A stretch of 64,000 nt of DNA from assembly GCF_900109365.1 (NCBI RefSeq), contig NZ_FNZR01000003.1:124001-188000 (forward strand). Reading direction: 5' to 3'. This stretch comes from Parapedobacter koreensis. Its GTDB lineage: Bacteria > Bacteroidota > Bacteroidia > Sphingobacteriales > Sphingobacteriaceae. This document shows, in pieces, positions 1 to 64,000 of the stretch. The position numbers were made by a program, and so were the translations under genes. The first letter of the stretch is position 1. Each line of letters begins with the position of its first letter. The notes below the pieces were generated by a model. It saw nothing but the letters and a program-made list of their open reading frames with translations. It was not told where the DNA came from and did not search any database.

Positions 1-210
1 GTCTTCGGCAAGTTTATAATAGGTATGGTCTTGTGGTGTTCGGGCTGAGCCAAACATCGATACGCAAGGGCCTATCTTAGCAAGCTTTTCAAATCCGTCC
101 ACAAACTCTGCCATGATTTTGAAAATTTGCCAAGAGTCCTTCACCTTAATTTCCTGCCAGGTCTTATTTTCAAATGCCCGCATGATTTTATCTTCTCTCG
201 TCCTTGCCAT
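1..210 (-). CDS. LOG family protein (TIGR00730 type), truncated by window edge
   Basis: The reverse strand from an ATG at 210 reads 70 codons into the left edge with no stop. The peptide has the N-terminal pattern of bacterial LOG/'lysine decarboxylase-like' proteins: a KTWQEIKVKDSW stretch, then MAEFVDGFE, and the nucleotide-binding FGSAR motif at residues 53-57. Family members are cytosolic Rossmann-fold nucleotide 5'-monophosphate phosphoribohydrolases. The catalytic PGGxGTxxE motif would lie outside the window, so activity cannot be judged. An in-frame stop lies at 256-258 and no other ATG intervenes, so the start at 210 is well supported. It is divergent from recR. Confidence 0.85.
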   Translation of the reverse strand, partial: MARTREDKIMRAFENKTWQEIKVKDSWQIFKIMAEFVDGFEKLAKIGPCVSMFGSARTPQDHTYYKLAED

Positions 211-323
211 AGGTGTCTTTGTGTTTTTCGCTAAAATACTAATTTTTGACAGGTTCTATTACACTTATCCATTTGGATGCCGGTGCACACGGTTTATGAC
301 TTACGACTTTCGTACTAAAAAAG

Positions 324-331
324 TATCTTTG
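324..331 (+). promoter_or_regulatory. TAnnTTTG -7 box just before recR
   Basis: TATCTTTG matches the Bacteroidota -7 consensus TAnnTTTG and ends only 4 nt before the recR ATG. Transcription normally starts 6-8 nt after this box, which would place the 5' end at or just inside the start codon. No good -33 TTTG is visible about 20 nt upstream, so this may be chance. Confidence 0.35.
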
Positions 332-335
332 TCTC

Positions 336-956
336 ATGAATTTTTCGTCCAAACTGTTGGAACAAGCTGTGGCCGAGTTTGGCCGTCTACCCGGAGTGGG
401 GCAGAAAACGGCCCTGCGCTTGGTGTTGCATCTGCTGAAGCAACCGGAAGCTGATGTTACGCGGTTTACCGCTGCCTTGGACCGCTTGAAACAGGAAATC
501 AGGTATTGCGCAACTTGCCACAATATTTCGGATAATGCGGTTTGCGAAATCTGTGCTTCACACAAGCGGGATAAAGGGCTCATTTGTGTCGTGGAAGACA
601 CGCGTGACGTGATGGCCATCGAAAATACGAATCAATACCATGGTGTATACCATGTGCTCGGGGGATTGATATCCCCAATGGATGGCATCGGCCCGTCAGA
701 CCTCCAAATAGACAGCCTTATCAAGCGCATTGATGCTGGTGCTGGGGAAGTGCAAGAGGTTATACTGGCTTTAAGCGCCACGATGGAAGGGGACACCACA
801 ATCTTTTACCTCTATAAGAAACTTAAGGATTTCGGTGTGCAGATCAGCACGATAGCCAGGGGTATCGCCTTTGGCGGTGAATTGGAGTATGTGGATGAAG
901 TAACCCTTGGGCGTTCCATAGCCACCCGTGTACCCTATGAACGAAGTATTGCGTAA
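336..956 (+). CDS. recR: Recombination mediator protein RecR
   Basis: 206 aa, the usual RecR length. In order: a helix-hairpin-helix ([12 protein letters not shown], residues 18-29), a four-cysteine zinc finger (C58, C61, C70, C73) and a Toprim domain starting near residue 82 with ICVVEDTRD. In the RecFOR pathway RecR rings help load RecA on SSB-coated gapped DNA. The [15 protein letters not shown] start is canonical for Bacteroidota RecR. The SDR gene starts inside its last 20 bases, so the two are translationally coupled. No Shine-Dalgarno is visible. Confidence 0.96.
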
Positions 957-1758
957 TAAAACCGTCGTCATTACCGGAGCGTCATCTGGTATTGGCTTAG
1001 CCTGTGCGGAAGCATTTGCAAGGCAGGGAGCCCACCTCGTACTGGGTGCCAGGCGTTATGTATCATTGTGTGAAATTGCCCAATCACTGGAAAAGCAGCA
1101 CGGTGTCCGCGTGGTGGCTGTGCAGTGCGATGTAGCTAAGGAGGCGGACTGCAAAGCGTTGGTGCAACAGGCCATGACCACCTTCGGGACCATCGATGTT
1201 CTGATCAATAATGCCGGCATCAGCATGCGGGCGCTATTTGCCGATTTGGATCTTGCTGTGCTCCATCGGCTGATGGATGTCAATTTTTGGGGTACCGTAT
1301 ATTGCACCAAATATGCGTTGGCGGAGCTGATACGTGGCAAGGGTTCCGTGGTGGCAGTTTCATCCATAGCCGGCTATCGTGGGCTTCCTGGCCGTACTGG
1401 CTATTCCGCATCGAAATTTGCCATCCATGGATTCATGGAGTCGCTGCGTGTTGAAAACCTAAAAACCGGATTACATGTGATGCTGGCATGTCCGGGTTTT
1501 ACTGCTTCCAGTATCCGGCAAACGGCGTTGGATGCGGCGGGCGATGCGCATGGTGAAACCAGCATGGATGAAGGTAAGATGATGACGGCTAATGAAGTTG
1601 CGGAGCGGATTGTGCGGGGGGTGATCCATCGCAAGCGCACACTGGTGATGACCCGGCAGGGAAAACTGGCTGTGATGATGAACAAACTGCTCCCTGCTTG
1701 GGTGGACAAGCAGGTGTATAAGCTGTTTGCTAAGGAAAAGAATCCTTTGGTAAAATAA
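937..1758 (+). CDS. SDR family NAD(P)-dependent oxidoreductase
   Basis: 273 aa from the ATG at 937 (a GTG at 928 adds three residues). It shows the classical short-chain dehydrogenase features: TGASSGIG dinucleotide-binding motif near the N-terminus, NNAG, a catalytic serine in [11 protein letters not shown] and the YSASK active-site Tyr/Lys pair. The C-terminal half has the PGFTASSIR and [13 protein letters not shown] segments of the DltE/YqjQ-like ketoreductase group. Substrate is not predictable. It overlaps the 3' end of recR by 20 bp and is probably cotranscribed with it, although no shared function is evident. It converges with the MFS gene that follows. Confidence 0.9.
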
Positions 1759-1795
1759 AGCACAGAACACGGATAGAGCACCTCAAAATCAATCT

Positions 1796-2998
1796 TCACA
1801 TTTTCCTTACGACCACATACAGTCCGATGGATACGCCAACGAGCACTACCGACGTGCTCCACCATAGCAGGCCGAAACCATAACTGTCGGCAATACGGGT
1901 ACCCAGAAAAGGCGAAAATACATGGGCGGTGGAAAAGGCCAGTGCATTGAGCCCCATGTAAGCTCCTTGGGTTTGTCTTGATGCCCGCTGTACCGCTACG
2001 GAAGCCATAAAGGGCATCGCTAGTATTTCAGAGATACTCATCAAGAAAATGGAGGCATAGAGTACCCAATACCCCGTGGGCATGGGTAGCATGGCAAACG
2101 ATACCGCGCAGAGGGCCGTGCCCCAAAAGATGCTCGTTGCATAGGAAAGCCGCCGTTCGGCGATATGCACCAGCAGCATTTCGAATACCACGACCACAAA
2201 TCCGCTGAATCCTAATAGGATGCCCACGTGTTTCTCATCAAGGGCATGTGTCTTTTGATAGAAAAGGGGTAAGGTACTCAGTAATTGGAAAAAGCAGATG
2301 GCATAGATGCAACAAAGCAGGCTGAATAGCAGGAATGCCCGGTCACGGTAAGGCGATTGTGGACGTGTGGAGGCCGTGGTTTTTATGTCGGTCGATTTGT
2401 GCCGTACTGTACCTTTGCGTTTGGCGAAAAAAACAATGAATATAAGTGCGGCAATGAATGCACCCAGTGCATTGCCATAGAAAATCCAGTGGTATGAAAT
2501 GGAGGCCAAGAAACCACCCATTGCCGGGCCAATGGAAAAGCCAAGGTTGATGGCCATGCGGTTGAGGGAAAAAGCCCGCGTGATGTTTTCAGGTCGTGCA
2601 TAGCGGGCTACCGATACGGAATTGGCAGGCCGGAACGATTCCGTCACCACGCTGAGCAGGTAGATGACGATAGCCAGGGTTTCTACGGACGTAAATAAAG
2701 GCGTCACGAGGAAAAGAGGGACCGAAACCAGCAAGCTCAGTGTCTGTACCCAAAAGTTACCAAAACGGTCGGTCAGCCAACCACCCAGCCACGAGCCGGT
2801 GACTGCACCAAGGCCGAAACAAGCCAGTACGACCCCGACCTCCCGAATGGTGAAGTTGAGCGCCTGTGTCATGTAAATGCCCAAAAAAGGCAACACCATG
2901 GCACCTGTACGGTTGACGAGCATCACCAGCGCAAGCATCCACGCCGGGCGTGATAGACCCCGGTATGCATCGATATATAAGCGTATAAATGCTTTCAT
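1796..2998 (-). CDS. MFS transporter, DHA1/MdtH-like
   Basis: 400 aa with about 12 hydrophobic segments. Motif A-like GGWLTDRFG lies between TM2 and TM3, and FSIGPAMGGFLA resembles the drug-porter motif C in TM5. These place it in the drug:H+ antiporter-1 branch near MdtH/YfcJ-type proteins; the substrate is unknown. It starts 32 bp after the stop of the metallophosphatase gene on the same strand and may be read through from it. The start ATG at 2998 has no in-frame competitor. Confidence 0.85.
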   Translation of the reverse strand: MKAFIRLYIDAYRGLSRPAWMLALVMLVNRTGAMVLPFLGIYMTQALNFTIREVGVVLACFGLGAVTGSWLGGWLTDRFGNFWVQTLSLLVSVPLFLVTPLFTSVETLAIVIYLLSVVTESFRPANSVSVARYARPENITRAFSLNRMAINLGFSIGPAMGGFLASISYHWIFYGNALGAFIAALIFIVFFAKRKGTVRHKSTDIKTTASTRPQSPYRDRAFLLFSLLCCIYAICFFQLLSTLPLFYQKTHALDEKHVGILLGFSGFVVVVFEMLLVHIAERRLSYATSIFWGTALCAVSFAMLPMPTGYWVLYASIFLMSISEILAMPFMASVAVQRASRQTQGAYMGLNALAFSTAHVFSPFLGTRIADSYGFGLLWWSTSVVLVGVSIGLYVVVRKM

Positions 2999-3030
2999 GG
3001 TGCCGTTTGGCCAGCGTCATCTGTATCCCA

Positions 3031-3990
3031 TTACCCATTCAAAGCTGGCAAACGTTCCGAAATTTCATATCGGCCCGCTGTTACCAGCTTCTTTTTCCCT
3101 GATTGCCGCTCAAACTGGTAATCCAGCCGTCCGAGGTTGATGCCGGCAAACCCTACTTGGTTTACCGTGGTGATTTCGCCGTCGAGATTCCGGATGTGCT
3201 CAGGCTGGGGCATAAAGGTATGCGTATGCCCACCGATGATAAGGTCTATGCCACGGGTATTGGCAGCCAATACTTGGTCGGATACCTGGCCGTCGCTATA
3301 GCGGTAACCCAGATGGGACAGGCAGACGACAAGGCTGCATTTGTAATCATGCTTAAGCCGGTTGGCGAACGCATTGGCCGTATCAATGGGAGGGAGGTAA
3401 TGTACATCCCGGTAGTGATTCGGATCGACCAGCCCGTCCAATTGGATGCCCAGCCCGAAGACGCCGATTCGGAGCCCTTGTTTCTTGAAGATGATGTAGT
3501 CGCGGGTTTTGCCCTTGAGGATGGTATTGCTGAAGTCGTAGTTGGCCGTGAGAAATGGGAATCGGGCATATGGGAGCATTTTTGCTAACCCCTCCAGCCC
3601 GTTGTCAAACTCATGATTGCCAAAGGTACTGGCATCATAGCCCATCTTGCTCATGAGTTCCAGCTCGACTTTGCCACCGAACAGGTTGAAATAGGGGGTG
3701 CCTTGCACCGTATCCCCGGCATCGAGCAGCAGCACGTTGGGCTGTTCACTGCGGATACGTTCAACTAGCGTTGCCCGGCGGGCCACGCCACCCAAGCCCT
3801 GGTTGCGTGAGCCATCCATCGGGAAAGGCTCGATGCGGCTGTGCACATCGTTGGTGTGAAGGATGGTGAGCGACACGTGTTCGTCATTGGCCATGGCCGC
3901 TAACGGCATGCTGCCAAGGCTTGAAAGAGCAGCAAGCGAACCCGCCTGTTTTAGGAAATTGCGCCTGTTAATTGCGTGTAATTCTTCCAT
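3031..3990 (-). CDS. 5'-nucleotidase/metallophosphatase catalytic half, Tat-type signal
   Basis: About 319 aa from the ATG at 3990; an upstream ATG at 4038 would overlap the previous gene more deeply and displace the signal peptide. The N-terminus carries NRRNFLKQAG followed by a hydrophobic stretch, a plausible Tat signal. Calcineurin-like metal-site motifs follow: HTNDVHSR, DAGDTVQG, FGNHEFDNG and GGHTHTF. This is the N-terminal phosphoesterase domain of UshA-like 5'-nucleotidases without the C-terminal substrate domain, which is a separate gene just upstream. Expected role: periplasmic hydrolysis of nucleotides or UDP-sugars. The start overlaps the upstream stop by 23 bp, so coupling is likely. 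Confidence 0.88.
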   Translation of the reverse strand: MEELHAINRRNFLKQAGSLAALSSLGSMPLAAMANDEHVSLTILHTNDVHSRIEPFPMDGSRNQGLGGVARRATLVERIRSEQPNVLLLDAGDTVQGTPYFNLFGGKVELELMSKMGYDASTFGNHEFDNGLEGLAKMLPYARFPFLTANYDFSNTILKGKTRDYIIFKKQGLRIGVFGLGIQLDGLVDPNHYRDVHYLPPIDTANAFANRLKHDYKCSLVVCLSHLGYRYSDGQVSDQVLAANTRGIDLIIGGHTHTFMPQPEHIRNLDGEITTVNQVGFAGINLGRLDYQFERQSGKKKLVTAGRYEISERLPALNG

Positions 3991-4720
3991 CGAGTTGTGT
4001 ATTGATGTGTTTACCTTCCCTGGTTTGTTGGCTGACATAGTCTATCAAGGTCTCGCGGACCTTCTTGCCAAGGTTGATGCGATTCACAGGATTTTCCAAT
4101 CCGCGGGAGTTGTCACCACCGTTGGCCAGGTAGTCATAGGTGAGCAGCTTGTAGGTGCGGGAAGTGTCAATCGGTTTCCCGGCAATTTGGACATCCACGG
4201 GCTGGTTGTCTTTAATCTTCATCCGTATTCCGGAGATGGGCTGCCCGCCGGTACTGGCAATGAATTGAGCCAGTTGCTGTACGTTTTGCCCGGATAGTTC
4301 TAATAATACCAACTCATTTTCAAAGGGCATAAGCTCGAAAAGGTGGCCAATCGTGATGTCTCCACGTTGCAGTTCGATGCGTAGGCCCCCTTTGGTACCG
4401 AAAGAAAATTCCGCATCGGGATATGACTTACGGCCTTCGGCCAGGAGTGCATCAGCAAAAAAGTTGCCCAGTAGTGTTTCCGGTGCATTGTCCCCTTTCG
4501 TCAGGTTTACATCCAAATGGCCGATGACCCGATCCATTTCGGCCTCCAATTGCTGCTTATAAGGCAAGTAATAGCGGATGTAGGCCGAATCAGCGGACAC
4601 GCTGTCACCTACCTGGTACTGGATGTATTGCTGTTTGACGGGGGCCAGGTACTTGGAGCAAGCGATGATACTCCATGCCATGCAAACAAGAGGGAAGCCC
4701 AATTTTATAAGTCGCGCCAT
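3968..4720 (-). CDS. 5'-nucleotidase C-terminal domain lipoprotein
   Basis: 250 aa. The N-terminus is a lipoprotein-type signal with the candidate lipidated cysteine in SIIACSKY. The rest matches the C-terminal substrate-binding domain of 5'-nucleotidases: NLTKGDNAPETLLGNFFADALL, FGTKGGLR and a YKLLTYDYLANGGDN nucleobase-binding segment. No phosphoesterase metal motif is present; the catalytic domain is the next gene downstream, overlapping by 23 bp. Family knowledge: the two halves form one active site in UshA-type enzymes. I infer that the products associate, one anchored to a membrane. Confidence 0.88.
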   Translation of the reverse strand: MARLIKLGFPLVCMAWSIIACSKYLAPVKQQYIQYQVGDSVSADSAYIRYYLPYKQQLEAEMDRVIGHLDVNLTKGDNAPETLLGNFFADALLAEGRKSYPDAEFSFGTKGGLRIELQRGDITIGHLFELMPFENELVLLELSGQNVQQLAQFIASTGGQPISGIRMKIKDNQPVDVQIAGKPIDTSRTYKLLTYDYLANGGDNSRGLENPVNRINLGKKVRETLIDYVSQQTREGKHINTQLDGRITRN

Positions 4721-4799
4721 CCGTATGGTGTATTTAGCCGGTAAAGGTAGTCAAGAAGTATTGAAAACGGAAAAAGATACGATTAACCTAAAGTGAAGT

Positions 4800-7169
4800 C
4801 TATTCGTCAAGTGTTGCTTCCATATGGATGATGTTGTGCTGTTCAGCCACTTTCAGCAAGAATATCAGCAATTTTTCGAGCACAATTGGTTTGTTCAGGA
4901 TGTCATAGGTCTTTATTTTTGACAATTTCACCCGTATATCGCCCATAATATCTGCCGTAGAAATGACGATATGCGTAGCGGGATACTGTTTGCGGACAAA
5001 CTCAGAAAGTGCATGCCCATCCATGCCTGGCATATGGAGGTCGATGAACGCAATATGATACGTGTTGTTTTTCAGTAGCGACAGGGCCTCTATACCATCG
5101 TATGCGCAATCTGGGACGATACCGAAGTATACCAATTGCTTCTGGGCAACCATGGCGTTGATGGGGTTGTCCTCTACAAGCAATACCCGTAGATCGCCCA
5201 GTTTATTTGCATAGGTCGCCACGGATGATCGTACATCGGATTGGTCAACCAACAGGTCGTCCTGGGGCAGCTCAAAGGTAATGTCGAAGGAAAATGTTGT
5301 GCCTTTCCCTATCGAGCTTTCCATTGTGATGCGGCTATTATGGAGCTCGACGAGCTTTTTCGTAATGGCCAGCCCCAATCCCGTACCTGAATGTCTTCGG
5401 GATGCAGGCTGCTGCACCTGTTTGAAACTGTCGAAGACGGTTTCATGGTATTCTTTTGGTATGCCGATGCCGGTATCCTTTATGGTGAAGCGGATAGCGA
5501 CCTGTTGTTCGTCACAAGATAGTGCCTGGAGGGTGATGGTCACTTCACCGGTATCCGTGTACTTGAGCGCATTGCTTATCAGGTTGTTCAGTATCTGGTT
5601 TAGCCGGACGGCATCCGCAATGATTTTTTCGGGAATCTGGGGGTCTATAAAGCTAATGAGATCGATGCCCTTTGATTCAGCCAATGAGTTGAATTGGTTG
5701 GTAATGCCTTGCAGCAACTCATTAAGGTTCACTTCATTCTGTACCAGTTCGACGTTGTCGCTATCTATTTTTGTAAGATCCAGGATATCATTGATGAGCT
5801 GCAAGAGGTGGTCAGCAGAAAAAATCAGGTTGTCTACATAGATTTGGTGATCCTGAAAACGATTCATTTTCAAAAGGTTGCTTATGCCTATGATGCCATT
5901 CAATGGTGTTCGGATTTCATGGCTCATGACGGATAAGAAATCGGTCTTTGCCCGAGCCGCCTCTTCGGCTTTGTTTTTGGCTTCCAGGAGTTCTTGGGTG
6001 GCTTTCATCTGCTCGGTGATATCCATGGTCGCCCCCCGCAATTTTACAACTTTGTTATTTTCCACTACGGGGGATCCGATGCTTCTTAACCATTTCCTGT
6101 CACGGATGCGGAAGATAAAGTCATGCGGCTCCTGCCTCTCCAACGAACGGCGAATGTGCTGGTCAAAGATGTAATCGTAGCCCGGATCACATAACGTCAG
6201 GATATCCTGGTAGTTGATGACCTCCGTGTCGTTATCAGCGACTTCAAAGATCAATTTAGTCTGTTTGGTCCAGAACATTTCCCCTGTCAGCACGTCAAAT
6301 TCCCAACCACCGGTGTTGCTCAGCTTTTGGCTTGATTCCAATATCTGGTTTGTCCGCTCAAGCAGCGCCTTGGTCTGCTTAAGGGCCTGTTCCTGTTTAA
6401 TACGATTGGTAATGTCCTGGATGGTGAGTGCCAGACGTTGGCATTCCGGATTTGGATCATTGCTGACTACGGTTATTTTGGCTTTGTACCATTTATCAAT
6501 AGCGGGATCAATGTGCTTATATTCGATTTCCTGTGTTTCGCCTGTACGAATCGCGTCATTGATAGGGGAGGAAAACAACATTTCCGCTGATTTAAACACT
6601 TCGGCTACGGTCTTGCCAATAAGCAGTTCTTTCGGTAGAAATAACGGGGTTTCATCCTTAGCCCATACATTTCTAAATCGCTTGTGACCATCGATTTCCA
6701 AGACAATGTCCTCAATGGAAGCAATCAACGAAGCAAGGTAGGTGTTCAGTTCCCTTTGCCTGTTTTCGGTCTCCACTAGCTTTTCATGGGCTAAGTGCTC
6801 TTCCGTAACGTCCTGAACATAACCGACGAGGTAAGTACCTGCACCCTGATCATCCCGTATCAGCCGTAGCTCCATGCTGCAAAAACGAACCCCATGGTGG
6901 GCATGCTTTATCCGATACCTAAACGCAACAGCCGGTTTTTGTTCCGTTACTGCCGCAATGGCAGCGTTTACTGCCGGTATGTCTTCTGCAAATAGTGCGC
7001 TATGCCAACCTTTGCCAAACGATGCTTTTGCCCCGATGCCGGCAATATCTTCCCATGTTTTGCTAATGAAATAAGCGTTGCCTGCCAAATCTAGCTTAAA
7101 GATGCCGAACGGGGCAAGGTGCAGTATTTCTTGGGTGTATTGCTCGTCTTTTTGGTCAAAATTTTCCAT
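4800..7169 (-). CDS. PAS-domain hybrid sensor histidine kinase/response regulator
   Basis: 789 aa from the ATG at 7169. A longer reading from 7235 adds an unlikely hydrophobic leader and would begin upstream of a near-consensus -7 box (TACCTTTA on the minus strand, 7209-7216). Approximate domains: PAS/PAC 13-123, PAS 143-253, PAS 283-388, HisKA with the phospho-acceptor His in [13 protein letters not shown] (His 417), HATPase 513-633 ([23 protein letters not shown]) and a receiver 661-778 with the phospho-Asp in [12 protein letters not shown] (Asp 710). There is no transmembrane segment, so it is a cytoplasmic hybrid kinase sensing an internal or diffusible signal. No Hpt or DNA-binding output is encoded beside it. 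Confidence 0.9.
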
Positions 7170-7298
7170 AGTATACCATAGCAGATTATCCGGATGTAAG
7201 GCAGGCAATAAAGGTAGCAATAAAGTGAGAAACAAAAAAGTTTTCTGTTTCTTTTTGCCGGGATTTTTATTAGGTTTATGTTTCTTTAGGCCAGCCAG

Positions 7299-8354
7299 TT
7301 ATACATTCATTGGCTTGCCGTCTGCCCGCAACGCTATGGAGCTCCTGGTTTTTGATCGGACTGATGGTTTGGTGTAAGTGGTTTTTTCTCTTTTTCTGCG
7401 TTTGAGTGATGTTGGTAGGCGATATGCCGTCCAATTAATAAGCAGTACGCTCATGAGGATGACCGCCAGTCCGGTAAGCTGGATGACAGAGATACGTTCA
7501 TCCGTGAGGAATAAACTTAATAATACCGCCACGATGGGATTAACGTAGGCATATGTGCTTACTTCGGTAGCTGGGCGCACCTTAAGTAGCCAGATGTAGG
7601 CGCTGTATGCGATAATGGAGCCGAAGATGATGAGGTAGGCGATGGCCCACCACGCTTCGGCAGGGACATCCCGCACACGGAAATCCTGCGCTTCGCCACG
7701 TGCAAAAGCCGTTAATGTGAATGCAATGCCAGCAATCAGGACCTGCCAGGCCGTACCTGCCGTGCCAGCGCCACGCGTTGGGTTGCTCGGTTTTCCTGCG
7801 TACTTGCTATATAAGGAGCCCATAGTCCAAGCAATGGCGCCTGCCAGCAACAGCAGCATGCCGTTGGTATTGGCTTTTTGTGCAGAAAGGTCTGCCGACA
7901 TCGCTACCTGCTCGCCAAACAGCATCACTACACCAAAGAAGCCCAAGAAAAGGCCAGCGATGGTTGGCAGGTTAGTAAAGTTTTCTTTCCACCTCGGTTT
8001 ATCCAATAGCACAAACCAGATAGCCGCAGACGCAGCCATAATGGCTACCAAGCCGCTGGCGAGGAACTGCTCTACCCAGATAATGATGCCCGTGTCCACA
8101 TACAGCAACAGTAATCCCGTCACGCTTGCATTGCGGATGACGGCTTTGTCAAAAATTGGATATTTCATATAAGCGCTCCAAGCAAGCATCAGCAGCCCGG
8201 CGACGGTAAAACGGATAGCCCCCAGCATAAAGGGGCCAAAACCCGCCAGCGCTTTGTGTATGAAGAAATACGTGGAACCCCATACGATGTATACGATGGC
8301 AAACGCCAACGCGACCATCAGTTTGAATTGTTTTTGATTGATGCTTGTTGTCAT
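7299..8354 (-). CDS. EamA/DMT-family transporter
   Basis: 351 aa from the ATG at 8354 (MTTSINQKQF); the open frame continues upstream, but that part overlaps the regulator gene and does not look like protein. About ten hydrophobic helices form two EamA repeats, with the characteristic AIVYIVWGSTYFFIHKAL and AYVNPIVAVLLSLFL. Members export metabolites or amino acids (RhtA/YdcZ-like); the substrate is unknown. It lies 14 bp downstream of an Lrp/AsnC regulator on the same strand. That pairing is common for amino-acid exporters, so amino-acid efflux is the best guess. The C-terminal tail is basic. Confidence 0.88.
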   Translation of the reverse strand: MTTSINQKQFKLMVALAFAIVYIVWGSTYFFIHKALAGFGPFMLGAIRFTVAGLLMLAWSAYMKYPIFDKAVIRNASVTGLLLLYVDTGIIIWVEQFLASGLVAIMAASAAIWFVLLDKPRWKENFTNLPTIAGLFLGFFGVVMLFGEQVAMSADLSAQKANTNGMLLLLAGAIAWTMGSLYSKYAGKPSNPTRGAGTAGTAWQVLIAGIAFTLTAFARGEAQDFRVRDVPAEAWWAIAYLIIFGSIIAYSAYIWLLKVRPATEVSTYAYVNPIVAVLLSLFLTDERISVIQLTGLAVILMSVLLINWTAYRLPTSLKRRKREKTTYTKPSVRSKTRSSIALRADGKPMNV

Positions 8355-8368
8355 GCGTATGTATGCTG

Positions 8369-8845
8369 TCAGTTTTCTGGGATAAGTACCTGTTGCTGTT
8401 CTTTTACCGTCTCCAGTACGATGGTTGTCCGGGTAGAAATGATATTTGGAATTTTGGCGAATGAACTGCGCATTAATTCCACCAATGACGTGGCGTCTGC
8501 CGTGCGTACCTTCACCAGGTAGCAATCGTCGCCTGCGATATCATGTACTTCCTGTACTTCCGGAATAGCAGCTAATGCCTGTCCGGTAGTCGCGCAGCCA
8601 ATGCCATCGGCCGCTTTGATGAAAATGAATGACAGGAGCTTCTGGTTTACCGCTGCTGGATTAATCCGGGCATTGTATTGCAGGATCACCTGTCTTTGCT
8701 CCAATTTTTTTACCCGTTCTAAAATAGCGGAAGGGGCCATGCCCAACTCACGTGCGATATCCGCATTGTTAATGCGGGCATTCTCCTGCATTAACCGTAG
8801 AATAGATAAGTCAATTTGGTCTAATGTATAGGTGATTTCGTTCAT
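8369..8845 (-). CDS. Lrp/AsnC family transcriptional regulator
   Basis: 158 aa with an N-terminal winged helix (LDQIDLSILRLMQENARINNADIARELGMAPSA, split here only in description) and a C-terminal RAM/AsnC effector domain whose turn reads DIAGDDCYLVKVR. Family members sense amino acids and regulate their own gene and a neighbouring porter. The EamA gene follows after 14 bp, so joint transcription is likely. A TAnnTTTG box on the minus strand (TATATTTG, 8893-8900) sits about 48 bp before the ATG. The region between start and promoter is full of near-palindromic ATAT runs that could bind the protein. Confidence 0.93.
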   Translation of the reverse strand: MNEITYTLDQIDLSILRLMQENARINNADIARELGMAPSAILERVKKLEQRQVILQYNARINPAAVNQKLLSFIFIKAADGIGCATTGQALAAIPEVQEVHDIAGDDCYLVKVRTADATSLVELMRSSFAKIPNIISTRTTIVLETVKEQQQVLIPEN

Positions 8846-8982
8846 TATTCGTATTATATGATATGATTAGAAATATTATTCAAATTATATGCCAAATATA
8901 TGAATGATGTTCTGTTAGGTTGTTTTTTTGCCGATTGTGGTGAAAAATACGGCAAATGGGAATTAAAAAAAGAAATAATTTC

Positions 8983-9013
8983 TTGCATATATTAACAGTG
9001 TTAATTAATTTTG
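8983..9013 (+). promoter_or_regulatory. tetR-efflux operon promoter (TTG-N20-TAnnTTTG)
   Basis: TTG at 8983-8985 is followed after 20 nt by TAATTTTG at 9006-9013, matching the Bacteroidota sigma-A promoter layout. The predicted start is near 9020, a dozen bases before the tetR ATG. The whole spacer is occupied by the palindrome at 8991-9005, an ideal place for repressor binding to block polymerase. Confidence 0.7.
8991..9005. promoter_or_regulatory. Candidate TetR operator O1, perfect palindrome
   Basis: ATTAACAGTGTTAAT is a perfect 15-bp palindrome centred on one G, lying exactly between the -33 and -7 elements of the tetR promoter. A 13-of-14 match recurs just before the TolC-like gene (9693-9706). 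Two sites flanking the regulator gene, both with the AACAGTGTT core, point to autoregulation by the adjacent TetR protein. Confidence 0.7.
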
Positions 9014-9031
9014 AACCGTTAATATTTTACT

Positions 9032-9676
9032 ATGGGAATCAAAGAACGAAAAGAACGCCACAAAGAAGATTTGAAAGCGAAAATATTGGAGGCGGCTAAA
9101 AAACTATTTGTAAAAGAAGGGTATGAGGCCACGTCCATCCGGAAAATCGCGGCAGAGATAGAGTTCAGCCCTACCACAATCTATTTGTATTATAAGGATA
9201 AGACCGATATTGCATATGCGCTGCATCAGGAAGGGTTTAGTCTGCTACGCGAGCGGTTGTCGGCGCTGATCTATGTTGAACAGCCATTTGAGCGGTTGAA
9301 AGCCATGGGCAGGGCTTATATTCAATTTGCTTTGGATCACCCTGATTTTTATGAGCTTATGTTTATCATGAAAGAACCGATGGAATATTTGCAGGCTCAT
9401 CACCCGGAAGAGGATTGGCCAGAAGGTGAGCGCGTGTTCGACGGTTTGATACAGACGGTGGAAGCTTGCCAAAAAGCTGGCTATTTTGTCGATATGAATA
9501 CGGCTGAAGTAGCTATGTTGTCGTGGAGTGTCGTGCATGGATTGTGCTCATTGCATATTACGAGCCATTTTAAGCATATCGCCGAAAAGTGTAGCAGCTA
9601 TGCCCTCCCGGAACACGAGGCGTTGCTGGAAAGCATCTTCCAAACTTATATCCGATTGCTGGACGGACTGAAATAA
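9032..9676 (+). CDS. TetR/AcrR family regulator of the efflux operon
   Basis: 214 aa. The N-terminal HTH reads KILEAAKKLFVKEGYEATSIRK...FSPTTIYLYYKDK, typical TetR. The ligand domain (residues about 80-210) is of the AcrR/YerO type with FYELMFIMKEPMEY. It is the first gene before a three-gene RND efflux set on the same strand, 31 bp ahead of the TolC-like gene. The perfect palindrome in its own promoter suggests autorepression. Inducer unknown, presumably a toxic compound exported by the pump. Confidence 0.93.
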   Translation: MGIKERKERHKEDLKAKILEAAKKLFVKEGYEATSIRKIAAEIEFSPTTIYLYYKDKTDIAYALHQEGFSLLRERLSALIYVEQPFERLKAMGRAYIQFALDHPDFYELMFIMKEPMEYLQAHHPEEDWPEGERVFDGLIQTVEACQKAGYFVDMNTAEVAMLSWSVVHGLCSLHITSHFKHIAEKCSSYALPEHEALLESIFQTYIRLLDGLK

Positions 9677-9692
9677 ATTTTTTTAATTCATA

Positions 9693-9725
9693 TAAACACT
9701 GTTAATAATGAGAACAGTATTAATT
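9693..9725. promoter_or_regulatory. Second candidate TetR operator region (O2 plus a degenerate half)
   Basis: TAAACACTGTTAAT at 9693-9706 matches the reverse complement of O1 at 13 of 14 positions. AACAGTATTAAT at 9714-9725, overlapping the first codons of the TolC-like gene, matches the O1 arm with one mismatch. No TAnnTTTG lies in the 31-bp gap, so these sites may act as a roadblock or joint operator, not at a separate promoter. Confidence 0.55.
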
Positions 9726-11087
9726 AAGTGGTTAGGAATTTGGCTATTAGTAGCCACTGCGATTTCTGGTGGAAATGTATTTGCGCAGGATGCTTTGGCG
9801 GGTTATGTCAGGGAAGGTTTGGGCAGTAATCTTGTACTTAAGCAACGTAATATATCGTTGCAGCGGGCCGACTATGCCTTGAAGATTGCCAAGAGTATGT
9901 TTCTCCCTTCCGTTAATCTGCAGATGGCCTACCAAACCGCGGATGGGGGCCGTAATATCCCGCTACCCATTGGCGATCTGCTTAATCCGGTGTATAGTAC
10001 ACTGAACGAGCTGACCGAATCGAATGATTTTCCACGCATCGAGAATGAAACCATTAATTTCCTTCCGAGAAATTATTACGACGCACACATCCGGACGACC
10101 GTGCCGCTCATCAATACGGATATTGTGCACAACAGACGCATTCAGGAACAGCAGGTACGATTGAGTGAATTGGAGGTGAACACCTATAAACGGGAACTGG
10201 TCAAGGAAATTAAAACTGCTTATTTCAATTACTTGAATGCTCAACAGGCCATCGTGATTTACCAGTCGGCGCTAGAACTGGCCCGGGAAGGAAAGCGCAC
10301 GAATGAGCGGTTGGTCGAAAATGGGAAAGGACTTCCGGCCTACGTACTCCGTTCAGCCAGTGAAGTGGCCGAGGCGGAAGCCAAGCTGCATGATGCTGAG
10401 TTAAAAGCACGCAATGCACAGCTTTATTTCAATAGCCTGCTCAACCGTACGGCAGACGCAGCGATTGATACGGCATTCAACCGCGAGAGTGCCCTGTTGC
10501 AGGTGGCAGACATCCTGGGGCGCAGCAATGGGCCGGTCGGTGAGCGGGAGGAGCTGCAATCCCTGGCTACGGCAATCGATATCCATGAAACCGCGCTCCG
10601 GATGAATAAGCAGTTTGCGGTACCCAAGCTGAATGCGTTCCTAGACCTGGGATCCCAGTCGGAAGGATTCCATTTCAACGGGCAAACACGTTACTATATG
10701 GCGGGATTGCAGCTGGAATTTCCCATTTTCAACGGCAACCGCAATAAATATAACATCCAGCAATCACGGCTCGACCTCCAAGATGCCCAGCTGCAATTGG
10801 AGCAGACACAGCAACAGCTCCAGCTTGCCAGTTCGGTGGCCTACCACAACCTTCAGTCGGCCTGGCAAAGCTACCAATCCTCCAAAAGCCAGTTGGAAGC
10901 TGCCCAAGCCTACCAACGACTCATCACGCGGGGGTACCAAGCCGGGTCGAACAGCTACATCGAGACAGTAGATGCGCGCAATCAATACACGGCTGCCAGC
11001 ATGGCGCTATTGATAAATACCTACCAAGTCCTTTCGGCCGCTGCTGCGCTCGAACGTGAAAATGCAGGTTATCTGCTTATCCAATAA
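9708..11087 (+). CDS. TolC family outer membrane efflux protein
   Basis: 459 aa with an N-terminal signal peptide (LLVATAISGGNVFAQ). Two OEP repeats of long alpha-helical coiled-coil follow, with alternating short beta segments; RRIQEQQVRLSELEVNTYKRELV and the Gln-rich QLEQTQQQLQLA region mark the helical barrel. The product is the trimeric outer-membrane exit duct of a tripartite pump. It comes directly before the adaptor (18 bp gap) and the RND permease, and after tetR, so all pump parts are in one operon. Confidence 0.93.
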   Translation: MRTVLIKWLGIWLLVATAISGGNVFAQDALAGYVREGLGSNLVLKQRNISLQRADYALKIAKSMFLPSVNLQMAYQTADGGRNIPLPIGDLLNPVYSTLNELTESNDFPRIENETINFLPRNYYDAHIRTTVPLINTDIVHNRRIQEQQVRLSELEVNTYKRELVKEIKTAYFNYLNAQQAIVIYQSALELAREGKRTNERLVENGKGLPAYVLRSASEVAEAEAKLHDAELKARNAQLYFNSLLNRTADAAIDTAFNRESALLQVADILGRSNGPVGEREELQSLATAIDIHETALRMNKQFAVPKLNAFLDLGSQSEGFHFNGQTRYYMAGLQLEFPIFNGNRNKYNIQQSRLDLQDAQLQLEQTQQQLQLASSVAYHNLQSAWQSYQSSKSQLEAAQAYQRLITRGYQAGSNSYIETVDARNQYTAASMALLINTYQVLSAAAALERENAGYLLIQ

Positions 11088-11105
11088 TCAAACATTAAAA
11101 AAGAA

Positions 11106-12161
11106 ATGGACATGAACAAGTTCAGAAACATCAGTATAGCCTTGGGCCTTTTGCTGGCCGCATGGGCATGCGGGCATCGGCAACCGGATACGAGTCTGGC
11201 CGATAAGGAAATCATCCCGGTTGTTATTATGCCTTTAGTTTCCAAGGATACGGCACAGTCGGTAAGTGCCACAGGTACGTTTACCACGGACGACGAAACC
11301 GTGCTTTCATTCAAGAATGGCGGTGCCATCCAGCAGATTCAGGTAAAGGAAGGGGATGCATTCAAGCGGGGCCAACTGCTGGCTTCGCTTGAACCCACGG
11401 AAATCAATACCGCGGTGAAGCAGTCGCAGCTCGCACTGGAAAAAGCCGAGCGCGATTACAAACGCGCCCGGCAGCTCTACCTGGATAGTGTGGCCACAAA
11501 AGAACAAATGGAAAATGCACAGACGGCGCTCGAATTGGCTAAGCAGGATGCCGAACGTGCGGCTTATAACCTGGGGCATACCGGTATCCGTGCGGCATTT
11601 GATGGTTATGTGCTGCAACGCCCTGCCAATGCCGGGCAGATTGTTGGCCCCGGTACACCCGTGCTGGTCGTCAGTGGTACGGGTCGTAGTGGCTGGTTGC
11701 TTAAGGTGGGGGTGGGCGACAGGCAATGGGCGGCTATCCAGGTGGGTGATGGTGCTACCGTCACCAGCGACGCCATCGGCAAACCCATACAGGCCGAAGT
11801 ATATCGCAAATCCGAAGGCATAGACCCGCAATCGGGGACGTTCACTATCTATTTGAAGTTGAAACTAGCGGAGGCACCACTCCCTACCTTGGCATCGGGC
11901 ATGTTCGGCAAGGCTGAAATCCGGCTTGCCAGCAAACAAGGGGCTTGGCTTATTCCTTATGAAGCGTTGCTGGATGGTGATGCTGGCAGTGGTTACGTTT
12001 TTGTGACCGACGATGGCAAGATGGCCAGGCGCGTACCTGTGCAGGTGGGCGGCATTCAGAAAGACCACATAATGATTACCCGTGGGCTTGAGCATGCCCA
12101 ATCGCTCATTGTCTCAGGGAGCCCTTATTTGCGCGACGGTTCAGCAATCACGGTAAAATAG
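11106..12161 (+). CDS. RND efflux periplasmic adaptor lipoprotein
   Basis: 351 aa (alternative ATG at 11112). A lipoprotein signal ends at the cysteine in LLLAAWACGHR. The protein has the membrane-fusion layout: lipoyl/barrel-sandwich halves (GGAIQQIQVKEGDAFKRGQLLASL and GHTGIRAAFDGYVLQRPANAGQIV) around an alpha-hairpin (about 95-150), then beta-barrel and membrane-proximal domains. It links the RND permease to the TolC-like protein. Only 6 bp separate it from the permease gene, so coupling is tight. Confidence 0.93.
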   Translation: MDMNKFRNISIALGLLLAAWACGHRQPDTSLADKEIIPVVIMPLVSKDTAQSVSATGTFTTDDETVLSFKNGGAIQQIQVKEGDAFKRGQLLASLEPTEINTAVKQSQLALEKAERDYKRARQLYLDSVATKEQMENAQTALELAKQDAERAAYNLGHTGIRAAFDGYVLQRPANAGQIVGPGTPVLVVSGTGRSGWLLKVGVGDRQWAAIQVGDGATVTSDAIGKPIQAEVYRKSEGIDPQSGTFTIYLKLKLAEAPLPTLASGMFGKAEIRLASKQGAWLIPYEALLDGDAGSGYVFVTDDGKMARRVPVQVGGIQKDHIMITRGLEHAQSLIVSGSPYLRDGSAITVK

Positions 12162-12167
12162 GCAGCC

Positions 12168-15100
12168 ATGGATTTGATCAAATATCCCATAAAGAATTAT
12201 CAGTTTACGCTTATCATGGTATTGATGGTGATAGCCATCGGCGTAAGCAGCATCCTTACCATGCCCAGGGCCGAAGACCCGGAAATGCAGCCGCCCAACT
12301 TTCCCGTGGTAGTTGTCTATCCCGGTACCAACCCAAAGGATATGGAACAGCTGGTCGTAAAACCCATGGAGACCACGCTATACGATCTCGACAACATCAA
12401 GCGCATCCGCACGACTATCCTGAATGGACTTGCCGTATTGTTCGTGGAGTACGAGCACGGTGTCGACTACGATGACAAGTACCAGGAGCTTATCCGGGAG
12501 GTCAGCGCTTTGCGACCACAGTTGCCGGACGAGGTGTATAGCATAGATGTTCAGAAGATAGATCCTACGGGTGTCAATGTCTTGCAAGTGGCGCTGATTT
12601 CAGAAAATGCATCCCGTAAAGTGATGAAGGAGGTTTCCGATGACCTGAAGGAGGAACTGGAAAAGGTAAAGGCGCTCAAGGAAGTCAAGGTAAGCGGTCT
12701 GTCGGACCAACTGATACGGGTGGATGTTGAGCCTGCACGCCTGGCGCAATTGGGTATTCCACTCAATCAGGTTATGCAAGCCATTCAAAGCGAGGGAGCA
12801 AATATCCCCGGTGGTAGTGTGCTTGCCGGTGGCAAAGTGTTCAGCATCAAGACCAGTGGCAACTACCAAAGCATCGAGGGCATCAAGAACACCATTATTT
12901 CCAGCGCGCAGGGAAAAAATATCCTGCTGCGTGATGTTGCTGATATCTATCCTGATTTTGCGCCGGAAACGCACATCACTCGTCTCAATGGCCACCGTGC
13001 GATCTTTGTCAACGCTGCCCAGAAGGCCGGGGAAAACATCAGCCGGACGCAGGAAGCATACATCAACGTGCTTGACGGGTTCAGGGAAAGGCTGCCGGAC
13101 AATATCGATATGGTGTTGCACTTCGACCAAGGCGAAAACGTCAACAAACGGCTCAGCGGCTTGGGTACCGATTTCCTTATTGCCGTTACGCTGGTACTGA
13201 TCACATTGCTGCCCCTAGGTACGCGAGCATCGCTCGTGGTGATGATTGCCGTACCGCTTTCGTTGTCCATGGGCGTCATCGTGCTCAATACGTTTGGCTA
13301 TTCGCTCAACCAGCTGAGTATCGTGGGCTTTGTTGTGGCGCTGGGTTTGGTGGTGGACGATAGCATCGTGGTCGTTGAAAACATCGAGCGATGGATGCGC
13401 GAAGGATTCTCCCGCGTAGAGGCAGCCATTAAAGGCACCCATCAGATCGCGTTGGCCGTGGTAGGATGTACGGCTACGCTGGCCATCGCTTTCATGCCAC
13501 TGATGTTTATGCCCGAAACGGCCGGCGATTTTATCCGAAGCTTACCGATGGCGGTCATCGGATCGGTCATTGCTTCGATGTTGGTCGCGCTGCTCGTCGT
13601 GCCCTTCCTATCAAGCCGATTGCTGAAACCCCATGAAAACCCCGAAGGAAATGCCGTGCTCCGCTGGCTCCAACAGGCTATTCACGGTACTTACGCTGTA
13701 CTGCTGGATAAAGCGCTGAAACGCCCATGGCAGACTGTTGTCGTAGCCGTGGTTATTTTTGGCGGTGCATTGGCGCTTATTCCCGTGGTCGGCTTCAGCT
13801 TATTTCCTGCCTCTGAAAAACCGCAGTTCTTGGTTCGTGTCAATGCTTCTTTACAGGCCAATATCTACGCTACGGATAGCATTGCCCGGCAGTTGGAGGC
13901 CGATCTTGCCGAAATGCCTCAGGTGCAGTATATTGCGTCCAATATAGGCAAAGGCAACCCGCGGATTTACTACAATGTGGAGCAGGCCAATGAGCGGGCG
14001 GATTTCGCTGAGCTATTCGTGCAACTACAGCCGGATACCTCTCCGAAAGAGAAAGAGGCGCTCATTGAGCAGCTCCGGCAACGCTGGACACCCTACTTAG
14101 GTGCGAAAGTGGAGGTGAAGAATTTTGAGCAGGGTGTCCCGGTGATATCACCCGTGGAGGTACGGTTGTTTGGCGAAAATCTCGATACGTTGAAACAATT
14201 GGCCGCACGTGTAGAGACGCTCATGGAGCGTACACCGGGCGCGTTGTACGTGAATAATCCCGTGCGCAATGACAAGACCGACATCCAAGTCGATATCCAT
14301 AGGGATAAGGCGTTGGCATTGGGAGTACCCAGTGCAAATATCGACCGAACGGTACGCATGGTATTGGCTGGCTTTGATGTGACGACCTATACTGATCCCG
14401 ATTCGGATGACGACGACTACCTGGTACGGCTGAGTGTGCCGCGTAGTGCCTATCCCGACTTGTCCGTTTTCGACCGGATTTACGTGGATAATGTGCAGGG
14501 CACAGCTGTGCCATTCAGCCAGTTGGCTACCCTGAAGCTGGTGCCATCGCCGCCTGCGATATACCACATCAATCGTGATCGCACGGTATCGGTCAATTGC
14601 TTCGTAGCCGGAGGCTATACCAATGACGGGGTCATCAGCGATGTCATCCAGCAGATGGATGCGATGCCGTTGCCTACAGGGTACCACTATGAAATGGGGG
14701 GAGAAGTAGAGAGCCGCGAGCAGTCGTTCGGTGGCTTCGGCACGGTCATCCTTATTACGGTTTTTATGTTTATAGCCGTGTTGGTATTGGAATTTAAGAC
14801 CCTACAGAGCACCATGATTGTATTGTCTGTTATTCCATTGGGAATTGTAGGGGCGGTGTTGGCTTTGCTGGCTACGGGCAATACACTTTCCTTTGTGGCC
14901 ACGATAGGCTTGGTAGCACTGGCTGGTATCGAAGTGAAAAACACCATCCTGCTGGTTGATTTTACCAACCAGTTGCGCAGGGAAGGGATGGGCCTCAATG
15001 AAGCGATAGAAAAAGCAGGAGAGATGCGGTTTCTGCCGATTATTCTTACCTCATTGACAGCGATAGGCGGTTTGTTGCCTATTGCTTGGTCAGATAACCC

Positions 15101-15227
15101 ATTGATTTCACCATTGGCCATTGTCATGATCGGCGGACTGATCAGTTCCACGTTACTATCACGGGTGTTCACCCCGGTGGTATACAAACTGATGCCGCCA
15201 AAGGTCGAAAGCATAGAAACGAGTTAA
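12168..15227 (+). CDS. RND efflux permease, HAE1-like
   Basis: 1019 aa, full length for AcrB/MexF-type permeases. Twelve TM segments in the 1+6+5 arrangement with two large periplasmic loops. The proton-relay Asp pair is in LGLVVDDSIVVVENIER, and the matching TM10 lysine is in GIEVKNTILLVDF, so the pump should be active. The C-terminus is slightly short compared with AcrB. Substrate not predictable from sequence; drugs, bile-like detergents, dyes or solvents are typical. Last gene of the tetR operon. Confidence 0.95.
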   Translation: MDLIKYPIKNYQFTLIMVLMVIAIGVSSILTMPRAEDPEMQPPNFPVVVVYPGTNPKDMEQLVVKPMETTLYDLDNIKRIRTTILNGLAVLFVEYEHGVDYDDKYQELIREVSALRPQLPDEVYSIDVQKIDPTGVNVLQVALISENASRKVMKEVSDDLKEELEKVKALKEVKVSGLSDQLIRVDVEPARLAQLGIPLNQVMQAIQSEGANIPGGSVLAGGKVFSIKTSGNYQSIEGIKNTIISSAQGKNILLRDVADIYPDFAPETHITRLNGHRAIFVNAAQKAGENISRTQEAYINVLDGFRERLPDNIDMVLHFDQGENVNKRLSGLGTDFLIAVTLVLITLLPLGTRASLVVMIAVPLSLSMGVIVLNTFGYSLNQLSIVGFVVALGLVVDDSIVVVENIERWMREGFSRVEAAIKGTHQIALAVVGCTATLAIAFMPLMFMPETAGDFIRSLPMAVIGSVIASMLVALLVVPFLSSRLLKPHENPEGNAVLRWLQQAIHGTYAVLLDKALKRPWQTVVVAVVIFGGALALIPVVGFSLFPASEKPQFLVRVNASLQANIYATDSIARQLEADLAEMPQVQYIASNIGKGNPRIYYNVEQANERADFAELFVQLQPDTSPKEKEALIEQLRQRWTPYLGAKVEVKNFEQGVPVISPVEVRLFGENLDTLKQLAARVETLMERTPGALYVNNPVRNDKTDIQVDIHRDKALALGVPSANIDRTVRMVLAGFDVTTYTDPDSDDDDYLVRLSVPRSAYPDLSVFDRIYVDNVQGTAVPFSQLATLKLVPSPPAIYHINRDRTVSVNCFVAGGYTNDGVISDVIQQMDAMPLPTGYHYEMGGEVESREQSFGGFGTVILITVFMFIAVLVLEFKTLQSTMIVLSVIPLGIVGAVLALLATGNTLSFVATIGLVALAGIEVKNTILLVDFTNQLRREGMGLNEAIEKAGEMRFLPIILTSLTAIGGLLPIAWSDNPLISPLAIVMIGGLISSTLLSRVFTPVVYKLMPPKVESIETS

Positions 15228-15361
15228 TGGTACATCTGGCACGTATTTTATTAAATCCGGCGTTCGGACCAAGGCGTTTAATTAATTATTATTGGAAAAA
15301 ATAACTGATTTTCAATAAATTATATTTACATTTACGCTTTATTTAATAAAATCAATAACTA

Positions 15362-15553
15362 ATGTCAACAGGAGTAGTAAAATTCTTCAACGAAACCAAG
15401 GGTTTCGGATTCATCACACCCAACGACGGTGGACGTGAAATTTTTGTTCATTCGTCAGGCTTGAAAGACCGTATCCGCGAGAATGATGAGGTTTCGTATG
15501 AAGTAGAGCAGGGTCAAAAGGGATTGAATGCTGTAAATGTCAAGGTGGTATAA
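15362..15553 (+). CDS. Cold-shock domain protein (CspA family)
   Basis: 63 aa, one cold-shock domain. RNP1 is KGFGFITP and RNP2 is IFVHSS, both intact. It is a single-stranded nucleic-acid chaperone. The AT-rich 134-bp upstream region would give an unstructured leader, as is usual for csp genes; two overlapping TAnnTTTA near-consensus -7 boxes lie at 15321-15334. It is followed by a good intrinsic terminator, so it is monocistronic. Confidence 0.95.
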
Positions 15554-15574
15554 AACGCTTCTTTAGATATTTTG

Positions 15575-15604
15575 AAGGCCGCTTATTAAAGTGGCCTTTT
15601 TCAT
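15575..15604 (+). terminator. Intrinsic terminator after the cold-shock gene
   Basis: AAGGCCGCTT and AAGTGGCCTT form a 10-bp stem (one G-U pair) with a short AT loop, followed by a T-run. It lies 21 bp after the stop codon and isolates the cold-shock gene from the KAS III gene. Confidence 0.85.
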
Positions 15605-15669
15605 TTTGCAATCACTGACCCAACAATTAACAATTTTATAGCTAGCTTGTTGGCATTAATAATATATGC

Positions 15670-16752
15670 ATGAAATACAAAAAATCCATCATTATAGGTA
15701 GCGGCAGTTACCTTCCTACGCGTAAGGTAACCAATGAAGATTTCATGGGGCATGTTTTTTTTGACCAGGATAGGGTTCGTCTCCCCAACAAAAACGAAGA
15801 TATCATCAACAAGTTTGAACAAATCACCGGTATCAGGGAAAGACGGTATGTAACTGATGATTTGGTTGCTTCCGATATCGCTTTTTTTGCGGCTGAGAAA
15901 GCTTTAATATCGTCAAATACCGACAGGGAAACGCTTGATTATATTATTGTAGCTCATAATTTTGGGGATATCCGCGAGGACAACCCGAGAAGTGAATTTG
16001 TGCCGGCCCTTGCATCACGTGTAAAACACCGATTGGGCATTGCAAATCCCAAAACGGTGACCTACGATTTATCTTTCGGGTGTGCGGGTTGGTTACAAGG
16101 CGTCATCCAAGCGGATTATTATATCCGTTCTGGACAAGCAGCCAATGTGATGATCATCGGTGCCGAGACACTTTCACGAATATGCGACCCGCATGATCGG
16201 GACAGTATGATTTATGCGGATGGCGCAGGGGCGATCATCCTCTCTGCCGTTGAAACGACGGAACGCGTGGGCATATTGGAACATGAAGCGCAGTCCTATA
16301 CGAATGAACTCGCCTTCGTGCTTGAAATGGGCAAATCCAATAATCCTGGATACAGCGGAGATCGATTATTTCTCAAGATGCAGGGACGAAAGCTTTATGA
16401 ACAAGCGCTCAGAATTGTGCCTGCTATCATCAAAGAATGCATGGATAAAGCCCAACTATCCATTGATGAAGTGGATAATGTATTGATACATCAAGCGAAC
16501 AATAAAATGGATGAGGCCATACTACGGGAACTCTACGGTTTGTACGGCAGAAAATACGCGCCAGCGGGTATAATGCCCATGACCATATCCTGGTTGGGCA
16601 ACAGCTCGGTCGCTACGCTACCCACCTTGTATAATCTCTTGGTTTCCGAAAAGATTGAAGGTTATACCTTGAAGAAGGGAAGTATCGTTGTATTTGCCGC
16701 GGTTGGTGCCGGCGTTAATATCAACGCTTTGGTATATCGCGTACCGGATTAG
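15670..16752 (+). CDS. 3-oxoacyl-ACP synthase III family protein
   Basis: 360 aa, thiolase fold. The Cys-His-Asn triad of KAS III is present: Cys138 in DLSFGCAGW, His274 in LIHQANNKM and Asn311 in WLGNSSVATLP. It condenses an acyl-CoA starter with malonyl-ACP in type II fatty acid or related synthesis. It is somewhat longer than FabH (about 320 aa) and is not beside fab genes, so it may be a paralogue with a special starter unit. A 7-bp inverted repeat (CCAACAA 15620-15626 / TTGTTGG 15647-15653) just upstream could be an operator. Confidence 0.9.
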   Translation: MKYKKSIIIGSGSYLPTRKVTNEDFMGHVFFDQDRVRLPNKNEDIINKFEQITGIRERRYVTDDLVASDIAFFAAEKALISSNTDRETLDYIIVAHNFGDIREDNPRSEFVPALASRVKHRLGIANPKTVTYDLSFGCAGWLQGVIQADYYIRSGQAANVMIIGAETLSRICDPHDRDSMIYADGAGAIILSAVETTERVGILEHEAQSYTNELAFVLEMGKSNNPGYSGDRLFLKMQGRKLYEQALRIVPAIIKECMDKAQLSIDEVDNVLIHQANNKMDEAILRELYGLYGRKYAPAGIMPMTISWLGNSSVATLPTLYNLLVSEKIEGYTLKKGSIVVFAAVGAGVNINALVYRVPD

Positions 16753-16805
16753 TTCTTTTGCCTCCTGAATAAGGTAACTCCATGCTATTGAGGTGGATAC
16801 GGCTG

Positions 16806-16970
16806 TTATTTGTTCTTCTTAGTTTGTCCGGTCCGTACTCCTCCTGCGTTAGGCAAGCCTTGGTGTCTTTTTTGCGTTTTGGTATCCCTGAATGTCTTAT
16901 CAGCGGTTGTATTTCCCATTTCCATGTTGCGGCTTTTGTCTTGTGTGCCTGTTATGTTCTTCTTATTCAT
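16806..16970 (-). CDS. Small basic hydrophilic protein, hypothetical (54 aa)
   Basis: This short reverse-strand frame fills most of the otherwise empty 16753-17051 interval. It starts at an ATG (16970) preceded by GGAGG four bases away, an unusually good Shine-Dalgarno for this phylum, and ends with TAA at 16806-16808. The 54 residues contain 9 Lys and 4 Arg against 4 acidic residues, many Thr, Asn and Gln, no hydrophobic helix and a lysine-rich C-terminus (QTKKNK). That suggests a disordered nucleic-acid-binding or stress-type protein. It follows the AI-2E permease gene on the same strand. I recognise no family; plus-strand frames here look like its shadow. Confidence 0.6.
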   Translation of the reverse strand: MNKKNITGTQDKSRNMEMGNTTADKTFRDTKTQKRHQGLPNAGGVRTGQTKKNK

Positions 16971-17051
16971 GGCGCCTCCATATGTGTTTCTTACATAACA
17001 GTAAATCCGTGCGATTGTTCGGGGTTTTAGTAACTCCGTATGGTAGCTCTC

Positions 17052-18251
17052 CTATGGCCGCGCCGCCTCATCTGGATCGTCGGTCGCTTTTTCCTCGTCC
17101 GCTTTGAATTTGCGTTCCTTCGCTTCCAGCAAATCCCGAAGATTCCAGCGCTTAAGCAAGATTTTCGTTGAGTACCGTTTCAGATGGTATTTTTCCGGTT
17201 CACCGATGAGAAATCCAAAGGCATTCATGGAAGGGATCGCGTCGAACAATACCTTAATGGTGGCCGTGAGCGGCAGTGCCAGGATTAATCCGGCGAGCCC
17301 GAAAAGCATTCCACCCAATAAGATGGATATGATGGCCATCAATGGATTGATACTGACTTTTCCACCCACAATGTTTGGAGTGATGAGGTTGCCCTCCAAA
17401 AATTGCACCACTTGGAACCATGCGATAACGCCTAAGGCATACCACGTGCTGTCTTTGGTGGCCAGTGCAAAGAGGGCGGGCAGGATGGAACCAATAGCGA
17501 TACCAATGTACGGAAGCAGCATCAGCAGCGATGCCAATGTGCCGAAAAACCAGGCATATTGAATGCCCAAGACCAATAATCCCACCGTATTCAAGATGGC
17601 TACGATACCCATTACCGTCACCAAGCCAAGCAGGTAGCTCTGCACCACGGTGTAAATTTTGTTAAGTGTGGTGTGAACGCGCTCTTGGGGCGTTGATTTA
17701 AATGCGCGAAAGAAAAATTCACGGAAGAATACCCGGTAATACAACAAGAAGAATGAAAACAGCGGGACAAGCACCGTCCCGGCGAGCAAATTGCCAATGG
17801 AGCCAAAGGCGGCTGTGACATAAGAAGCCGCGTTGGATAGGATTTGATTGGCTTGACCCCGTAATCGTTCGACAACTTCTGTGGGTTCCAACCCAAAGCT
17901 ATCCTGTAGCCATTTCTGTATGGTATCAAAAATGGCGAGGAACTTCGTTTGCATTTCGGTGCCATCCCTGCCGATGATGATGACTTGGTGGATAATGAAC
18001 CAGACCAATCCCGATAGGATAGCAATGGCCAAAATAACAGCAAGCAAAGCCGAAAAGGCTTTTCCCAAGCGCAAGCGCTCCAGAAAACGTGCTACGGGGT
18101 ACAAGGAAATGGCGATGAGTATGGAAAACATGAGTGGCAACAGCACACTTTGCAAGACATACATCAGTGCAATGATGAACGCCAACGAGACGAGCGTTGC
18201 GGCCAGTTCCAGGGCATACGGACGTTTGGTAGGGGTAGGTGTTTCTTGCAT
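17052..18251 (-). CDS. AI-2E family transporter (PF01594)
   Basis: 399 aa. About eight TM segments with the family's periplasmic region between helices (IIGRDGTEMQTKFLAIFDTIQKWL) and the conserved GxxxGLxGxxLALPLTATIKV near the C-terminus. The tail is charged and cytoplasmic (KERKFKADEEKATDD). Members include TqsA-like exporters and Na+/H+ antiporters; the substrate cannot be told. It lies 99 bp downstream of rnr on the same strand, with no recognisable terminator between them. Confidence 0.9.
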   Translation of the reverse strand: MQETPTPTKRPYALELAATLVSLAFIIALMYVLQSVLLPLMFSILIAISLYPVARFLERLRLGKAFSALLAVILAIAILSGLVWFIIHQVIIIGRDGTEMQTKFLAIFDTIQKWLQDSFGLEPTEVVERLRGQANQILSNAASYVTAAFGSIGNLLAGTVLVPLFSFFLLYYRVFFREFFFRAFKSTPQERVHTTLNKIYTVVQSYLLGLVTVMGIVAILNTVGLLVLGIQYAWFFGTLASLLMLLPYIGIAIGSILPALFALATKDSTWYALGVIAWFQVVQFLEGNLITPNIVGGKVSINPLMAIISILLGGMLFGLAGLILALPLTATIKVLFDAIPSMNAFGFLIGEPEKYHLKRYSTKILLKRWNLRDLLEAKERKFKADEEKATDDPDEAARP

Positions 18252-18350
18252 ACGATTGAAAATGAGTTATTGTTTTGGATTACGTGTTGGAAACAAAAAT
18301 CTGAAATGAAACAAAAATTCCCCAAAAAGGTTTGCGTTGGCACTGTTTTA

Positions 18351-20504
18351 TCACGGCTCCAACGTAAAATCAATCTGCCGCTTGGCCAAATCCACTTTCT
18401 TTACCCGGATTCGCACTTCATCGCCAAGCTGGTAACGCTTTTTCTTCCGCTGGCCAATGATGGCATAGTTCTTTTCGTCCAACGCGTAGAAATCGTCCGT
18501 AATATCGCGCAGGCGCACCATACCCTCGCACTTGTTTTCCTCGATTTCGACATACATGCCCCATTCGGTCACGCCAGAAATAATGCCCAAGTAGGCCTCG
18601 CCCACCTGATTCTGTAGAAACTCGGCTTGCTTGTATTTCACCGAAGCACGTTCAGCGTCCGCTGCTTTTTTCTCCATCTGTGAGGAATGCTCGCAGAATT
18701 TCTCATAGGCTTCGGCATTGGCCGACTTGGCACCAGCGAGGTAATGTTCCAGCAATCGGTGTACCATCACGTCCGGATAGCGTCGGATGGGCGAGGTAAA
18801 GTGTGTGTAGTAGTCGAATGCTAAGCCGTAGTGGCTGGTTTTTTTTGTCGTGTAGATGGCCTTTGCCATGGAACGGATGGCGAGCGTGGTCAGCACATTT
18901 TGCTCTTTAGTGCCTTCAATCCGTTCCATCAGGTGATTGAGCGATCGGGCGGTCTCACGGTCAGACTTCGTGTTGAGTTTATAACCGAAGCGGGCAGCAA
19001 ACTGCGCAAAGCCTGCAATGGTTTCGGCATTGGGTGCGTCGTGTACGCGGTACACGAAGGTTTTCTTCGCTTTTCCCTTGCCTTGCTTGCCAATGAACTC
19101 GGCCACGCGCCTGTTGGCGAGCAGCATGAAATCTTCTATGAGCTTGTGGGCATCCTTGCGTTCCTTGACGTATACACCCAGCGGCTTGCCGTTTTCATCC
19201 AGGTGGAATTTGACTTCCTTGGTTTCAAAACTGATGGCGCCATGCTTGAATTTATGATCACGGAGGATGTAAGCCAGCTCATTGAGTGTAAGGAGCTCCT
19301 GTGCAAAGTCGCCTTCTTTGTTGTCGAGTACTTCCTGGGCTTCTTCATAGCTAAACCGCCTGTCGGAATGGATGATGGCTTTGCCGAACCATTCGCTGAT
19401 GATATTGGCGCTTTTGTCCATTTCGAATACGGCGGAAAAGACAAGCCGATCTTCGTTCGGCCGCAGGGAACACAGATCGTTGGACAGACGTTCGGGCAGC
19501 ATGGGAATGACGCGATCTACGAGATACACGGATGTGCCGCGTTCGAAAGCTTCTTTGTCGAGTGCCGTGTCCGGCCGCACGAAATGGGTGACGTCGGCAA
19601 TGTGTATGCCAATTTCGTAATGGCCATTGGGCAATGGCTGGAATGAAAGCGCGTCGTCAAAATCCTTGGCATCCACGGGATCAATCGTAAACGTGGTGAT
19701 GGGTCGGAAGTCCCGCCGTTTAGCAATCTCCTCTGCCGATATTTCGGCAGGAAAGGCTTCCGCCTCTTGTTCCACAGCCGTGGGGAATGCCAAAGGGAAG
19801 CCAAAGTCGGCGAGGATGGCATTCATCTCCGTGTTGTTCTCCCCCTTTTTGCCGAGCACATGTTTCACCCTACCGACCGGGTTTTTGCTGTCCTGTGGCC
19901 ATTCGGTGATGGATACGACCACCTTTTCGCCATCCTGCGCCCCATTCAGATCGGCCAGTGGCACAAAGATGTCATTGAGCATCTTCCGATCGTCTGCGAT
20001 GAAAAAAGCAAAGCGGGGGGATATGGTGATGGTGCCTGTAAATTCGGTACGGGCCCGTTCGAGTATTTCCACCACTTCGCCCTCTTTGCGCTTGCCACGG
20101 CGTTTTTCATAGGCATGTACCTTCACGCGATCGCCATGCAGGGCCTGCCTGAGTTTCCGTGGCGCAATGTAGATGTCGTCTTCAAACTCATCTTCGGGCA
20201 CGATAAAAGCCGATCCATCCGCGGTCATATCGACACGGCCAACGACGAAGGCTTTGAGTTCTTTGAGCGCATATTTCCCTTTTTCGACTTCTTTGAAAAG
20301 CCCAATGTGAGCTTCCTCCTGCAGAATGTCGCGTATGGCCTCGCGCGACTCGGGGTCAGTCAGGTTGAGCTTGGCTGCTACCTGCTTGTAATTGATGGGC
20401 TTATTGCCCGACTTTTCGATGACATCCGAAATAAGCTGTGTCAGGATATGTTTAAAAGCGTTATTTTTCTTGTTTGACATAGTTGAGTTTTGAGTTTGAG
20501 ACAT
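18351..20504 (-). CDS. rnr: Ribonuclease R
   Basis: 717 aa from the ATG at 20504; ATGs at 20519 (overlapping the upstream stop) and 20480 are alternatives. In order: an N-terminal winged-helix region (KHILTQLISDVIEKSG), two cold-shock-like domains, the RNB catalytic domain with TIDPVDAKDFDDALS supplying the metal-binding Asp residues, and a C-terminal S1 domain (GIISGVTEWGMYVEIEEN). It is a 3'-5' exoribonuclease that degrades structured RNA and matures rRNA. It sits 4 bp after a 3'-5' exonuclease gene; the two probably share a transcript starting at pbpC. Confidence 0.96.
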   Translation of the reverse strand: MSQTQNSTMSNKKNNAFKHILTQLISDVIEKSGNKPINYKQVAAKLNLTDPESREAIRDILQEEAHIGLFKEVEKGKYALKELKAFVVGRVDMTADGSAFIVPEDEFEDDIYIAPRKLRQALHGDRVKVHAYEKRRGKRKEGEVVEILERARTEFTGTITISPRFAFFIADDRKMLNDIFVPLADLNGAQDGEKVVVSITEWPQDSKNPVGRVKHVLGKKGENNTEMNAILADFGFPLAFPTAVEQEAEAFPAEISAEEIAKRRDFRPITTFTIDPVDAKDFDDALSFQPLPNGHYEIGIHIADVTHFVRPDTALDKEAFERGTSVYLVDRVIPMLPERLSNDLCSLRPNEDRLVFSAVFEMDKSANIISEWFGKAIIHSDRRFSYEEAQEVLDNKEGDFAQELLTLNELAYILRDHKFKHGAISFETKEVKFHLDENGKPLGVYVKERKDAHKLIEDFMLLANRRVAEFIGKQGKGKAKKTFVYRVHDAPNAETIAGFAQFAARFGYKLNTKSDRETARSLNHLMERIEGTKEQNVLTTLAIRSMAKAIYTTKKTSHYGLAFDYYTHFTSPIRRYPDVMVHRLLEHYLAGAKSANAEAYEKFCEHSSQMEKKAADAERASVKYKQAEFLQNQVGEAYLGIISGVTEWGMYVEIEENKCEGMVRLRDITDDFYALDEKNYAIIGQRKKKRYQLGDEVRIRVKKVDLAKRQIDFTLEP

Positions 20505-20508
20505 GGGA

Positions 20509-21222
20509 CTACTCCGCAAAGCTGATGTCGTCCAGATCGATCAGTGGCTCACTACGCAATCTCCGCAAGATTTGTGCCGTAGTAATAACGTCCTTTTCAC
20601 AATAGATGCGGATACGTTCCAAATTGTTTTCTTCGTAATACACTTGGTAAACATCTTCACCACTGATGTCGTCCTTGGGCGTGGGTATGCCTAATACCGC
20701 TGCAATAAGGTTGAGCGATACATTGTTGCGGAAATCCCCGAAACGCCAAAGTTCCATGGTGTCCAAGTGGTTGATTTCCCAGGGTTTTTTGCCGGATATA
20801 TCCAGTTGGGGCGGAAGTGCCAGCCCATTGATGATTATCCTTTTGCAAATGTAAGGAAAGTCAAAGCTCTTGCCGTTGTGTCCGCAAAGGACGAGGCTGG
20901 CTGGTTGCCTGCGCAATAAGGTGGAAAAATCTGTCAGCAGTTCCTTTTCATCTGCCTGCATAAAGGATTTTACGCGAAAACCCATCCGACCATACCGTTG
21001 ATAGAATATGCCGACGGATAGGCAGATGATTTTTCCAAATTCGGCATGGAGCCCTGCCGTATGGTATACATCGGCAGCAGATTCGCCTTCTTGGAGGATA
21101 TTTTTTGCTTTGTGGGCCCATAATTCTTGGAAGTGGGGAGGCAACTCTTTATACGTGGTTTTTTGGGGCACTGTCTCGATGTCCAGTACGAATACTTGTT
21201 GTAGGTCTAAAAGTTCAAGCAT
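20509..21222 (-). CDS. 3'-5' exonuclease, PolB-like (PF10108)
   Basis: 237 aa. The DEDD-type nuclease motifs are visible: FVLDIETVP (ExoI), CGHNGKSFDFPYI (ExoII) and YCEKDVITTAQILRRL (ExoIII). This corresponds to the family of predicted exonucleases related to the proofreading domain of DNA polymerase B. The ATG (21222) follows the pbpC stop after 2 bp and the stop is 4 bp before rnr, so the three genes are tightly linked. The biological role is not established for the family. Confidence 0.88.
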   Translation of the reverse strand: MLELLDLQQVFVLDIETVPQKTTYKELPPHFQELWAHKAKNILQEGESAADVYHTAGLHAEFGKIICLSVGIFYQRYGRMGFRVKSFMQADEKELLTDFSTLLRRQPASLVLCGHNGKSFDFPYICKRIIINGLALPPQLDISGKKPWEINHLDTMELWRFGDFRNNVSLNLIAAVLGIPTPKDDISGEDVYQVYYEENNLERIRIYCEKDVITTAQILRRLRSEPLIDLDDISFAE

Positions 21223-21224
21223 GG

Positions 21225-23618
21225 TTATTTCTTTAAAATTTCAAATTGCTGACTGATACGTGCGCCGTCGCTGTCGACCAACGTAATGCGATGCAATCCC
21301 GCAGGCACATCGAGTGCAAGCTGATGAAACGTCTCTGTTTCGCCCACGAAGGTTTCATCAAGATGCCAATATATTCTGCTGCCTTTCCTGCGGTGTGCAG
21401 CATTAAAGATGACTTGCCCACGCCGGCCATCGATTTCTAAAGGTATATAAATTTTTGCGTTATTTTTGGGATAAATCATTTCCATGGGCTGGCCATCGGT
21501 ACCTATTGCGCAGCCATTGCCAAATGGTGGCAGTTCACGGTACGTGGCGTGCCTCGGCTTATAATAGAACTCCATGGCTGGCGGCAGTACAAACCATTGT
21601 GCGGCTACAATATCACCAGCCGCCGCGCAATCGGCAGTCACCTGCAGTGTGCCTTTGCTATTCGTGTGAATGAGTTGGTGATAAGGGCATACGGACGATC
21701 GATGCCCCGGTACGGGAATGTAGACGGTATCAGGATGGGGGCAGTCCGGTCCGGCGAGATGACCACTTTCGCGACATACCGCCGTTTGCACCATCCGGTC
21801 TAGGGGCGCTTCAAACCATGCTCGAGCGGGCAATAGGTCGAAGATTTCGAATAGGATAGGGGCGGCGGTCTCGATACCGGTGAGGCCGGGCCGTCCCTCA
21901 CCATCAGCATTTCCTACCCATACACATACGACATGCGTCGGTGTAAGCCCGATGGCCCACCCGTCGCGAAAACCGAAGCTCGTGCCGGTTTTCCAAGCAA
22001 TTTTTTTTGAGGAAGCAAATTGCTCCCATAGCGCCTCCTCACCGGGACGCATCACTTCGTTCATCGCTTGGAAAGTGAAGTATAGTGAAGCGTGGTCAAT
22101 AATGGAGGTTCGTTCTACGCTGTTTTCCGGCAGCGTGCCGACGTTTCTTGAGTAGTGTGGGGGACGGTAATCCGTTGAATTATATCCAGCATGGTAGCGC
22201 CGGTAATGGTTCAGCGTGCGGGCCATGCTGGCGTACGTGCCGGCAAGCTGCCACATGGTGACCTCACAGCCACCCAAAATCATGGATAGCCCATAAAAGT
22301 CGGCGGGACGGTCAAGCGTACGCACGCCTGCCTGACGGAGGAAAGGCTGAAAGCGCTGGTATTTATAGTGTTGCAGCATCTTTACTGCCGGGATGTTGAG
22401 TGAACGGCTCAGCGCACGTGAAGCAGGAAGCGCTCCATCATAGCCCAAGTCGTAGTTTTGCGGGGTATAGCCGCCGATTTGCGTAGGAATATCGGGAATG
22501 AGCGTATGCGGCAGTATCAATCCGTCGGTGAGCATGGCTGCGTAGAGTAAGGGTTTCAATGTACTGCCGGGGCTTCGCAACGCGGTGATCATATCCACGT
22601 GGCTTTCAGCCTCGGCATTTTGTGGTGTATGCACATTGCCCACGTAGGCCATTGTCTTGCCGCTTTCGACTTCCAGCACAAGTGCAGCGGCGTTGAAAAT
22701 GCCATTGGCGCTCAAGCCGCGGTGATGGCGGTCGATGATATCGGCCACCCGCTGCTGCAGGTTGGCATTGATCGATGTTTTCAGGCGCGTAACACCGGTG
22801 CCAAGTCGGCCATATTCCTTTTTGAACCGTTCCAGAAGATGCGGAGCAAGCCGCGGCAGTGGCAGCGGTTCATCTGGTAGCGGCTCCAGCTTGGCCAATT
22901 CTGCTGCGCTTCGATCAAGGGTACCCTGGACAGCCAATTTGTCCAGCAACATATTTCGCTTGGCAAGCAGTCGTTTGCGATTACGGCCTGGATGGATGAG
23001 GGACGGTGCATTGGGAAGTACGGCAAGCGTAGCCGCTTCGGCCCATGAGAGCTGTTCGGGGGCGCGTCCGAAATACCGCCATGAAGCAGCATCAAGCCCC
23101 ACTACGTTGCTGCCAAAGGGAGCGTGTGCGCTATATAGCTGTAAGATGGTGGCCTTGTTGTAGCCTGCTTCTAGCCGAAAGGCCAGGACGGCTTCCATGC
23201 ACTTTTGCCAAATCGTCCGGGGCTTGTTCTGGCTCATCCGGATGACCTGCATGCTGATGGTGCTGCCCCCGCTGACTACACGCCTGCCCCGGATGTTTTG
23301 CCAGATGGCCCGTACCAATGCGACAGGATCGACACCCGGATGGATATAAAACCGCCTGTCCTCAAAAGCGACAATGCATTTGGCAAATTTTTCGGGTACA
23401 GCATCCGTGGCTGGGAAACGCCACTGGCCATCAAGGGCAATGGATGCACCCAACAGACGACCCGCTTCATCTTCGATGACAAACGAGGTAGGGGAGCGAA
23501 AAAGAGGCTTAGGTAATGCGAAATAAAAAACCAACGATAGGGTGGATGCAAACGCCAGGATGAATATTCCTTTAGGGGATTTACAAAAGGCGATGAAGTC
23601 TTTTATCCGTATGTCCAT
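21225..23618 (-). CDS. pbpC: Penicillin-binding protein 1C
   Basis: 797 aa from the ATG at 23618, which has a strong GAGGAG four bases upstream (longer frames to 23654 lack this). A single N-terminal TM segment, then the GT51 glycosyltransferase (FEDRRFYIHPGVD, GGSTISMQVIRM), the transpeptidase with SPGSTLKP (SxxK), SRSLN (SxN) and KTGTSFG (KTG), and a C-terminal BiPBP_C-type beta domain. It polymerises and cross-links peptidoglycan. PBP1C is usually encoded beside an alpha-2-macroglobulin gene; none is present here. The exonuclease gene follows after 2 bp. Confidence 0.95.
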   Translation of the reverse strand: MDIRIKDFIAFCKSPKGIFILAFASTLSLVFYFALPKPLFRSPTSFVIEDEAGRLLGASIALDGQWRFPATDAVPEKFAKCIVAFEDRRFYIHPGVDPVALVRAIWQNIRGRRVVSGGSTISMQVIRMSQNKPRTIWQKCMEAVLAFRLEAGYNKATILQLYSAHAPFGSNVVGLDAASWRYFGRAPEQLSWAEAATLAVLPNAPSLIHPGRNRKRLLAKRNMLLDKLAVQGTLDRSAAELAKLEPLPDEPLPLPRLAPHLLERFKKEYGRLGTGVTRLKTSINANLQQRVADIIDRHHRGLSANGIFNAAALVLEVESGKTMAYVGNVHTPQNAEAESHVDMITALRSPGSTLKPLLYAAMLTDGLILPHTLIPDIPTQIGGYTPQNYDLGYDGALPASRALSRSLNIPAVKMLQHYKYQRFQPFLRQAGVRTLDRPADFYGLSMILGGCEVTMWQLAGTYASMARTLNHYRRYHAGYNSTDYRPPHYSRNVGTLPENSVERTSIIDHASLYFTFQAMNEVMRPGEEALWEQFASSKKIAWKTGTSFGFRDGWAIGLTPTHVVCVWVGNADGEGRPGLTGIETAAPILFEIFDLLPARAWFEAPLDRMVQTAVCRESGHLAGPDCPHPDTVYIPVPGHRSSVCPYHQLIHTNSKGTLQVTADCAAAGDIVAAQWFVLPPAMEFYYKPRHATYRELPPFGNGCAIGTDGQPMEMIYPKNNAKIYIPLEIDGRRGQVIFNAAHRRKGSRIYWHLDETFVGETETFHQLALDVPAGLHRITLVDSDGARISQQFEILKK

Positions 23619-24079
23619 TTGACTCCTCATCCCGCTAAAATACAAAATTCCCAAATGTATTGGCGAACAAGCAATGAACGAGATCTAGCTAAATTCTTGA
23701 TGATAAGTCTATGTTTATATTAATTATTTTAATTGACTGTTTAACAAATAATTATATTATTATTGCTATAATTTTAGCAATATTTTAGTGCTTAGACTTT
23801 AGTTAGTTGGTGTGCTTGCTCGTTTTTAGGGGATTGTACGGCGGGTAGGATAGGATAGCGTTAGCTTAGCTAAAGTAATACCTATACTAAAAGTATATTT
23901 GATTGTTGTTTATTATTGTTTATTAATTACTTATTGATGGTATAATAAAATTTTAGCAATTTATTATATTTTTTTTAGCTAAAGAAAAGGGGCGTAAAAA
24001 TATGGCGGGATATGGAAAGGGCTGGGGAACTGGGCGAACGTGGCGGAAGCTAGGGGAAAGCTAGTCGTCGTTTATTTTA
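23619..24079. other. AT-rich intergenic region with repeated short motifs
   Basis: No convincing gene in 461 bp. It contains two copies of TTAGCTAAAG (23866-23875, 23975-23984) plus a partial one (23686-23693); two copies of ATTTTAGCAAT (23771-23781, 23950-23960), the first being half of ATTGCTA-N6-TAGCAAT; the palindrome TATACT-AAA-AGTATA (23883-23897); and a plus-strand -7 consensus TATATTTG (23894-23901) with no plus-strand gene after it for 1.5 kb. A 20-codon ORF at 24002 is too short to call. It probably holds the pbpC promoter and perhaps a small RNA. Confidence 0.5.
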
Positions 24080-24541
24080 CTATTTTACGAGTGATTTGCA
24101 CTGCGCACAAAGTCCCACGGCATTGATGCCAACGGAAGTCAGTTGGTAACCTTCGGGAAGGTTAATTCTGGGTAGCTTGATATCGTCCAAGCAATAAATA
24201 CTGTTGCACGCCGAGCAGATGAAATGCACGTGCTCATCGTGGTGGTGGTGCTCATCACAGTCCGTAGAGCAAAGGGCATAAGTGGCTGTGCCATGGAGAT
24301 CAAAGATCTTATGAAGGATACCTTTTTCTTCAAAGGTAGCCAGTACACGGTACAGCGTCACCCGGTCTACCGAATCGCCCAGCAGTTTTTCGAGTTCCGG
24401 TTGGGAGATGGCAGTCTCTTTGCCTGATACAATCTGCAGTACGCCAAGCCGGGGCTGCGTTACTTTCAGTTTGTTTTGACGGAGTAAGCGGATGAACTTT
24501 TCATCGGCTATGCCCTGTTCTTTTTCAATTGCGGTCAACAT
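24080..24541 (-). CDS. Fur family metalloregulator
   Basis: 153 aa. N-terminal winged helix (KVTQPRLGVLQIVSG...VDRVTLYRVLATFEEKGILHKI), then the dimerisation/metal domain with a His-rich CDEHHHHDEHVHF stretch and cysteines CSAC and CAQC consistent with a structural Zn site. It could be Fur, Zur or a PerR-type sensor; the sequence alone does not decide. No metal-uptake genes are adjacent; the closest gene is fructose-6-phosphate aldolase, 60 bp upstream on the same strand, with a palindrome between them. Confidence 0.93.
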   Translation of the reverse strand: MLTAIEKEQGIADEKFIRLLRQNKLKVTQPRLGVLQIVSGKETAISQPELEKLLGDSVDRVTLYRVLATFEEKGILHKIFDLHGTATYALCSTDCDEHHHHDEHVHFICSACNSIYCLDDIKLPRINLPEGYQLTSVGINAVGLCAQCKSLVK

Positions 24542-24560
24542 TTCGATATCATGTCGATAA

Positions 24561-24582
24561 GCCCACGGCGCAGGCCGTGGGC
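24561..24582. repeat. Palindromic element GCCCACGGC-N4-GCCGTGGGC, copy 1
   Basis: A perfect 9-bp inverted repeat with a 4-nt loop between the fsa stop and the fur start. The same arms recur at 45468-45496 with another loop. There is no T-run on the minus side, so a simple terminator is unlikely; a dispersed REP-like element or attenuating hairpin fits better. Confidence 0.7.
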
Positions 24583-24601
24583 GCTAATGGGTAATACGGG
24601 G

Positions 24602-25261
24602 TTATTTCCCGGCAGCCTTGGCATGGTCTGCCAAAAATTGCGCGAGGCCACTGTCTGTGAGTGGGTGTTTGAGCAGTCCTAATATGGCCGACAAAGGCCC
24701 TGTCATGACGTCCGCTCCGATTTTCGCACATTCTACGATGTGCATCACGTGCCGTATGGACGCGGCCAGTATCTGCGTTTCGTATCCATAGTTGTCATAA
24801 ATCAACCGGATGTCTTCTATTAACGACAATCCGTCGGTTGAAATGTCGTCCAAGCGGCCGAGGAAAGGTGATACGTAAGTAGCGCCTGCTTTTGCTGCAA
24901 GTAAAGCCTGTCCAGCAGAAAATACCAATGTGCAATTGGTTTTAATGCCATTGCTCGTGAAATATTTGATGGCCTTCACACCTTCTTTAATCATGGGCAC
25001 TTTCACGACGATCTTGTCGTTGAGCTTGGCCAATGCTTCGCCTTCCCTCACAATATTGTCAAAATCAGTGGAAATCACTTCGGCACTTACGTCACCGTCT
25101 ACGATATCGCAGATAGCTTTGTAATGATTAATAATGCTTTCCTCGCCGGTGATGCCCTCTTTGGCCATCAGGCTCGGATTGGTTGTCACCCCGTCTAATA
25201 CACCCAGATCCTGGGCTTCCTTGATTTGTTGCAAATTGGCAGTATCAATGAAAAATTTCAT
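24602..25261 (-). CDS. fsa: Fructose-6-phosphate aldolase (transaldolase-like)
   Basis: 219 aa, the short TalC/FSA form of the transaldolase family. It begins [16 protein letters not shown], has the phosphate-binding [30 protein letters not shown] and [11 protein letters not shown] segments, and the KHPLTD(SGL)xxF C-terminus. The Schiff-base lysine is expected in the KVPMIKEG beta-strand. It cleaves fructose 6-phosphate to dihydroxyacetone and glyceraldehyde 3-phosphate, or acts as a short transaldolase; both activities exist in the family. First gene before fur. Confidence 0.93.
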
Positions 25262-25404
25262 GTCTTAAATGATATAGGAGTTTAAATGAAACATTGAATT
25301 TCAGCATGTAAAATTAACGAAAAAGTGGCAAAAAAGGAAATATTAAAGCAGTTTAGATTGTCATTGGTGGCCGCACATGGTATGACTTTTGTTTATAGGT
25401 AAGG

Positions 25405-26625
25405 GTGAATCTCTTCCGAGCACTTAGGCACCGTAATTACCGGTTACATTTTACAGGACAGGCCATTTCACTGATGGGCACATGGATGCAACGCATCGCC
25501 GTCAGTTGGTTGGTCTACCGGCTTACCGAATCAGCCTTCATTCTTGGCCTGGTGTCGTTTATGGCGCTTATCCCGTCACTTGTATTGTCGCCATTTATCG
25601 GCAGTTTCGTCGATCGGCACCAGAAATACCGCATTGTGGTCATTACGCAGTTTGGCCTCATGCTTCAAGCCGGAACACTGGCACTCATGGTATTCCTTGG
25701 GTATTACAGCGTCTGGTGGATAGGAGTGCTGAGCTTTATTCAAGGTGTAATTAACACATTTGATGTGACAGCAAGGCAGTCGCTTATGGTGGAGTTGGTA
25801 GATGATAAGGCGGATTTGCCCAATGCCATTGCGCTCAATTCCTCTGCATTTAATGCTGCCCGGATGCTGGGGCCAGCTTTGGGCGGTATCTTATTGAGCA
25901 CCTATGGCGAAGCGGTCTGCTTCGGGATTAATTTCGTGAGCTTCATAGCGGTTATCGGCTCGTTGCTATCGATGAAACTAATCTCAAAGCCTATCCGGGC
26001 GAAACAGGAAAGCACATGGAAGGGTTTTCAGGAAGGGTTTAGTTATTTGAAGCACTCGCCTCATATATTGTCGCTTATCTTATTGCTTACGGCTTCCAGT
26101 TTACTTATCATTCCCTATACAACATTGCTACCGGTGATTGCAAGGGAAATGTTTGGTGGCAATGCCACTACGTTCAGTTGGTTTGAGAGTGCCGCGGGTT
26201 TGGGCGCGATGGGCGGCGCTGTCTATATGGCTCGAACAAGGATGGGCACTAACCTCCGTTTCCGGGTGGTGAAGGCATCGGGTTTGTTTGCGTTTGGCAT
26301 TTTGGCGCTTTCCTTTGCTTCTTGGCTGCCGCTTGCGCTGGTGAGCACCTTGCTTGCTTCGATGGGAATGATGGTGCAAAATTCGAGTATCAATACGTAT
26401 ATCCAGACACATGCCATGCCTGCATACCGGGCAAGGGCAATCAGTTTTTATATCATGGCTTTCCAAGGGGTTTTTCCACTTGGAAGTTTATTTATCGGTG
26501 CACTCACCCAAGCATGGGGTATTCATTATACCATGCTCTTTCAGGGGATGGCAGGTGTACTCATTACCGTCAGCTTCGTTATTTATATCTGGCAGCATAT
26601 CAGCCGAAAATATGTGCCGATTTAA
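25405..26625 (+). CDS. MFS transporter (EntS/MFS_3 type)
   Basis: 406 aa, about 12 TM segments. The N-terminus NLFRALRHRNYRLHFTGQAISLMGTWMQRIA is typical for this group and starts at a GTG (25405) after an AAGG; no in-frame ATG gives the conserved start. Motif GSFVDRHQKYRIV after TM2 is the MFS signature. Related proteins include enterobactin exporters and multidrug permeases. Substrate unknown. It converges with the DinB-like gene, with an inverted repeat between the stops. Confidence 0.88.
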   Translation: MNLFRALRHRNYRLHFTGQAISLMGTWMQRIAVSWLVYRLTESAFILGLVSFMALIPSLVLSPFIGSFVDRHQKYRIVVITQFGLMLQAGTLALMVFLGYYSVWWIGVLSFIQGVINTFDVTARQSLMVELVDDKADLPNAIALNSSAFNAARMLGPALGGILLSTYGEAVCFGINFVSFIAVIGSLLSMKLISKPIRAKQESTWKGFQEGFSYLKHSPHILSLILLLTASSLLIIPYTTLLPVIAREMFGGNATTFSWFESAAGLGAMGGAVYMARTRMGTNLRFRVVKASGLFAFGILALSFASWLPLALVSTLLASMGMMVQNSSINTYIQTHAMPAYRARAISFYIMAFQGVFPLGSLFIGALTQAWGIHYTMLFQGMAGVLITVSFVIYIWQHISRKYVPI

Positions 26626-26636
26626 TGTAATGATAA

Positions 26637-26670
26637 GTTATCGGCCACCATCATGGAATGGGCCGATAAC
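26637..26670. terminator. Inverted repeat between convergent genes
   Basis: GTTATCGGCC (26637-26646) and GGCCGATAAC (26661-26670) form a perfect 10-bp stem with a 14-nt loop, between the MFS stop and the DinB-like stop. The placement fits a bidirectional terminator, though no strong T-run follows on either strand. Confidence 0.6.
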
Positions 26671-26676
26671 CGGAAA

Positions 26677-27177
26677 TTACCTATCCCAGAATGGGGGTGG
26701 CTCAATACCGAGCGAACGGAGGTATACATAGCCCTGCCCCCGATGGTGCACTTCATTATCGATGAAGTAGTACAAGAGCCACCATACCGGGCCTTCCCAC
26801 TGGCCGTACGCTTTATCGGTTTCCTGTAGCCGGGTAGGGTGTACTTGTGGCCAGACGTTATTGATGTAATCTGTGCTCCAGTCCCACAACCTAAGGATAC
26901 CTTCTTTTGTTTTTGGATTGACATCCAGCTCCGCTGCACCGGGCAGCTTGTTCAGTTCCTTCCATTCGCCGGTAGCAATTCCATGCGCGCCCGTGGCTCC
27001 CATGCTGTTGAGTTCCATCGTTAATTCTTTGAATGTGCGCATCCCGCCGATGGTGTGCGAAAAGAGTTGATCTTCGGGAAAAGCGTCGATGACCCTGCGG
27101 GTAAGGCCGCGGTGCCCTTGCCAATGAGCCAGTAGCTGGGCGAGGCTAATGGTGGTTTCATTGTGTAATGTTTCCAT
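26677..27177 (-). CDS. DinB-like four-helix-bundle protein
   Basis: 166 aa from the ATG at 27177 (METLHNETT). The C-terminal half, DNEVHHRGQGYVYLRSLGIEPPPFWDR, is the conserved end of DinB/YfiT-superfamily proteins, with the metal-site His pair in EVHHRGQG. A third His is expected in LLAHWQGHR near the N-terminus. Some members are metal-dependent thiol transferases (bacillithiol or mycothiol S-transferase-like), but most have no known substrate. Downstream of an EamA porter on the same strand, 85 bp apart. Confidence 0.87.
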   Translation of the reverse strand: METLHNETTISLAQLLAHWQGHRGLTRRVIDAFPEDQLFSHTIGGMRTFKELTMELNSMGATGAHGIATGEWKELNKLPGAAELDVNPKTKEGILRLWDWSTDYINNVWPQVHPTRLQETDKAYGQWEGPVWWLLYYFIDNEVHHRGQGYVYLRSLGIEPPPFWDR

Positions 27178-27262
27178 TGTGTCGTCGTTTTTGATTTGTG
27201 AAAACAAAGAACGTGGGTGACACTGACAACCCTATGGCAGGCGGTTATTATTTTATTTTTTT

Positions 27263-28204
27263 TCAATGTGCGCTGTCGTCGGTATTACCTGCCGGATATG
27301 CACCTGCCTTTTTGGGCCGATAGCTTCTATTGACGAAATATACGCCGCCTAATGTCACCGTAAGTGCCAAAGCTGTAATCCAAGTCAATTTTTCGTTGAG
27401 AAAAAAGTAACCGAGGAGCAACGCGATAAAGGGGTTGACATACGCATATATTGAGGCAAGCCCGGACGGTAGGTGCTTCAAAGCATATAGGAAGCATCCG
27501 TAGGAAGCCAGTGATCCGAAGATGATAAGATAGAGTAAAGCCCAAAGGCTATCCGGGGAGATGGTGGCCAATTGGGAGTAGTCATCCAGAAACACACTGC
27601 CCATGAGCAAAACCACACCGCCGCTCGTGAGCTGGAAAGCCACGTTGACCAAGGTTTTAGCCTCGGAAGGCTTGTGTTTGGTATACACGGTGCCCGCAGC
27701 CCAACAAAAACAGGCAAAGAAGGCTGCTAATATGCCGTATAGGTAATTGGGATTGGCAAGGTCGGCCAGATTGTCCCGAAAGATGAGGCTTACACCCACA
27801 CAGCCCAACAAAAGGCCCATGATCAAGTAAGCGTTGACCGCTTTTCGGTCGGCACCCGATACGTAACCAATCAGTACCACATAAACGGGCATCACCGAAA
27901 CAATAAGGGCCGCCAGTCCACTGGGAATATAACGCTCAGCCCATCCCACAACACCATTGCCAAGGGCAATCATCAGCGTGCCCGCTACGAATTGGCGGGT
28001 AATGTCGCGCCGACTGATAGTCAATTTCTGGCCGGCCAGCAGCAATAAAGCCATCATCAGTGTGCCAGCGGTGACCTGCCGGATACCGGAAAACAGGAAT
28101 GCCGGGAAGGTAGCCACGCCGATACGCATGGCGAAGTACGTGGTACCCCACACGATGCAGACAACGGCCAGGGCCAAGTAAGCGTTAACTATTTTTTTAT
28201 CCAT
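27263..28204 (-). CDS. EamA/DMT-family transporter
   Basis: 313 aa with ten TM helices in two EamA repeats: CIVWGTTYFAMRIGVATFP opens the first and YAYVNPFIALLLGYFFLNEKLTW marks the second. It resembles the RhtA/YedA exporters of amino acids and related metabolites. The stop of the upstream exonuclease/GIY-YIG gene lies 1 bp before its start, so they form a transcription unit although no functional link is evident. A paralogue is at 7299-8354. Confidence 0.9.
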   Translation of the reverse strand: MDKKIVNAYLALAVVCIVWGTTYFAMRIGVATFPAFLFSGIRQVTAGTLMMALLLLAGQKLTISRRDITRQFVAGTLMIALGNGVVGWAERYIPSGLAALIVSVMPVYVVLIGYVSGADRKAVNAYLIMGLLLGCVGVSLIFRDNLADLANPNYLYGILAAFFACFCWAAGTVYTKHKPSEAKTLVNVAFQLTSGGVVLLMGSVFLDDYSQLATISPDSLWALLYLIIFGSLASYGCFLYALKHLPSGLASIYAYVNPFIALLLGYFFLNEKLTWITALALTVTLGGVYFVNRSYRPKKAGAYPAGNTDDSAH

Positions 28205-28205
28205 A

Positions 28206-29627
28206 TTATTTCCTACAGGTGGTGTGCTGCCCGGGTTTCCATAGCTTATCCGGGTATTTTTCAGCGTAGTTGTAGATGAGTTGCATCATGTAATGGTTGC
28301 TATCGTATCGGGTAAGGGACGCTTTCAGTTCCGCAGGCGTGTAGCTGGATGGAAGATGGCTACCAATGTATCCCATGCCATAAAAATGCCCGTGTTCTAC
28401 CCAAATACAGCTCTGTTCACCTTTTTCCCTGCCATCGTCCAAAATGGCAAAAGTAGGCAGGTGCTGCGTGAGCTGGCTGATTGCCGATTGGACGCGTTGA
28501 TTATAATCCGTTTGTGACAGGTCCAATGCGGTGCCAGCCACTTGGAATATGTTCAGCTCGGATGGGTCGAAAACCGCCGACCGTATACCGAAGCTGCAGA
28601 AGCCGGGGTGGAGATCAAATTCTCGGATTAATCGGCGGAGTAAATTGAGTGCATCCAGTTGCCTGTGGAATAGGTGGATATGCTGATGGTATTTGCCATG
28701 TTTTCCAATGGCAAGGCGCAAGAATCCACTTTGATCTTCGTACGTATACAATGCAAATTTGGGCTCAAAGCGTTTCAGCGCCCGGTTGTAAATGGGCCAC
28801 AGTCGTTTGATTTCGATTGCCTCCAGTAAGAGGGCAAGCAACTCGGTGCCACAGCGCTCATAGGTGATGGAGTAGATGTGGCGCAGGAAATGCTGACGCT
28901 GGAGGTTTGGATTGTGGCCGCTGAAGTGCTGGGCTACGCGATTACGGATATCGCGTGCTTTGCCTACATAAATCACCTTGCCGCCCCTATCCCGGAAATA
29001 GTAAACTCCTGGATCGTGCGGCAGACCGTCAACTGACTCTTTGGGTAGGTTGGGTGGTAATTGTTGGTGCTTGGATGTTTTTTTAAGCATCTCGGGGATA
29101 ACGCCCCCGTTGTCCCACTCCAGCAACAATCCAAATAACACAGCAGTAGCCTGTGCATCACCGCCCGCACGGTGGCGACCGTTGATGGGTATTCCCAATG
29201 TATCGCACAACCTGCCCAGGCTATAGGAGGGGAGGCCGGGCCTTATTTTTCGGCTCATGCGTACGGTGCACAATTTGGGTACAGTAAGGCGGTATCCCGC
29301 TAGTTCCAGGTGGTGCCTTAAGAAGGAATAATCGAAGTTGACATGATGTGCCACGAAAATGCGGCCAGCAAGCAGGCCGTGGATGCGTGCTGCCAATTGG
29401 CTGAAAGCTGGACTGTCGGCCACCATCTCATTGGTGATGCCCGTCATGGCTTGGATAGACAACGGAATGGGGCACTCCGGGTTGATGAGTGACTCGAATT
29501 GTTCGATCACCGCCTGCCCGTCATGGATGAGGATAGCAATTTCGGTGATGCCGCTCCCGGATGCATGGCCCCCTGTGGTCTCGATATCCACAATGGCATA
29601 TTCAGTATGTGCAGCCGCATGTCCCAT
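28206..29627 (-). CDS. DnaQ-like exonuclease fused to GIY-YIG nuclease
   Basis: 473 aa. Residues about 8-170 form a DEDDh 3'-5' exonuclease like DNA polymerase III epsilon (YAIVDIETTGG, VAHHVNFDYSFL, HRAGGDAQAT). Residues about 195-285 form a UvrC-N-type GIY-YIG domain (DPGVYYFRDRGGKVIYVGKARDIRNRVAQHF). The remaining 190 residues are not recognised. The GIY-YIG half resembles Cho, the UvrC homologue that makes the 3' incision in nucleotide excision repair. A protein that can both nick and trim DNA is implied; the precise role is unproven. Confidence 0.9.
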   Translation of the reverse strand: MGHAAAHTEYAIVDIETTGGHASGSGITEIAILIHDGQAVIEQFESLINPECPIPLSIQAMTGITNEMVADSPAFSQLAARIHGLLAGRIFVAHHVNFDYSFLRHHLELAGYRLTVPKLCTVRMSRKIRPGLPSYSLGRLCDTLGIPINGRHRAGGDAQATAVLFGLLLEWDNGGVIPEMLKKTSKHQQLPPNLPKESVDGLPHDPGVYYFRDRGGKVIYVGKARDIRNRVAQHFSGHNPNLQRQHFLRHIYSITYERCGTELLALLLEAIEIKRLWPIYNRALKRFEPKFALYTYEDQSGFLRLAIGKHGKYHQHIHLFHRQLDALNLLRRLIREFDLHPGFCSFGIRSAVFDPSELNIFQVAGTALDLSQTDYNQRVQSAISQLTQHLPTFAILDDGREKGEQSCIWVEHGHFYGMGYIGSHLPSSYTPAELKASLTRYDSNHYMMQLIYNYAEKYPDKLWKPGQHTTCRK

Positions 29628-29702
29628 ATCGGCAAATGTACTAAAATAATTAGCTGTTTGCCAAGATTGAGCGCTTAAAAATTATTGCGTAGCAGCTTAA
29701 TC

Positions 29703-30716
29703 TTATCCAATATATCGCAGGTACCATTCCACGAAACGTTTAACACCTGTATCCACGGATGTTTGGGGTTTGTAGCCGAAGTCTTTCTGCAACTTGCTAA
29801 CGTCGGCCCAGGTCGCTTCCACGTCGCCCGGTTGCATGGGCAACAATTTTTTGGTGGCTTTTTTGCCCGTATGCTTTTCGATAGCTTCGATAAAATCGAG
29901 GAGTTTTACGGATTTGCTGTTGCCGATATTGTAAATTGTATAATTCGTAACTTCTGTGGTACCTTCCGAGCCATATAATACCCGTTTAATGCCATCCACA
30001 ATATCATCAACATAGGTGAAGTCACGCGAGAGGTTGCCATTGTTGAACACGTTGAGCGGCCTGCCGTTGAGAATGGCGTCCACAAAGAGGAACATGGCCA
30101 TATCAGGCCTTCCCCAGGGGCCATATACCGTGAAGAAGCGTAGCCCGGTGGTCTTTAGTCCGTAGAGATGGCTGTAACTGTATGCAGCCAGTTCATTGCT
30201 TCTTTTGGTCGCGGCGTAGAGGCTCACTGGCTGATCTACGCGATCATCCTCATTGAACGGGATTTTGTTGTTCAATCCGTATATTGATGAACTGGAAGCA
30301 TAGATAAGGTGCTTGACGCCGTGGTGGCGGCAGCACTCCAATATATTGATGAAGCCGATGAGGTTGGAATGCGTATAGGCCTGTGGATTTTCGAGCGAAT
30401 AGCGCACACCCACCTGCGCGGCCATGTGCAGCACGGTGTCGAATTGCTCACGACGGAAAAGCAGCTCCAGATTTTCCATGGCTGCGATGTCCGTTTTTTG
30501 AAAGCGATAATTACTATACATTTCGCTTGGCATCAGGCTATCATCATCGAGGTGGTCTTTGCTGATTCCACAGGCCGCTAGCCGAGCATATTTGAGGTTG
30601 ACGTCGTAGTAGTCATTTATGTTATCGAGCCCCACCACCTGGTGCCCTTCATCAAGGAGCGTACGCACCAAGTGGAAGCCAATAAAGCCTGCGGCTCCGG
30701 TAACTAATATCTTCAT
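29703..30716 (-). CDS. UDP-glucuronate 4-epimerase (NAD-dependent epimerase)
   Basis: 337 aa from the ATG at 30716 (MKILVTGAAGFIGFH); upstream ATGs overlap the GT-C gene end. Extended SDR fold: GxxGxxG (TGAAGFIG), catalytic YAATK preceded by SSSSIYG, and the LDNINDYYDVNLKYARL segment diagnostic of UDP-GlcA 4-epimerases (LpsL/Cap1J). It interconverts UDP-glucuronate and UDP-galacturonate in the cytosol. It follows the GT-C gene by 17 bp and probably supplies the sugar used by the neighbouring transferases. No UDP-glucose dehydrogenase lies in the window. Confidence 0.92.
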   Translation of the reverse strand: MKILVTGAAGFIGFHLVRTLLDEGHQVVGLDNINDYYDVNLKYARLAACGISKDHLDDDSLMPSEMYSNYRFQKTDIAAMENLELLFRREQFDTVLHMAAQVGVRYSLENPQAYTHSNLIGFINILECCRHHGVKHLIYASSSSIYGLNNKIPFNEDDRVDQPVSLYAATKRSNELAAYSYSHLYGLKTTGLRFFTVYGPWGRPDMAMFLFVDAILNGRPLNVFNNGNLSRDFTYVDDIVDGIKRVLYGSEGTTEVTNYTIYNIGNSKSVKLLDFIEAIEKHTGKKATKKLLPMQPGDVEATWADVSKLQKDFGYKPQTSVDTGVKRFVEWYLRYIG

Positions 30717-30733
30717 GTGTTTCGATTTTGGAG

Positions 30734-32404
30734 TCATATCGCCTTGACCAGTAGGTAACGGCTCAACTGGCTGTTTCTTGTCTTTGCATTCAGGAAAGCA
30801 GGCTTTAGCCGGGTTATTCGGTAATGGGACGCCTCAGCGATAATTTCATGGGATCGCCCTGCGGCTTTCCACTGTTCCAGATCTGGCTCGGAAATAAAAA
30901 GGTATTTGCCCTTTTCCTGCAGGATCACATCCATGGGGAGCCGTTGGATATTCGTTTTCGTATAGAAGTCGAGTGTCCAATTGGCGTAGTAGTCGGGCAT
31001 GACGATGTCCTTTGGAGAAATTCCCTTTTCTTGAATTTGCTTGGCCATTTGTAGGCCTGCCTGATAGTGCGTCAGCGCGGGATAAAACTGCGTATTGAGG
31101 AAAATGTTGAGCATGGCGACAAAATAGACACCCATAGCAATAATGCGCGGTACACGGGTATCATCCGACCATATGGCACGCACGAGGAGTACGCCTGCCC
31201 CCACCACAAGCAGGAAGCCGATTCCGCTCGGAATGCCGAAAGCTAAGCCGCCGAGGTACACCATGAGGGCTAGTCCTATGCCGATTAGCAGGTAGCCAAA
31301 CCACAGGTATACTTTTGTTGTTCGCCCCGCGGCTTGCTTTCCCAACTGAAAGAGGTAAGCAGCCGTCAGGATAGCGATGATGGGTATGAGGCTGTTGAGG
31401 TAGTGGGGGAGCTTGAACTTCGAAAAACTGAAAATAAGCATTATCATCCAAAAGCCCCCTACGGTCAGGAATTCAGATCCGTCAACCTTGGCAAACCGGT
31501 TTTTGATGAAATACCACGTGCGGTTGAATACACCACCATACATGGGTACCGAAAACGGAATAAACACCCACAGCAGGCTATGGAAGAAAAACAGGTAGTC
31601 GGGGCTGTTGGCTCCGAAATCCTCGCCGCTGAACCGCTTGAAGCTTTGGTCCCACAAGATGAAGCGCACGCCGGATACGCCGTATTCACCGCGTACCAGC
31701 ATTTCGGGATGCTGGTCGAACTGCTGATAATAAGCGTAGACGAAGGGCGCTATCCCAATGATAAAAGACAGGAGTCCCAGCAACAGCTTCCAGCGGAAAA
31801 AGCGCTGCCACTCACGGCTATAGAGCAGATAAGACAACACGCAGACGCCGATGATGCCTACGCCAACCATACCCTTTGCGCCCAGTGCCATTGCAGCTCC
31901 CAGTCCGCCCAGCAGGATGTGCGCACCTGTACCATTTTTGATGTAGGCTACCAAGTGGTACACTCCGAAGATGACCGCGCCCGTGAGTACGGCGTCGGTA
32001 CGGACATCGTGAGCCGAAAGGATGATGGTCTGCGCTGATAGGAACATCAACGCAGCCACGTGGGCCATTTTACGGTCGCGGTACAGTGTTACCGTTAGTT
32101 TATAGGTACACCATGCGGCTATGGCAAGGAACAGCAGTGCAGGGATACGGTATGCCACATGGTTGATGCCAAACAAGTTCATGGACCATGCAGCAAGCCA
32201 AAAGTGGAGGTGAGGCTTGTCAAGATAAGGTTCATTGCCTTTATAGATATGGAGATAGTCGTCATTGAGTGCCATCCGCATCGCCATGGAAGCATGTTGC
32301 GCGGCATCGTTTTCCATCAACGGAACAAATAGGCCTGATAAATACGCAACCGAAAGGGCGGCATAAAGGATAATGATATTCTTATCTGATAATTGCGTGC
32401 TCAT
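30734..32404 (-). CDS. GT-C glycosyltransferase, ArnT/PMT-like
   Basis: 556 aa from the ATG at 32404 (MSTQLSDKN); earlier starts (32413, 32458) lie in the promoter. About 12 TM helices. The first periplasmic loop carries the GT-C acidic site in MENDAAQHASMAM and YLDKPHLHFWLAAW, as in ArnT and the GT39/GT83 families. These enzymes transfer a sugar from a polyprenyl phosphate donor to lipid A, glycans or proteins on the periplasmic face. Neighbours (UDP-GlcA epimerase, DPM-type GT2) would provide the uronic-acid donor. First gene of the left half of a divergent cluster. Confidence 0.87.
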   Translation of the reverse strand: MSTQLSDKNIIILYAALSVAYLSGLFVPLMENDAAQHASMAMRMALNDDYLHIYKGNEPYLDKPHLHFWLAAWSMNLFGINHVAYRIPALLFLAIAAWCTYKLTVTLYRDRKMAHVAALMFLSAQTIILSAHDVRTDAVLTGAVIFGVYHLVAYIKNGTGAHILLGGLGAAMALGAKGMVGVGIIGVCVLSYLLYSREWQRFFRWKLLLGLLSFIIGIAPFVYAYYQQFDQHPEMLVRGEYGVSGVRFILWDQSFKRFSGEDFGANSPDYLFFFHSLLWVFIPFSVPMYGGVFNRTWYFIKNRFAKVDGSEFLTVGGFWMIMLIFSFSKFKLPHYLNSLIPIIAILTAAYLFQLGKQAAGRTTKVYLWFGYLLIGIGLALMVYLGGLAFGIPSGIGFLLVVGAGVLLVRAIWSDDTRVPRIIAMGVYFVAMLNIFLNTQFYPALTHYQAGLQMAKQIQEKGISPKDIVMPDYYANWTLDFYTKTNIQRLPMDVILQEKGKYLFISEPDLEQWKAAGRSHEIIAEASHYRITRLKPAFLNAKTRNSQLSRYLLVKAI

Positions 32405-32421
32405 TACTTGCATTAAATCAA

Positions 32422-32463
32422 TAAATTTGCGCCCATATAGGTGCAATTGGAGGCGCAAAAATA
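32422..32463. promoter_or_regulatory. Symmetric divergent promoter of the GT cluster
   Basis: TAAATTTGCGCC (32422-32433) and GGCGCAAAAATA (32452-32463) form a 12-bp inverted repeat with two mismatches. Each arm contains a -7 consensus: TAAATTTG on plus, TATTTTTG on minus. Predicted starts are near 32436 (rightward, GT2) and 32449 (leftward, GT-C), so the two transcripts overlap head-on by about 14 bp. No good -33 element is seen on either side. Confidence 0.55.
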
Positions 32464-32485
32464 AACAAAACTATCAGCATACGAC

Positions 32486-33457
32486 ATGGACAGCAGCCGT
32501 TTTTACTCAATAGTCATCCCGTTATATAATGAAGAAGAGAATGTTCCTTTGCTGATTTCGGCCATCGCTTCGACGATGGGGAATTGGCGGTACGAATTGA
32601 TTTTGGTAGATGACTTCTCCTCCGATGGTACGCGCCATGCCATTAAAAAGGTCGCAGATCCCCATGTCGTTTTAATCGAGTTTAAGAAGAACTACGGGCA
32701 GAGCTCCGCATTGATGGCGGGGATTGACCGCGCGAAGGGGGATTATATCGTCACCCTTGACGGCGACCTACAGAACGATCCCTCGGATATCCCCATGATG
32801 GTCGATGTCTTGGAGGCGGGCGACTACGACTTGGTCATCGGCGAACGCCAGAAGCGGCAAGACAACATCATCCGGACGTTTCCTTCACGGATAGCCAATG
32901 CCATTATCCGGCGTACGACCAAGCTGGATATTCGGGATCACGGGTGCGCCCTGAAGGTATTCACAAAGGATACAGCTAAGGAGCTCCAGCTTTACGGTGA
33001 GTCACACCGGTTTATCACGCTGCTGTCGCACCTCAATGGTGCTCGTATCAAACAGGTGCCGGTGAAGCATCATGCACGTCGTTTCGGTGTCTCGAAATAC
33101 GGTATTGGCCGCACATTCAAGGTTATCAACGACCTATTACTGCTGCTTTTCACGCAGCGTTACCTGCAGAAACCCATTTACCTGTTTGGCAATTTGGGAT
33201 TGCTAACGTTCTCACTGGGTTTCATCATCAACGTTTACCTGTTGATAGAGAAGCTGCTTGGTAACGAAATAGGGGGGAGGCCGCTGCTCATCCTGGGTGT
33301 ATTGCTGGTATTTGTTGGGATACAATTTTTTACCATCGGTATCGTGGTGGATCTACAGATGAAAACCTATTACGAATCACAGGACAAGCGTCCGTTTATT
33401 ATTCGAAAAATCAGTACGTTTGAAAAAAGCAAGGAAAGCAGCAGCCAGCTTGGTTAG
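32486..33457 (+). CDS. Family 2 glycosyltransferase, DPM/RgtE/ArnC-like
   Basis: 323 aa. GT-A domain with VIPLYNEEENVP and TLDGDLQNDPSDIP (the DxD and DLQNDP signature of polyprenol-phosphate sugar synthases), then two C-terminal TM helices (about 230-250 and 265-290). It should move a sugar from a UDP-sugar to polyprenyl phosphate on the cytosolic leaflet. The UDP-GlcA 4-epimerase nearby makes UDP-galacturonate a likely donor. The next gene starts 38 bp before its stop, so translation is coupled. Confidence 0.9.
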   Translation: MDSSRFYSIVIPLYNEEENVPLLISAIASTMGNWRYELILVDDFSSDGTRHAIKKVADPHVVLIEFKKNYGQSSALMAGIDRAKGDYIVTLDGDLQNDPSDIPMMVDVLEAGDYDLVIGERQKRQDNIIRTFPSRIANAIIRRTTKLDIRDHGCALKVFTKDTAKELQLYGESHRFITLLSHLNGARIKQVPVKHHARRFGVSKYGIGRTFKVINDLLLLLFTQRYLQKPIYLFGNLGLLTFSLGFIINVYLLIEKLLGNEIGGRPLLILGVLLVFVGIQFFTIGIVVDLQMKTYYESQDKRPFIIRKISTFEKSKESSSQLG

Positions 33458-34283
33458 GATACTTGTCAGTGCAGTTTTGCTGTACCTGGTATTTGCCAAA
33501 ATTGATTTCAGCAGTGTATGGTCATTGGTCAACACGTCCGAGGTTGGATTCCTGCTTTTGGCATTGGTTGCATTTATAGCCTCCCAATGGGTTTCATCGT
33601 TGCGGTTGTTGGCTTATTTCCGTGCCAGCGGCTTTTACCTCAGTACGTTGAGCAGCCATGCCCTTTATCTGCTTGGTATGTTTTACAATTTTTTCATTCC
33701 GGGTGGCATCGGGGGGGATGCATACAAAGTGTATCTGCTCAATAAACGATTTGCTTGGGGGATAAAGCCGTTGACCTACAGTGTATTGAATGATCGATTG
33801 TCAGGGTTGGTGGCCATCATTGTATTGGTGCTGGCATTAGTCGTGCCGTTATTGCCCGGTTGGTGGAAACTGCTGGCCTTGCCGGGAATTGCCATGGCTA
33901 TAGGGGCCGCGCATATGATGATCAATCGGTTGTTCCCTGCCTTTCGTGGTATTTTTTTCAGCAGCTTGGGCTATTCGTTAGCCGTTCAGGTGCTCCAGTT
34001 GCTCTGCGTCTATTTCACATTGGTAGCATTCAGGGCTACCGAGGGCAGTTTGGTGTATTTCTTGGTATTCCTTATGAGTGCCATCCTGAGCGTGGTGTCG
34101 TTTTCTGGAATCGGCGTGCGGGAATGGCTGTTTTTACAGGCTTCGCAGCGGTTCGATTTCCACTCCGAGATAGCGGTCTCTGTGGCGCTATTATTCTCCT
34201 GCATGACCGTATTGGTTGCGCTCTTTGGCGTATTTTACCAACTTGCCGGAACGCCGCTCAAGCATACGGAGACAACAGGATAG
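33420..34283 (+). CDS. LPG synthase-like transmembrane protein (UPF0104/PF03706)
   Basis: 287 aa with about eight TM helices. Family hallmarks: FYNFFIPGGIGGDAYKVYLLNKR after TM3, NDRLSGLVAI, and FSGIGVREWLFL near the C-terminus. It lacks the C-terminal lysyl-transferase domain of MprF and resembles AglD/YbhN-type stand-alone flippase-like domains. Because it overlaps the GT2 gene, I infer that it moves or handles the polyprenyl-linked sugar. Its start inside the GT2 frame (33420) is the only one that gives an intact TM1. Confidence 0.87.
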   Translation: MKKARKAAASLVRILVSAVLLYLVFAKIDFSSVWSLVNTSEVGFLLLALVAFIASQWVSSLRLLAYFRASGFYLSTLSSHALYLLGMFYNFFIPGGIGGDAYKVYLLNKRFAWGIKPLTYSVLNDRLSGLVAIIVLVLALVVPLLPGWWKLLALPGIAMAIGAAHMMINRLFPAFRGIFFSSLGYSLAVQVLQLLCVYFTLVAFRATEGSLVYFLVFLMSAILSVVSFSGIGVREWLFLQASQRFDFHSEIAVSVALLFSCMTVLVALFGVFYQLAGTPLKHTETTG

Positions 34284-34292
34284 GCCGGGTTG

Positions 34293-34781
34293 TCATCCCT
34301 CGGGATGATCGTTGGAAATGGTGTTGATGAGATCGCGTGCCGGGGGTGCTACAAACACATTCGCTTCGGGTTTTTGCCGCTTGATGGGCATCACCATAAA
34401 ATAAAGACAGGTAAGTCCCCAGGTACCCCAAAAAAGATAGCCCCCGGCGTGGAAATTTGCCTGCATCAACCGATGGGTGGTGGTGGTAAAATCAAGGTAA
34501 GTGAAATAAGCCCCGGAGAGGCCGAAGACGAGGATAAGCAGCAGGACGACGAAAGCTAACTTTCGACCCAGGAGCCGCTTGGTGAGCCATAGGGCAAGGA
34601 CCAGTACCAATTGGATGGCGAACAAAAGCAGGGCTGTCTTCCACCATATTTTGAATACGCCGTATTGGTTATACAGCACGCTGATGCCCACTCGTCCAAC
34701 CAGGGACATCTGCGATATCAATACACCGGAAATGGTAGCAAGCAATGCCTGTATAGCTACGAGTGTTCCTAAACCTTTCAT
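34293..34781 (-). CDS. Hypothetical four-helix membrane protein
   Basis: 162 aa from the ATG at 34781 (MKGLGTLVAIQALLATI); the open frame upstream overlaps the lipoprotein gene end. Four hydrophobic helices are visible: residues about 5-25, 45-65, 72-92 and 110-130. The tail is polar. I recognise no family. It follows the lipoprotein gene by 13 bp on the same strand, and a small hairpin (TCATCC-CTCG-GGATGA, 34293-34308) covers its stop codon. Confidence 0.7.
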   Translation of the reverse strand: MKGLGTLVAIQALLATISGVLISQMSLVGRVGISVLYNQYGVFKIWWKTALLLFAIQLVLVLALWLTKRLLGRKLAFVVLLLILVFGLSGAYFTYLDFTTTTHRLMQANFHAGGYLFWGTWGLTCLYFMVMPIKRQKPEANVFVAPPARDLINTISNDHPEG

Positions 34782-34794
34782 CGCATGTGGCCAG

Positions 34795-35367
34795 CTATTT
34801 GGTGACTCCCCAACCTGTCTCCTTATTGAAACGAAGCGTATAGGTATTCTTGGTAAACGAGGCGTTGTTGTTGGCCCCTTTTTCTGCGAAATCCACAAAA
34901 TCCGTGTCTGCTTTTTTGAGTGTCACCGTTGCTTTTGCCCGGTTCTTGCCGGTTTGTTCCACCAAGATGCCACCATCTTCGTCCAGCGTGTATTCAACTG
35001 TTTTTACGGTTGCCTTCTTATCCGTTTTCTCCAATACAAACGGAATGGACTTGTCCGTCAGCTTGACAAGGTATACAAATGTACTGTCTTTGGATAAGAA
35101 GCGCTTTCGCTCTTTGAGAAGCTCCAGTGTCACATATCCTCCTTTTTCCAACTGCTGGTAAGCCTTTAATAGGTCGGCATCCGATTTTTGGCTGAATTTC
35201 ACTTCTCCATAAGCGACCTCGGCTGTCTCATATACCGGATTGGATTCCAGGTAATAAGCGACCTCGCTCAATGCCACCCGATCACTGATGGACTTATCGC
35301 TGCCGCAGGCAGCCCATAAAACAGCCAGGAAGATCAAACCTATTGACTGATGCTTGGATATGGTCAT
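34795..35367 (-). CDS. Hypothetical lipoprotein
   Basis: 190 aa from the ATG at 35367; ATGs at 35394 and 35406 are possible but bury the signal peptide. MTISKHQSIGLIFLAVLWAAC is a lipoprotein signal with the lipidation cysteine at residue 21 before GSDKS. The mature part is charged, lysine-rich and largely beta (KATVKTVEYTLDEDGG, KATVTLKKADTDFVDF). No family recognised. Cotranscribed with the membrane protein downstream; perhaps an envelope pair. Confidence 0.75.
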   Translation of the reverse strand: MTISKHQSIGLIFLAVLWAACGSDKSISDRVALSEVAYYLESNPVYETAEVAYGEVKFSQKSDADLLKAYQQLEKGGYVTLELLKERKRFLSKDSTFVYLVKLTDKSIPFVLEKTDKKATVKTVEYTLDEDGGILVEQTGKNRAKATVTLKKADTDFVDFAEKGANNNASFTKNTYTLRFNKETGWGVTK

Positions 35368-35441
35368 ATGGAGTAAGACATCTTTTTTCAGCATAGTACA
35401 TCGCAAAAGTTATTCCAATGTTTCCACGCCGTTATACACTA

Positions 35442-36833
35442 TTATTGGTAACCCAATAATCGCAACACCTGCTTGCTGTTCTGCTCCTCGCCGAATACCT
35501 CAAAGTTGAACGTCTCATCGCGGTTTCTCCGTACCAACACGTGCTTGGGCGAGGGAAGTAAACAATGGTGGATGCCACCGTAGCCGCTCAACACTTCCTG
35601 GTAAGCCCCGGTATGGAAAAAGCCGAGGTATTGGAGCTTCCGGGTCTTGGGCATGAATACACTGTTGATGTGGGCTTCCTGGCTGTAATAATCCTGTCCA
35701 TCACACGTAATGCCTCCAAGATTGACACGTTCGTATTCCGCATCCCAATTGTTTACAGGCAATAGGATATACTTTTGGTTCAGCGCCCACACATCGGGCA
35801 GGTTGGTGATGAAAGAACCATCCAACATCAACCATTTTTCACGGTCATTCTGCTGTTTGCGACCGATGACCTTATACAGGATACCCGAGGCCTCGGCTAC
35901 CGTGTATTTGCCAAATTCGGTGATGATATCGGGCTCCATCACTTCATGTATGGCACAGATTTGCTTGATGCGGTTTACGATCTCATTGACCATGTATTCG
36001 TAGTCAAAATCATGCACCAGGGAATCCTTGAACGGCATGCCGCCGCCAATGTCCAAGGTGTCAAGGTCGGGGTTTATTTTTTTGAATTTGCAGTAAAGTG
36101 TAACGTATTTTTCCAGTTCATTCCAATAATAAGGAGTGTCCGAAATACCGGAATTAATGAAAAAATGGAGCAGCTTGACCCTGAAATTGGGGTTGGGGGC
36201 AACTTTATTGTTGTAAAAATCGAGAATATCCTCCAGTCGGATGCCCAGTCGCGAGGTATAGAATGGCGAATCAGGTTGTTCTTCTGCGGCGATGCGAATG
36301 CCCAGGTTACAGGGCTCCTCAAGCTCCACCTCGTCGTCGTAGATATTAAACTCCTCTTTGTTGTCCAATACTGGAATGATGTTTTTGTAGCCGTCATGCA
36401 ACATGTCGATGATATATTGCTTGTACTGGTACGTCTTAAACCCATTGCAGATGACGGTGATGTCCTTATTGACCACCCCTTTCTTTTCCAGTGCGTCAAT
36501 CATCGGCATGTCAAAAGCCGAAGAAGTCTCCAGGTGGATGTCGTTTTTCAAGGCCTCTTCTACCACATGCTTGAAATGCGAGCTTTTTGTGCAGTAGCAA
36601 TATTTATAGGTGCCGCGGTAATTGTGTTTCAATATTGCGGTTTGAAATAGTATCTTGGCTTGCTGGATCTTCTTGCTGATAATGGGCAAGTAGGTAAACC
36701 GCAACGGGGTGCCATATGTCTCGATCATTTCCATCAGATTGAGATCATGGAAATACAATTCATCGTCTATGATTTCAAATCCATCTTGGGGGAAGCCCAC
36801 GCTTAGGTCAAGAAATTCCTGATAGCTCTGCAT
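35442..36833 (-). CDS. speA: Arginine decarboxylase, alanine-racemase-fold PLP type
   Basis: 463 aa. Alanine-racemase-type (fold III) PLP barrel with the cofactor lysine expected in YKYCYCTKSSHFKHVVEEA (residues about 75-90), the LDIGGGMPFKDS phosphate loop and a C-terminal beta domain. This short form is annotated as biosynthetic arginine decarboxylase in Bacteroidota; other Orn/DAP decarboxylase activities cannot be excluded. Product agmatine feeds putrescine and spermidine synthesis. It is divergent from argS, so both arginine-consuming genes share a 110-bp control region with a -7 box for each. Confidence 0.85.
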   Translation of the reverse strand: MQSYQEFLDLSVGFPQDGFEIIDDELYFHDLNLMEMIETYGTPLRFTYLPIISKKIQQAKILFQTAILKHNYRGTYKYCYCTKSSHFKHVVEEALKNDIHLETSSAFDMPMIDALEKKGVVNKDITVICNGFKTYQYKQYIIDMLHDGYKNIIPVLDNKEEFNIYDDEVELEEPCNLGIRIAAEEQPDSPFYTSRLGIRLEDILDFYNNKVAPNPNFRVKLLHFFINSGISDTPYYWNELEKYVTLYCKFKKINPDLDTLDIGGGMPFKDSLVHDFDYEYMVNEIVNRIKQICAIHEVMEPDIITEFGKYTVAEASGILYKVIGRKQQNDREKWLMLDGSFITNLPDVWALNQKYILLPVNNWDAEYERVNLGGITCDGQDYYSQEAHINSVFMPKTRKLQYLGFFHTGAYQEVLSGYGGIHHCLLPSPKHVLVRRNRDETFNFEVFGEEQNSKQVLRLLGYQ

Positions 36834-36849
36834 TTTTTTATAATTTTGG

Positions 36850-36899
36850 CAAAGATATATTTTCGCTACGAAACGCTATATATATCTAATGTAAATTTG
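36850..36899. promoter_or_regulatory. Divergent speA/argS promoter region
   Basis: CAAAGATA at 36850-36857 is TATCTTTG on the minus strand (towards speA). TAAATTTG at 36892-36899 is the plus-strand -7 box for argS, 45 bp before its ATG. No clear -33 elements are seen. A direct repeat TAGCG-TTTCG-TAGCG (minus strand) lies between them. Confidence 0.5.
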
Positions 36900-36943
36900 C
36901 AATTTCGCTATCAATGCTAAGAAATTAATGCTTAAATACTTAC

Positions 36944-38725
36944 ATGGCCAACACAATACAACAACAGCTTATTTATCATACCCAGCAGGCAGTTAAAGCG
37001 TTATACCAATCGGACATTCCGGAAAACCAGCTCACGATACAGGAAACACGCAAAGAATTTGAGGGACAGCTCACCATCGTTGTGTTTCCCATTACACGGT
37101 TTTCAAAGAAATCCCCTGAAGCAACGGGTGCCGAAATCGGCGCTTACCTGAAAGAACACGTGCCCGAATTGGCAGCGTTTAACACCATCAAGGGCTTTCT
37201 AAACCTCAGTCTATCTGATGTATATTGGACTGATTTGTTTAAAACACACGTTATCCAGGAAAGTTTTGGCAGATTCCCATCAAACGGAAAGAAGTTGATG
37301 GTTGAATATTCATCACCCAATACCAATAAGCCATTGCACCTCGGCCATATCCGCAACAACCTCTTAGGTTATTCGGTAGCTGAAATATTGAAAGCATACG
37401 GCTATGAAGTGATTAAGACCAACTTGGTAAATGACCGGGGCATTCACATTTGTAAATCCATGTTGGCTTGGCAACGATGGGGCAACGGAGAGACACCCGA
37501 AAGTAGCGGACTCAAGGGTGACCACCTCGTAGGCAACTATTATGTTCGCTTTGACAAAGCATATAAACAGGAAATAGACATGCTGAAGGCACAGGGGCTC
37601 AGTGAAGAGGAGGCCAAAAAACAGGCGCCAATCATTCGGGAGGCGCAAGCGATGCTCCAGCGCTGGGAAGCGGGCGACGAAGCGGTCATCGCGCTGTGGA
37701 AGATGATGAATGGGTGGGTATACGCTGGTTTTGAGCAGACTTATGGTCGCCTTGGTGTAGACTTCGATAAATACTATTATGAATCGGACACCTACCTGCT
37801 TGGCAAAGATATCATCCAGGAAGGGCTGGATAAGGGCGTGTTTTTCAGAAAAGTGGATAATTCCGTCTGGATAGACCTCACTGCCGATGGACTGGATGAG
37901 AAATTGGTGCTTCGGGGCGACGGTACATCCGTTTACATTACGCAGGATTTGGGCACTGCCCAACTGAAATATGACGATTTCCACATGAGCGAATCCATTT
38001 ACGTGGTGGGCAATGAACAGGATTATCATTTCAAGGTGCTCTTCCTGATTCTTGAGAAATTAGGTAAACCATGGGCCACCGGTTTATTCCACTTGTCGTA
38101 TGGCATGGTAGACCTGCCATCGGGCAAGATGAAATCGCGTGAAGGGACGGTGGTCGACGCGGATGACCTGATGGACGAAATGACGGAAACCGCCAAAAAA
38201 CGGACGGAAGAACTGGGTAAGACCGAGGGACTATCTGATACCGGCAAAGCGCACCTCTACCACATCATCGGCATGGGTGCACTTAAATATTTTCTCCTTA
38301 AAGTTGAGCCCAGGAAGCGGTTGCTCTTCGATCCCAATGAATCCATCGATTTTCAGGGACATACGGGGCCGTTTATCCAGTATACCCATGCGCGCATTAA
38401 ATCGGTGCTGGCAAAAGGGGGGTATTCACAGGCCACACCGCTGGCCGTACCATCAGTACTGGCTTCCAGTGAACGTGATCTGATTCAGCTGCTGCATAAT
38501 TATCCGGCTGTCATTGAAGCCTCGGCCAAGGAGTTCAGTCCGGCGCAATTGGCCAATTATTGCTACGAGGTAGCTAAGCAGTATAATAAGTTTTATCATG
38601 AAGAATCTATCTTGAAAGCTGAAGAAGAAGCGAGGGATTTCAGGCTGCACCTATCGTCGGCAACAGCCCGTATCATTGCCAGCGGCATGCGGTTAGTAGG
38701 CATCGAGGTACCAGAAAGGATGTAA
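36944..38725 (+). CDS. argS: Arginine--tRNA ligase
   Basis: 593 aa, class I synthetase of usual length. N-terminal additional domain, then the catalytic fold with the HIGH motif as PLHLGHIRNN, the insertion, KMSKS-like KMKSREGT and the C-terminal DALR anticodon domain (HLSSATARIIASGMRLVGIEVPERM). It charges tRNA-Arg. The next gene's ATG overlaps its stop (TAATG), implying translational coupling. Confidence 0.97.
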   Translation: MANTIQQQLIYHTQQAVKALYQSDIPENQLTIQETRKEFEGQLTIVVFPITRFSKKSPEATGAEIGAYLKEHVPELAAFNTIKGFLNLSLSDVYWTDLFKTHVIQESFGRFPSNGKKLMVEYSSPNTNKPLHLGHIRNNLLGYSVAEILKAYGYEVIKTNLVNDRGIHICKSMLAWQRWGNGETPESSGLKGDHLVGNYYVRFDKAYKQEIDMLKAQGLSEEEAKKQAPIIREAQAMLQRWEAGDEAVIALWKMMNGWVYAGFEQTYGRLGVDFDKYYYESDTYLLGKDIIQEGLDKGVFFRKVDNSVWIDLTADGLDEKLVLRGDGTSVYITQDLGTAQLKYDDFHMSESIYVVGNEQDYHFKVLFLILEKLGKPWATGLFHLSYGMVDLPSGKMKSREGTVVDADDLMDEMTETAKKRTEELGKTEGLSDTGKAHLYHIIGMGALKYFLLKVEPRKRLLFDPNESIDFQGHTGPFIQYTHARIKSVLAKGGYSQATPLAVPSVLASSERDLIQLLHNYPAVIEASAKEFSPAQLANYCYEVAKQYNKFYHEESILKAEEEARDFRLHLSSATARIIASGMRLVGIEVPERM

Positions 38726-39789
38726 TGGATAAACCGATAAACGTTGGACTTATTGGCTTCGGCATGGCCGGGCGGGTGTTTCACGCTCCGGTAATCGCGG
38801 CCGTCGATGGCCTGCGGTTGCATAAAGTAAGCGCCCGCAAACCCGAGCAGCGGGAAATATTGCAAGCCAGGTATCCTGAAGCGGTCATTGTAGCACATGC
38901 GGATGAAATTATCCACGCTGAGGATATCGACCTTGTGGTGGTGGCCACATCGAATGAGGTACACCATTCCCTTACCCAAGCAGCGCTGCTTGCCGGTAAA
39001 CATGTGGTGGTCGAAAAGCCGTTTACGAATACCGTGGCGGAAGCCGATGAATTGGTCGCGCTGGCGAAAGCACGCGGCCTGTTGGTGAGTGTACACCATA
39101 ATGCCCGCTGGAATAGTGACTACCTGACGGTTAAGAAAGTCATTGAAAATGGGCGCCTTGGCCGGTTGGTTTCTTTTGAGGCGCGCTATGACAGGTTCCG
39201 CAATGCATTGAAGGAAAATGCATGGCGAGAGGCCAATCTGCCCGGATCGGGCATTCTCTATGATTTGGGGGCGCATCTGATTGATCAGTCGCTGCAGCTT
39301 TTTGGCAAGCCCGAGGCCATTAATGCAGACCTGCGTACGCAAAGGCCGGGGGCGCAGGCCGTGGATGATTTTGAGCTCATCCTGCATTACCCGCAGCTCA
39401 AGGTGTCGTTGAAAGGGGCAATGCTCGTAAAGGAGCCGTCGCCACGGTATGCACTGTATGGGCTGGATGGTGCTTTCGTAAAGTATGGCATCGACCCGCA
39501 GGAAGCCGCTCTCAAAGCCGGGGAAAGCCCCAAGGGAAATCCCAATTGGGGGCGGGAGCCCCGCGACAGCTGGGGTAAGCTGAACGTTCTTGAAGACGGA
39601 GTGGATGTGATTGAATACATAGAAAGCGAACGGGGGAATTATCCGGCCTTTTATCGCAACATCCGTGAAGCCATTGCTGGTGAGAGCGGATTGGCCGTCA
39701 AGCCAGCGGAGGCGCGGGATGTCATTTACGTCATCGAAATGGCTGAAAGAAGCTGGGCGGAGCGACGAACAGTAGATTTACGATTTTAG
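38725..39789 (+). CDS. Gfo/Idh/MocA family oxidoreductase
   Basis: 354 aa. Rossmann fold with GFGMAGRVFHAPVI near the N-terminus and the EKPFTNT family motif, followed by the beta-sheet substrate domain (GSGILYDLGAHLIDQSLQLFG). The subgroup resembles YdgJ/YvaA sugar-alcohol dehydrogenases. It starts in the stop of argS. Substrate not determinable, but a sugar derivative is likely given the GH76 and sugar porter downstream. Confidence 0.9.
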   Translation: MDKPINVGLIGFGMAGRVFHAPVIAAVDGLRLHKVSARKPEQREILQARYPEAVIVAHADEIIHAEDIDLVVVATSNEVHHSLTQAALLAGKHVVVEKPFTNTVAEADELVALAKARGLLVSVHHNARWNSDYLTVKKVIENGRLGRLVSFEARYDRFRNALKENAWREANLPGSGILYDLGAHLIDQSLQLFGKPEAINADLRTQRPGAQAVDDFELILHYPQLKVSLKGAMLVKEPSPRYALYGLDGAFVKYGIDPQEAALKAGESPKGNPNWGREPRDSWGKLNVLEDGVDVIEYIESERGNYPAFYRNIREAIAGESGLAVKPAEARDVIYVIEMAERSWAERRTVDLRF

Positions 39790-39790
39790 T

Positions 39791-41008
39791 TTGGCTATTG
39801 CACAAGTTGTGAAGAATCAATATGATGCCATTATCATTGGCGGCGGGGCTTGTGGCTTAATGTGTGCCGTACAAGCGGGCATACGCGATCGGCGTACGCT
39901 GGTATTGGAACGGAATGAGCGCCCTGGAGCGAAAATACTCATTTCTGGTGGGGGTCGGTGCAATTATACCAATTTATATACGACCACGGCCAACTTTATA
40001 TCGGCCAATCCTACGTTTGGCCAGGAGATTTTATCACGGTGGTCCGTGGCAGACACCATTGGCTTTTTTGAAAGGCACGGGATTGTGGGGAAGGAGAAAA
40101 CCCTTGGGCAGCTTTTTCCCATGAGCGACCGGGCCAAAGACGTGGTGCAGGTCTTTGCAACGCTACTGCAACGGTATGGGCAGGCATTGAGCCTGAACAG
40201 CAGGGTAGTGTCCGTGGCCAAGGGGGCCAATGGAACGTTCGAGGTTGCTTATGAATATGGCGGGGAACTGAAATATGCACATGCCAATGGGGTGGTAGTG
40301 GCAAGCGGAGGGTTGCCCGTGGCAAAGTTGGGTGCCAGCGATTTCGCTTTGCGGATTGCCCGCCAGTTTGGGCTGGATGTAGTGCCTACTGCTCCGGCAC
40401 TGGTGCCGTTGACCATCACCGGAAAAGATGCCGAATGGTTTGCTGCGCTTTCGGGTAATAGTGTATTCTGCCGGGTGTTTAATGAGCGTATCAGTTTCGA
40501 GGAAAATATCCTGTTTACCCATTGGGGGCTAAGTGGTCCGGCGATATTGCAGCTTTCATCGTATTGGCGGCCGGGTGAGGCTATCGGTATCGATTTATTG
40601 CCGAATCATTCTATCGAACAACTAATCAACGATGATCGAATGGCTGGTGGAAAGCGCCTGGTGTCGCAATTGTTGGGTGACTTCTATTCGCGCAGGTTGG
40701 TGGAAGCATTGGGCAAATTTCTGCCCATCGATACCAAGATTGCGTCTTTGGGGAAGGCAGAAGCCAAGCGGATTGCCGAGACCATCCATCGGTTTGCCCT
40801 AAAACCCGCTGGAGACAAAGGATATGACAAGGCTGAGGTAATGCGCGGCGGTGTGGCCACAGATGAATTACACCCACAGACATTGGAAGCGCAAAAAGTG
40901 GCTGGATTGTATTTCGGTGGTGAATGTGTAGACATGACGGGATGGCTGGGTGGTTATAATTTCCAGTGGGCATGGGCAAGTGGATATGCAATCGCACAAG
41001 CGATTTAA
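39791..41008 (+). CDS. NAD(P)/FAD-dependent oxidoreductase (HI0933/BaiN-like)
   Basis: 405 aa. FAD-binding GxGxxG as IIIGGGACGLM, then GGGRCNYTN, and the C-terminal FGGECVDMTGWLGGYNFQWAWASG signature of the HI0933 (YhiN/BaiN) family. Members are flavin reductases of unknown physiological substrate; BaiN acts on bile acids. There is no ATG start: TTG at 39791 or GTG at 39809 must be used, and an in-frame stop upstream rules out a longer start. The gene begins 1 bp after the previous stop. Confidence 0.9.
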   Translation: MAIAQVVKNQYDAIIIGGGACGLMCAVQAGIRDRRTLVLERNERPGAKILISGGGRCNYTNLYTTTANFISANPTFGQEILSRWSVADTIGFFERHGIVGKEKTLGQLFPMSDRAKDVVQVFATLLQRYGQALSLNSRVVSVAKGANGTFEVAYEYGGELKYAHANGVVVASGGLPVAKLGASDFALRIARQFGLDVVPTAPALVPLTITGKDAEWFAALSGNSVFCRVFNERISFEENILFTHWGLSGPAILQLSSYWRPGEAIGIDLLPNHSIEQLINDDRMAGGKRLVSQLLGDFYSRRLVEALGKFLPIDTKIASLGKAEAKRIAETIHRFALKPAGDKGYDKAEVMRGGVATDELHPQTLEAQKVAGLYFGGECVDMTGWLGGYNFQWAWASGYAIAQAI

Positions 41009-41031
41009 CAAACGAATCGTAAACATACATC

Positions 41032-42156
41032 ATGATGCTATTGAAATCACTGATATTGATGGGCTATGTCTTGGTCAGCCAAGTGCAGGTTGGGGCCGAC
41101 CGTGGTGCCACCCGCTGGAATGCATTGGCCGATTCGCTGCAGCAATCTACCCGCGCAACTTACTTGTCATCAGGAGGCAACTATTATATTCAGGACAATG
41201 CCGGAGATACCACTTTTCACTACTGGTGGAATGCACATATGGTGGATGTGTTGGTAGACGGTTACCTGCGTACGCAAGACCGCACATACTTGACACGGGC
41301 AAAGCGGCTGCTTGAGGGGATATATGGAATGAACGGCAACCGCTATCCGAATATGTTCTACGACGATATGTTGTGGCTGGCGTTGGCAAGCTTGAGGGCT
41401 TATGAGGCGGGCGGGGACACTACATTTCTTGACGCGGTGGATATCCTCTGGAATGATATCCAAACGGGTATCAACGAACATCAAGGCGGTGGCGTGGCTT
41501 GGCGGAAGGATCAGCTGACCTATAAAAACACACCGGCAAACGCTCCGGCAATTGTACTAGCCTGTCGGCTGTACATGCATTTTGGCAGAACGGAGGATCT
41601 CCAAACAGCGATTGCACTGTATGACTGGTTGAAGGCAACGTTGGTCGATCCGGTATCTGGACTGGTATGGGATGGTGTCAATCGCCAAGGGGACGGGCGG
41701 ATTGATAAGGATTGGCTTTTCACGTATAATCAGGGGATTTTTATGGAGGCAGCCCATGCGCTTTACCATGCCACCAAAGATGCCCACTATCTTGAAGATG
41801 CCCTGCGAACGGCGGATGCCGCGCTCGGCAGTCCGATCATTTCACCAAAGGGCATACTGCGTGATGAAGGGCAAGGCGATGGCGGATTGTTTAAGGGTAT
41901 TTTGATTCGTTACCTTGCTCAACTCGCCCGTGATATGGATGTGCAAACTGAAAAACGATACCAATATACGCAATTTGTCCATGCCAACGCATTGGTCGCA
42001 GCCAACCGGGCAGTGTTGAGGCCGGGGATGCTTGTGGGGCCGGACTGGAACGAAAAACATGCCGATGTACTCGCCCTATCGTCCCAGTTGAGCGGCCTCA
42101 TGCTGTTCGAAGCCCGGGCCAGTTTGGGAAAAATAAACGAAATAAAAATAAATTAA
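41032..42156 (+). CDS. Glycoside hydrolase family 76 protein (alpha-1,6-mannanase-like)
   Basis: 374 aa with an N-terminal signal peptide (LLKSLILMGYVLVSQVQVGA). (alpha/alpha)6-barrel sequence with the GH76 acidic pair in MFYDDMLWLALAS (Asp111, Asp112). Also characteristic are WRKDQLTYKNTPANAPAI and NQGIFMEAAHALYHAT. GH76 enzymes cut alpha-1,6-linked mannan backbones such as fungal cell-wall mannan. There is no SusC/SusD pair nearby, so this is not a classical PUL. A sugar porter gene follows 94 bp downstream behind its own promoter. Confidence 0.87.
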   Translation: MMLLKSLILMGYVLVSQVQVGADRGATRWNALADSLQQSTRATYLSSGGNYYIQDNAGDTTFHYWWNAHMVDVLVDGYLRTQDRTYLTRAKRLLEGIYGMNGNRYPNMFYDDMLWLALASLRAYEAGGDTTFLDAVDILWNDIQTGINEHQGGGVAWRKDQLTYKNTPANAPAIVLACRLYMHFGRTEDLQTAIALYDWLKATLVDPVSGLVWDGVNRQGDGRIDKDWLFTYNQGIFMEAAHALYHATKDAHYLEDALRTADAALGSPIISPKGILRDEGQGDGGLFKGILIRYLAQLARDMDVQTEKRYQYTQFVHANALVAANRAVLRPGMLVGPDWNEKHADVLALSSQLSGLMLFEARASLGKINEIKIN

Positions 42157-42167
42157 CCTTTTTCCTA

Positions 42168-42197
42168 TTGCATAGCTAAAACGGTTTACTATCTTTG
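42168..42197 (+). promoter_or_regulatory. Promoter of the sugar porter gene
   Basis: TTG at 42168-42170, a 19-nt spacer and TATCTTTG at 42190-42197 give a good Bacteroidota promoter. The predicted start is near 42204. ACGGTC (42199-42204) and GACCGT (42223-42228) form an inverted repeat at the start site with an inner GCC/GGC pair, a possible operator or leader hairpin. Confidence 0.65.
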
Positions 42198-42250
42198 GAC
42201 GGTCGATATGCCTAACGGCTTAGACCGTAACTGATTTAACCTTAAAATGC

Positions 42251-43519
42251 ATGGAAAATACTACGCCTCAAGCCACAGCGACGAAGCTGCCAGCCAATCA
42301 AACATCAAAACTTACTGAACGTAAATACGGGGTCGTTTTCGGTTTTGTCACACTGCTGTTTTTGCTGTGGGGCATTGCCATTACCATGGGCGACGTGCTG
42401 AATAAGCACTTCCAAAATGTACTTGGCGTATCAAAGGCCGAATCGGGCCTCGTACAATTTTCGATTTTTGGTGCTTATGCCGTGATGGGTATTCCCGCAG
42501 GGCTTTTTATGAAACGCTTTGGGTATAAGCCGGGGGTATTGCTGGGACTTGCATTGTACGCGACCGGCGCCTTCTTATTCGTGCCAGCTGCGGATGCCGA
42601 ATCATTTACTTTTTTCCGCGTTGCCCTATTTATACTGGCTTGTGGGTTGGCTACGTTGGAGACGGTTGCGCATCCCTTTATTGCATCGCTTGGCGATCAG
42701 GCGTCAAGTGATAGGCGTATTAATTTTGCACAGTCATTTAATGGATTGGGCACCATTATCGGCCCTACACTGGGCAGTTATTTTATCTTAAGTGGCAATA
42801 TCGGTGAAACGGGAAGCCTGACGTCCGTCAAGATGCTTTACGTGGGCATAGGGATAGTTATCCTATTGGTGGCCGTCTTGTTTAGTTTTGTGCGTGTACC
42901 TGCGTTGCCTTTTGAGGGTGAGCATGCGCATGGCACTGCGCAGGCAGCTGCATCGATCCCGGCAAAAAAAGGACTGTTTCAGCACCGCCATTTCATTTGG
43001 GCGTTTGTGGCGCAATTTTTCAACGCTGCCGCACAGGGTGGTACCTGGGCATTCTTTATTAATTATGGTCATGAGAAAATGGGACTTACCGACGAAGTGG
43101 CGGGTTATTACTTTGCTACCAGTATGATCATGATGACCGTGGGAAGGTTTGTGGGGACTTTTTTAATGAAGTATATTGCCCCGAACAAGCTATTGGCCAC
43201 GTTTGCGGCTTGTAACGTCTTGATGTGCCTGATCATCGCGCAAAGTTGGGGATGGCCATCATTCATCGCACTGTTGATGCTTAATTTCTTTTTCAGCATT
43301 ATGTTTCCCACCATCTTCAGCCTTGGACTCAAAGATCTGGGGCGGCATACACAGCAGGCCTCATCCTTCATTGTGATGGGGGTAGTGGGAGCAGCCATCT
43401 TCCCCTTTTTGATGGGACGGATTGCTGATTACGATATTGCAGTGGCCTATTACCTGCCCATCATATGTTATTTTGTTATTTTTCTTTTCGGGGCCAAATT
43501 TTATAAAACAAGTAGGTAG
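42251..43519 (+). CDS. Sugar MFS transporter (FucP/GluP type)
   Basis: 422 aa, 12 TM helices. The N-terminal FGFVTLLFLLWGIAITMGDVLNKHFQ is typical of FucP/glucose-galactose porters, with ETVAHPFIASLGDQASSDRRINFAQSFNGLGTIIGPTLGSYF as the family core and MFPTIFSLGLKDLGRHTQQASSFIVMGVVG in TM10. A proton symporter for fucose, glucose, galactose or, in this setting, mannose. It has its own promoter but follows GH76, whose product could release its substrate. Confidence 0.92.
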   Translation: MENTTPQATATKLPANQTSKLTERKYGVVFGFVTLLFLLWGIAITMGDVLNKHFQNVLGVSKAESGLVQFSIFGAYAVMGIPAGLFMKRFGYKPGVLLGLALYATGAFLFVPAADAESFTFFRVALFILACGLATLETVAHPFIASLGDQASSDRRINFAQSFNGLGTIIGPTLGSYFILSGNIGETGSLTSVKMLYVGIGIVILLVAVLFSFVRVPALPFEGEHAHGTAQAAASIPAKKGLFQHRHFIWAFVAQFFNAAAQGGTWAFFINYGHEKMGLTDEVAGYYFATSMIMMTVGRFVGTFLMKYIAPNKLLATFAACNVLMCLIIAQSWGWPSFIALLMLNFFFSIMFPTIFSLGLKDLGRHTQQASSFIVMGVVGAAIFPFLMGRIADYDIAVAYYLPIICYFVIFLFGAKFYKTSR

Positions 43520-43597
43520 GGCTGGTGTTCTTACGTATAGGTAAAAACAGCTCAGCTAGCAGGGTACGCTGTATTTTCAAGTTTGTAACTTAATGCT

Positions 43598-43605
43598 TAC
43601 CTTTG
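43598..43605 (+). promoter_or_regulatory. rnpB -7 box
   Basis: TACCTTTG matches TAnnTTTG exactly and ends 6 nt before the inferred 5' end of the RNase P RNA at 43611, the spacing expected for transcription initiation. The -33 region (near 43574-43579) is only weakly matched. Confidence 0.7.
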
Positions 43606-43610
43606 CACGA

Positions 43611-43990
43611 AAGCAAACCTGTTCTATCGCTCCGGCTGATGCCGGGGAGGAAAGTCTGGACAACGCAGAGCGCCCCGCTTCCTAACGGGAAGGGCTTCGG
43701 CAATTGCCGGAGTACGGAAAGTGCCACAGAAAACAAACCGTCCCGAATGCTTTCGGGATAAGGGTGAAAACGCGGGGTAAGAGCCCACGGCTTTGCATGG
43801 CGACATGCATCGCGGTAAACCCCGGGGGTTGAAAGGCCAAATAGGTTGCGGAAATTAAGGGAGTTGCTCGTTTCCATCCCGCAAGGGAGCCGCAACGGGT
43901 AGGCCGCTGGAGCTTGTCAGTGATGGCAAGCCAAGATAAATGATAGAAATCCTGATTGGGATACAGAATCCGGCTTATAGGGTTTGCTTT
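43611..43990 (+). ncRNA. rnpB: RNase P RNA, bacterial class A
   Basis: About 380 nt. The 5' end AAGCAAACC pairs with GGTTTGCTT at the 3' end (helix P1). The conserved GAGGAAAGTC block lies at 43647-43656, ACAGAAAACAAACC at about 43723, GGTAAGAGCCCAC at about 43776, and the distal AGATAAATGATAG ... ACAGAATCCGGCTTAT at about 43934-43979. The RNA is the catalytic subunit that removes tRNA 5' leaders. The base after GAGGAAAGTC is T where C is usual. Apparent reverse-strand ORFs here are artefacts. A T-run follows P1 and ends the transcript. Confidence 0.97.
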
Positions 43991-44035
43991 TTTTAGTTTG
44001 TGATACCGTGCGCAATACGCAATACCCAATAAAAT

Positions 44036-45463
44036 ATGACCAAGATATTAATCATTGACGATGAACGAGCCATCCGAAGTACGTTAAGGGAAATCCTTGA
44101 GTATGAAGATTATAAGGTAATCGATACGGATAACGGAATCGATGGGCTGGAGATTATCAAGAAGGAAGAGATAGATCTGGTGCTTTGCGACATCAAAATG
44201 AGCAAGATGGACGGCATGGAGGTACTTACGGAGGCGATGGCTCTCAAACCGGACCTGCCATTCATTATGATTTCCGGCCATGGGACAATTGAAACGGCGG
44301 TTGAAGCCAGTAAGAAGGGGGCTTATGATTTCATTTCCAAACCACCGGACCTCAATCGGCTGCTTATCACTGTCCGCAATGCGTTGGAACGTGGCACATT
44401 GGTCACCGAGACCAAAGTGCTGAAGCGCAAGGTAAGTAAAACACGCGATATCCTGGGCGATTCTGGGGCCATCCAGCGTATCAAGGAAACGATTGAACGT
44501 GTGGCTCCGACAGACGCCAGGGTGCTGGTGACCGGAGCTAATGGCAGTGGTAAGGAACTTGTGGCGAGGTGGCTGCACGAAAAATCACCCCGTGCGAATG
44601 CACCGCTCGTGGAAGTAAATTGTGCCGCTATTCCCTCAGAATTGATTGAAAGCGAACTTTTTGGGCACGAGAAAGGTTCATTCACCTCCGCTGTAAAGCA
44701 GCGTATTGGAAAGTTTGAACAGGCACATAATGGCACGCTGTTCCTTGATGAGATTGGAGACATGAGCCTTTCGGCACAGGCTAAAGTACTCAGGGCATTA
44801 CAGGAAAACAAAATTACCCGTGTAGGTGGTGAAAAAGAGATTGCCGTGAATGTACGGGTAATCGCCGCCACAAATAAAGATTTGCTGAAAGAAATTGATG
44901 CGGGCAACTTTCGTATGGACTTGTACCATCGCTTGAGTGTAATTATCATTCATGTACCGTCATTGACCGAACGAACAGATGACATCCCCGTGTTGGCGAA
45001 GCATTTTTGCGAAGAGATCTGTGCTGAATATAATATGCCAGTAAAGAAAATAACGGATGAGGCCATGGAGGCACTCAAAGCGTTGCCATGGACAGGCAAT
45101 ATCCGCGAATTACGCAACATGGTGGAACGTCTTATCATCCTCAGCGATCGATCCATTACCGACCAGGATGTACGGGCCTTTGCGAATCCCAGCTCCTTTT
45201 CCAGCATTGCCGTAGCGGCAAAGGCCGAACCTGTAAAAGAAACAATGGTACCAGCCTCCGTATCGACGATTGGAAATGCCACCAGTATCTACGACGATTT
45301 TTCTTGCTTTCAGGATTTCAAGGATTATACCGAGCGGGAATATATTAAATACAAATTGGAAAAGAATAGCTGGAATGTATCCAAGACGGCTGATGAAATT
45401 GATATCCAACGTAGCCACCTCTACAGTAAAATTGAAAAATATGGCTTAAAAAGAGAGGCCTAA
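44036..45463 (+). CDS. Sigma-54-type response regulator (NtrC family)
   Basis: 475 aa. Receiver domain with phospho-Asp52 (LVLCDIKMSKMDG), AAA+ domain with Walker A TGANGSGKE (167-174), Walker B TLFLDEIGD (234-241) and a C-terminal Fis-type HTH (NVSKTADEIDIQRSHLYSKI). The GAFTGA loop that contacts sigma-54 reads GSFTSA (214-219). This keeps Phe-Thr but changes two residues, so sigma-54 engagement may be altered. No cognate kinase is adjacent. A palindromic element follows 5 bp after the stop. Confidence 0.93.
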   Translation: MTKILIIDDERAIRSTLREILEYEDYKVIDTDNGIDGLEIIKKEEIDLVLCDIKMSKMDGMEVLTEAMALKPDLPFIMISGHGTIETAVEASKKGAYDFISKPPDLNRLLITVRNALERGTLVTETKVLKRKVSKTRDILGDSGAIQRIKETIERVAPTDARVLVTGANGSGKELVARWLHEKSPRANAPLVEVNCAAIPSELIESELFGHEKGSFTSAVKQRIGKFEQAHNGTLFLDEIGDMSLSAQAKVLRALQENKITRVGGEKEIAVNVRVIAATNKDLLKEIDAGNFRMDLYHRLSVIIIHVPSLTERTDDIPVLAKHFCEEICAEYNMPVKKITDEAMEALKALPWTGNIRELRNMVERLIILSDRSITDQDVRAFANPSSFSSIAVAAKAEPVKETMVPASVSTIGNATSIYDDFSCFQDFKDYTEREYIKYKLEKNSWNVSKTADEIDIQRSHLYSKIEKYGLKREA

Positions 45464-45467
45464 CCTT

Positions 45468-45496
45468 ATTGCCCACGGCCTAAAGCCGTGGGCAAT
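45468..45496. repeat. Palindromic element GCCCACGGC-N5-GCCGTGGGC, copy 2
   Basis: Arms ATTGCCCACGGC (45468-45479) and GCCGTGGGCAAT (45485-45496) are perfectly complementary over 12 bp with loop CTAAA. It sits between the convergent response regulator and small membrane protein genes and may terminate both. The 9-bp core arms are identical to copy 1 at 24561-24582. Confidence 0.75.
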
Positions 45497-45499
45497 CAA

Positions 45500-45685
45500 T
45501 CATTCATTGAATTTCCGATATTGCTTCCGGATCAGTACCACCACGGCGGCAATGAGTATAATTGCACCCAAGCCAATATAGCCGTAAGTTTGCCAGGATG
45601 TTTCTGAAACCGTATCGCTTTGCTGAATAATAGCAGCGGTATTAGTGGAAGTAAATAAAACAAATAGAACAGCGATACTGTGCAT
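45500..45685 (-). CDS. Small membrane protein with signal peptide, hypothetical
   Basis: 61 aa from the ATG at 45685; a TTG at 45706 would add seven residues. Residues 1-17 (MHSIAVLFVLFTSTNTA) look like a signal peptide, followed by a short polar segment, one TM helix (YIGLGAIILIAAVVVLI) and a basic tail RKQYRKFNE. No family recognised. Upstream of it on the same strand lies an AT-rich gap that follows hom in the opposite order, so it is probably monocistronic. Confidence 0.6.
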   Translation of the reverse strand: MHSIAVLFVLFTSTNTAAIIQQSDTVSETSWQTYGYIGLGAIILIAAVVVLIRKQYRKFNE

Positions 45686-45777
45686 AATTTTAGGATTTTG
45701 GAACAATATACAAATATTAAATGCACAAGTAAAGCTTATGTTTTTATTATTTTATTTTTTTACAGACGTATTGATTA

Positions 45778-46959
45778 CTAAGCTATTTCTGCGATAAAAA
45801 GACCTTTTTGATCAATAACCGCCCGGTTTTTCAGGATATTGTCCAGCTTGATCTTCCCAATGATATATTTGTAATTTTCGGCATAATAGCGTTCGCTGAT
45901 TGACGTAAATCCAAGGCGTTCGATAAGGTTTTCATCTTCATAACGGAGGTATACCTCCAATTCCCAATCGGTACTGTAAGCGATCCCATTGGCATCAATA
46001 TGTTTTTTATATTCGTATCGATAACCGTACCGCAAAGCGGCAATGTCTGACAATACAGCGGATCCCGTGGGATGCCCTCCGGCACCTTTGCCATAGAAAA
46101 ATTGCTCGTCAGCGAATGCAGCCTTGACGAGTACGCCATTGTATTCGTTTTCCACATTGTATAGTATATTTTCCGGCGAAACCAATTTTGGCATTACGTA
46201 TAAAACCACCGACGTGTCGTTGATTTCCCGTGCCGTAGGTATCAGTTTAATTTTGAAATTTTTCTCCCTAGCAAATTGGATATCGGAGGCGCTAAGCTTG
46301 TCGATTCCGATATTTAAGATGGCTTCCGGGGAAACGTAAAGACCGTACGCATGCGAGGCTACAATGGCTAGTTTGAATTTTGGATCAAATCCGCCGACAT
46401 CGAGCGTGGGGTCGGTTTCCGCAAACCCGAGATCCTGGGCTTGCCGCAGTGCCGTGGCATAAGGCAGATTTTCATTGAATATTTTAGATAGGATATAGTT
46501 GGATGAGCCATTGAAGATCCCCGTTACGGCATGCAGCAATTCGTTGTCATAGTACTCTTCAAGGTTTCTGATGATGGGAATGCTGCCACATACCGCCCCT
46601 TCATACAGCAGACTGGTACCATGCTCATGCTGGAGGGCTATTAACTCGGCCAAATGGGTAGCAATCATTTTTTTGTTTGCTGATACCACATTTTTACCAG
46701 ATTGGAGCGCGCGTGAAACAATGTCGAAAGCGGCATCCGCATCGTCTATAAGTTCGACAATGGTATTGATTTCCGGATCGTCCAGTACAGCGTTGGCATC
46801 CGTGGTAAATAGTTCGGCCGGTAATGTGCGTTTCTTTTCGGGATGTTTGATGACAAATCGCTTGATAGCAAGGTTGAGATTTTTGGTTTTGATAATGTCG
46901 TGCAATCCTTGTCCTACTACACCAAAACCGAAAATACCCAAAGTAAGTTTGTTGTTCAT
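45778..46959 (-). CDS. hom: Homoserine dehydrogenase
   Basis: 393 aa. NAD(P) site GIFGFGVVGQGLHD, then the catalytic domain with VVSANKKMIATH, LLYEGAVCGSIPIIRNLEE and AQDLGFAETDPTLDVGGFDPKFKLAI. It lacks the C-terminal ACT regulatory domain, as in short monofunctional enzymes. It reduces aspartate semialdehyde to homoserine for methionine and threonine. It lies 24 bp downstream of metX on the same strand and is the third gene of a metY-metX-hom operon headed by a SAM-I riboswitch. Confidence 0.95.
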   Translation of the reverse strand: MNNKLTLGIFGFGVVGQGLHDIIKTKNLNLAIKRFVIKHPEKKRTLPAELFTTDANAVLDDPEINTIVELIDDADAAFDIVSRALQSGKNVVSANKKMIATHLAELIALQHEHGTSLLYEGAVCGSIPIIRNLEEYYDNELLHAVTGIFNGSSNYILSKIFNENLPYATALRQAQDLGFAETDPTLDVGGFDPKFKLAIVASHAYGLYVSPEAILNIGIDKLSASDIQFAREKNFKIKLIPTAREINDTSVVLYVMPKLVSPENILYNVENEYNGVLVKAAFADEQFFYGKGAGGHPTGSAVLSDIAALRYGYRYEYKKHIDANGIAYSTDWELEVYLRYEDENLIERLGFTSISERYYAENYKYIIGKIKLDNILKNRAVIDQKGLFIAEIA

Positions 46960-46983
46960 GTTTGTTGTTACGTTATTTCTATG

Positions 46984-48051
46984 TTAGGCTATTTGCTGAT
47001 CCATCTGCTGATAAATAGCTGTGTTTTGCGGCTTATGGCAAGCGAGGAATCCGGAGATTTTTTCCGCGATGTGCTTGGTCTCCATGAGGAACCCATCATG
47101 GCCATAAAAAGAGTTGATCTCGGCATAGGTAGCGCCGGGAATATGGTCTGCGAGGTATTTCTGCTCGTCTGTTGGAAAAAGCAGGTCGGTACTGATACCG
47201 ATAACCAACGTATTCGCTTTGACTTGGCGTAAGGCATCTTCAATACTTGCCCGCTTCCGGCCTACATTGTGGCTGTCCATAGTTTTGGTCAGCAACCAAT
47301 AGCTGTAGGCGTTGAACCGCTTGACCAATTTTTCGCCCTGATAATGCTGGTACGAGGAGGCCCTGAAATCATCTTGTTTTTCATTTGATGCCTCTCGTTG
47401 GGTAGCACCGTAGGCGTGGTATCCGCGGTAAGACAATAGGGCAATGCTCCGAGCTGCTTTTAGACCTTTGGCCCCGCCATTGGGAGCGTTTGCATAGAAG
47501 GTGCGATCGGCACCAATAGCCAACCGCTGGCTTTCGTTGAATGCGATGCCCCATGGCGAATGGACAGCATTGGTGGCCACTAATACGAGGTTGGCGATGC
47601 GGTTGGGATCGGCAATAGCCCATTCCAATGCCTGCTGTCCGCCCAAAGAACCACCGATGGCTAAGGCTATCTGCTCGATGCCAAGGTGATCAGCCAATAG
47701 GCTGTGCACAGCAACTAAATCCCGGATGGAAAACTGGGGGAATGAGAGGTAATAAGGCTGGCCTGTTACCGGATTCATGCTCAATGGATTGGTGCTGCCG
47801 TATGGTGATCCGATGATATTGGCACAGACGATGAAATAATCTTGTGGATTAAAAAAATCGGTATCACCGAATAACCCCGGCCACCATTCAAACACGTCCG
47901 AATTGGCAGTAAGTGCATGGCATACCCAGATAACATTGTCCTTCCGATCATTCAATGCACCATAGGTGTGGTAAGCGATTTCAAGATGTTTAATGCGTTT
48001 CCCACTTTCAAGTTTAAATGTTTTTGGATATCTAAATGTATGTATACTCAT
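46984..48051 (-). CDS. metX: Homoserine O-acetyltransferase
   Basis: 355 aa. Alpha/beta hydrolase with nucleophile elbow GGSLGGQQALEW, early WVCHALTANSDVFEWW and the late Asp/His region ending FYGHDGFLMETKHIAEKI. It acetylates homoserine from acetyl-CoA. A succinyl-specific variant is possible but the MetX-type layout is plain. Between metY (39 bp) and hom (24 bp) in the same operon, so three consecutive steps from aspartate semialdehyde to homocysteine are encoded together. Confidence 0.95.
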   Translation of the reverse strand: MSIHTFRYPKTFKLESGKRIKHLEIAYHTYGALNDRKDNVIWVCHALTANSDVFEWWPGLFGDTDFFNPQDYFIVCANIIGSPYGSTNPLSMNPVTGQPYYLSFPQFSIRDLVAVHSLLADHLGIEQIALAIGGSLGGQQALEWAIADPNRIANLVLVATNAVHSPWGIAFNESQRLAIGADRTFYANAPNGGAKGLKAARSIALLSYRGYHAYGATQREASNEKQDDFRASSYQHYQGEKLVKRFNAYSYWLLTKTMDSHNVGRKRASIEDALRQVKANTLVIGISTDLLFPTDEQKYLADHIPGATYAEINSFYGHDGFLMETKHIAEKISGFLACHKPQNTAIYQQMDQQIA

Positions 48052-48090
48052 TGTTGTTTGTTTGTTGTTTAGCGGCGCGTCTTCAGCGAC

Positions 48091-49425
<1,335 letters not shown>

Positions 49426-49509
49426 TTAATTGATATGCATTCGAATATCTCGGTGGTGATGATATATCGTATACACGCCGCTACACCGGGCAGCAGCTTG
49501 TCTACGTAT

Positions 49510-49547
49510 AGCACATTATGGGATTAGCAGCACATGTGCCTCATCCC
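49510..49547 (-). promoter_or_regulatory. Mutually exclusive hairpins overlapping the leader ORF end
   Basis: On the minus strand GGGAT (49547-49543) can pair with ATCCC (49524-49520), closing an inner GCA-CATG-TGC. Alternatively GCACAT (49539-49534) can pair with ATGTGC (49516-49511). The structures share bases and cannot coexist. Both involve the last Met/Cys codons and stop of the leader ORF, the geometry of an attenuator. No T-run follows, so control would be by translation or RNA decay. Confidence 0.45.
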
Positions 49548-49628
49548 GCAACACATTCGCCTAGTTGAAATAACGGATGTGGTAAGGGAAATGGAATAAC
49601 GATTGCCGCTTGCTGAGTACATGTTCAT
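49524..49628 (-). CDS. Cys/Met-rich leader peptide upstream of metY (34 aa)
   Basis: ATG at 49628, TAA at 49524-49526. The last 12 residues are RRMCCGMRHMCC: four Cys and three Met, with paired Cys codons before the stop; the N-terminus has two more Met. The first codon lies one base after the 3' strand of the SAM aptamer's P1 helix, so aptamer folding could cover its initiation region. Its end overlaps alternative hairpins. Composition and position suggest a ribosome-sensed leader for cysteine/methionine supply. I know no named family; this is inference from sequence. Confidence 0.55.
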   Translation of the reverse strand: MNMYSASGNRYSISLTTSVISTRRMCCGMRHMCC

Positions 49629-49629
49629 A

Positions 49630-49759
49630 GTCTTATTAATTTATATGCTCCCAACAAAACATAGAGTTGGGACAGGAATTGGCACCTTTTCTGCCATTTG
49701 CGGATGGTTGCCAGTGGGTCATTGAGCCAGTCTCTCGCCACTTCTTTATAAACCAAGAC
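49630..49759 (-). promoter_or_regulatory. SAM-I (S-box) riboswitch
   Basis: Read on the minus strand: P1 5' side GTCTTGGTTTATA, then GAGAGACTGGCTCAATGA, GGCAACCATC, P3 CCAT/ATGG, and AAGGTGCCAATTCCT (49687-49673 approx.), the hallmark J3/4-P4 segment of S-box RNAs. P4 is a CCCAAC/GTTGGG hairpin; the P1 3' side is TATAAA...AAGAC. The order and conserved blocks match SAM-I. It sits 235 nt before metY and should sense S-adenosylmethionine. The expression platform is probably the leader ORF region, not a classical terminator. Confidence 0.92.
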
Positions 49760-49792
49760 CTTTTTGAAGAGGAATTGATTTGTGTGTGTTTA

Positions 49793-49805
49793 CACACGAC
49801 GTGTG
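49793..49805. promoter_or_regulatory. Palindrome at the metY transcription start
   Basis: CACACG-A-CGTGTG is a perfect 6-1-6 inverted repeat immediately downstream of the -7 box, covering the predicted start site of the metY transcript. A repressor binding here would block initiation. No regulator gene is adjacent, so the factor is unknown. Confidence 0.5.
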
Positions 49806-49837
49806 CAAATATAACGGGTGTGATTTGTATGTGCAAA
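49806..49837 (-). promoter_or_regulatory. metY operon promoter (TTTG-N20-TATATTTG)
   Basis: On the minus strand TTTG (49837-49834), a 20-nt spacer and TATATTTG (49813-49806) match the Bacteroidota consensus perfectly. Predicted start near 49799, about 40 nt before the riboswitch aptamer. Confidence 0.8.
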
Positions 49838-49860
49838 GTATTTTTGATTTTTTTGTAGGA

Positions 49861-50319
49861 ATGAACATTACATTTAATACCGCAGCGCTGCTGTTTCCGG
49901 CAATCAGCTTGATTATGCTGGCCTACACCAATCGTTTTTTGGCGCTGGCTGCTTTGGTACGCAGCTTACATGCCAAATACCTTGAACATAATAAAAGTGG
50001 TGTGTTACACGGGCAAATCCGGAATCTTCGGTATCGGCTTAAGCTGATTAAGCAGATGCAGGCTATGGGAGTGTTAAGTTTCGTGGCATGCATCGCGTGC
50101 ATGTACTGTATTTATATCGGGCACGTTTATCTCGCAGAGTTGACGTTTGCGTTGAGCCTTCTTTTTTTTGCTATATCGCTTATTATTTCATTGGTCGAGA
50201 TTCAGGTGAGCAATAAGGCGCTTGAATTGGAATTGAGTGACATGGAAGAGGGGAATGACACCTCGTTGGTCGATTATATCAAGAAGAAATTTGACAAGAA
50301 AAAAAATGGCCCTCAATAA
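49861..50319 (+). CDS. DUF2721 membrane protein
   Basis: 152 aa from the ATG at 49861 (preceded by AGGA); the frame upstream overlaps the metY promoter and is not coding. LLFPAISLIMLAYTNRFLALAALVRSLH is the DUF2721 signature, followed by a basic loop, two more TM helices (LSFVACIACMYCIYIGHVYL, TFALSLLFFAISLIISLVEI) and an acidic, then lysine-rich tail. Function unknown for the family. The hairpin that ends glnN is embedded in its last codons. Confidence 0.87.
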   Translation: MNITFNTAALLFPAISLIMLAYTNRFLALAALVRSLHAKYLEHNKSGVLHGQIRNLRYRLKLIKQMQAMGVLSFVACIACMYCIYIGHVYLAELTFALSLLFFAISLIISLVEIQVSNKALELELSDMEEGNDTSLVDYIKKKFDKKKNGPQ

Positions 50320-50328
50320 GAGGGCCAC
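50302..50328 (-). terminator. glnN terminator, inside the DUF2721 3' end
   Basis: On the minus strand TGGCCCTC-TTATT-GAGGGCCA is a perfect 8-bp stem followed by nine T residues: a strong intrinsic terminator about 27 bp after the glnN stop. It lies in the last codons and stop of the convergent DUF2721 gene and may also stop plus-strand transcripts. Confidence 0.85.
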
Positions 50329-50354
50329 GAAATTTAAGTTTAGAGGGTGGTAAG

Positions 50355-52541
50355 TTATCTTACGAAAAGAAGCTCCCGCAATTTTGGCAATGGCCATTTA
50401 CGGTCGTCAACAATTTGCTCTAATTTGTTAATGTGATACCGTATTTTATCAAAATAAGGTTTTACATTTTCATCGTAAGCAATGGCCTTTTCGCGTGTAT
50501 CTTCCAATACATTTGCTTTTTTACGTTCCTGGCGCATGGCTTCCGCATCGGCAATGATGGTATTGACATATGTGGATATGCGTTCGGCGAGTTCGAGTTG
50601 GGCGCTGTAAGCGTCCGCTTTCAAACCGATGTCTTTTAGCCCTTTGATATTGGCTATCAAATCGTTTTGGTAGTTGAACGCTGCCGGAGCAATGAGGCTA
50701 TTTACAATCTCACCATAAACCCGCGCTTCAATTTGGATCTTTTTATAATAGCTTTCCAACAGGATGTCGTGACGGGCTTCGCTTTCACGCTTGCTCAATA
50801 CACCCAACTTTTCGAAAAGTTCAAGTGATTTCTCGCTGACATAGACATCCAGTGCTTTTGGCGTAGTCTTCGTGTTGGAGAGACCTCGCTTATGTGCTTC
50901 TTCTTCCCACTCTTTGCTATACCCATTGCCTTCGAAACGGATTGCTTTTGATTCTTTGATGTACTTCCGCACTACATTGAGCAGAGCCAAATCCTTCTTT
51001 ATGCCTTTTTTGATTTGCTTGTCAACTTCCGACTTAAATTCGATCAGTTGGTTGGCTACGATGGCACTGAGTACCGTCATCGGGCTGGCGCTGTTTGCCG
51101 ATGCACCGACAGCTCTAAATTCGAATTTATTGCCGGTGAACGCAAAAGGAGATGTCCTATTCCGGTCGGTATTGTCCAGTTGCAATTCAGGGATTTTAGG
51201 GATCCCGTGCCAAAGTAAGGTTTCGTTTTTGACTTTTTTAGCAACCCTGGCTGTTTCCACTTCGTCAAGCACTGCATTCAACTGGCTGCCTAAGAAGATG
51301 GATATAATGGCTGGAGGGGCTTCATTTGCCCCGAGGCGGTGGTCATTGGCAGCACTCGCAATGGAAGCCCGCAATAGGTCCGCATTATCATGCACCGCTT
51401 TTATGACGTTGACAAAAAACGAAAGGAACATAAGGTTGTTCTTCGGTGTTTTGCCTGGAGAAAGCAAGTTAACACCTGTATTCGTAATCATCGACCAGTT
51501 GTTGTGCTTACCTGAGCCGTTAATGTCGGCATAGGGCTTTTCGTGGATCAAGACCTTGAATTTGTGGCGGAGGGCCACTTGTTCCATCACGTTGAGCAAC
51601 AATTGGTTGTGGTCGATGGCGAGGTTGATCTCCTCAAACATCGGTGCGCATTCAAACTGAGAGGGAGCCACTTCATTGTGGCGGGTCTTCAAAGGGATGC
51701 CCAATTTAAGCGCTTCTTGCTCCAAATCAACCATGAACGACAATACACGCTCGGGTATGGCACCAAAATAATGGTCCTCCAATTGCTGCCCTTTGGCAGA
51801 CATGTGGCCAAATAGGGTACGGCCGGTAAGTTGCAGGTCAGGCCTTGCGTTGAACAATGCCAGATCCACCAAAAAATATTCTTGTTCGATACCAAGTGAT
51901 GCATTGACCTTGGTAACCGATTTATCGAAGAAATTCGCAACATCCACTGCAGCTTTGTCCAATGCGTTGAGCGATTTCAACAAAGGAGCTTTGTAATCCA
52001 ATGCTTCTCCGGTGTAAGATACAAAGATGGTAGGAATACAAAGTGTTTTGCTACCGCCGGTTTCATAAATAAACGCAGGAGATGAGGGATCCCAGCCCGT
52101 ATATCCCCTTGCTTCGAATGTGTTACGGATGCCACCGCTAGGGAAGCTGGAAGCATCAGGTTCTTGTTGTACCAAAGCACTTGCTGTAAATTTGTCAATA
52201 GCCGAACCGTCCGGTAGCGGTTCGAAGAATGCATCGTGTTTTTCGGCCGTCGCCCCTGTAAGCGGCTGGAACCAGTGGGTATAATGCGTTACGCCATTGC
52301 TGATGGCCCAGCTTTTCATTGCCTGTGAGATATGTTCGGCAAGATCAAGGCTAATGGCTTTTCCCTCATCAATGGTTTCAATTAACTCGGCATAAGCATT
52401 CTTAGGAAGATATTCCTTCATCTTTGCCGTTGTAAAAACATTTTTGCAGTAATAGGATGAAGGTTTAATCGTTTCGCTGATTTTATTGTTGTTTAACCGG
52501 GATATGGCAGTTTCAACTGCCTTGAATCTCAAACCTGACAT
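50355..52541 (-). CDS. glnN: Glutamine synthetase type III
   Basis: 728 aa, the length of the GSIII family found in Bacteroidota and cyanobacteria. THYTHWFQPLTGATAEKHDAF and GGIRNTFEARGYTGWDPSSPAF are GSIII landmarks, with the metal/substrate segments GIEQEYFLVD, TRHNEVAPSQFECAP and EKPYADINGSGKHNNWSM. It joins ammonium to glutamate using ATP. The 236-bp upstream region is unusually rich in A/T homopolymers and has no clear TAnnTTTG box. Confidence 0.96.
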   Translation of the reverse strand: MSGLRFKAVETAISRLNNNKISETIKPSSYYCKNVFTTAKMKEYLPKNAYAELIETIDEGKAISLDLAEHISQAMKSWAISNGVTHYTHWFQPLTGATAEKHDAFFEPLPDGSAIDKFTASALVQQEPDASSFPSGGIRNTFEARGYTGWDPSSPAFIYETGGSKTLCIPTIFVSYTGEALDYKAPLLKSLNALDKAAVDVANFFDKSVTKVNASLGIEQEYFLVDLALFNARPDLQLTGRTLFGHMSAKGQQLEDHYFGAIPERVLSFMVDLEQEALKLGIPLKTRHNEVAPSQFECAPMFEEINLAIDHNQLLLNVMEQVALRHKFKVLIHEKPYADINGSGKHNNWSMITNTGVNLLSPGKTPKNNLMFLSFFVNVIKAVHDNADLLRASIASAANDHRLGANEAPPAIISIFLGSQLNAVLDEVETARVAKKVKNETLLWHGIPKIPELQLDNTDRNRTSPFAFTGNKFEFRAVGASANSASPMTVLSAIVANQLIEFKSEVDKQIKKGIKKDLALLNVVRKYIKESKAIRFEGNGYSKEWEEEAHKRGLSNTKTTPKALDVYVSEKSLELFEKLGVLSKRESEARHDILLESYYKKIQIEARVYGEIVNSLIAPAAFNYQNDLIANIKGLKDIGLKADAYSAQLELAERISTYVNTIIADAEAMRQERKKANVLEDTREKAIAYDENVKPYFDKIRYHINKLEQIVDDRKWPLPKLRELLFVR

Positions 52542-52722
52542 TTAATTTGTATTTATTTGTTTGATACGCTTTGTTGTTTTGTTATTTTCAGCTCCAATAT
52601 TCGAAAAAAAAAATGACATTTCATTATTTTTTTAATAAAAATGAAAAAAAAAATAACGTTTTCTGAAAATTTACTTCACATGTGTTTTTCTCATTGTCGT
52701 TTTTACAATTGAAAGAGCCACA

Positions 52723-52748
52723 CCGAATGGATATGCCCATCCATTCGG
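52723..52748 (-). terminator. Hairpin after the S9 peptidase gene
   Basis: CCGAATGGAT and ATCCATTCGG form a perfect 10-bp stem with a 6-nt loop, about 30 bp past the S9 peptidase stop on the minus strand. Downstream sequence is TGTGGCTCTTTC, not a clean T-run, so termination is probable but not certain. Confidence 0.65.
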
Positions 52749-52777
52749 CAGTTGGCAACTAGCCTGTTAATGAGGTG

Positions 52778-55618
52778 TTAATTTCCAAATCCCCAGTCGA
52801 TACCCTTCATCACAGCGGGAACACCTTTATCGATCCAAGGGGCTGCGGGCTTTCCTTTCAGAAAATGATCAAAAAATTCCAGTTGCCGGCGCTGAATGTC
52901 TTTGCGGTTTTGGCGTTGTACGAGGTTGTGCGCTTCCCCATTGTAGTTGAGCATCCAAACGGGTTTCTGCAAGCGGCGCAAAGCGGTAAACATTTCAATG
53001 CCTTGATACCAAGGCACGGCGCCGTCTTCATCGTTGCTCATGATGACCACCGGTGTGGTGACATTAGGCAGGTGAAACAACGGGGAATTTTCGATATATA
53101 ATTCGGGGTTTTCCCATAAAGTCGCGCCGATGCGGCTTTGCGTGCGTTCATATTGAAATTGCCTATTCATGCCGCTTTCCCAGCGGATGCCGCCGTAAGC
53201 GGAAGTCATATTGACGACTGGCGCACCAGCCCATGCCGCCGCATACATGTTGGTGCGGGTGATGAGGTGCGCCACTTGGTATCCACCCCAACTTTGGCCT
53301 TGGATGGCCATCTTTTCACCATCTACCCAAGGCTGTGCCTTCAAGGCTTCCATGCCTGAATTGACAAATTCCTCAGCAGATTGCCCTGGATGGCCTGTTT
53401 CATACCGAATATCGGGAGCAAGCACAAGATAGCCATTGCTTACAAAAAAGCTAATATTGAGCCGGGATGGGGTAGGAGCAGGCGGTAAATAGCTGTAAAG
53501 CCCATCAGACAGCTTCTCATAGAAATATGCGATGACCGGATACTTTTTATTGGGGTCAAAATCTTCGGGCTTATACAAGATGCCTTCCGCAGCATATCCT
53601 TTTGGAGTGGTCCATTTCATCAATTCAGCTGTACCCCAATTGTATTGTTGCTGCTGTTGATTGATAGCGCTGAGTTTCGTTTCCTTGACCAAATCGGTAG
53701 ATACGTACAAATCAGGCGCGGATACGTAGTTTTCTTTTGTATAGCTATAAAAATCCGCATCTTTTGCCCGGTTGATTTGACCGTAGCGGTACGGGCCAAT
53801 GATAATATCTTTCGGATCGTGGTTATTGCGGCCATTTGTGGTATACCATCCATTTTCTTTCGTAGTATGGTTGAAAGCCGATAGTATCCACGGTTTTTTG
53901 ACATCGATGGTGGTGGCACCTCCTCGTCTGAACAGGCCCGATCGGTCGCTTTCTAAATCCTGGTAACGGAAGGTGATTTGGTTGCTCCGTCCGGCACCGT
54001 TGGTTACCAATCGTCGTTCGCTGCCGTCGGGATGGAATGCCCAGATATCATATTTGTCGTAGATGAATACCTCCTCGTCTTCCTCGCTCCACCCCGCGAC
54101 GCCATACCCGTTGGGCTCGTCGGGCACATCATTGTCTTCGTCGGCAAAGCTGACGGGCAGATCGGCATTCAATAGCACCGTATTGCCGCGCTGGATATCA
54201 TGGCTGTACCAATTGGCATCCAAACGGTTGTACCATATCACATAATTGCCTGCTGGCGAAAGGCTGACCGTACCCCGGATATCTTCCGCTATTTTTTTGC
54301 GGCTTCCATCAACGGTAGAGACGGCATAGATGTCCTGGCGCGATCCGGTTTGCCATTGTGTTTCGATACGCCTTCCCACATCGGTGGTTGCTAAGGCAAA
54401 TTCATTGTCGGCATCTTCGGTGATCCGGGCGTCAGGTAATTGTTCGTCTGCCAGGGGAATGACCTTCCGGCCTTTTTTGGGGTAGGTCACCGCCAGGTAA
54501 TTCCTGTTTTGTTCCCGCCGCAGGTTGGCCAATTGCTGCGGTTGCAAGTAATCGTCTTGCCAATGCCAAACGTCTACCTTAGCGTGCTCAAATTCAACCA
54601 GTGTCGTGTCTTTGACGGCAGGAATGGGTGCGATGCCAAAAAATAGTTTCTCCCCGTTTTTGCTGAATCGTACATTACCTTCCCCGCTTACGTTCCACTG
54701 CTGCGGCACTCCGTTCGTATGGCGGTCTGCAATAATAATGGCTGTGTCCTGACCTTGGGTATAATAATACAAGCTGAACGCTTTCTGAAGCGATTTTTCC
54801 GGGCTTTTATCCGCCGTGAATGCCAGTTGTGAGGCAGCTTCATCAAAAGCTATGTTCTTGTATTCGCCCTTGCCGTGGCTAATATGCCGGGATTCTTTGG
54901 TTGCTAAATCATAGTAATATAACCCTGCATCTGCGCCAATACTGTCTTTTTCCGCTGCAGTGCGTACGTACACCAACGCATTGCCGTCTTGGCTAAAGTA
55001 ATAGCCATCAACGCGTTCAATGGTTGTTTCTTCGCCATCTGTAAGATTCCTGATATGCAACGTGGATTGCGCTTTCTTACGCGCTGGCTTGTCGGCCTTG
55101 CCGGTGTCGGTTGCCGTGGTGTCTGGAAGCGCGGGGGCTTGTTCGCTGATATAAGCGATGTGGTTGCCCGCTTCTTCGGGGATCTTGTATGATTTGACCA
55201 ACGGTATTTTTTCAATGCCTGATGTCGCTAAGGCAAATATTGCCAAGGAATCTTTTGGCATCTCATCCGGTTTTTTCTTTTTTATTTTGGCTTCCCTGGT
55301 GTCCCGATAAAAGGGTTTGATAAGGGCGACAAGGAATTTTTCATCGGGTGAAAAATTCACGTTGGCGGCCCGATCTATCCGGCCCAGCTGTTGGTTTGAC
55401 GGGGTGGTAACGACCAATTGGGCGTCGCCTTCCTGCGGGCTGATGATATAATAAATAAAATGGCCATCTTTGGAAATGGCGGACGTGCTGATGTTTTGCC
55501 AGCCGTCGTAAACGCTATGGTCGAGTGGCTTTTTTTGCGCAACGACCACATTGGTTACGAAAAACAAGAGAAAAAAGATAGCAATCTGTTGCATGGTGAA
55601 ATGGAATTGGGTATTCAT
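52778..55618 (-). CDS. S9 family prolyl oligopeptidase-like secreted peptidase
   Basis: 946 aa with a signal peptide (QQIAIFFLLFFVTNVVVAQ); the ATG at 55594 is an alternative start. A long beta-propeller-like region (WD40/PD40-type repeats with SPDEK, SQDGN, SKNGEK, SPAGN) precedes a C-terminal alpha/beta hydrolase with Ser786 in GQSWGG, Asp in SNDEDGAVPW (about 873-875) and His897 in GEAHNL. Expected periplasmic peptidase (dipeptidyl- or acylaminoacyl-type). Such proteins are common in Bacteroidota. It is divergent from the ABC exporter and separated by 218 bp. Confidence 0.92.
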   Translation of the reverse strand: MNTQFHFTMQQIAIFFLLFFVTNVVVAQKKPLDHSVYDGWQNISTSAISKDGHFIYYIISPQEGDAQLVVTTPSNQQLGRIDRAANVNFSPDEKFLVALIKPFYRDTREAKIKKKKPDEMPKDSLAIFALATSGIEKIPLVKSYKIPEEAGNHIAYISEQAPALPDTTATDTGKADKPARKKAQSTLHIRNLTDGEETTIERVDGYYFSQDGNALVYVRTAAEKDSIGADAGLYYYDLATKESRHISHGKGEYKNIAFDEAASQLAFTADKSPEKSLQKAFSLYYYTQGQDTAIIIADRHTNGVPQQWNVSGEGNVRFSKNGEKLFFGIAPIPAVKDTTLVEFEHAKVDVWHWQDDYLQPQQLANLRREQNRNYLAVTYPKKGRKVIPLADEQLPDARITEDADNEFALATTDVGRRIETQWQTGSRQDIYAVSTVDGSRKKIAEDIRGTVSLSPAGNYVIWYNRLDANWYSHDIQRGNTVLLNADLPVSFADEDNDVPDEPNGYGVAGWSEEDEEVFIYDKYDIWAFHPDGSERRLVTNGAGRSNQITFRYQDLESDRSGLFRRGGATTIDVKKPWILSAFNHTTKENGWYTTNGRNNHDPKDIIIGPYRYGQINRAKDADFYSYTKENYVSAPDLYVSTDLVKETKLSAINQQQQQYNWGTAELMKWTTPKGYAAEGILYKPEDFDPNKKYPVIAYFYEKLSDGLYSYLPPAPTPSRLNISFFVSNGYLVLAPDIRYETGHPGQSAEEFVNSGMEALKAQPWVDGEKMAIQGQSWGGYQVAHLITRTNMYAAAWAGAPVVNMTSAYGGIRWESGMNRQFQYERTQSRIGATLWENPELYIENSPLFHLPNVTTPVVIMSNDEDGAVPWYQGIEMFTALRRLQKPVWMLNYNGEAHNLVQRQNRKDIQRRQLEFFDHFLKGKPAAPWIDKGVPAVMKGIDWGFGN

Positions 55619-55836
55619 GATGCAATATTGGCATAAAAAGATGTGATTGTGAGGAGCTGTAATATCATTTTTACATTAAGTTGCTGAATGATTAGTTATC
55701 ACCGTTTTTGTGACGTAACATGGCTGGCCAAATGACGTCAAAATACTGTTTTTTGGTTTTGTTTTAGGAGATCGCTTCCCATTATGGTGTTGGATCGTTT
55801 ATTTTTATCGAGAATATTGAATTAATTAGCAGCTAC

Positions 55837-56532
55837 GTGAGTGTTATTTTAAATGTAAAGGCGGTCAGCAAGACCTACCAAAGCGGGGGGGATTCCCTTA
55901 CCGTTTTGCAAGCTATCAATTTTGAAGTCGAAGCGGGTTCGATCATTGCTATTGTTGGCCCTTCGGGCAGCGGCAAGACCACCCTGTTGGGGTTGTGTGC
56001 AGGGCTGGATAGGGTGAGCACCGGAAGTATCGTTCTAAATGGCATCCCCTTGGATGATCTCAGTGAAGACGAGCGAGCTAGGGTACGCAACCAACATGTG
56101 GGATTTGTATTCCAGAATTTCCAATTACTGCCCACGTTGACTGCTTTGGAAAACGTCATGGTTCCCTTGGAATTGCGCGGTGAGCGAAATAGTAAAGCTA
56201 CGGCGCTTGAACTATTGGATAGGGTAGGCCTAGCGAATAGGGGTCATCATTATCCACTGCAATTGTCGGGTGGTGAACAACAGCGGGTCTCTATAGCACG
56301 GGCATTTTCCAATTCGCCAAAAATTCTTTTTGCTGACGAGCCGACCGGCAATTTGGATGCAGATACCAGTGAAACAATCGAGCATTTATTGTTTAATCTC
56401 AATAAGGAAATGGGCACGACGCTGATACTGGTTACCCATGATTTGGATTTGGCCGCCAAGACGCAGCGTGTCATTCGCATGAAAGGTGGTGAAGTCGTAT
56501 CGGATACCCTTGTACAGGACAACGCTTTATAG
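55837..56532 (+). CDS. ABC transporter ATP-binding protein (LolD/YbbA/MacB type)
   Basis: 231 aa. Walker A GPSGSGKTT, Q-loop FVFQNFQLLPTLTALENVMVPLE, signature LSGGEQQR, Walker B ILFADEPTGNLD and switch His in LVTHD. The MVPLELR and NLDADT segments place it in the LolD/YbbA subgroup. Translation starts at GTG 55837 (no ATG in frame before the Walker A). It pairs with the FtsX-type permease whose ATG follows after 2 bp. Confidence 0.95.
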   Translation: MSVILNVKAVSKTYQSGGDSLTVLQAINFEVEAGSIIAIVGPSGSGKTTLLGLCAGLDRVSTGSIVLNGIPLDDLSEDERARVRNQHVGFVFQNFQLLPTLTALENVMVPLELRGERNSKATALELLDRVGLANRGHHYPLQLSGGEQQRVSIARAFSNSPKILFADEPTGNLDADTSETIEHLLFNLNKEMGTTLILVTHDLDLAAKTQRVIRMKGGEVVSDTLVQDNAL

Positions 56533-56534
56533 CC

Positions 56535-59090
56535 ATGCAGCCAACACAAAACAGGATCGCCATGGGCTGGATTGTCCGCATGGCTTGGCGTGATAGCCGT
56601 CGGAACCGCTCACGGCTGTTGCTTTTCATTTCATCCATCATTATTGGGATTGCAGCCTTGGTCGCAATATATTCTTTTGGTGATAACCTCGAGAAGGACA
56701 TTGACAATCAGGCGGCTACCTTGGTAGGGGCCGATTTGGTGCTGCACAGCAATCGTGAGCTTGCCGAAGAAGCGCAGCAGCTTGTGGATTCTGTCCGCAG
56801 TTTGAGCCAAGGTTATTCCGAAGAACAAAGTTTTGCGTCCATGGTACTGTTTACCAGCAATGGTGGTACTCGACTGGTGGAAGTACGCGCATTGGGCGAT
56901 GGCTTTCCCTACTACGGGCAGTTGGAAACCGTACCGGAAAGCGCCGGTACCAGTTTCCGGAATCATAAGCAGGCCCTGGTCGACAAAACCTTGATGCTGC
57001 AATTTGATGCAGAAGTGGGTGATTCGGTTAAAGTTGGTGAGATGACCTTTGAAATTGCAGGGCGGCTTGAGCAGGCTCCCGGGCAAAGTGGAATAGCTGC
57101 TACGGTAGCTCCGGCGGTATTTATCCCGCTGGAATACCTTCCAGCTACAGGCCTTGCCCAAAAAGGCAGCCGGATTAATTATGACTATTATTTCCACTTA
57201 AACGGTGGATTGGATGCCGATGCCATCGCGGCGGGAATAGACTCCCTGTTGGAAGTGCATCGTATTGGCTACGATACCATCGCATCGCGTAAGCAGGAAA
57301 CCGGTCGATCGTTTTCGGATCTGAATAAATTTCTGTCTTTGGTCGGTTTTATTGCCCTTTTGCTGGGATGCATAGGTGTTTCCAGTGCAATACACATCTA
57401 CATCAAAGAAAAGTTGAATAGCATCGCCATATTGCGTTGCTTGGGCGCGAGTGCGCGGCAGGCATTCCTGATTTACTTGGTGCAAGTGCTTGGTGTTGGA
57501 TTTGTCGGTTCGATCATGGGAGCGTTGCTGGGCACGCTGATTCAGCAGTTTTTGCCTGTGGTGTTTAGGGATTTTGTTCCCGTGGCCATCAGCAGCGATA
57601 TCTCCTGGGGCGCGATCGCACAGGGAATTGGTTTGGGGGTGTGGATAGCCGTCCTTTTTGCGCTCCTGCCCTTGGTAGGTATCCGTAATATTGCTCCACT
57701 AAATACCTTACGGTTATCGCTGGATGCTCCCAGCCCCATTAAAGATAAGTGGAGCTGGGTCGTATATGGCTTGATTGGGCTGTTCATTTTTGGTTATGCT
57801 TACCTACAATTGGATGGTGCCGTGGAAACCCTGTTGTTCACGGGTGGCGTAGCCCTGGCTTTTGGGATCTTGTATATGGCGGCTAACCTGCTGATTTGGT
57901 TGGTTAAGCGGTTTTTCCCAGCCTCGTGGAGTTATTTATGGCGGCAGGGGCTTTCTAATCTGTTTCGTCCCAACAATCAAACCGCCATCCTTGTCGTGGC
58001 TATCGGCTTGGGCACCGCGTTTATCGCTACCCTATTTTTTGTGCAGAGCATGCTGATGACACGCGTGTCATTATCGGCGAGTGAAAACCAACCCAATATG
58101 GTATTGTTTGACATTCAGTCCTCGCAAAAAGCAGATGTGGTCGAGCTGGTGAAGGCACAGGGGATGCCGATAGTTGACGAGGTGCCTATTGTGACGGTTC
58201 AGTTGGAAGCTATCAATGGCATTACGGCAGACGATGCCCGGAAAGACAGCACTATCCAGGTATCCCGAAGGGCCTTGGGAGGTGAGCTCCGGGCAACCTA
58301 TCGTGCGGAGCTAAGTGATTCGGAAAAGATTACCTCGGGTGAATGGCAGGGTCAAACCGCCAAGGGTGATACGGCACGGGTATCACTTGAAGCGGATTAT
58401 GCGCGCCGCATCCGCGTAGATATTGGAGATAAACTGTTGTTTAATGTACAGGGGGTACGCATACCGGCTATTGTGGGCAGCTTCCGGGAGGTCGATTGGA
58501 ACCGCGTGCAGACTAATTTCAGGCTGATATTCCCCATGGGAGTAATTGACAATGCCCCACAATTTCATGTGCTGATGACTCGTGTGCCGGATGAGGCGGT
58601 ATCGGCAAAAATGCAACAGGCGATGGTGCAGCAGTTTCCCAATGTCTCCATTATTGATTTGGGCCTGATTTTATCGGTGCTGGATGAAATCCTTGACAAG
58701 ATTGGTTTCGTCATCCGCTTCATGGGCGGATTCAGCATACTTACCGGATTTGTCGTGCTCATCGCCTCCGTGATGATAAGCAAATACCAGCGAATCAGGG
58801 AGAGTGTGCTGTTGCGCACGATGGGTGCTTCCAGGCGGCAGATACTGGTCATTACAGCCTTGGAATACTTCTTCTTGGGTATGATTGCATCCTTTACCGG
58901 GGTACTGCTGGCACTGGGCGGAAGCTGGGCGCTGGCCGTGTTCAGTTTCGAGGTAACGTTTGTGCCCGATATCTTCATGATGCTGCTAATCATGCTGGTT
59001 ATCGCCTCCCTTACCGTATTTGTAGGGCTGATCAATAGCCGGGGTATTACCTTACGTCCACCCTTAGAAATCCTACGGAAGGAGGTTTAA
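56535..59090 (+). CDS. FtsX-like ABC permease (YbbP type)
   Basis: 851 aa. One N-terminal TM helix with a large periplasmic domain, then two FtsX/MacB helix bundles (about 265-400 and 710-840) including SVLLRTMGASRRQILVITALEYFFLG, the usual FtsX-family sequence. The architecture matches YbbP with ten TM helices. YbbAP-type exporters are thought to extract or move hydrophobic compounds or lipids. It should be a homodimer energised by the ATPase encoded 2 bp upstream. Confidence 0.9.
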   Translation: MQPTQNRIAMGWIVRMAWRDSRRNRSRLLLFISSIIIGIAALVAIYSFGDNLEKDIDNQAATLVGADLVLHSNRELAEEAQQLVDSVRSLSQGYSEEQSFASMVLFTSNGGTRLVEVRALGDGFPYYGQLETVPESAGTSFRNHKQALVDKTLMLQFDAEVGDSVKVGEMTFEIAGRLEQAPGQSGIAATVAPAVFIPLEYLPATGLAQKGSRINYDYYFHLNGGLDADAIAAGIDSLLEVHRIGYDTIASRKQETGRSFSDLNKFLSLVGFIALLLGCIGVSSAIHIYIKEKLNSIAILRCLGASARQAFLIYLVQVLGVGFVGSIMGALLGTLIQQFLPVVFRDFVPVAISSDISWGAIAQGIGLGVWIAVLFALLPLVGIRNIAPLNTLRLSLDAPSPIKDKWSWVVYGLIGLFIFGYAYLQLDGAVETLLFTGGVALAFGILYMAANLLIWLVKRFFPASWSYLWRQGLSNLFRPNNQTAILVVAIGLGTAFIATLFFVQSMLMTRVSLSASENQPNMVLFDIQSSQKADVVELVKAQGMPIVDEVPIVTVQLEAINGITADDARKDSTIQVSRRALGGELRATYRAELSDSEKITSGEWQGQTAKGDTARVSLEADYARRIRVDIGDKLLFNVQGVRIPAIVGSFREVDWNRVQTNFRLIFPMGVIDNAPQFHVLMTRVPDEAVSAKMQQAMVQQFPNVSIIDLGLILSVLDEILDKIGFVIRFMGGFSILTGFVVLIASVMISKYQRIRESVLLRTMGASRRQILVITALEYFFLGMIASFTGVLLALGGSWALAVFSFEVTFVPDIFMMLLIMLVIASLTVFVGLINSRGITLRPPLEILRKEV

Positions 59091-59118
59091 CTTTAACGCG
59101 GCTCACCCGTTTATGGTA

Positions 59119-60831
59119 TCATCGCTTTAGCAATCGTCCTATAGGATACCGCAAGTATGTTTGTTCATAATACGGTGAGCGCTTGTAAATCCATTCCAGT
59201 TGAGCCCGGCCATCGCTGCGCAGGTGCTCATCCGCCGCTTTTGCTGCCTCAAACTGCCGCTTCAATTCCGTATCTTCGTTCAGCATGCGGTAGGCTTCGT
59301 CTTCAAAGATATATGCCGAAAAATGCTCCTTTTGGCTAAGGATACTGTCAAAGAAATTCCAGCTGAAGTAAGAATCAGCGGCTTGTGGCTCCAGCGCTTC
59401 GACAAGGTATCGGTTGCCAGGCTGGTCAGTGATGATGAGGTAATCGCCCTTGTAGCATTGGATGGGCATGACCTCCACTCGCAACTTCACATTGCTATGC
59501 AGGTAATGTCCTTCATAAGGAGCACGCCCCGTTTGATAATCCTCGATGTAGTATAGTTGCAGTGTAAGGATAGTATCCTTTTCCAATTGGTTTACTTGGA
59601 TACCGTTGAGCGTTAGCAAATCAACAACGTTTTGCCATGCCTGCGGGATGATGTAGGCATAGGGCTTTTCTACGGTCAGTCCGGCTTTATAGTGGTTATA
59701 ATAAGGAATGTCTTTGGTGAAAGGCTTGCTTCTGTCGTAGTACTGGCGTGGGAAACCACTTACGTCGCTTGGTTTTTCGCCGGATTCATATCCCTTAAAC
59801 GCAATGTGTTCGTATTGTGTGGTATCCAATTGCCAGGTCAGTACAAATTGTTGTTGGGTTTTGGATTGTTCCCGGGCTTGCTTGCGTTGCGCGTGGATTT
59901 CTGCCGCCCGTTCATCAGCCAGCACAATGAAATGGTTTAACAGGGTATATGTCGACCATACGCGCTGGGGGTAAGGTTTCCACATATGCGTTTCTGGCAT
60001 ATAGCCGAAGGTATGGTGCAAGGAAGCGTATCCTGTGGAGTAACGTGGGCTTTCATAGAAAGACACCAAGCCCGATTCGGGTGAACGTCCGCGAAAACTC
60101 ACATAAGGCACCATTCCATAGCCGCTTTTTTCCATGCGCGCATACAATTCAGCAGTGAATGCCGATGCCGTATGTTGCACAGCCGGATGCAGTTTGTCTA
60201 CCTGCGTATCGATGAGCGTCATGATATACTGATAATCGGCTCCATTGCTGGTATGGGTATCCATGAAGATGTCGGGCTGCCAGGTGTGGAAGATTTCCTG
60301 GAATGAATGGGAATTGCGGGAATCGGTCTTGATAAAGTCCCGGTTGAGGTCGTAATTGCGGGCGTTGCCACGGAAGCCGTAGGATTCGGGGCCGTTTTGG
60401 TTGGCACGGGATGTGCCGCGGTTGAGCATCCCGTCGATGTTATATACCGGAATGATGCACAGCACGGCATTTTCAGGCAGTTTGTTTTGTGCAAGCAGAT
60501 CGCGTGCGAGCATCATTGCTGCATCGATGCCTTCTGGTTCTCCGGGGTGGATGCCGTTGTTGATGAGGATGACGGTTTTATCCTGTTGATGTATTTGTTG
60601 CGGGTCAAATTGCCCGTCTTTGGCCATGACAAACAGGTGCAATGGCCTGCCGGAATCCGTGGGGCCACAGGTCAACAACGTACACGAGGCATATTGCCTA
60701 TCAAGGGTTTGATAGAACGCCACCACTTCTTCATAGGTAGCCGTAGTATTGCTGTCGCGTTCAAAGGCAGTTTGCTGGGCGGCAACACCTGGCCCATAGC
60801 AGATTAGGAAGAGTAGAAAAAACCGTTTCAT
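59119..60831 (-). CDS. M14 zinc carboxypeptidase
   Basis: 570 aa from the ATG at 60831 (MKRFFLLF, signal peptide ending GVAAQQ). Zinc ligands are His95 and Glu98 in HPGEPEG and His193 in MDTHTS; Arg164 in DLNRDF binds the substrate carboxylate. The catalytic Glu lies in the C-terminal region and was not placed. It trims C-terminal residues from peptides or, possibly, peptidoglycan stems. A minus-strand -7 box TACATTTG (60852-60859) suggests its own promoter behind the serine hydrolase gene. Confidence 0.9.
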   Translation of the reverse strand: MKRFFLLFLICYGPGVAAQQTAFERDSNTTATYEEVVAFYQTLDRQYASCTLLTCGPTDSGRPLHLFVMAKDGQFDPQQIHQQDKTVILINNGIHPGEPEGIDAAMMLARDLLAQNKLPENAVLCIIPVYNIDGMLNRGTSRANQNGPESYGFRGNARNYDLNRDFIKTDSRNSHSFQEIFHTWQPDIFMDTHTSNGADYQYIMTLIDTQVDKLHPAVQHTASAFTAELYARMEKSGYGMVPYVSFRGRSPESGLVSFYESPRYSTGYASLHHTFGYMPETHMWKPYPQRVWSTYTLLNHFIVLADERAAEIHAQRKQAREQSKTQQQFVLTWQLDTTQYEHIAFKGYESGEKPSDVSGFPRQYYDRSKPFTKDIPYYNHYKAGLTVEKPYAYIIPQAWQNVVDLLTLNGIQVNQLEKDTILTLQLYYIEDYQTGRAPYEGHYLHSNVKLRVEVMPIQCYKGDYLIITDQPGNRYLVEALEPQAADSYFSWNFFDSILSQKEHFSAYIFEDEAYRMLNEDTELKRQFEAAKAADEHLRSDGRAQLEWIYKRSPYYEQTYLRYPIGRLLKR

Positions 60832-60909
60832 GGCATACAACTTTTGGTAGACAAATGTATTAATTCTGTTTGCAAGACGCGCGATGCAACGGAATCGATA
60901 CAAACAAGG

Positions 60910-62346
60910 TTATTGGGCCGCCAAGATGGAATTTAGGATGGCCAGGCCGATGGCGTCAACGGATTCCGCTGTGTTGGAGAGCACGACGATTGCAATTTTT
61001 TTGTCGGGAGTAAAAGCCATGTAGCTGCTGCTGCCGAATGTGCCGCCATTGTGCCAGTAAATCAGTTCATCGCCAACCAAGTTCATGTGCCATGCCAGGC
61101 CAATATCGGTATCCGGCGGGTTGAAGTACGTAAATTGTCGGGTAAGTGCCAGGGCGTGTTCCAAATCGCTTTCAGGCAACTTGAAATGGGCTTTTGCATA
61201 GTTGAGTAAATCCGGTACGGTGGATTTCAGTGATCCGTGTGCGGTAAAGGCGTCGAACGTCCACAATGGTGTTTCTTCGCCCTTCTGGTTGTATACTTTT
61301 GCAACATACTGCGTTTCCGCATTGGGGTGCTCAGTGGTATTATGTAGGCCTAATGGCTGGCAAATAACCTCCTGCACCATGGTGTCATAAGGCTTCCCAT
61401 ACTGGGTTGAAAGAATGTCGCCCAATAAGCCGAAGCCCAGGTTGCTATATTGATAAATGGAGTCCGGTGGTATATCCGCTTCATAGTTTTCTAAGTAGGC
61501 GTATAGGTGTTCTTTGGTATAGCCTTGATAGGGATCCAAAGGGTGGGCCGCTGCCGTGGAATCGATGTTTGCGGGCATACGGGGCAATCCGGAAGTATGG
61601 TTGGCCAACTGCTTGAGCGTGATGCGTTGCAGATCGGTGTTTGCAGCCACCGAATCAGGCAGGAACTTCGTAATGGTATCATCAATGCTGAGTTGTTGCG
61701 TCTGATCCAGGTATGCAAGCAATGTAGCCGTAAATGTTTTGCTAATCGACCCAATTTCAAACAAGGTGTTTTCATCGGGGAGCTGTTTGTTGCCTTTTTC
61801 CGTTTCGCCATAGTAATAACTGCTGGTTTTCCCGGCATTGATGATCCCTATGGCAAGTGCATGTGTATGCCCTTTGCGGCTATAACCCAATGCGATGGAA
61901 TCTACGTGTCTGTCAACGTTTGACGCAGCAACGTTGGATGACGGTACAGGTTCCGTTTTCTCCGGGGCCGGATCGCCGGCATAAGGCTGGAATAGAAAGG
62001 TTTCAACCCGATGGACGCTGTCAAGTCCTAAGACCACTTGCAGCGGCGTGCTGAGGAAATTCAGTTTGTAGATGCCCAGGTTTTTTTCATAACTTTTCAG
62101 TTCGGCCGATTGAATCTGCCCCAAGGGATAAAGCTGTTGGGCCATCACGGTTTGGAATGCCTGAAGTGAAAGCGATTGCTTAAATTTAGGACTGGTCAAC
62201 GCATAGATGGAATCGGTTTCCTGCAAGTTGAAATGGTACTCTATTTTATTGAAAACAGCTTGGTTGATACGCTGCTCATTTTCTTCTTGGGCAATAACTG
62301 AAAATACAGGCAATAATAAGATTAAGGCGCAGACAATTCTGTTCAT
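60910..62346 (-). CDS. Serine hydrolase, beta-lactamase/class C PBP family
   Basis: 478 aa from the ATG at 62346 (MNRIVCALILLLPVFSVIAQ signal peptide). Residues about 25-125 resemble a DUF3887-type module (FNLQETDSIYALTSPKFKQ). The catalytic domain has SISK (Ser200, Lys203), YSN in YQYSNLGFGLLG and HNGG near the C-terminus. Members are D-Ala-D-Ala carboxypeptidases, esterases or beta-lactamases. A TAATTTTG box (minus strand, 62363-62370) lies just upstream, so it may have a promoter separate from the two-component genes. Confidence 0.92.
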   Translation of the reverse strand: MNRIVCALILLLPVFSVIAQEENEQRINQAVFNKIEYHFNLQETDSIYALTSPKFKQSLSLQAFQTVMAQQLYPLGQIQSAELKSYEKNLGIYKLNFLSTPLQVVLGLDSVHRVETFLFQPYAGDPAPEKTEPVPSSNVAASNVDRHVDSIALGYSRKGHTHALAIGIINAGKTSSYYYGETEKGNKQLPDENTLFEIGSISKTFTATLLAYLDQTQQLSIDDTITKFLPDSVAANTDLQRITLKQLANHTSGLPRMPANIDSTAAAHPLDPYQGYTKEHLYAYLENYEADIPPDSIYQYSNLGFGLLGDILSTQYGKPYDTMVQEVICQPLGLHNTTEHPNAETQYVAKVYNQKGEETPLWTFDAFTAHGSLKSTVPDLLNYAKAHFKLPESDLEHALALTRQFTYFNPPDTDIGLAWHMNLVGDELIYWHNGGTFGSSSYMAFTPDKKIAIVVLSNTAESVDAIGLAILNSILAAQ

Positions 62347-62382
62347 GGTTCCAAACATTCGGCAAAATTACGTGAAACCAAA

Positions 62383-63126
62383 CTACATTCCTAATAATTG
62401 TTTTAAGCGCGCATAGCCGGTTTTGCTCACATTGACGCTTTTGCCGTTGGATAGGACGGCGATATGGCCATCTTTTTCATGAGGTTCCAAGCGGGCAATG
62501 TGGTCGACCTTGACGATGAAGGAGCGGTGGATGCGGACGAAGTGAAGCGGATCGAGTTGTTCTTCAAACGAAGCCATGGTTTTATTCTTCAGGAAGGTGC
62601 CCTCATCGGTATGGATTTTTACATAATCATCATCCGCTTCCAGGCAAACGATGCTGCTTACCGGAATAATTTTAATTTTAGTGCCCGTTTTTACAACCAC
62701 CCGTTCCAGCTTCCCCGATGTATGTGCCGCATTGTCCAGTAGCTTTCGTGTATTCTCTTTGCCGGTTTCTGCCTGCCGGGCATCAAGGAATTTGGTCATT
62801 GCCTGATCAAACCTTGCTTTGGTGATGGGCTTTAGGAGGTAATCCACGGCGTGTTGTTCGAACGCGCGGATCGCATATTCATCAAAAGCCGTAGTGAAAA
62901 TGACGGCGGGCTGCTTGTCAATGATTTCCAGCATCTCAAACCCATTGATTTTGGGCATTTGGATATCCAGAAACACGATATCCGGCTGATATTGCATAAT
63001 GGCTTTGGCACCTTCGAACCCATCGTTGCATTCCGCGACGACATCCACCTGCGGATAACTTTCGAGGTACTCCGCTACCATACTCCGTGCCAAAGGTTCA
63101 TCATCTACCAATACCGCCTTAATCAT
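62383..63126 (-). CDS. LytTR-type response regulator
   Basis: 247 aa. Receiver with acidic pocket VDDE and phospho-Asp54 (VFLDIQMPKINGFEM), then a LytTR DNA-binding domain (about 145-245: VSSIVCLEADDDYVKIHT, FVRIHRSFIVKVDHIARLEPHEKDGHI). It pairs with the histidine kinase whose stop overlaps its start by 4 bp (ATGA). Downstream on the same strand are two secreted hydrolases, plausible targets. Confidence 0.95.
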   Translation of the reverse strand: MIKAVLVDDEPLARSMVAEYLESYPQVDVVAECNDGFEGAKAIMQYQPDIVFLDIQMPKINGFEMLEIIDKQPAVIFTTAFDEYAIRAFEQHAVDYLLKPITKARFDQAMTKFLDARQAETGKENTRKLLDNAAHTSGKLERVVVKTGTKIKIIPVSSIVCLEADDDYVKIHTDEGTFLKNKTMASFEEQLDPLHFVRIHRSFIVKVDHIARLEPHEKDGHIAVLSNGKSVNVSKTGYARLKQLLGM

Positions 63127-64000
63127 AGTTGGGGAATCTTGATTATGCTGGTAAAGATATGTGTTGTTGCTTTAGTTTCCAACAAATCCGTACGCCCAAA
63201 TAACAAAAATAGGCGACGTTGTACCCCCCGGAGTCCAAAACCTGTTCCCCGTTTGATTTTGTTGCTCTGGCTGTCATAAGGGTTTTCAATTTGTATTTCC
63301 AGCAAGCGATCGCTGCACGTACAGGCAATGCTAATCGTCACTTTCTCCGTAGTGTCATACAGGCCGTATTTAATGGCATTTTCCACCAGCGGTTGCATGA
63401 TCATGGCGGGCAGGGTCATGGCCAGGCATTCCGTGTCGTAGTCGACCTGGGTCTCTAGGCGGTGGCCAAAGCGGACCTTCTCGATTTCCAAGTAGAGCTG
63501 CAGGTGTTCGAGCTCATCTTTTAATGCGATAAGTTGCTGATCATCCTTGCGCAATGTCCCCCTGAGAAAATCCGATAGCTGGAAGGTCATGTTTCTCGCC
63601 TCATCCGGCTTACGACCAATAAGGGCGATGATGGAATTTAAGCTGTTGAATAAGAAATGGGGTTGCAATTGCTGGCGTAGGTTGTACAATTCGGCTTCGC
63701 GGGCAAGCCGTTCGGCATCCGCTTTGCGTTGTTCGTTTTCTTTATACTCCTGTTGGATATTCCATAGAATATTGATGACAGCCATCCAGGCGATCAATAG
63801 CGCATGGATGAAAAAGCGTAACGGTAGGGAGACATCCAGGCGATCAAGGTAGGTCTTATCGTTCAAGACATATTGAAGGATCCATCGGTCCGCAGATATA
63901 CTGATAATGGCCAACACTAATCCCCACACCACGATGTAGAAGTATCCTTTTCTTCTCGGGGAGTAGTGATTTAATGCATTGGCAATGACATAACAGCATA
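63123..64000 (-). CDS. LytS-type sensor histidine kinase, truncated by window edge
   Basis: The frame runs open to the right edge (the visible residues upstream of 63932 read ...ALNHYSPRRKGYFYIVV), so the gene is cut at its 5' end and the GTG at 63932 is not the start. Two TM helices are visible (VVWGLVLAIISISADRW, FFIHALLIAWMAVINILW), then His_kinase domain LQPHFLFNSLNSI with the phospho-His and the HATPase with MQPLVENAIKYG. Overlaps the response regulator by 4 bp. Confidence 0.93.
   Translation of the reverse strand, partial: CCYVIANALNHYSPRRKGYFYIVVWGLVLAIISISADRWILQYVLNDKTYLDRLDVSLPLRFFIHALLIAWMAVINILWNIQQEYKENEQRKADAERLAREAELYNLRQQLQPHFLFNSLNSIIALIGRKPDEARNMTFQLSDFLRGTLRKDDQQLIALKDELEHLQLYLEIEKVRFGHRLETQVDYDTECLAMTLPAMIMQPLVENAIKYGLYDTTEKVTISIACTCSDRLLEIQIENPYDSQSNKIKRGTGFGLRGVQRRLFLLFGRTDLLETKATTHIFTSIIKIPQL

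Follow-up and report, generated by a model that had tools for sequence, protein, structure and literature searches.

The window, which is the whole stretch of 64,000 nucleotides that was analyzed, carries on its minus strand the genes metY, a metX-like homoserine O-acetyltransferase and a homoserine dehydrogenase (Table 1). The gaps between these genes are only 39 and 24 bases, which suggests that the three form one operon. The metY product falls in the TIGR01326 subfamily of O-acetylhomoserine sulfhydrylases, named 'O-acetylhomoserine aminocarboxypropyltransferase/cysteine synthase' (an NCBIfam annotation only), and this placement makes a cysteine signal beside SAM plausible. For a cysteine route in the window's own genome, one match resembling serine acetyltransferase stayed under its cut-off, and four enzymes matched PF01053 strongly. 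Because MetY is 81-87% identical to its Sphingobacterium homologues, the genome is probably Sphingobacteriaceae-like. Upstream of metY we observed a full SAM-I (S box) aptamer followed by a short ORF, whose stop codon lies 128 nt ahead of metY, and the aptamer itself is preceded by a probable promoter. On the opposite strand of the window an RNase P RNA of bacterial class A was also observed (43611-43993, plus strand, 259.4 bits).

Table 1. Features of the metY operon and its leader, in window coordinates
Feature	Position	Strand	Basis and details
Probable Bacteroidota-type promoter	49837-49806	minus	TTTG (49837-49834), 20 nt, TATATTTG (49813-49806); read from the sequence
Extended P1, 5' strand	49747..49760	minus	GGTCTTGGTTTATA; duplex prediction
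SAM-I (S box) riboswitch aptamer	49754-49638 (117 nt)	minus	RF00162, 75.3 bits against a gathering cut-off of 44.4, model positions 1-108 of 108
Extended P1, 3' strand	49629..49645	minus	TATAAAT-TAA-TAAGACT; ends at -1, adjoining leader AUG; duplex prediction
Leader peptide ORF	49628-49524	minus	34 codons, ATG start, TAA stop, translation MNMYSASGNRYSISLTTSVISTRRMCCGMRHMCC
Core of leader end, CGA-ATG-(T/C)G	49552..49559	minus	CGAATGTG; in-frame CGAATG in 9/9 leaders of the genus and in 16 from Sphingobacterium
Tandem Cys codons TGC TGC adjoining the stop	49527..49532	minus	window sequence; CC-stop in 7/9 genus leaders
Hairpin X (GGGAT...ATCCC), encloses leader end and stop	49520..49547	minus	fold, -9.6 kcal/mol
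Hairpin Y (GCACAT...ATGTGC), alternative to X	49511..49539	minus	fold, -5.8 kcal/mol
Long hairpin behind the leader, no U-run	49459..49514	minus	fold of 49440-49520, z -2.02
metY, O-acetylhomoserine sulfhydrylase	48091..49395	minus	PF01053, E 9.4e-139; TIGR01326, 686.5 bits, cut-off 495.1
metX-like homoserine O-acetyltransferase, second gene	46984..48051	minus	PF00561; TIGR01392 best NCBIfam match, 354.4 bits, below its cut-off of 500
Homoserine dehydrogenase (hom), third gene	45778..46959	minus	PF00742/PF03447; NF004976 above cut-off

The original prediction had placed a 34-codon ORF between the aptamer and metY, and such an ORF is present; the span given for it (49520-49628) overshot the stop by 4 bases. 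The C-terminal end of its translation reads RRMCCGMRHMCC before the stop, and the peptide had no NCBIfam match up to E 1. To follow this ORF in relatives we used 89 metY loci, consisting of 9 from the window's genus and the best 80 of 590 confirmed named loci. The named hosts include Sphingobacterium, Pedobacter, Mucilaginibacter, Daejeonella and Lewinella, and several others are metagenome bins with possibly unreliable labels. A SAM-I aptamer over the Rfam cut-off was found at 81 of the 89 loci (9/9 in the genus and 72 of the best 80 of 590), the eight loci without one being L044, L045, L046, L049, L055, L067, L075 and L094. An ORF was observed right behind the aptamer in all 81 of these loci, and the reading frame, on whose conservation the original prediction depended, is kept far outside the genus. 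Eighty of the 81 leaders were tabulated and L038, for which a wrong start had been picked, was read separately; L094 is likewise absent from the 80-row table because it has no SAM-I. Counts out of 80 below refer to these tabulated leaders, drawn from the 9 genus loci and the best-80-of-590 set.

The position and size of the ORF varied little. Its ATG lies 5-14 nt past the Rfam aptamer end in all 72 of the named SAM-I loci from the best 80 of 590 and 7-9 nt past it in the nine genus loci, where the ORFs have 33-45 codons. Over the 80 leaders the length is 25-46 codons and the distance from leader stop to metY is 77-208 nt. The promoter consensus applied at the window site is one that we take to be typical of Bacteroidota. 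A sigma-70-style scan chose the same site (TTTGCA/TATATT) with numbers near chance, and the strict motif TTTG-N17..21-TANNTTTG was observed upstream of the aptamer in 48 of the 80 leaders; the stretch from leader start to metY contains it in none of the 80. The accessible part of PMC9723704 quotes the sequence TAnnTTTG.

Within the window's genus SAM-I was found in 9/9 genomes with a total of 23 copies, nine of which precede metY and 14 of which precede other genes, presumably metE, metF or amidohydrolase-like genes judging by the likeness of their first residues. A Cys/Met-ended ORF was observed in 0 of the 14 non-metY leaders, which rules out the notion that every SAM-I leader of the genus carries a peptide. 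Seven of the nine genus metY leaders end exactly in CC-stop and one in CCCA-stop, while L019 stops early after RMCRD. Eight of the nine contain at least three Cys plus Met in the last ten codons; the remaining one is the truncated L019, whose CC end is lost.

The enrichment at the leader end was observed well beyond the genus. Cys and Met together make up 405 of the 800 last-ten residues of the 80 leaders (51%; 288 Cys and 117 Met), compared with 67 of 2024 residues elsewhere in the same leaders (3%; 45 Cys and 22 Met). At least three Cys plus Met occur in the last ten codons of 71 of the 80 leaders, against 8/80 and 1/80 in the two shifted frames, 0/80 in antisense and, over 200 shuffles, a mean of 0.63 and a maximum of 3 leaders of 80. 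Adjacent cysteines (CC) were found within the last ten residues of 59 of the 80. The form of the end varies and includes CICMCCCC-stop in Mucilaginibacter, CMCCCIG-stop in Pedobacter and nine consecutive Cys in the metagenome bin L103. The nine leaders with fewer than three Cys plus Met are L019 and eight from Sphingobacterium. Most Sphingobacterium leaders end in R-M-R-stop or R-M-C-stop, and four (L028, L030, L033, L043) end in C-stop, which in three cases follows a stretch rich in Met, for example MSMRMRMHMHLPTC-stop. Of the eight Sphingobacterium leaders with fewer than three Cys plus Met, L029, L039 and L042 have zero Cys in this part, and what is read in this genus may therefore be Met, or else the peptide as such.

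Codon-level change was examined in 13 non-overlapping leader pairs of equal length, picked greedily from 49 pairs. In the last ten codons 12 of 26 single-change codons were synonymous (expected 0.174, p 6.5e-4), and in the leader body 34 of 86 (expected 0.228, p 3.7e-4). This first null ignored transition bias, and when the observed bias was allowed for (kappa 1.92) the values weakened, with the last ten at an expected 0.200 (p 0.0023) and the body at 0.260 (p 0.004). Nonsynonymous changes outnumber synonymous ones in the leader pairs despite this synonymous excess over expectation. Recurrence of the Cys/Met-rich ends with synonymous changes, which the original prediction had anticipated in relatives, was thus found, and well outside the genus. 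Both cysteine codons are used, with 172 TGT and 116 TGC in the last ten codons of the 80 leaders.

A sharper view of the frame comes from Sphingobacterium, where 16 of 20 leaders contain the string CGA-ATG-[CGN or TGC]-TAG; the set of 16 excludes L028, L030, L033 and L043, which are of another leader type, and the Sphingobacterium alignment leaves out L032 and L038. The third base of the last codon in these 16 leaders is A in four, T in four, C in six and G in two, with the flanking bases fixed or varying in one or two members, and codon reading is the only explanation for a single free base inside such a string. As a bare 8-mer the window's version of this core is not rare (5 window matches against 6.26 expected). 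The Arg codon before the conserved Met (window 49557-49559) is CGA in 25 of 25 leaders, nine from the genus and 16 from Sphingobacterium, although a change of its third base could be synonymous; this invariance, for which tRNA-Cys sensing gives no reason, could reflect a slow codon or an RNA contact. Conservation, the frame, strand and shuffle controls and the codon analysis together rule out a chance ORF, and from these comparisons of sequence we regard it as near certain that the frame is real and encodes a Cys/Met leader peptide.

The link between aptamer and leader is the P1 helix. In the window the predicted P1 duplex ends at -1, next to the leader AUG, so that the leader does lie directly after P1 as originally described. 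A fold of 49621-49770 gives the same P1 helix, with an ordinary energy for the stretch as a whole (z -0.85). Across the comparative set P1 extends beyond the Rfam model, and its last pair is 5 bases or fewer from the AUG in 73 of 79 leaders (9 genus and best-80-of-590 set; L101 was left out because its 5' motif was not found). Six of the 79 leaders, the genus member L007 among them, are without P1 pairing near the AUG. Pairing of each 5' strand with its own partner averaged -9.56 kcal/mol compared with -8.86 kcal/mol for swapped partners (p 0.001, n=79), a small margin and a permutation p that is not a strict probability, as leaders within one genus are related. The P1 sequence differs between lineages and the helix is kept. 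SAM binding stabilises P1 in the SAM-I class, and because P1 reaches the AUG, bound SAM would cover the region of leader initiation. SAM gating of leader initiation is therefore likely on this model. For the earlier claim that SAM controls the start of the leader, the extended P1 reaches the AUG region as gating requires, and the gating itself we infer.

The structures behind the leader gave a less uniform picture. The original prediction had proposed a choice between two mutually exclusive hairpins at the leader end, and both fold in the window (Table 1, X and Y). Hairpin X has a z of -1.91, with 10 of 200 shuffles as good, and its own-versus-swapped pairing in the genus gave p 0.016, or 0.074 without the truncated L019. 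Hairpin Y has a z of -0.90, with 36 of 200 shuffles as good, and no comparative support in the genus (p 0.70). Judged by folding energy, X stands out somewhat and Y is ordinary. We accordingly dropped Y, and with it the X/Y pair as a switch, and kept X as a weak candidate. Self-pairing of the downstream region in the genus reached p 0.037 in one slicing and 0.77 in another (several slicings, p uncorrected for their number), and pairing of the ORF end with the downstream region was no better for own than for swapped partners (genus p 0.48, all 80 p 0.67).

A different hairpin, starting at the last base of the stop codon, was observed in Sphingobacterium, where own-versus-swapped pairing gave p 0.0002 in 15 leaders. 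Applied to all 80 leaders the test again gave p 0.0002, and in a mixed group of 10 it gave 0.014 (several slicings, uncorrected); it fails in the window's genus (p 0.77), in the Mucilaginibacter-type leaders (0.22) and in the Pedobacter-type leaders (0.36). Of the 16 Sphingobacterium leaders, nine have the arms GTCGTC/GACGAC and five have GTCGTT/AACGAC, and the remaining two, L027 and L032, are weaker; for L035 the exact arm can be seen in the alignment, where an automated reading gave a different one. In our model a ribosome at the stop codon would open this Sphingobacterium hairpin. No terminator-like site was found within 49300-49900, and there is no U-run behind the window's hairpins. In the 3' part of the leader C is more frequent than G (0.212 against 0.120 for the 80 leaders), a composition that is compatible with Rho and is not evidence for Rho. 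As no intrinsic terminator was found and C exceeds G in this part, Rho-dependent termination or translation coupling would be the likeliest final step.

To see how far the arrangement extends we turned to loci outside the set above. In a phylum sample of 95 SAM-I loci (the 30 best of those listed and 65 picked by hand), a Cys/Met-rich ORF directly behind SAM-I was observed in three, all of them metY loci of the window's family. Many SAM-I metY leaders of other families in this sample are without such an ORF, and the close coupling of aptamer and leader is for this reason taken as lineage-limited. The pattern C-M-C-C-C gave 68 listed matches, spread over 57 of the 296 genomes of the phylum; since the reversed-pattern control gave about 30, many of the matches are expected by chance. 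Of the 68 listed, 66 were examined as 30 fetched loci and 36 hand-taken regions. These include metY copies (L151, L152, L153, L156) as well as leaders ahead of other genes. A polycysteine leader lies 337 nt ahead of a PAPS reductase gene, from which a smaller ORF separates it (L162), and polycysteine leaders with strong terminator hairpins lie upstream of rhodanese genes (L241 and L242, the gene of the latter assigned by likeness to L241). A polycysteine leader before an OsmC-like gene has SAM-I (65.2 bits) ahead of it (L141).

Leaders were also observed before TonB-dependent receptor genes. One lies in the window's own genome (L154/L265, region G000:C7:894071) and has no SAM-I over cut-off in L154, and another is L269 (region G389:C2:2292943); their ends are ARMCMCCCH-stop and CRMCMCC-stop, respectively. 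In genus g3, which belongs to the window's family, two genomes show the order SAM-I, terminator-like hairpin (by eye), leader with an RMCM core and TonB receptor gene (L164, L208). Polycysteine leaders as a genome-wide regulon of the window genome were considered and set aside, as two pattern searches gave one further copy (L154/L265). None of three other exact core matches in the window genome lies in a leader-like ORF. A search of 121 family genomes for CGAATGTGYATGTGYTG gave 2 matches, and the exact string is hence rare.

Our main reading, to which we assign a probability of roughly 0.7, is that the methionine-synthesis operon is preceded by a two-input RNA leader made up of the SAM-I aptamer and the Cys/Met leader peptide. 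With SAM bound, the extended P1 would pair up to the leader AUG and keep ribosomes off. At low SAM the leader peptide would be translated, and charged tRNA-Cys and tRNA-Met would then set the position of the ribosome and with it the choice of leader RNA structure. Full expression of the operon would most likely require both low SAM and a shortage of sulfur amino acids. Sensing of sulfur amino acids by the leader is likely. Ribosome stalling is presumed, and because no terminator was found in the window leader, the direction of the response and the last step of control are what we infer.

Some of the evidence above can be read in other ways. The in-frame CGA-ATG-(T/C)G core of all nine genus and 16 Sphingobacterium leaders could belong to a sequence-specific arrest peptide, in which R-M-C/R-M-R, or a Cys cluster sensing metal or thiol state, stalls the ribosome and the signal is a ligand, a metal or redox. 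The recurrence of CGAATGTG in leaders ahead of four TonB-receptor genes (L154, L164, L208, L269) favors such a peptide, and the accessible part of PMC9426467 offers a precedent in CruR, which is encoded by a uORF, senses copper through its CXXC and controls Rho termination. However, leaders of other genera often end in plain Cys runs of variable length, which fits codon counting better, and the genes downstream serve methionine synthesis and not metal homeostasis; we consider an arrest peptide unlikely. A little less probable again is that the ORF serves as a landing pad, with translation per se carrying the SAM signal through Rho exclusion or metY reinitiation and the Cys/Met codons sensing nothing. 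The riboswitch-controlled uORFs of M. tuberculosis are precedents for this, namely B12/ppe2 (PMC11260477) and Mbox, where Rho is involved (PMC12810186), both as far as the accessible parts of these papers go, and the C over G composition of the leader 3' part (0.212 vs 0.120) agrees with it. It leaves unexplained, however, why Cys and Met take up 51% of the last ten codons and 3% of the rest and why polyCys leaders stand ahead of PAPS-reductase and rhodanese genes that have no SAM-I match, and a stop-to-metY distance of 77-208 nt is far for simple reinitiation.

A further reading, suggested by some conservation at the nucleotide level (CGAATG, and CGT after the stop), is that an RNA structure or a sequence motif gives rise to the Cys/Met end and that the ORF is not translated. 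We regard this as highly improbable, given the third-position freedom inside a nearly fixed string, the excess of synonymous change, the use of both TGT and TGC, the low frame controls, and a single start position with comparable lengths (25-46 codons) in the different families. The two-input leader, with SAM acting on P1 and the sulfur amino acids on the translating ribosome, remains the reading that we prefer.

In the open-access literature, searched by titles and abstract starts, no published system was found that combines a Cys or Met leader peptide with a SAM riboswitch, which agrees with the original statement that no described system is known to combine both sensors in this way in Bacteroidota. 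The usual Gram-positive expression platform of SAM-I is an intrinsic terminator, which is common and not obligatory. The window element resembles SAM-I (RF00162) in having a full aptamer over cut-off ahead of a methionine gene, with SAM binding predicted, and differs from the usual form in that no terminator was found in 49300-49900 and P1 reaches as far as the start of a leader peptide. In the same way it shares with trp-type attenuators a leader peptide with regulatory codons and differs from them in that no terminator hairpin with a U-run was found.

Closer parallels were found in the accessible portions of several papers, to which the following comparisons are limited. Polycysteine leaders have been predicted before actinobacterial cys operons and a cbs gene, with no conserved terminator hairpin (Seliverstov et al. 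2005, PMC1262725). The window leader is like these in its short ORF, its Cys runs near the stop, the sulfur genes behind it and a terminator hairpin conserved in neither, and unlike them in lying behind a SAM-I aptamer, in another phylum, with Met joining Cys and metY as the gene. In mycobacteria polycysteine leaders are reported to act as attenuators in a leaderless form (Canestrari et al. 2020, via PMC9094748), whereas the window ORF lies behind a 117-nt aptamer and a predicted promoter. The uORFC-8-2 motif before cysS in Rhodobacterales has tandem Cys codons and is a proposed ribosome-mediated attenuator (PMC8632094); a tandem-Cys uORF is common to both, but uORFC-8-2 has a terminator stem and U-run, occurs in alphaproteobacteria and has no riboswitch named in that portion of the paper. 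Control of a small upstream ORF by a riboswitch is described in M. tuberculosis for B12/ppe2, which acts by termination-reinitiation (PMC11260477), and for Mbox/pe20 (PMC12810186). The window leader is like both in this respect; the accessible text does not describe these uORFs as amino-acid sensors, and they involve other aptamers in another phylum. The tandem attenuators of Salmonella mgtCBR respond to ATP and proline, each through a short ORF (PMC3641672), and so likewise place two signals on one leader RNA, one of them through amino-acid codons of a short ORF, but no riboswitch aptamer is named in that text, unlike here. Transcriptome papers on Flavobacterium and Bacteroides speak in their accessible parts of attenuation by leader peptides, in general terms.

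Riboswitches and leader-peptide attenuators are usually studied apart, and here the two are apparently fused. The target of the riboswitch would be the leader-peptide start itself, and a single compact device would thereby gate two branches of sulfur metabolism. The leader would also extend polycysteine leaders to Bacteroidota and offer a possible answer to what serves as the SAM-I expression platform where a terminator is not visible.

The same two sensors were observed in the reverse order in genus g71, which belongs to another family of the same phylum. These loci consist of a polycysteine leader, a terminator-like hairpin, SAM-I, a second terminator-like hairpin and the gene, both on the minus strand, with L220 (G116:C1) before metY and L243 (G211:C63) before a CoA-binding protein gene. 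When L220 was refolded, a ribosome at the Cys run gave the antiterminator and a ribosome at the stop gave the terminator, and this model predicts that L220 would be on at low Cys. Refolding with a Cys stall gave a switch in one of four attenuator-like relatives (L220), while L243, L241 and L242 kept the terminator in both states. In a consensus terminator scan L243 had one leader terminator, and the leader strand of L220 had none. The remaining terminator-like hairpins of these two loci, and those of L164 and L208, were identified by eye; the first one of L220 was in addition folded. Because a reverse-order copy exists in another lineage, the pairing of both signals at metY suggests that the pairing itself has been selected. 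On slightly better than even odds we extend our reading to a general one, in which SAM-I has translation of a Cys/Met leader as its direct output and forms a two-signal sulfur gate, which would be general for SAM-I metY loci in Sphingobacteriaceae-like bacteria and some other Bacteroidota, the same sensor pair having arisen once more at metY in the opposite order with terminator-like hairpins. In a genome of another family (L262, G080:C22), an open frame ending in GCCCCCWLA-stop was observed some 110 nt past the 3' portion of a SAM-I aptamer.
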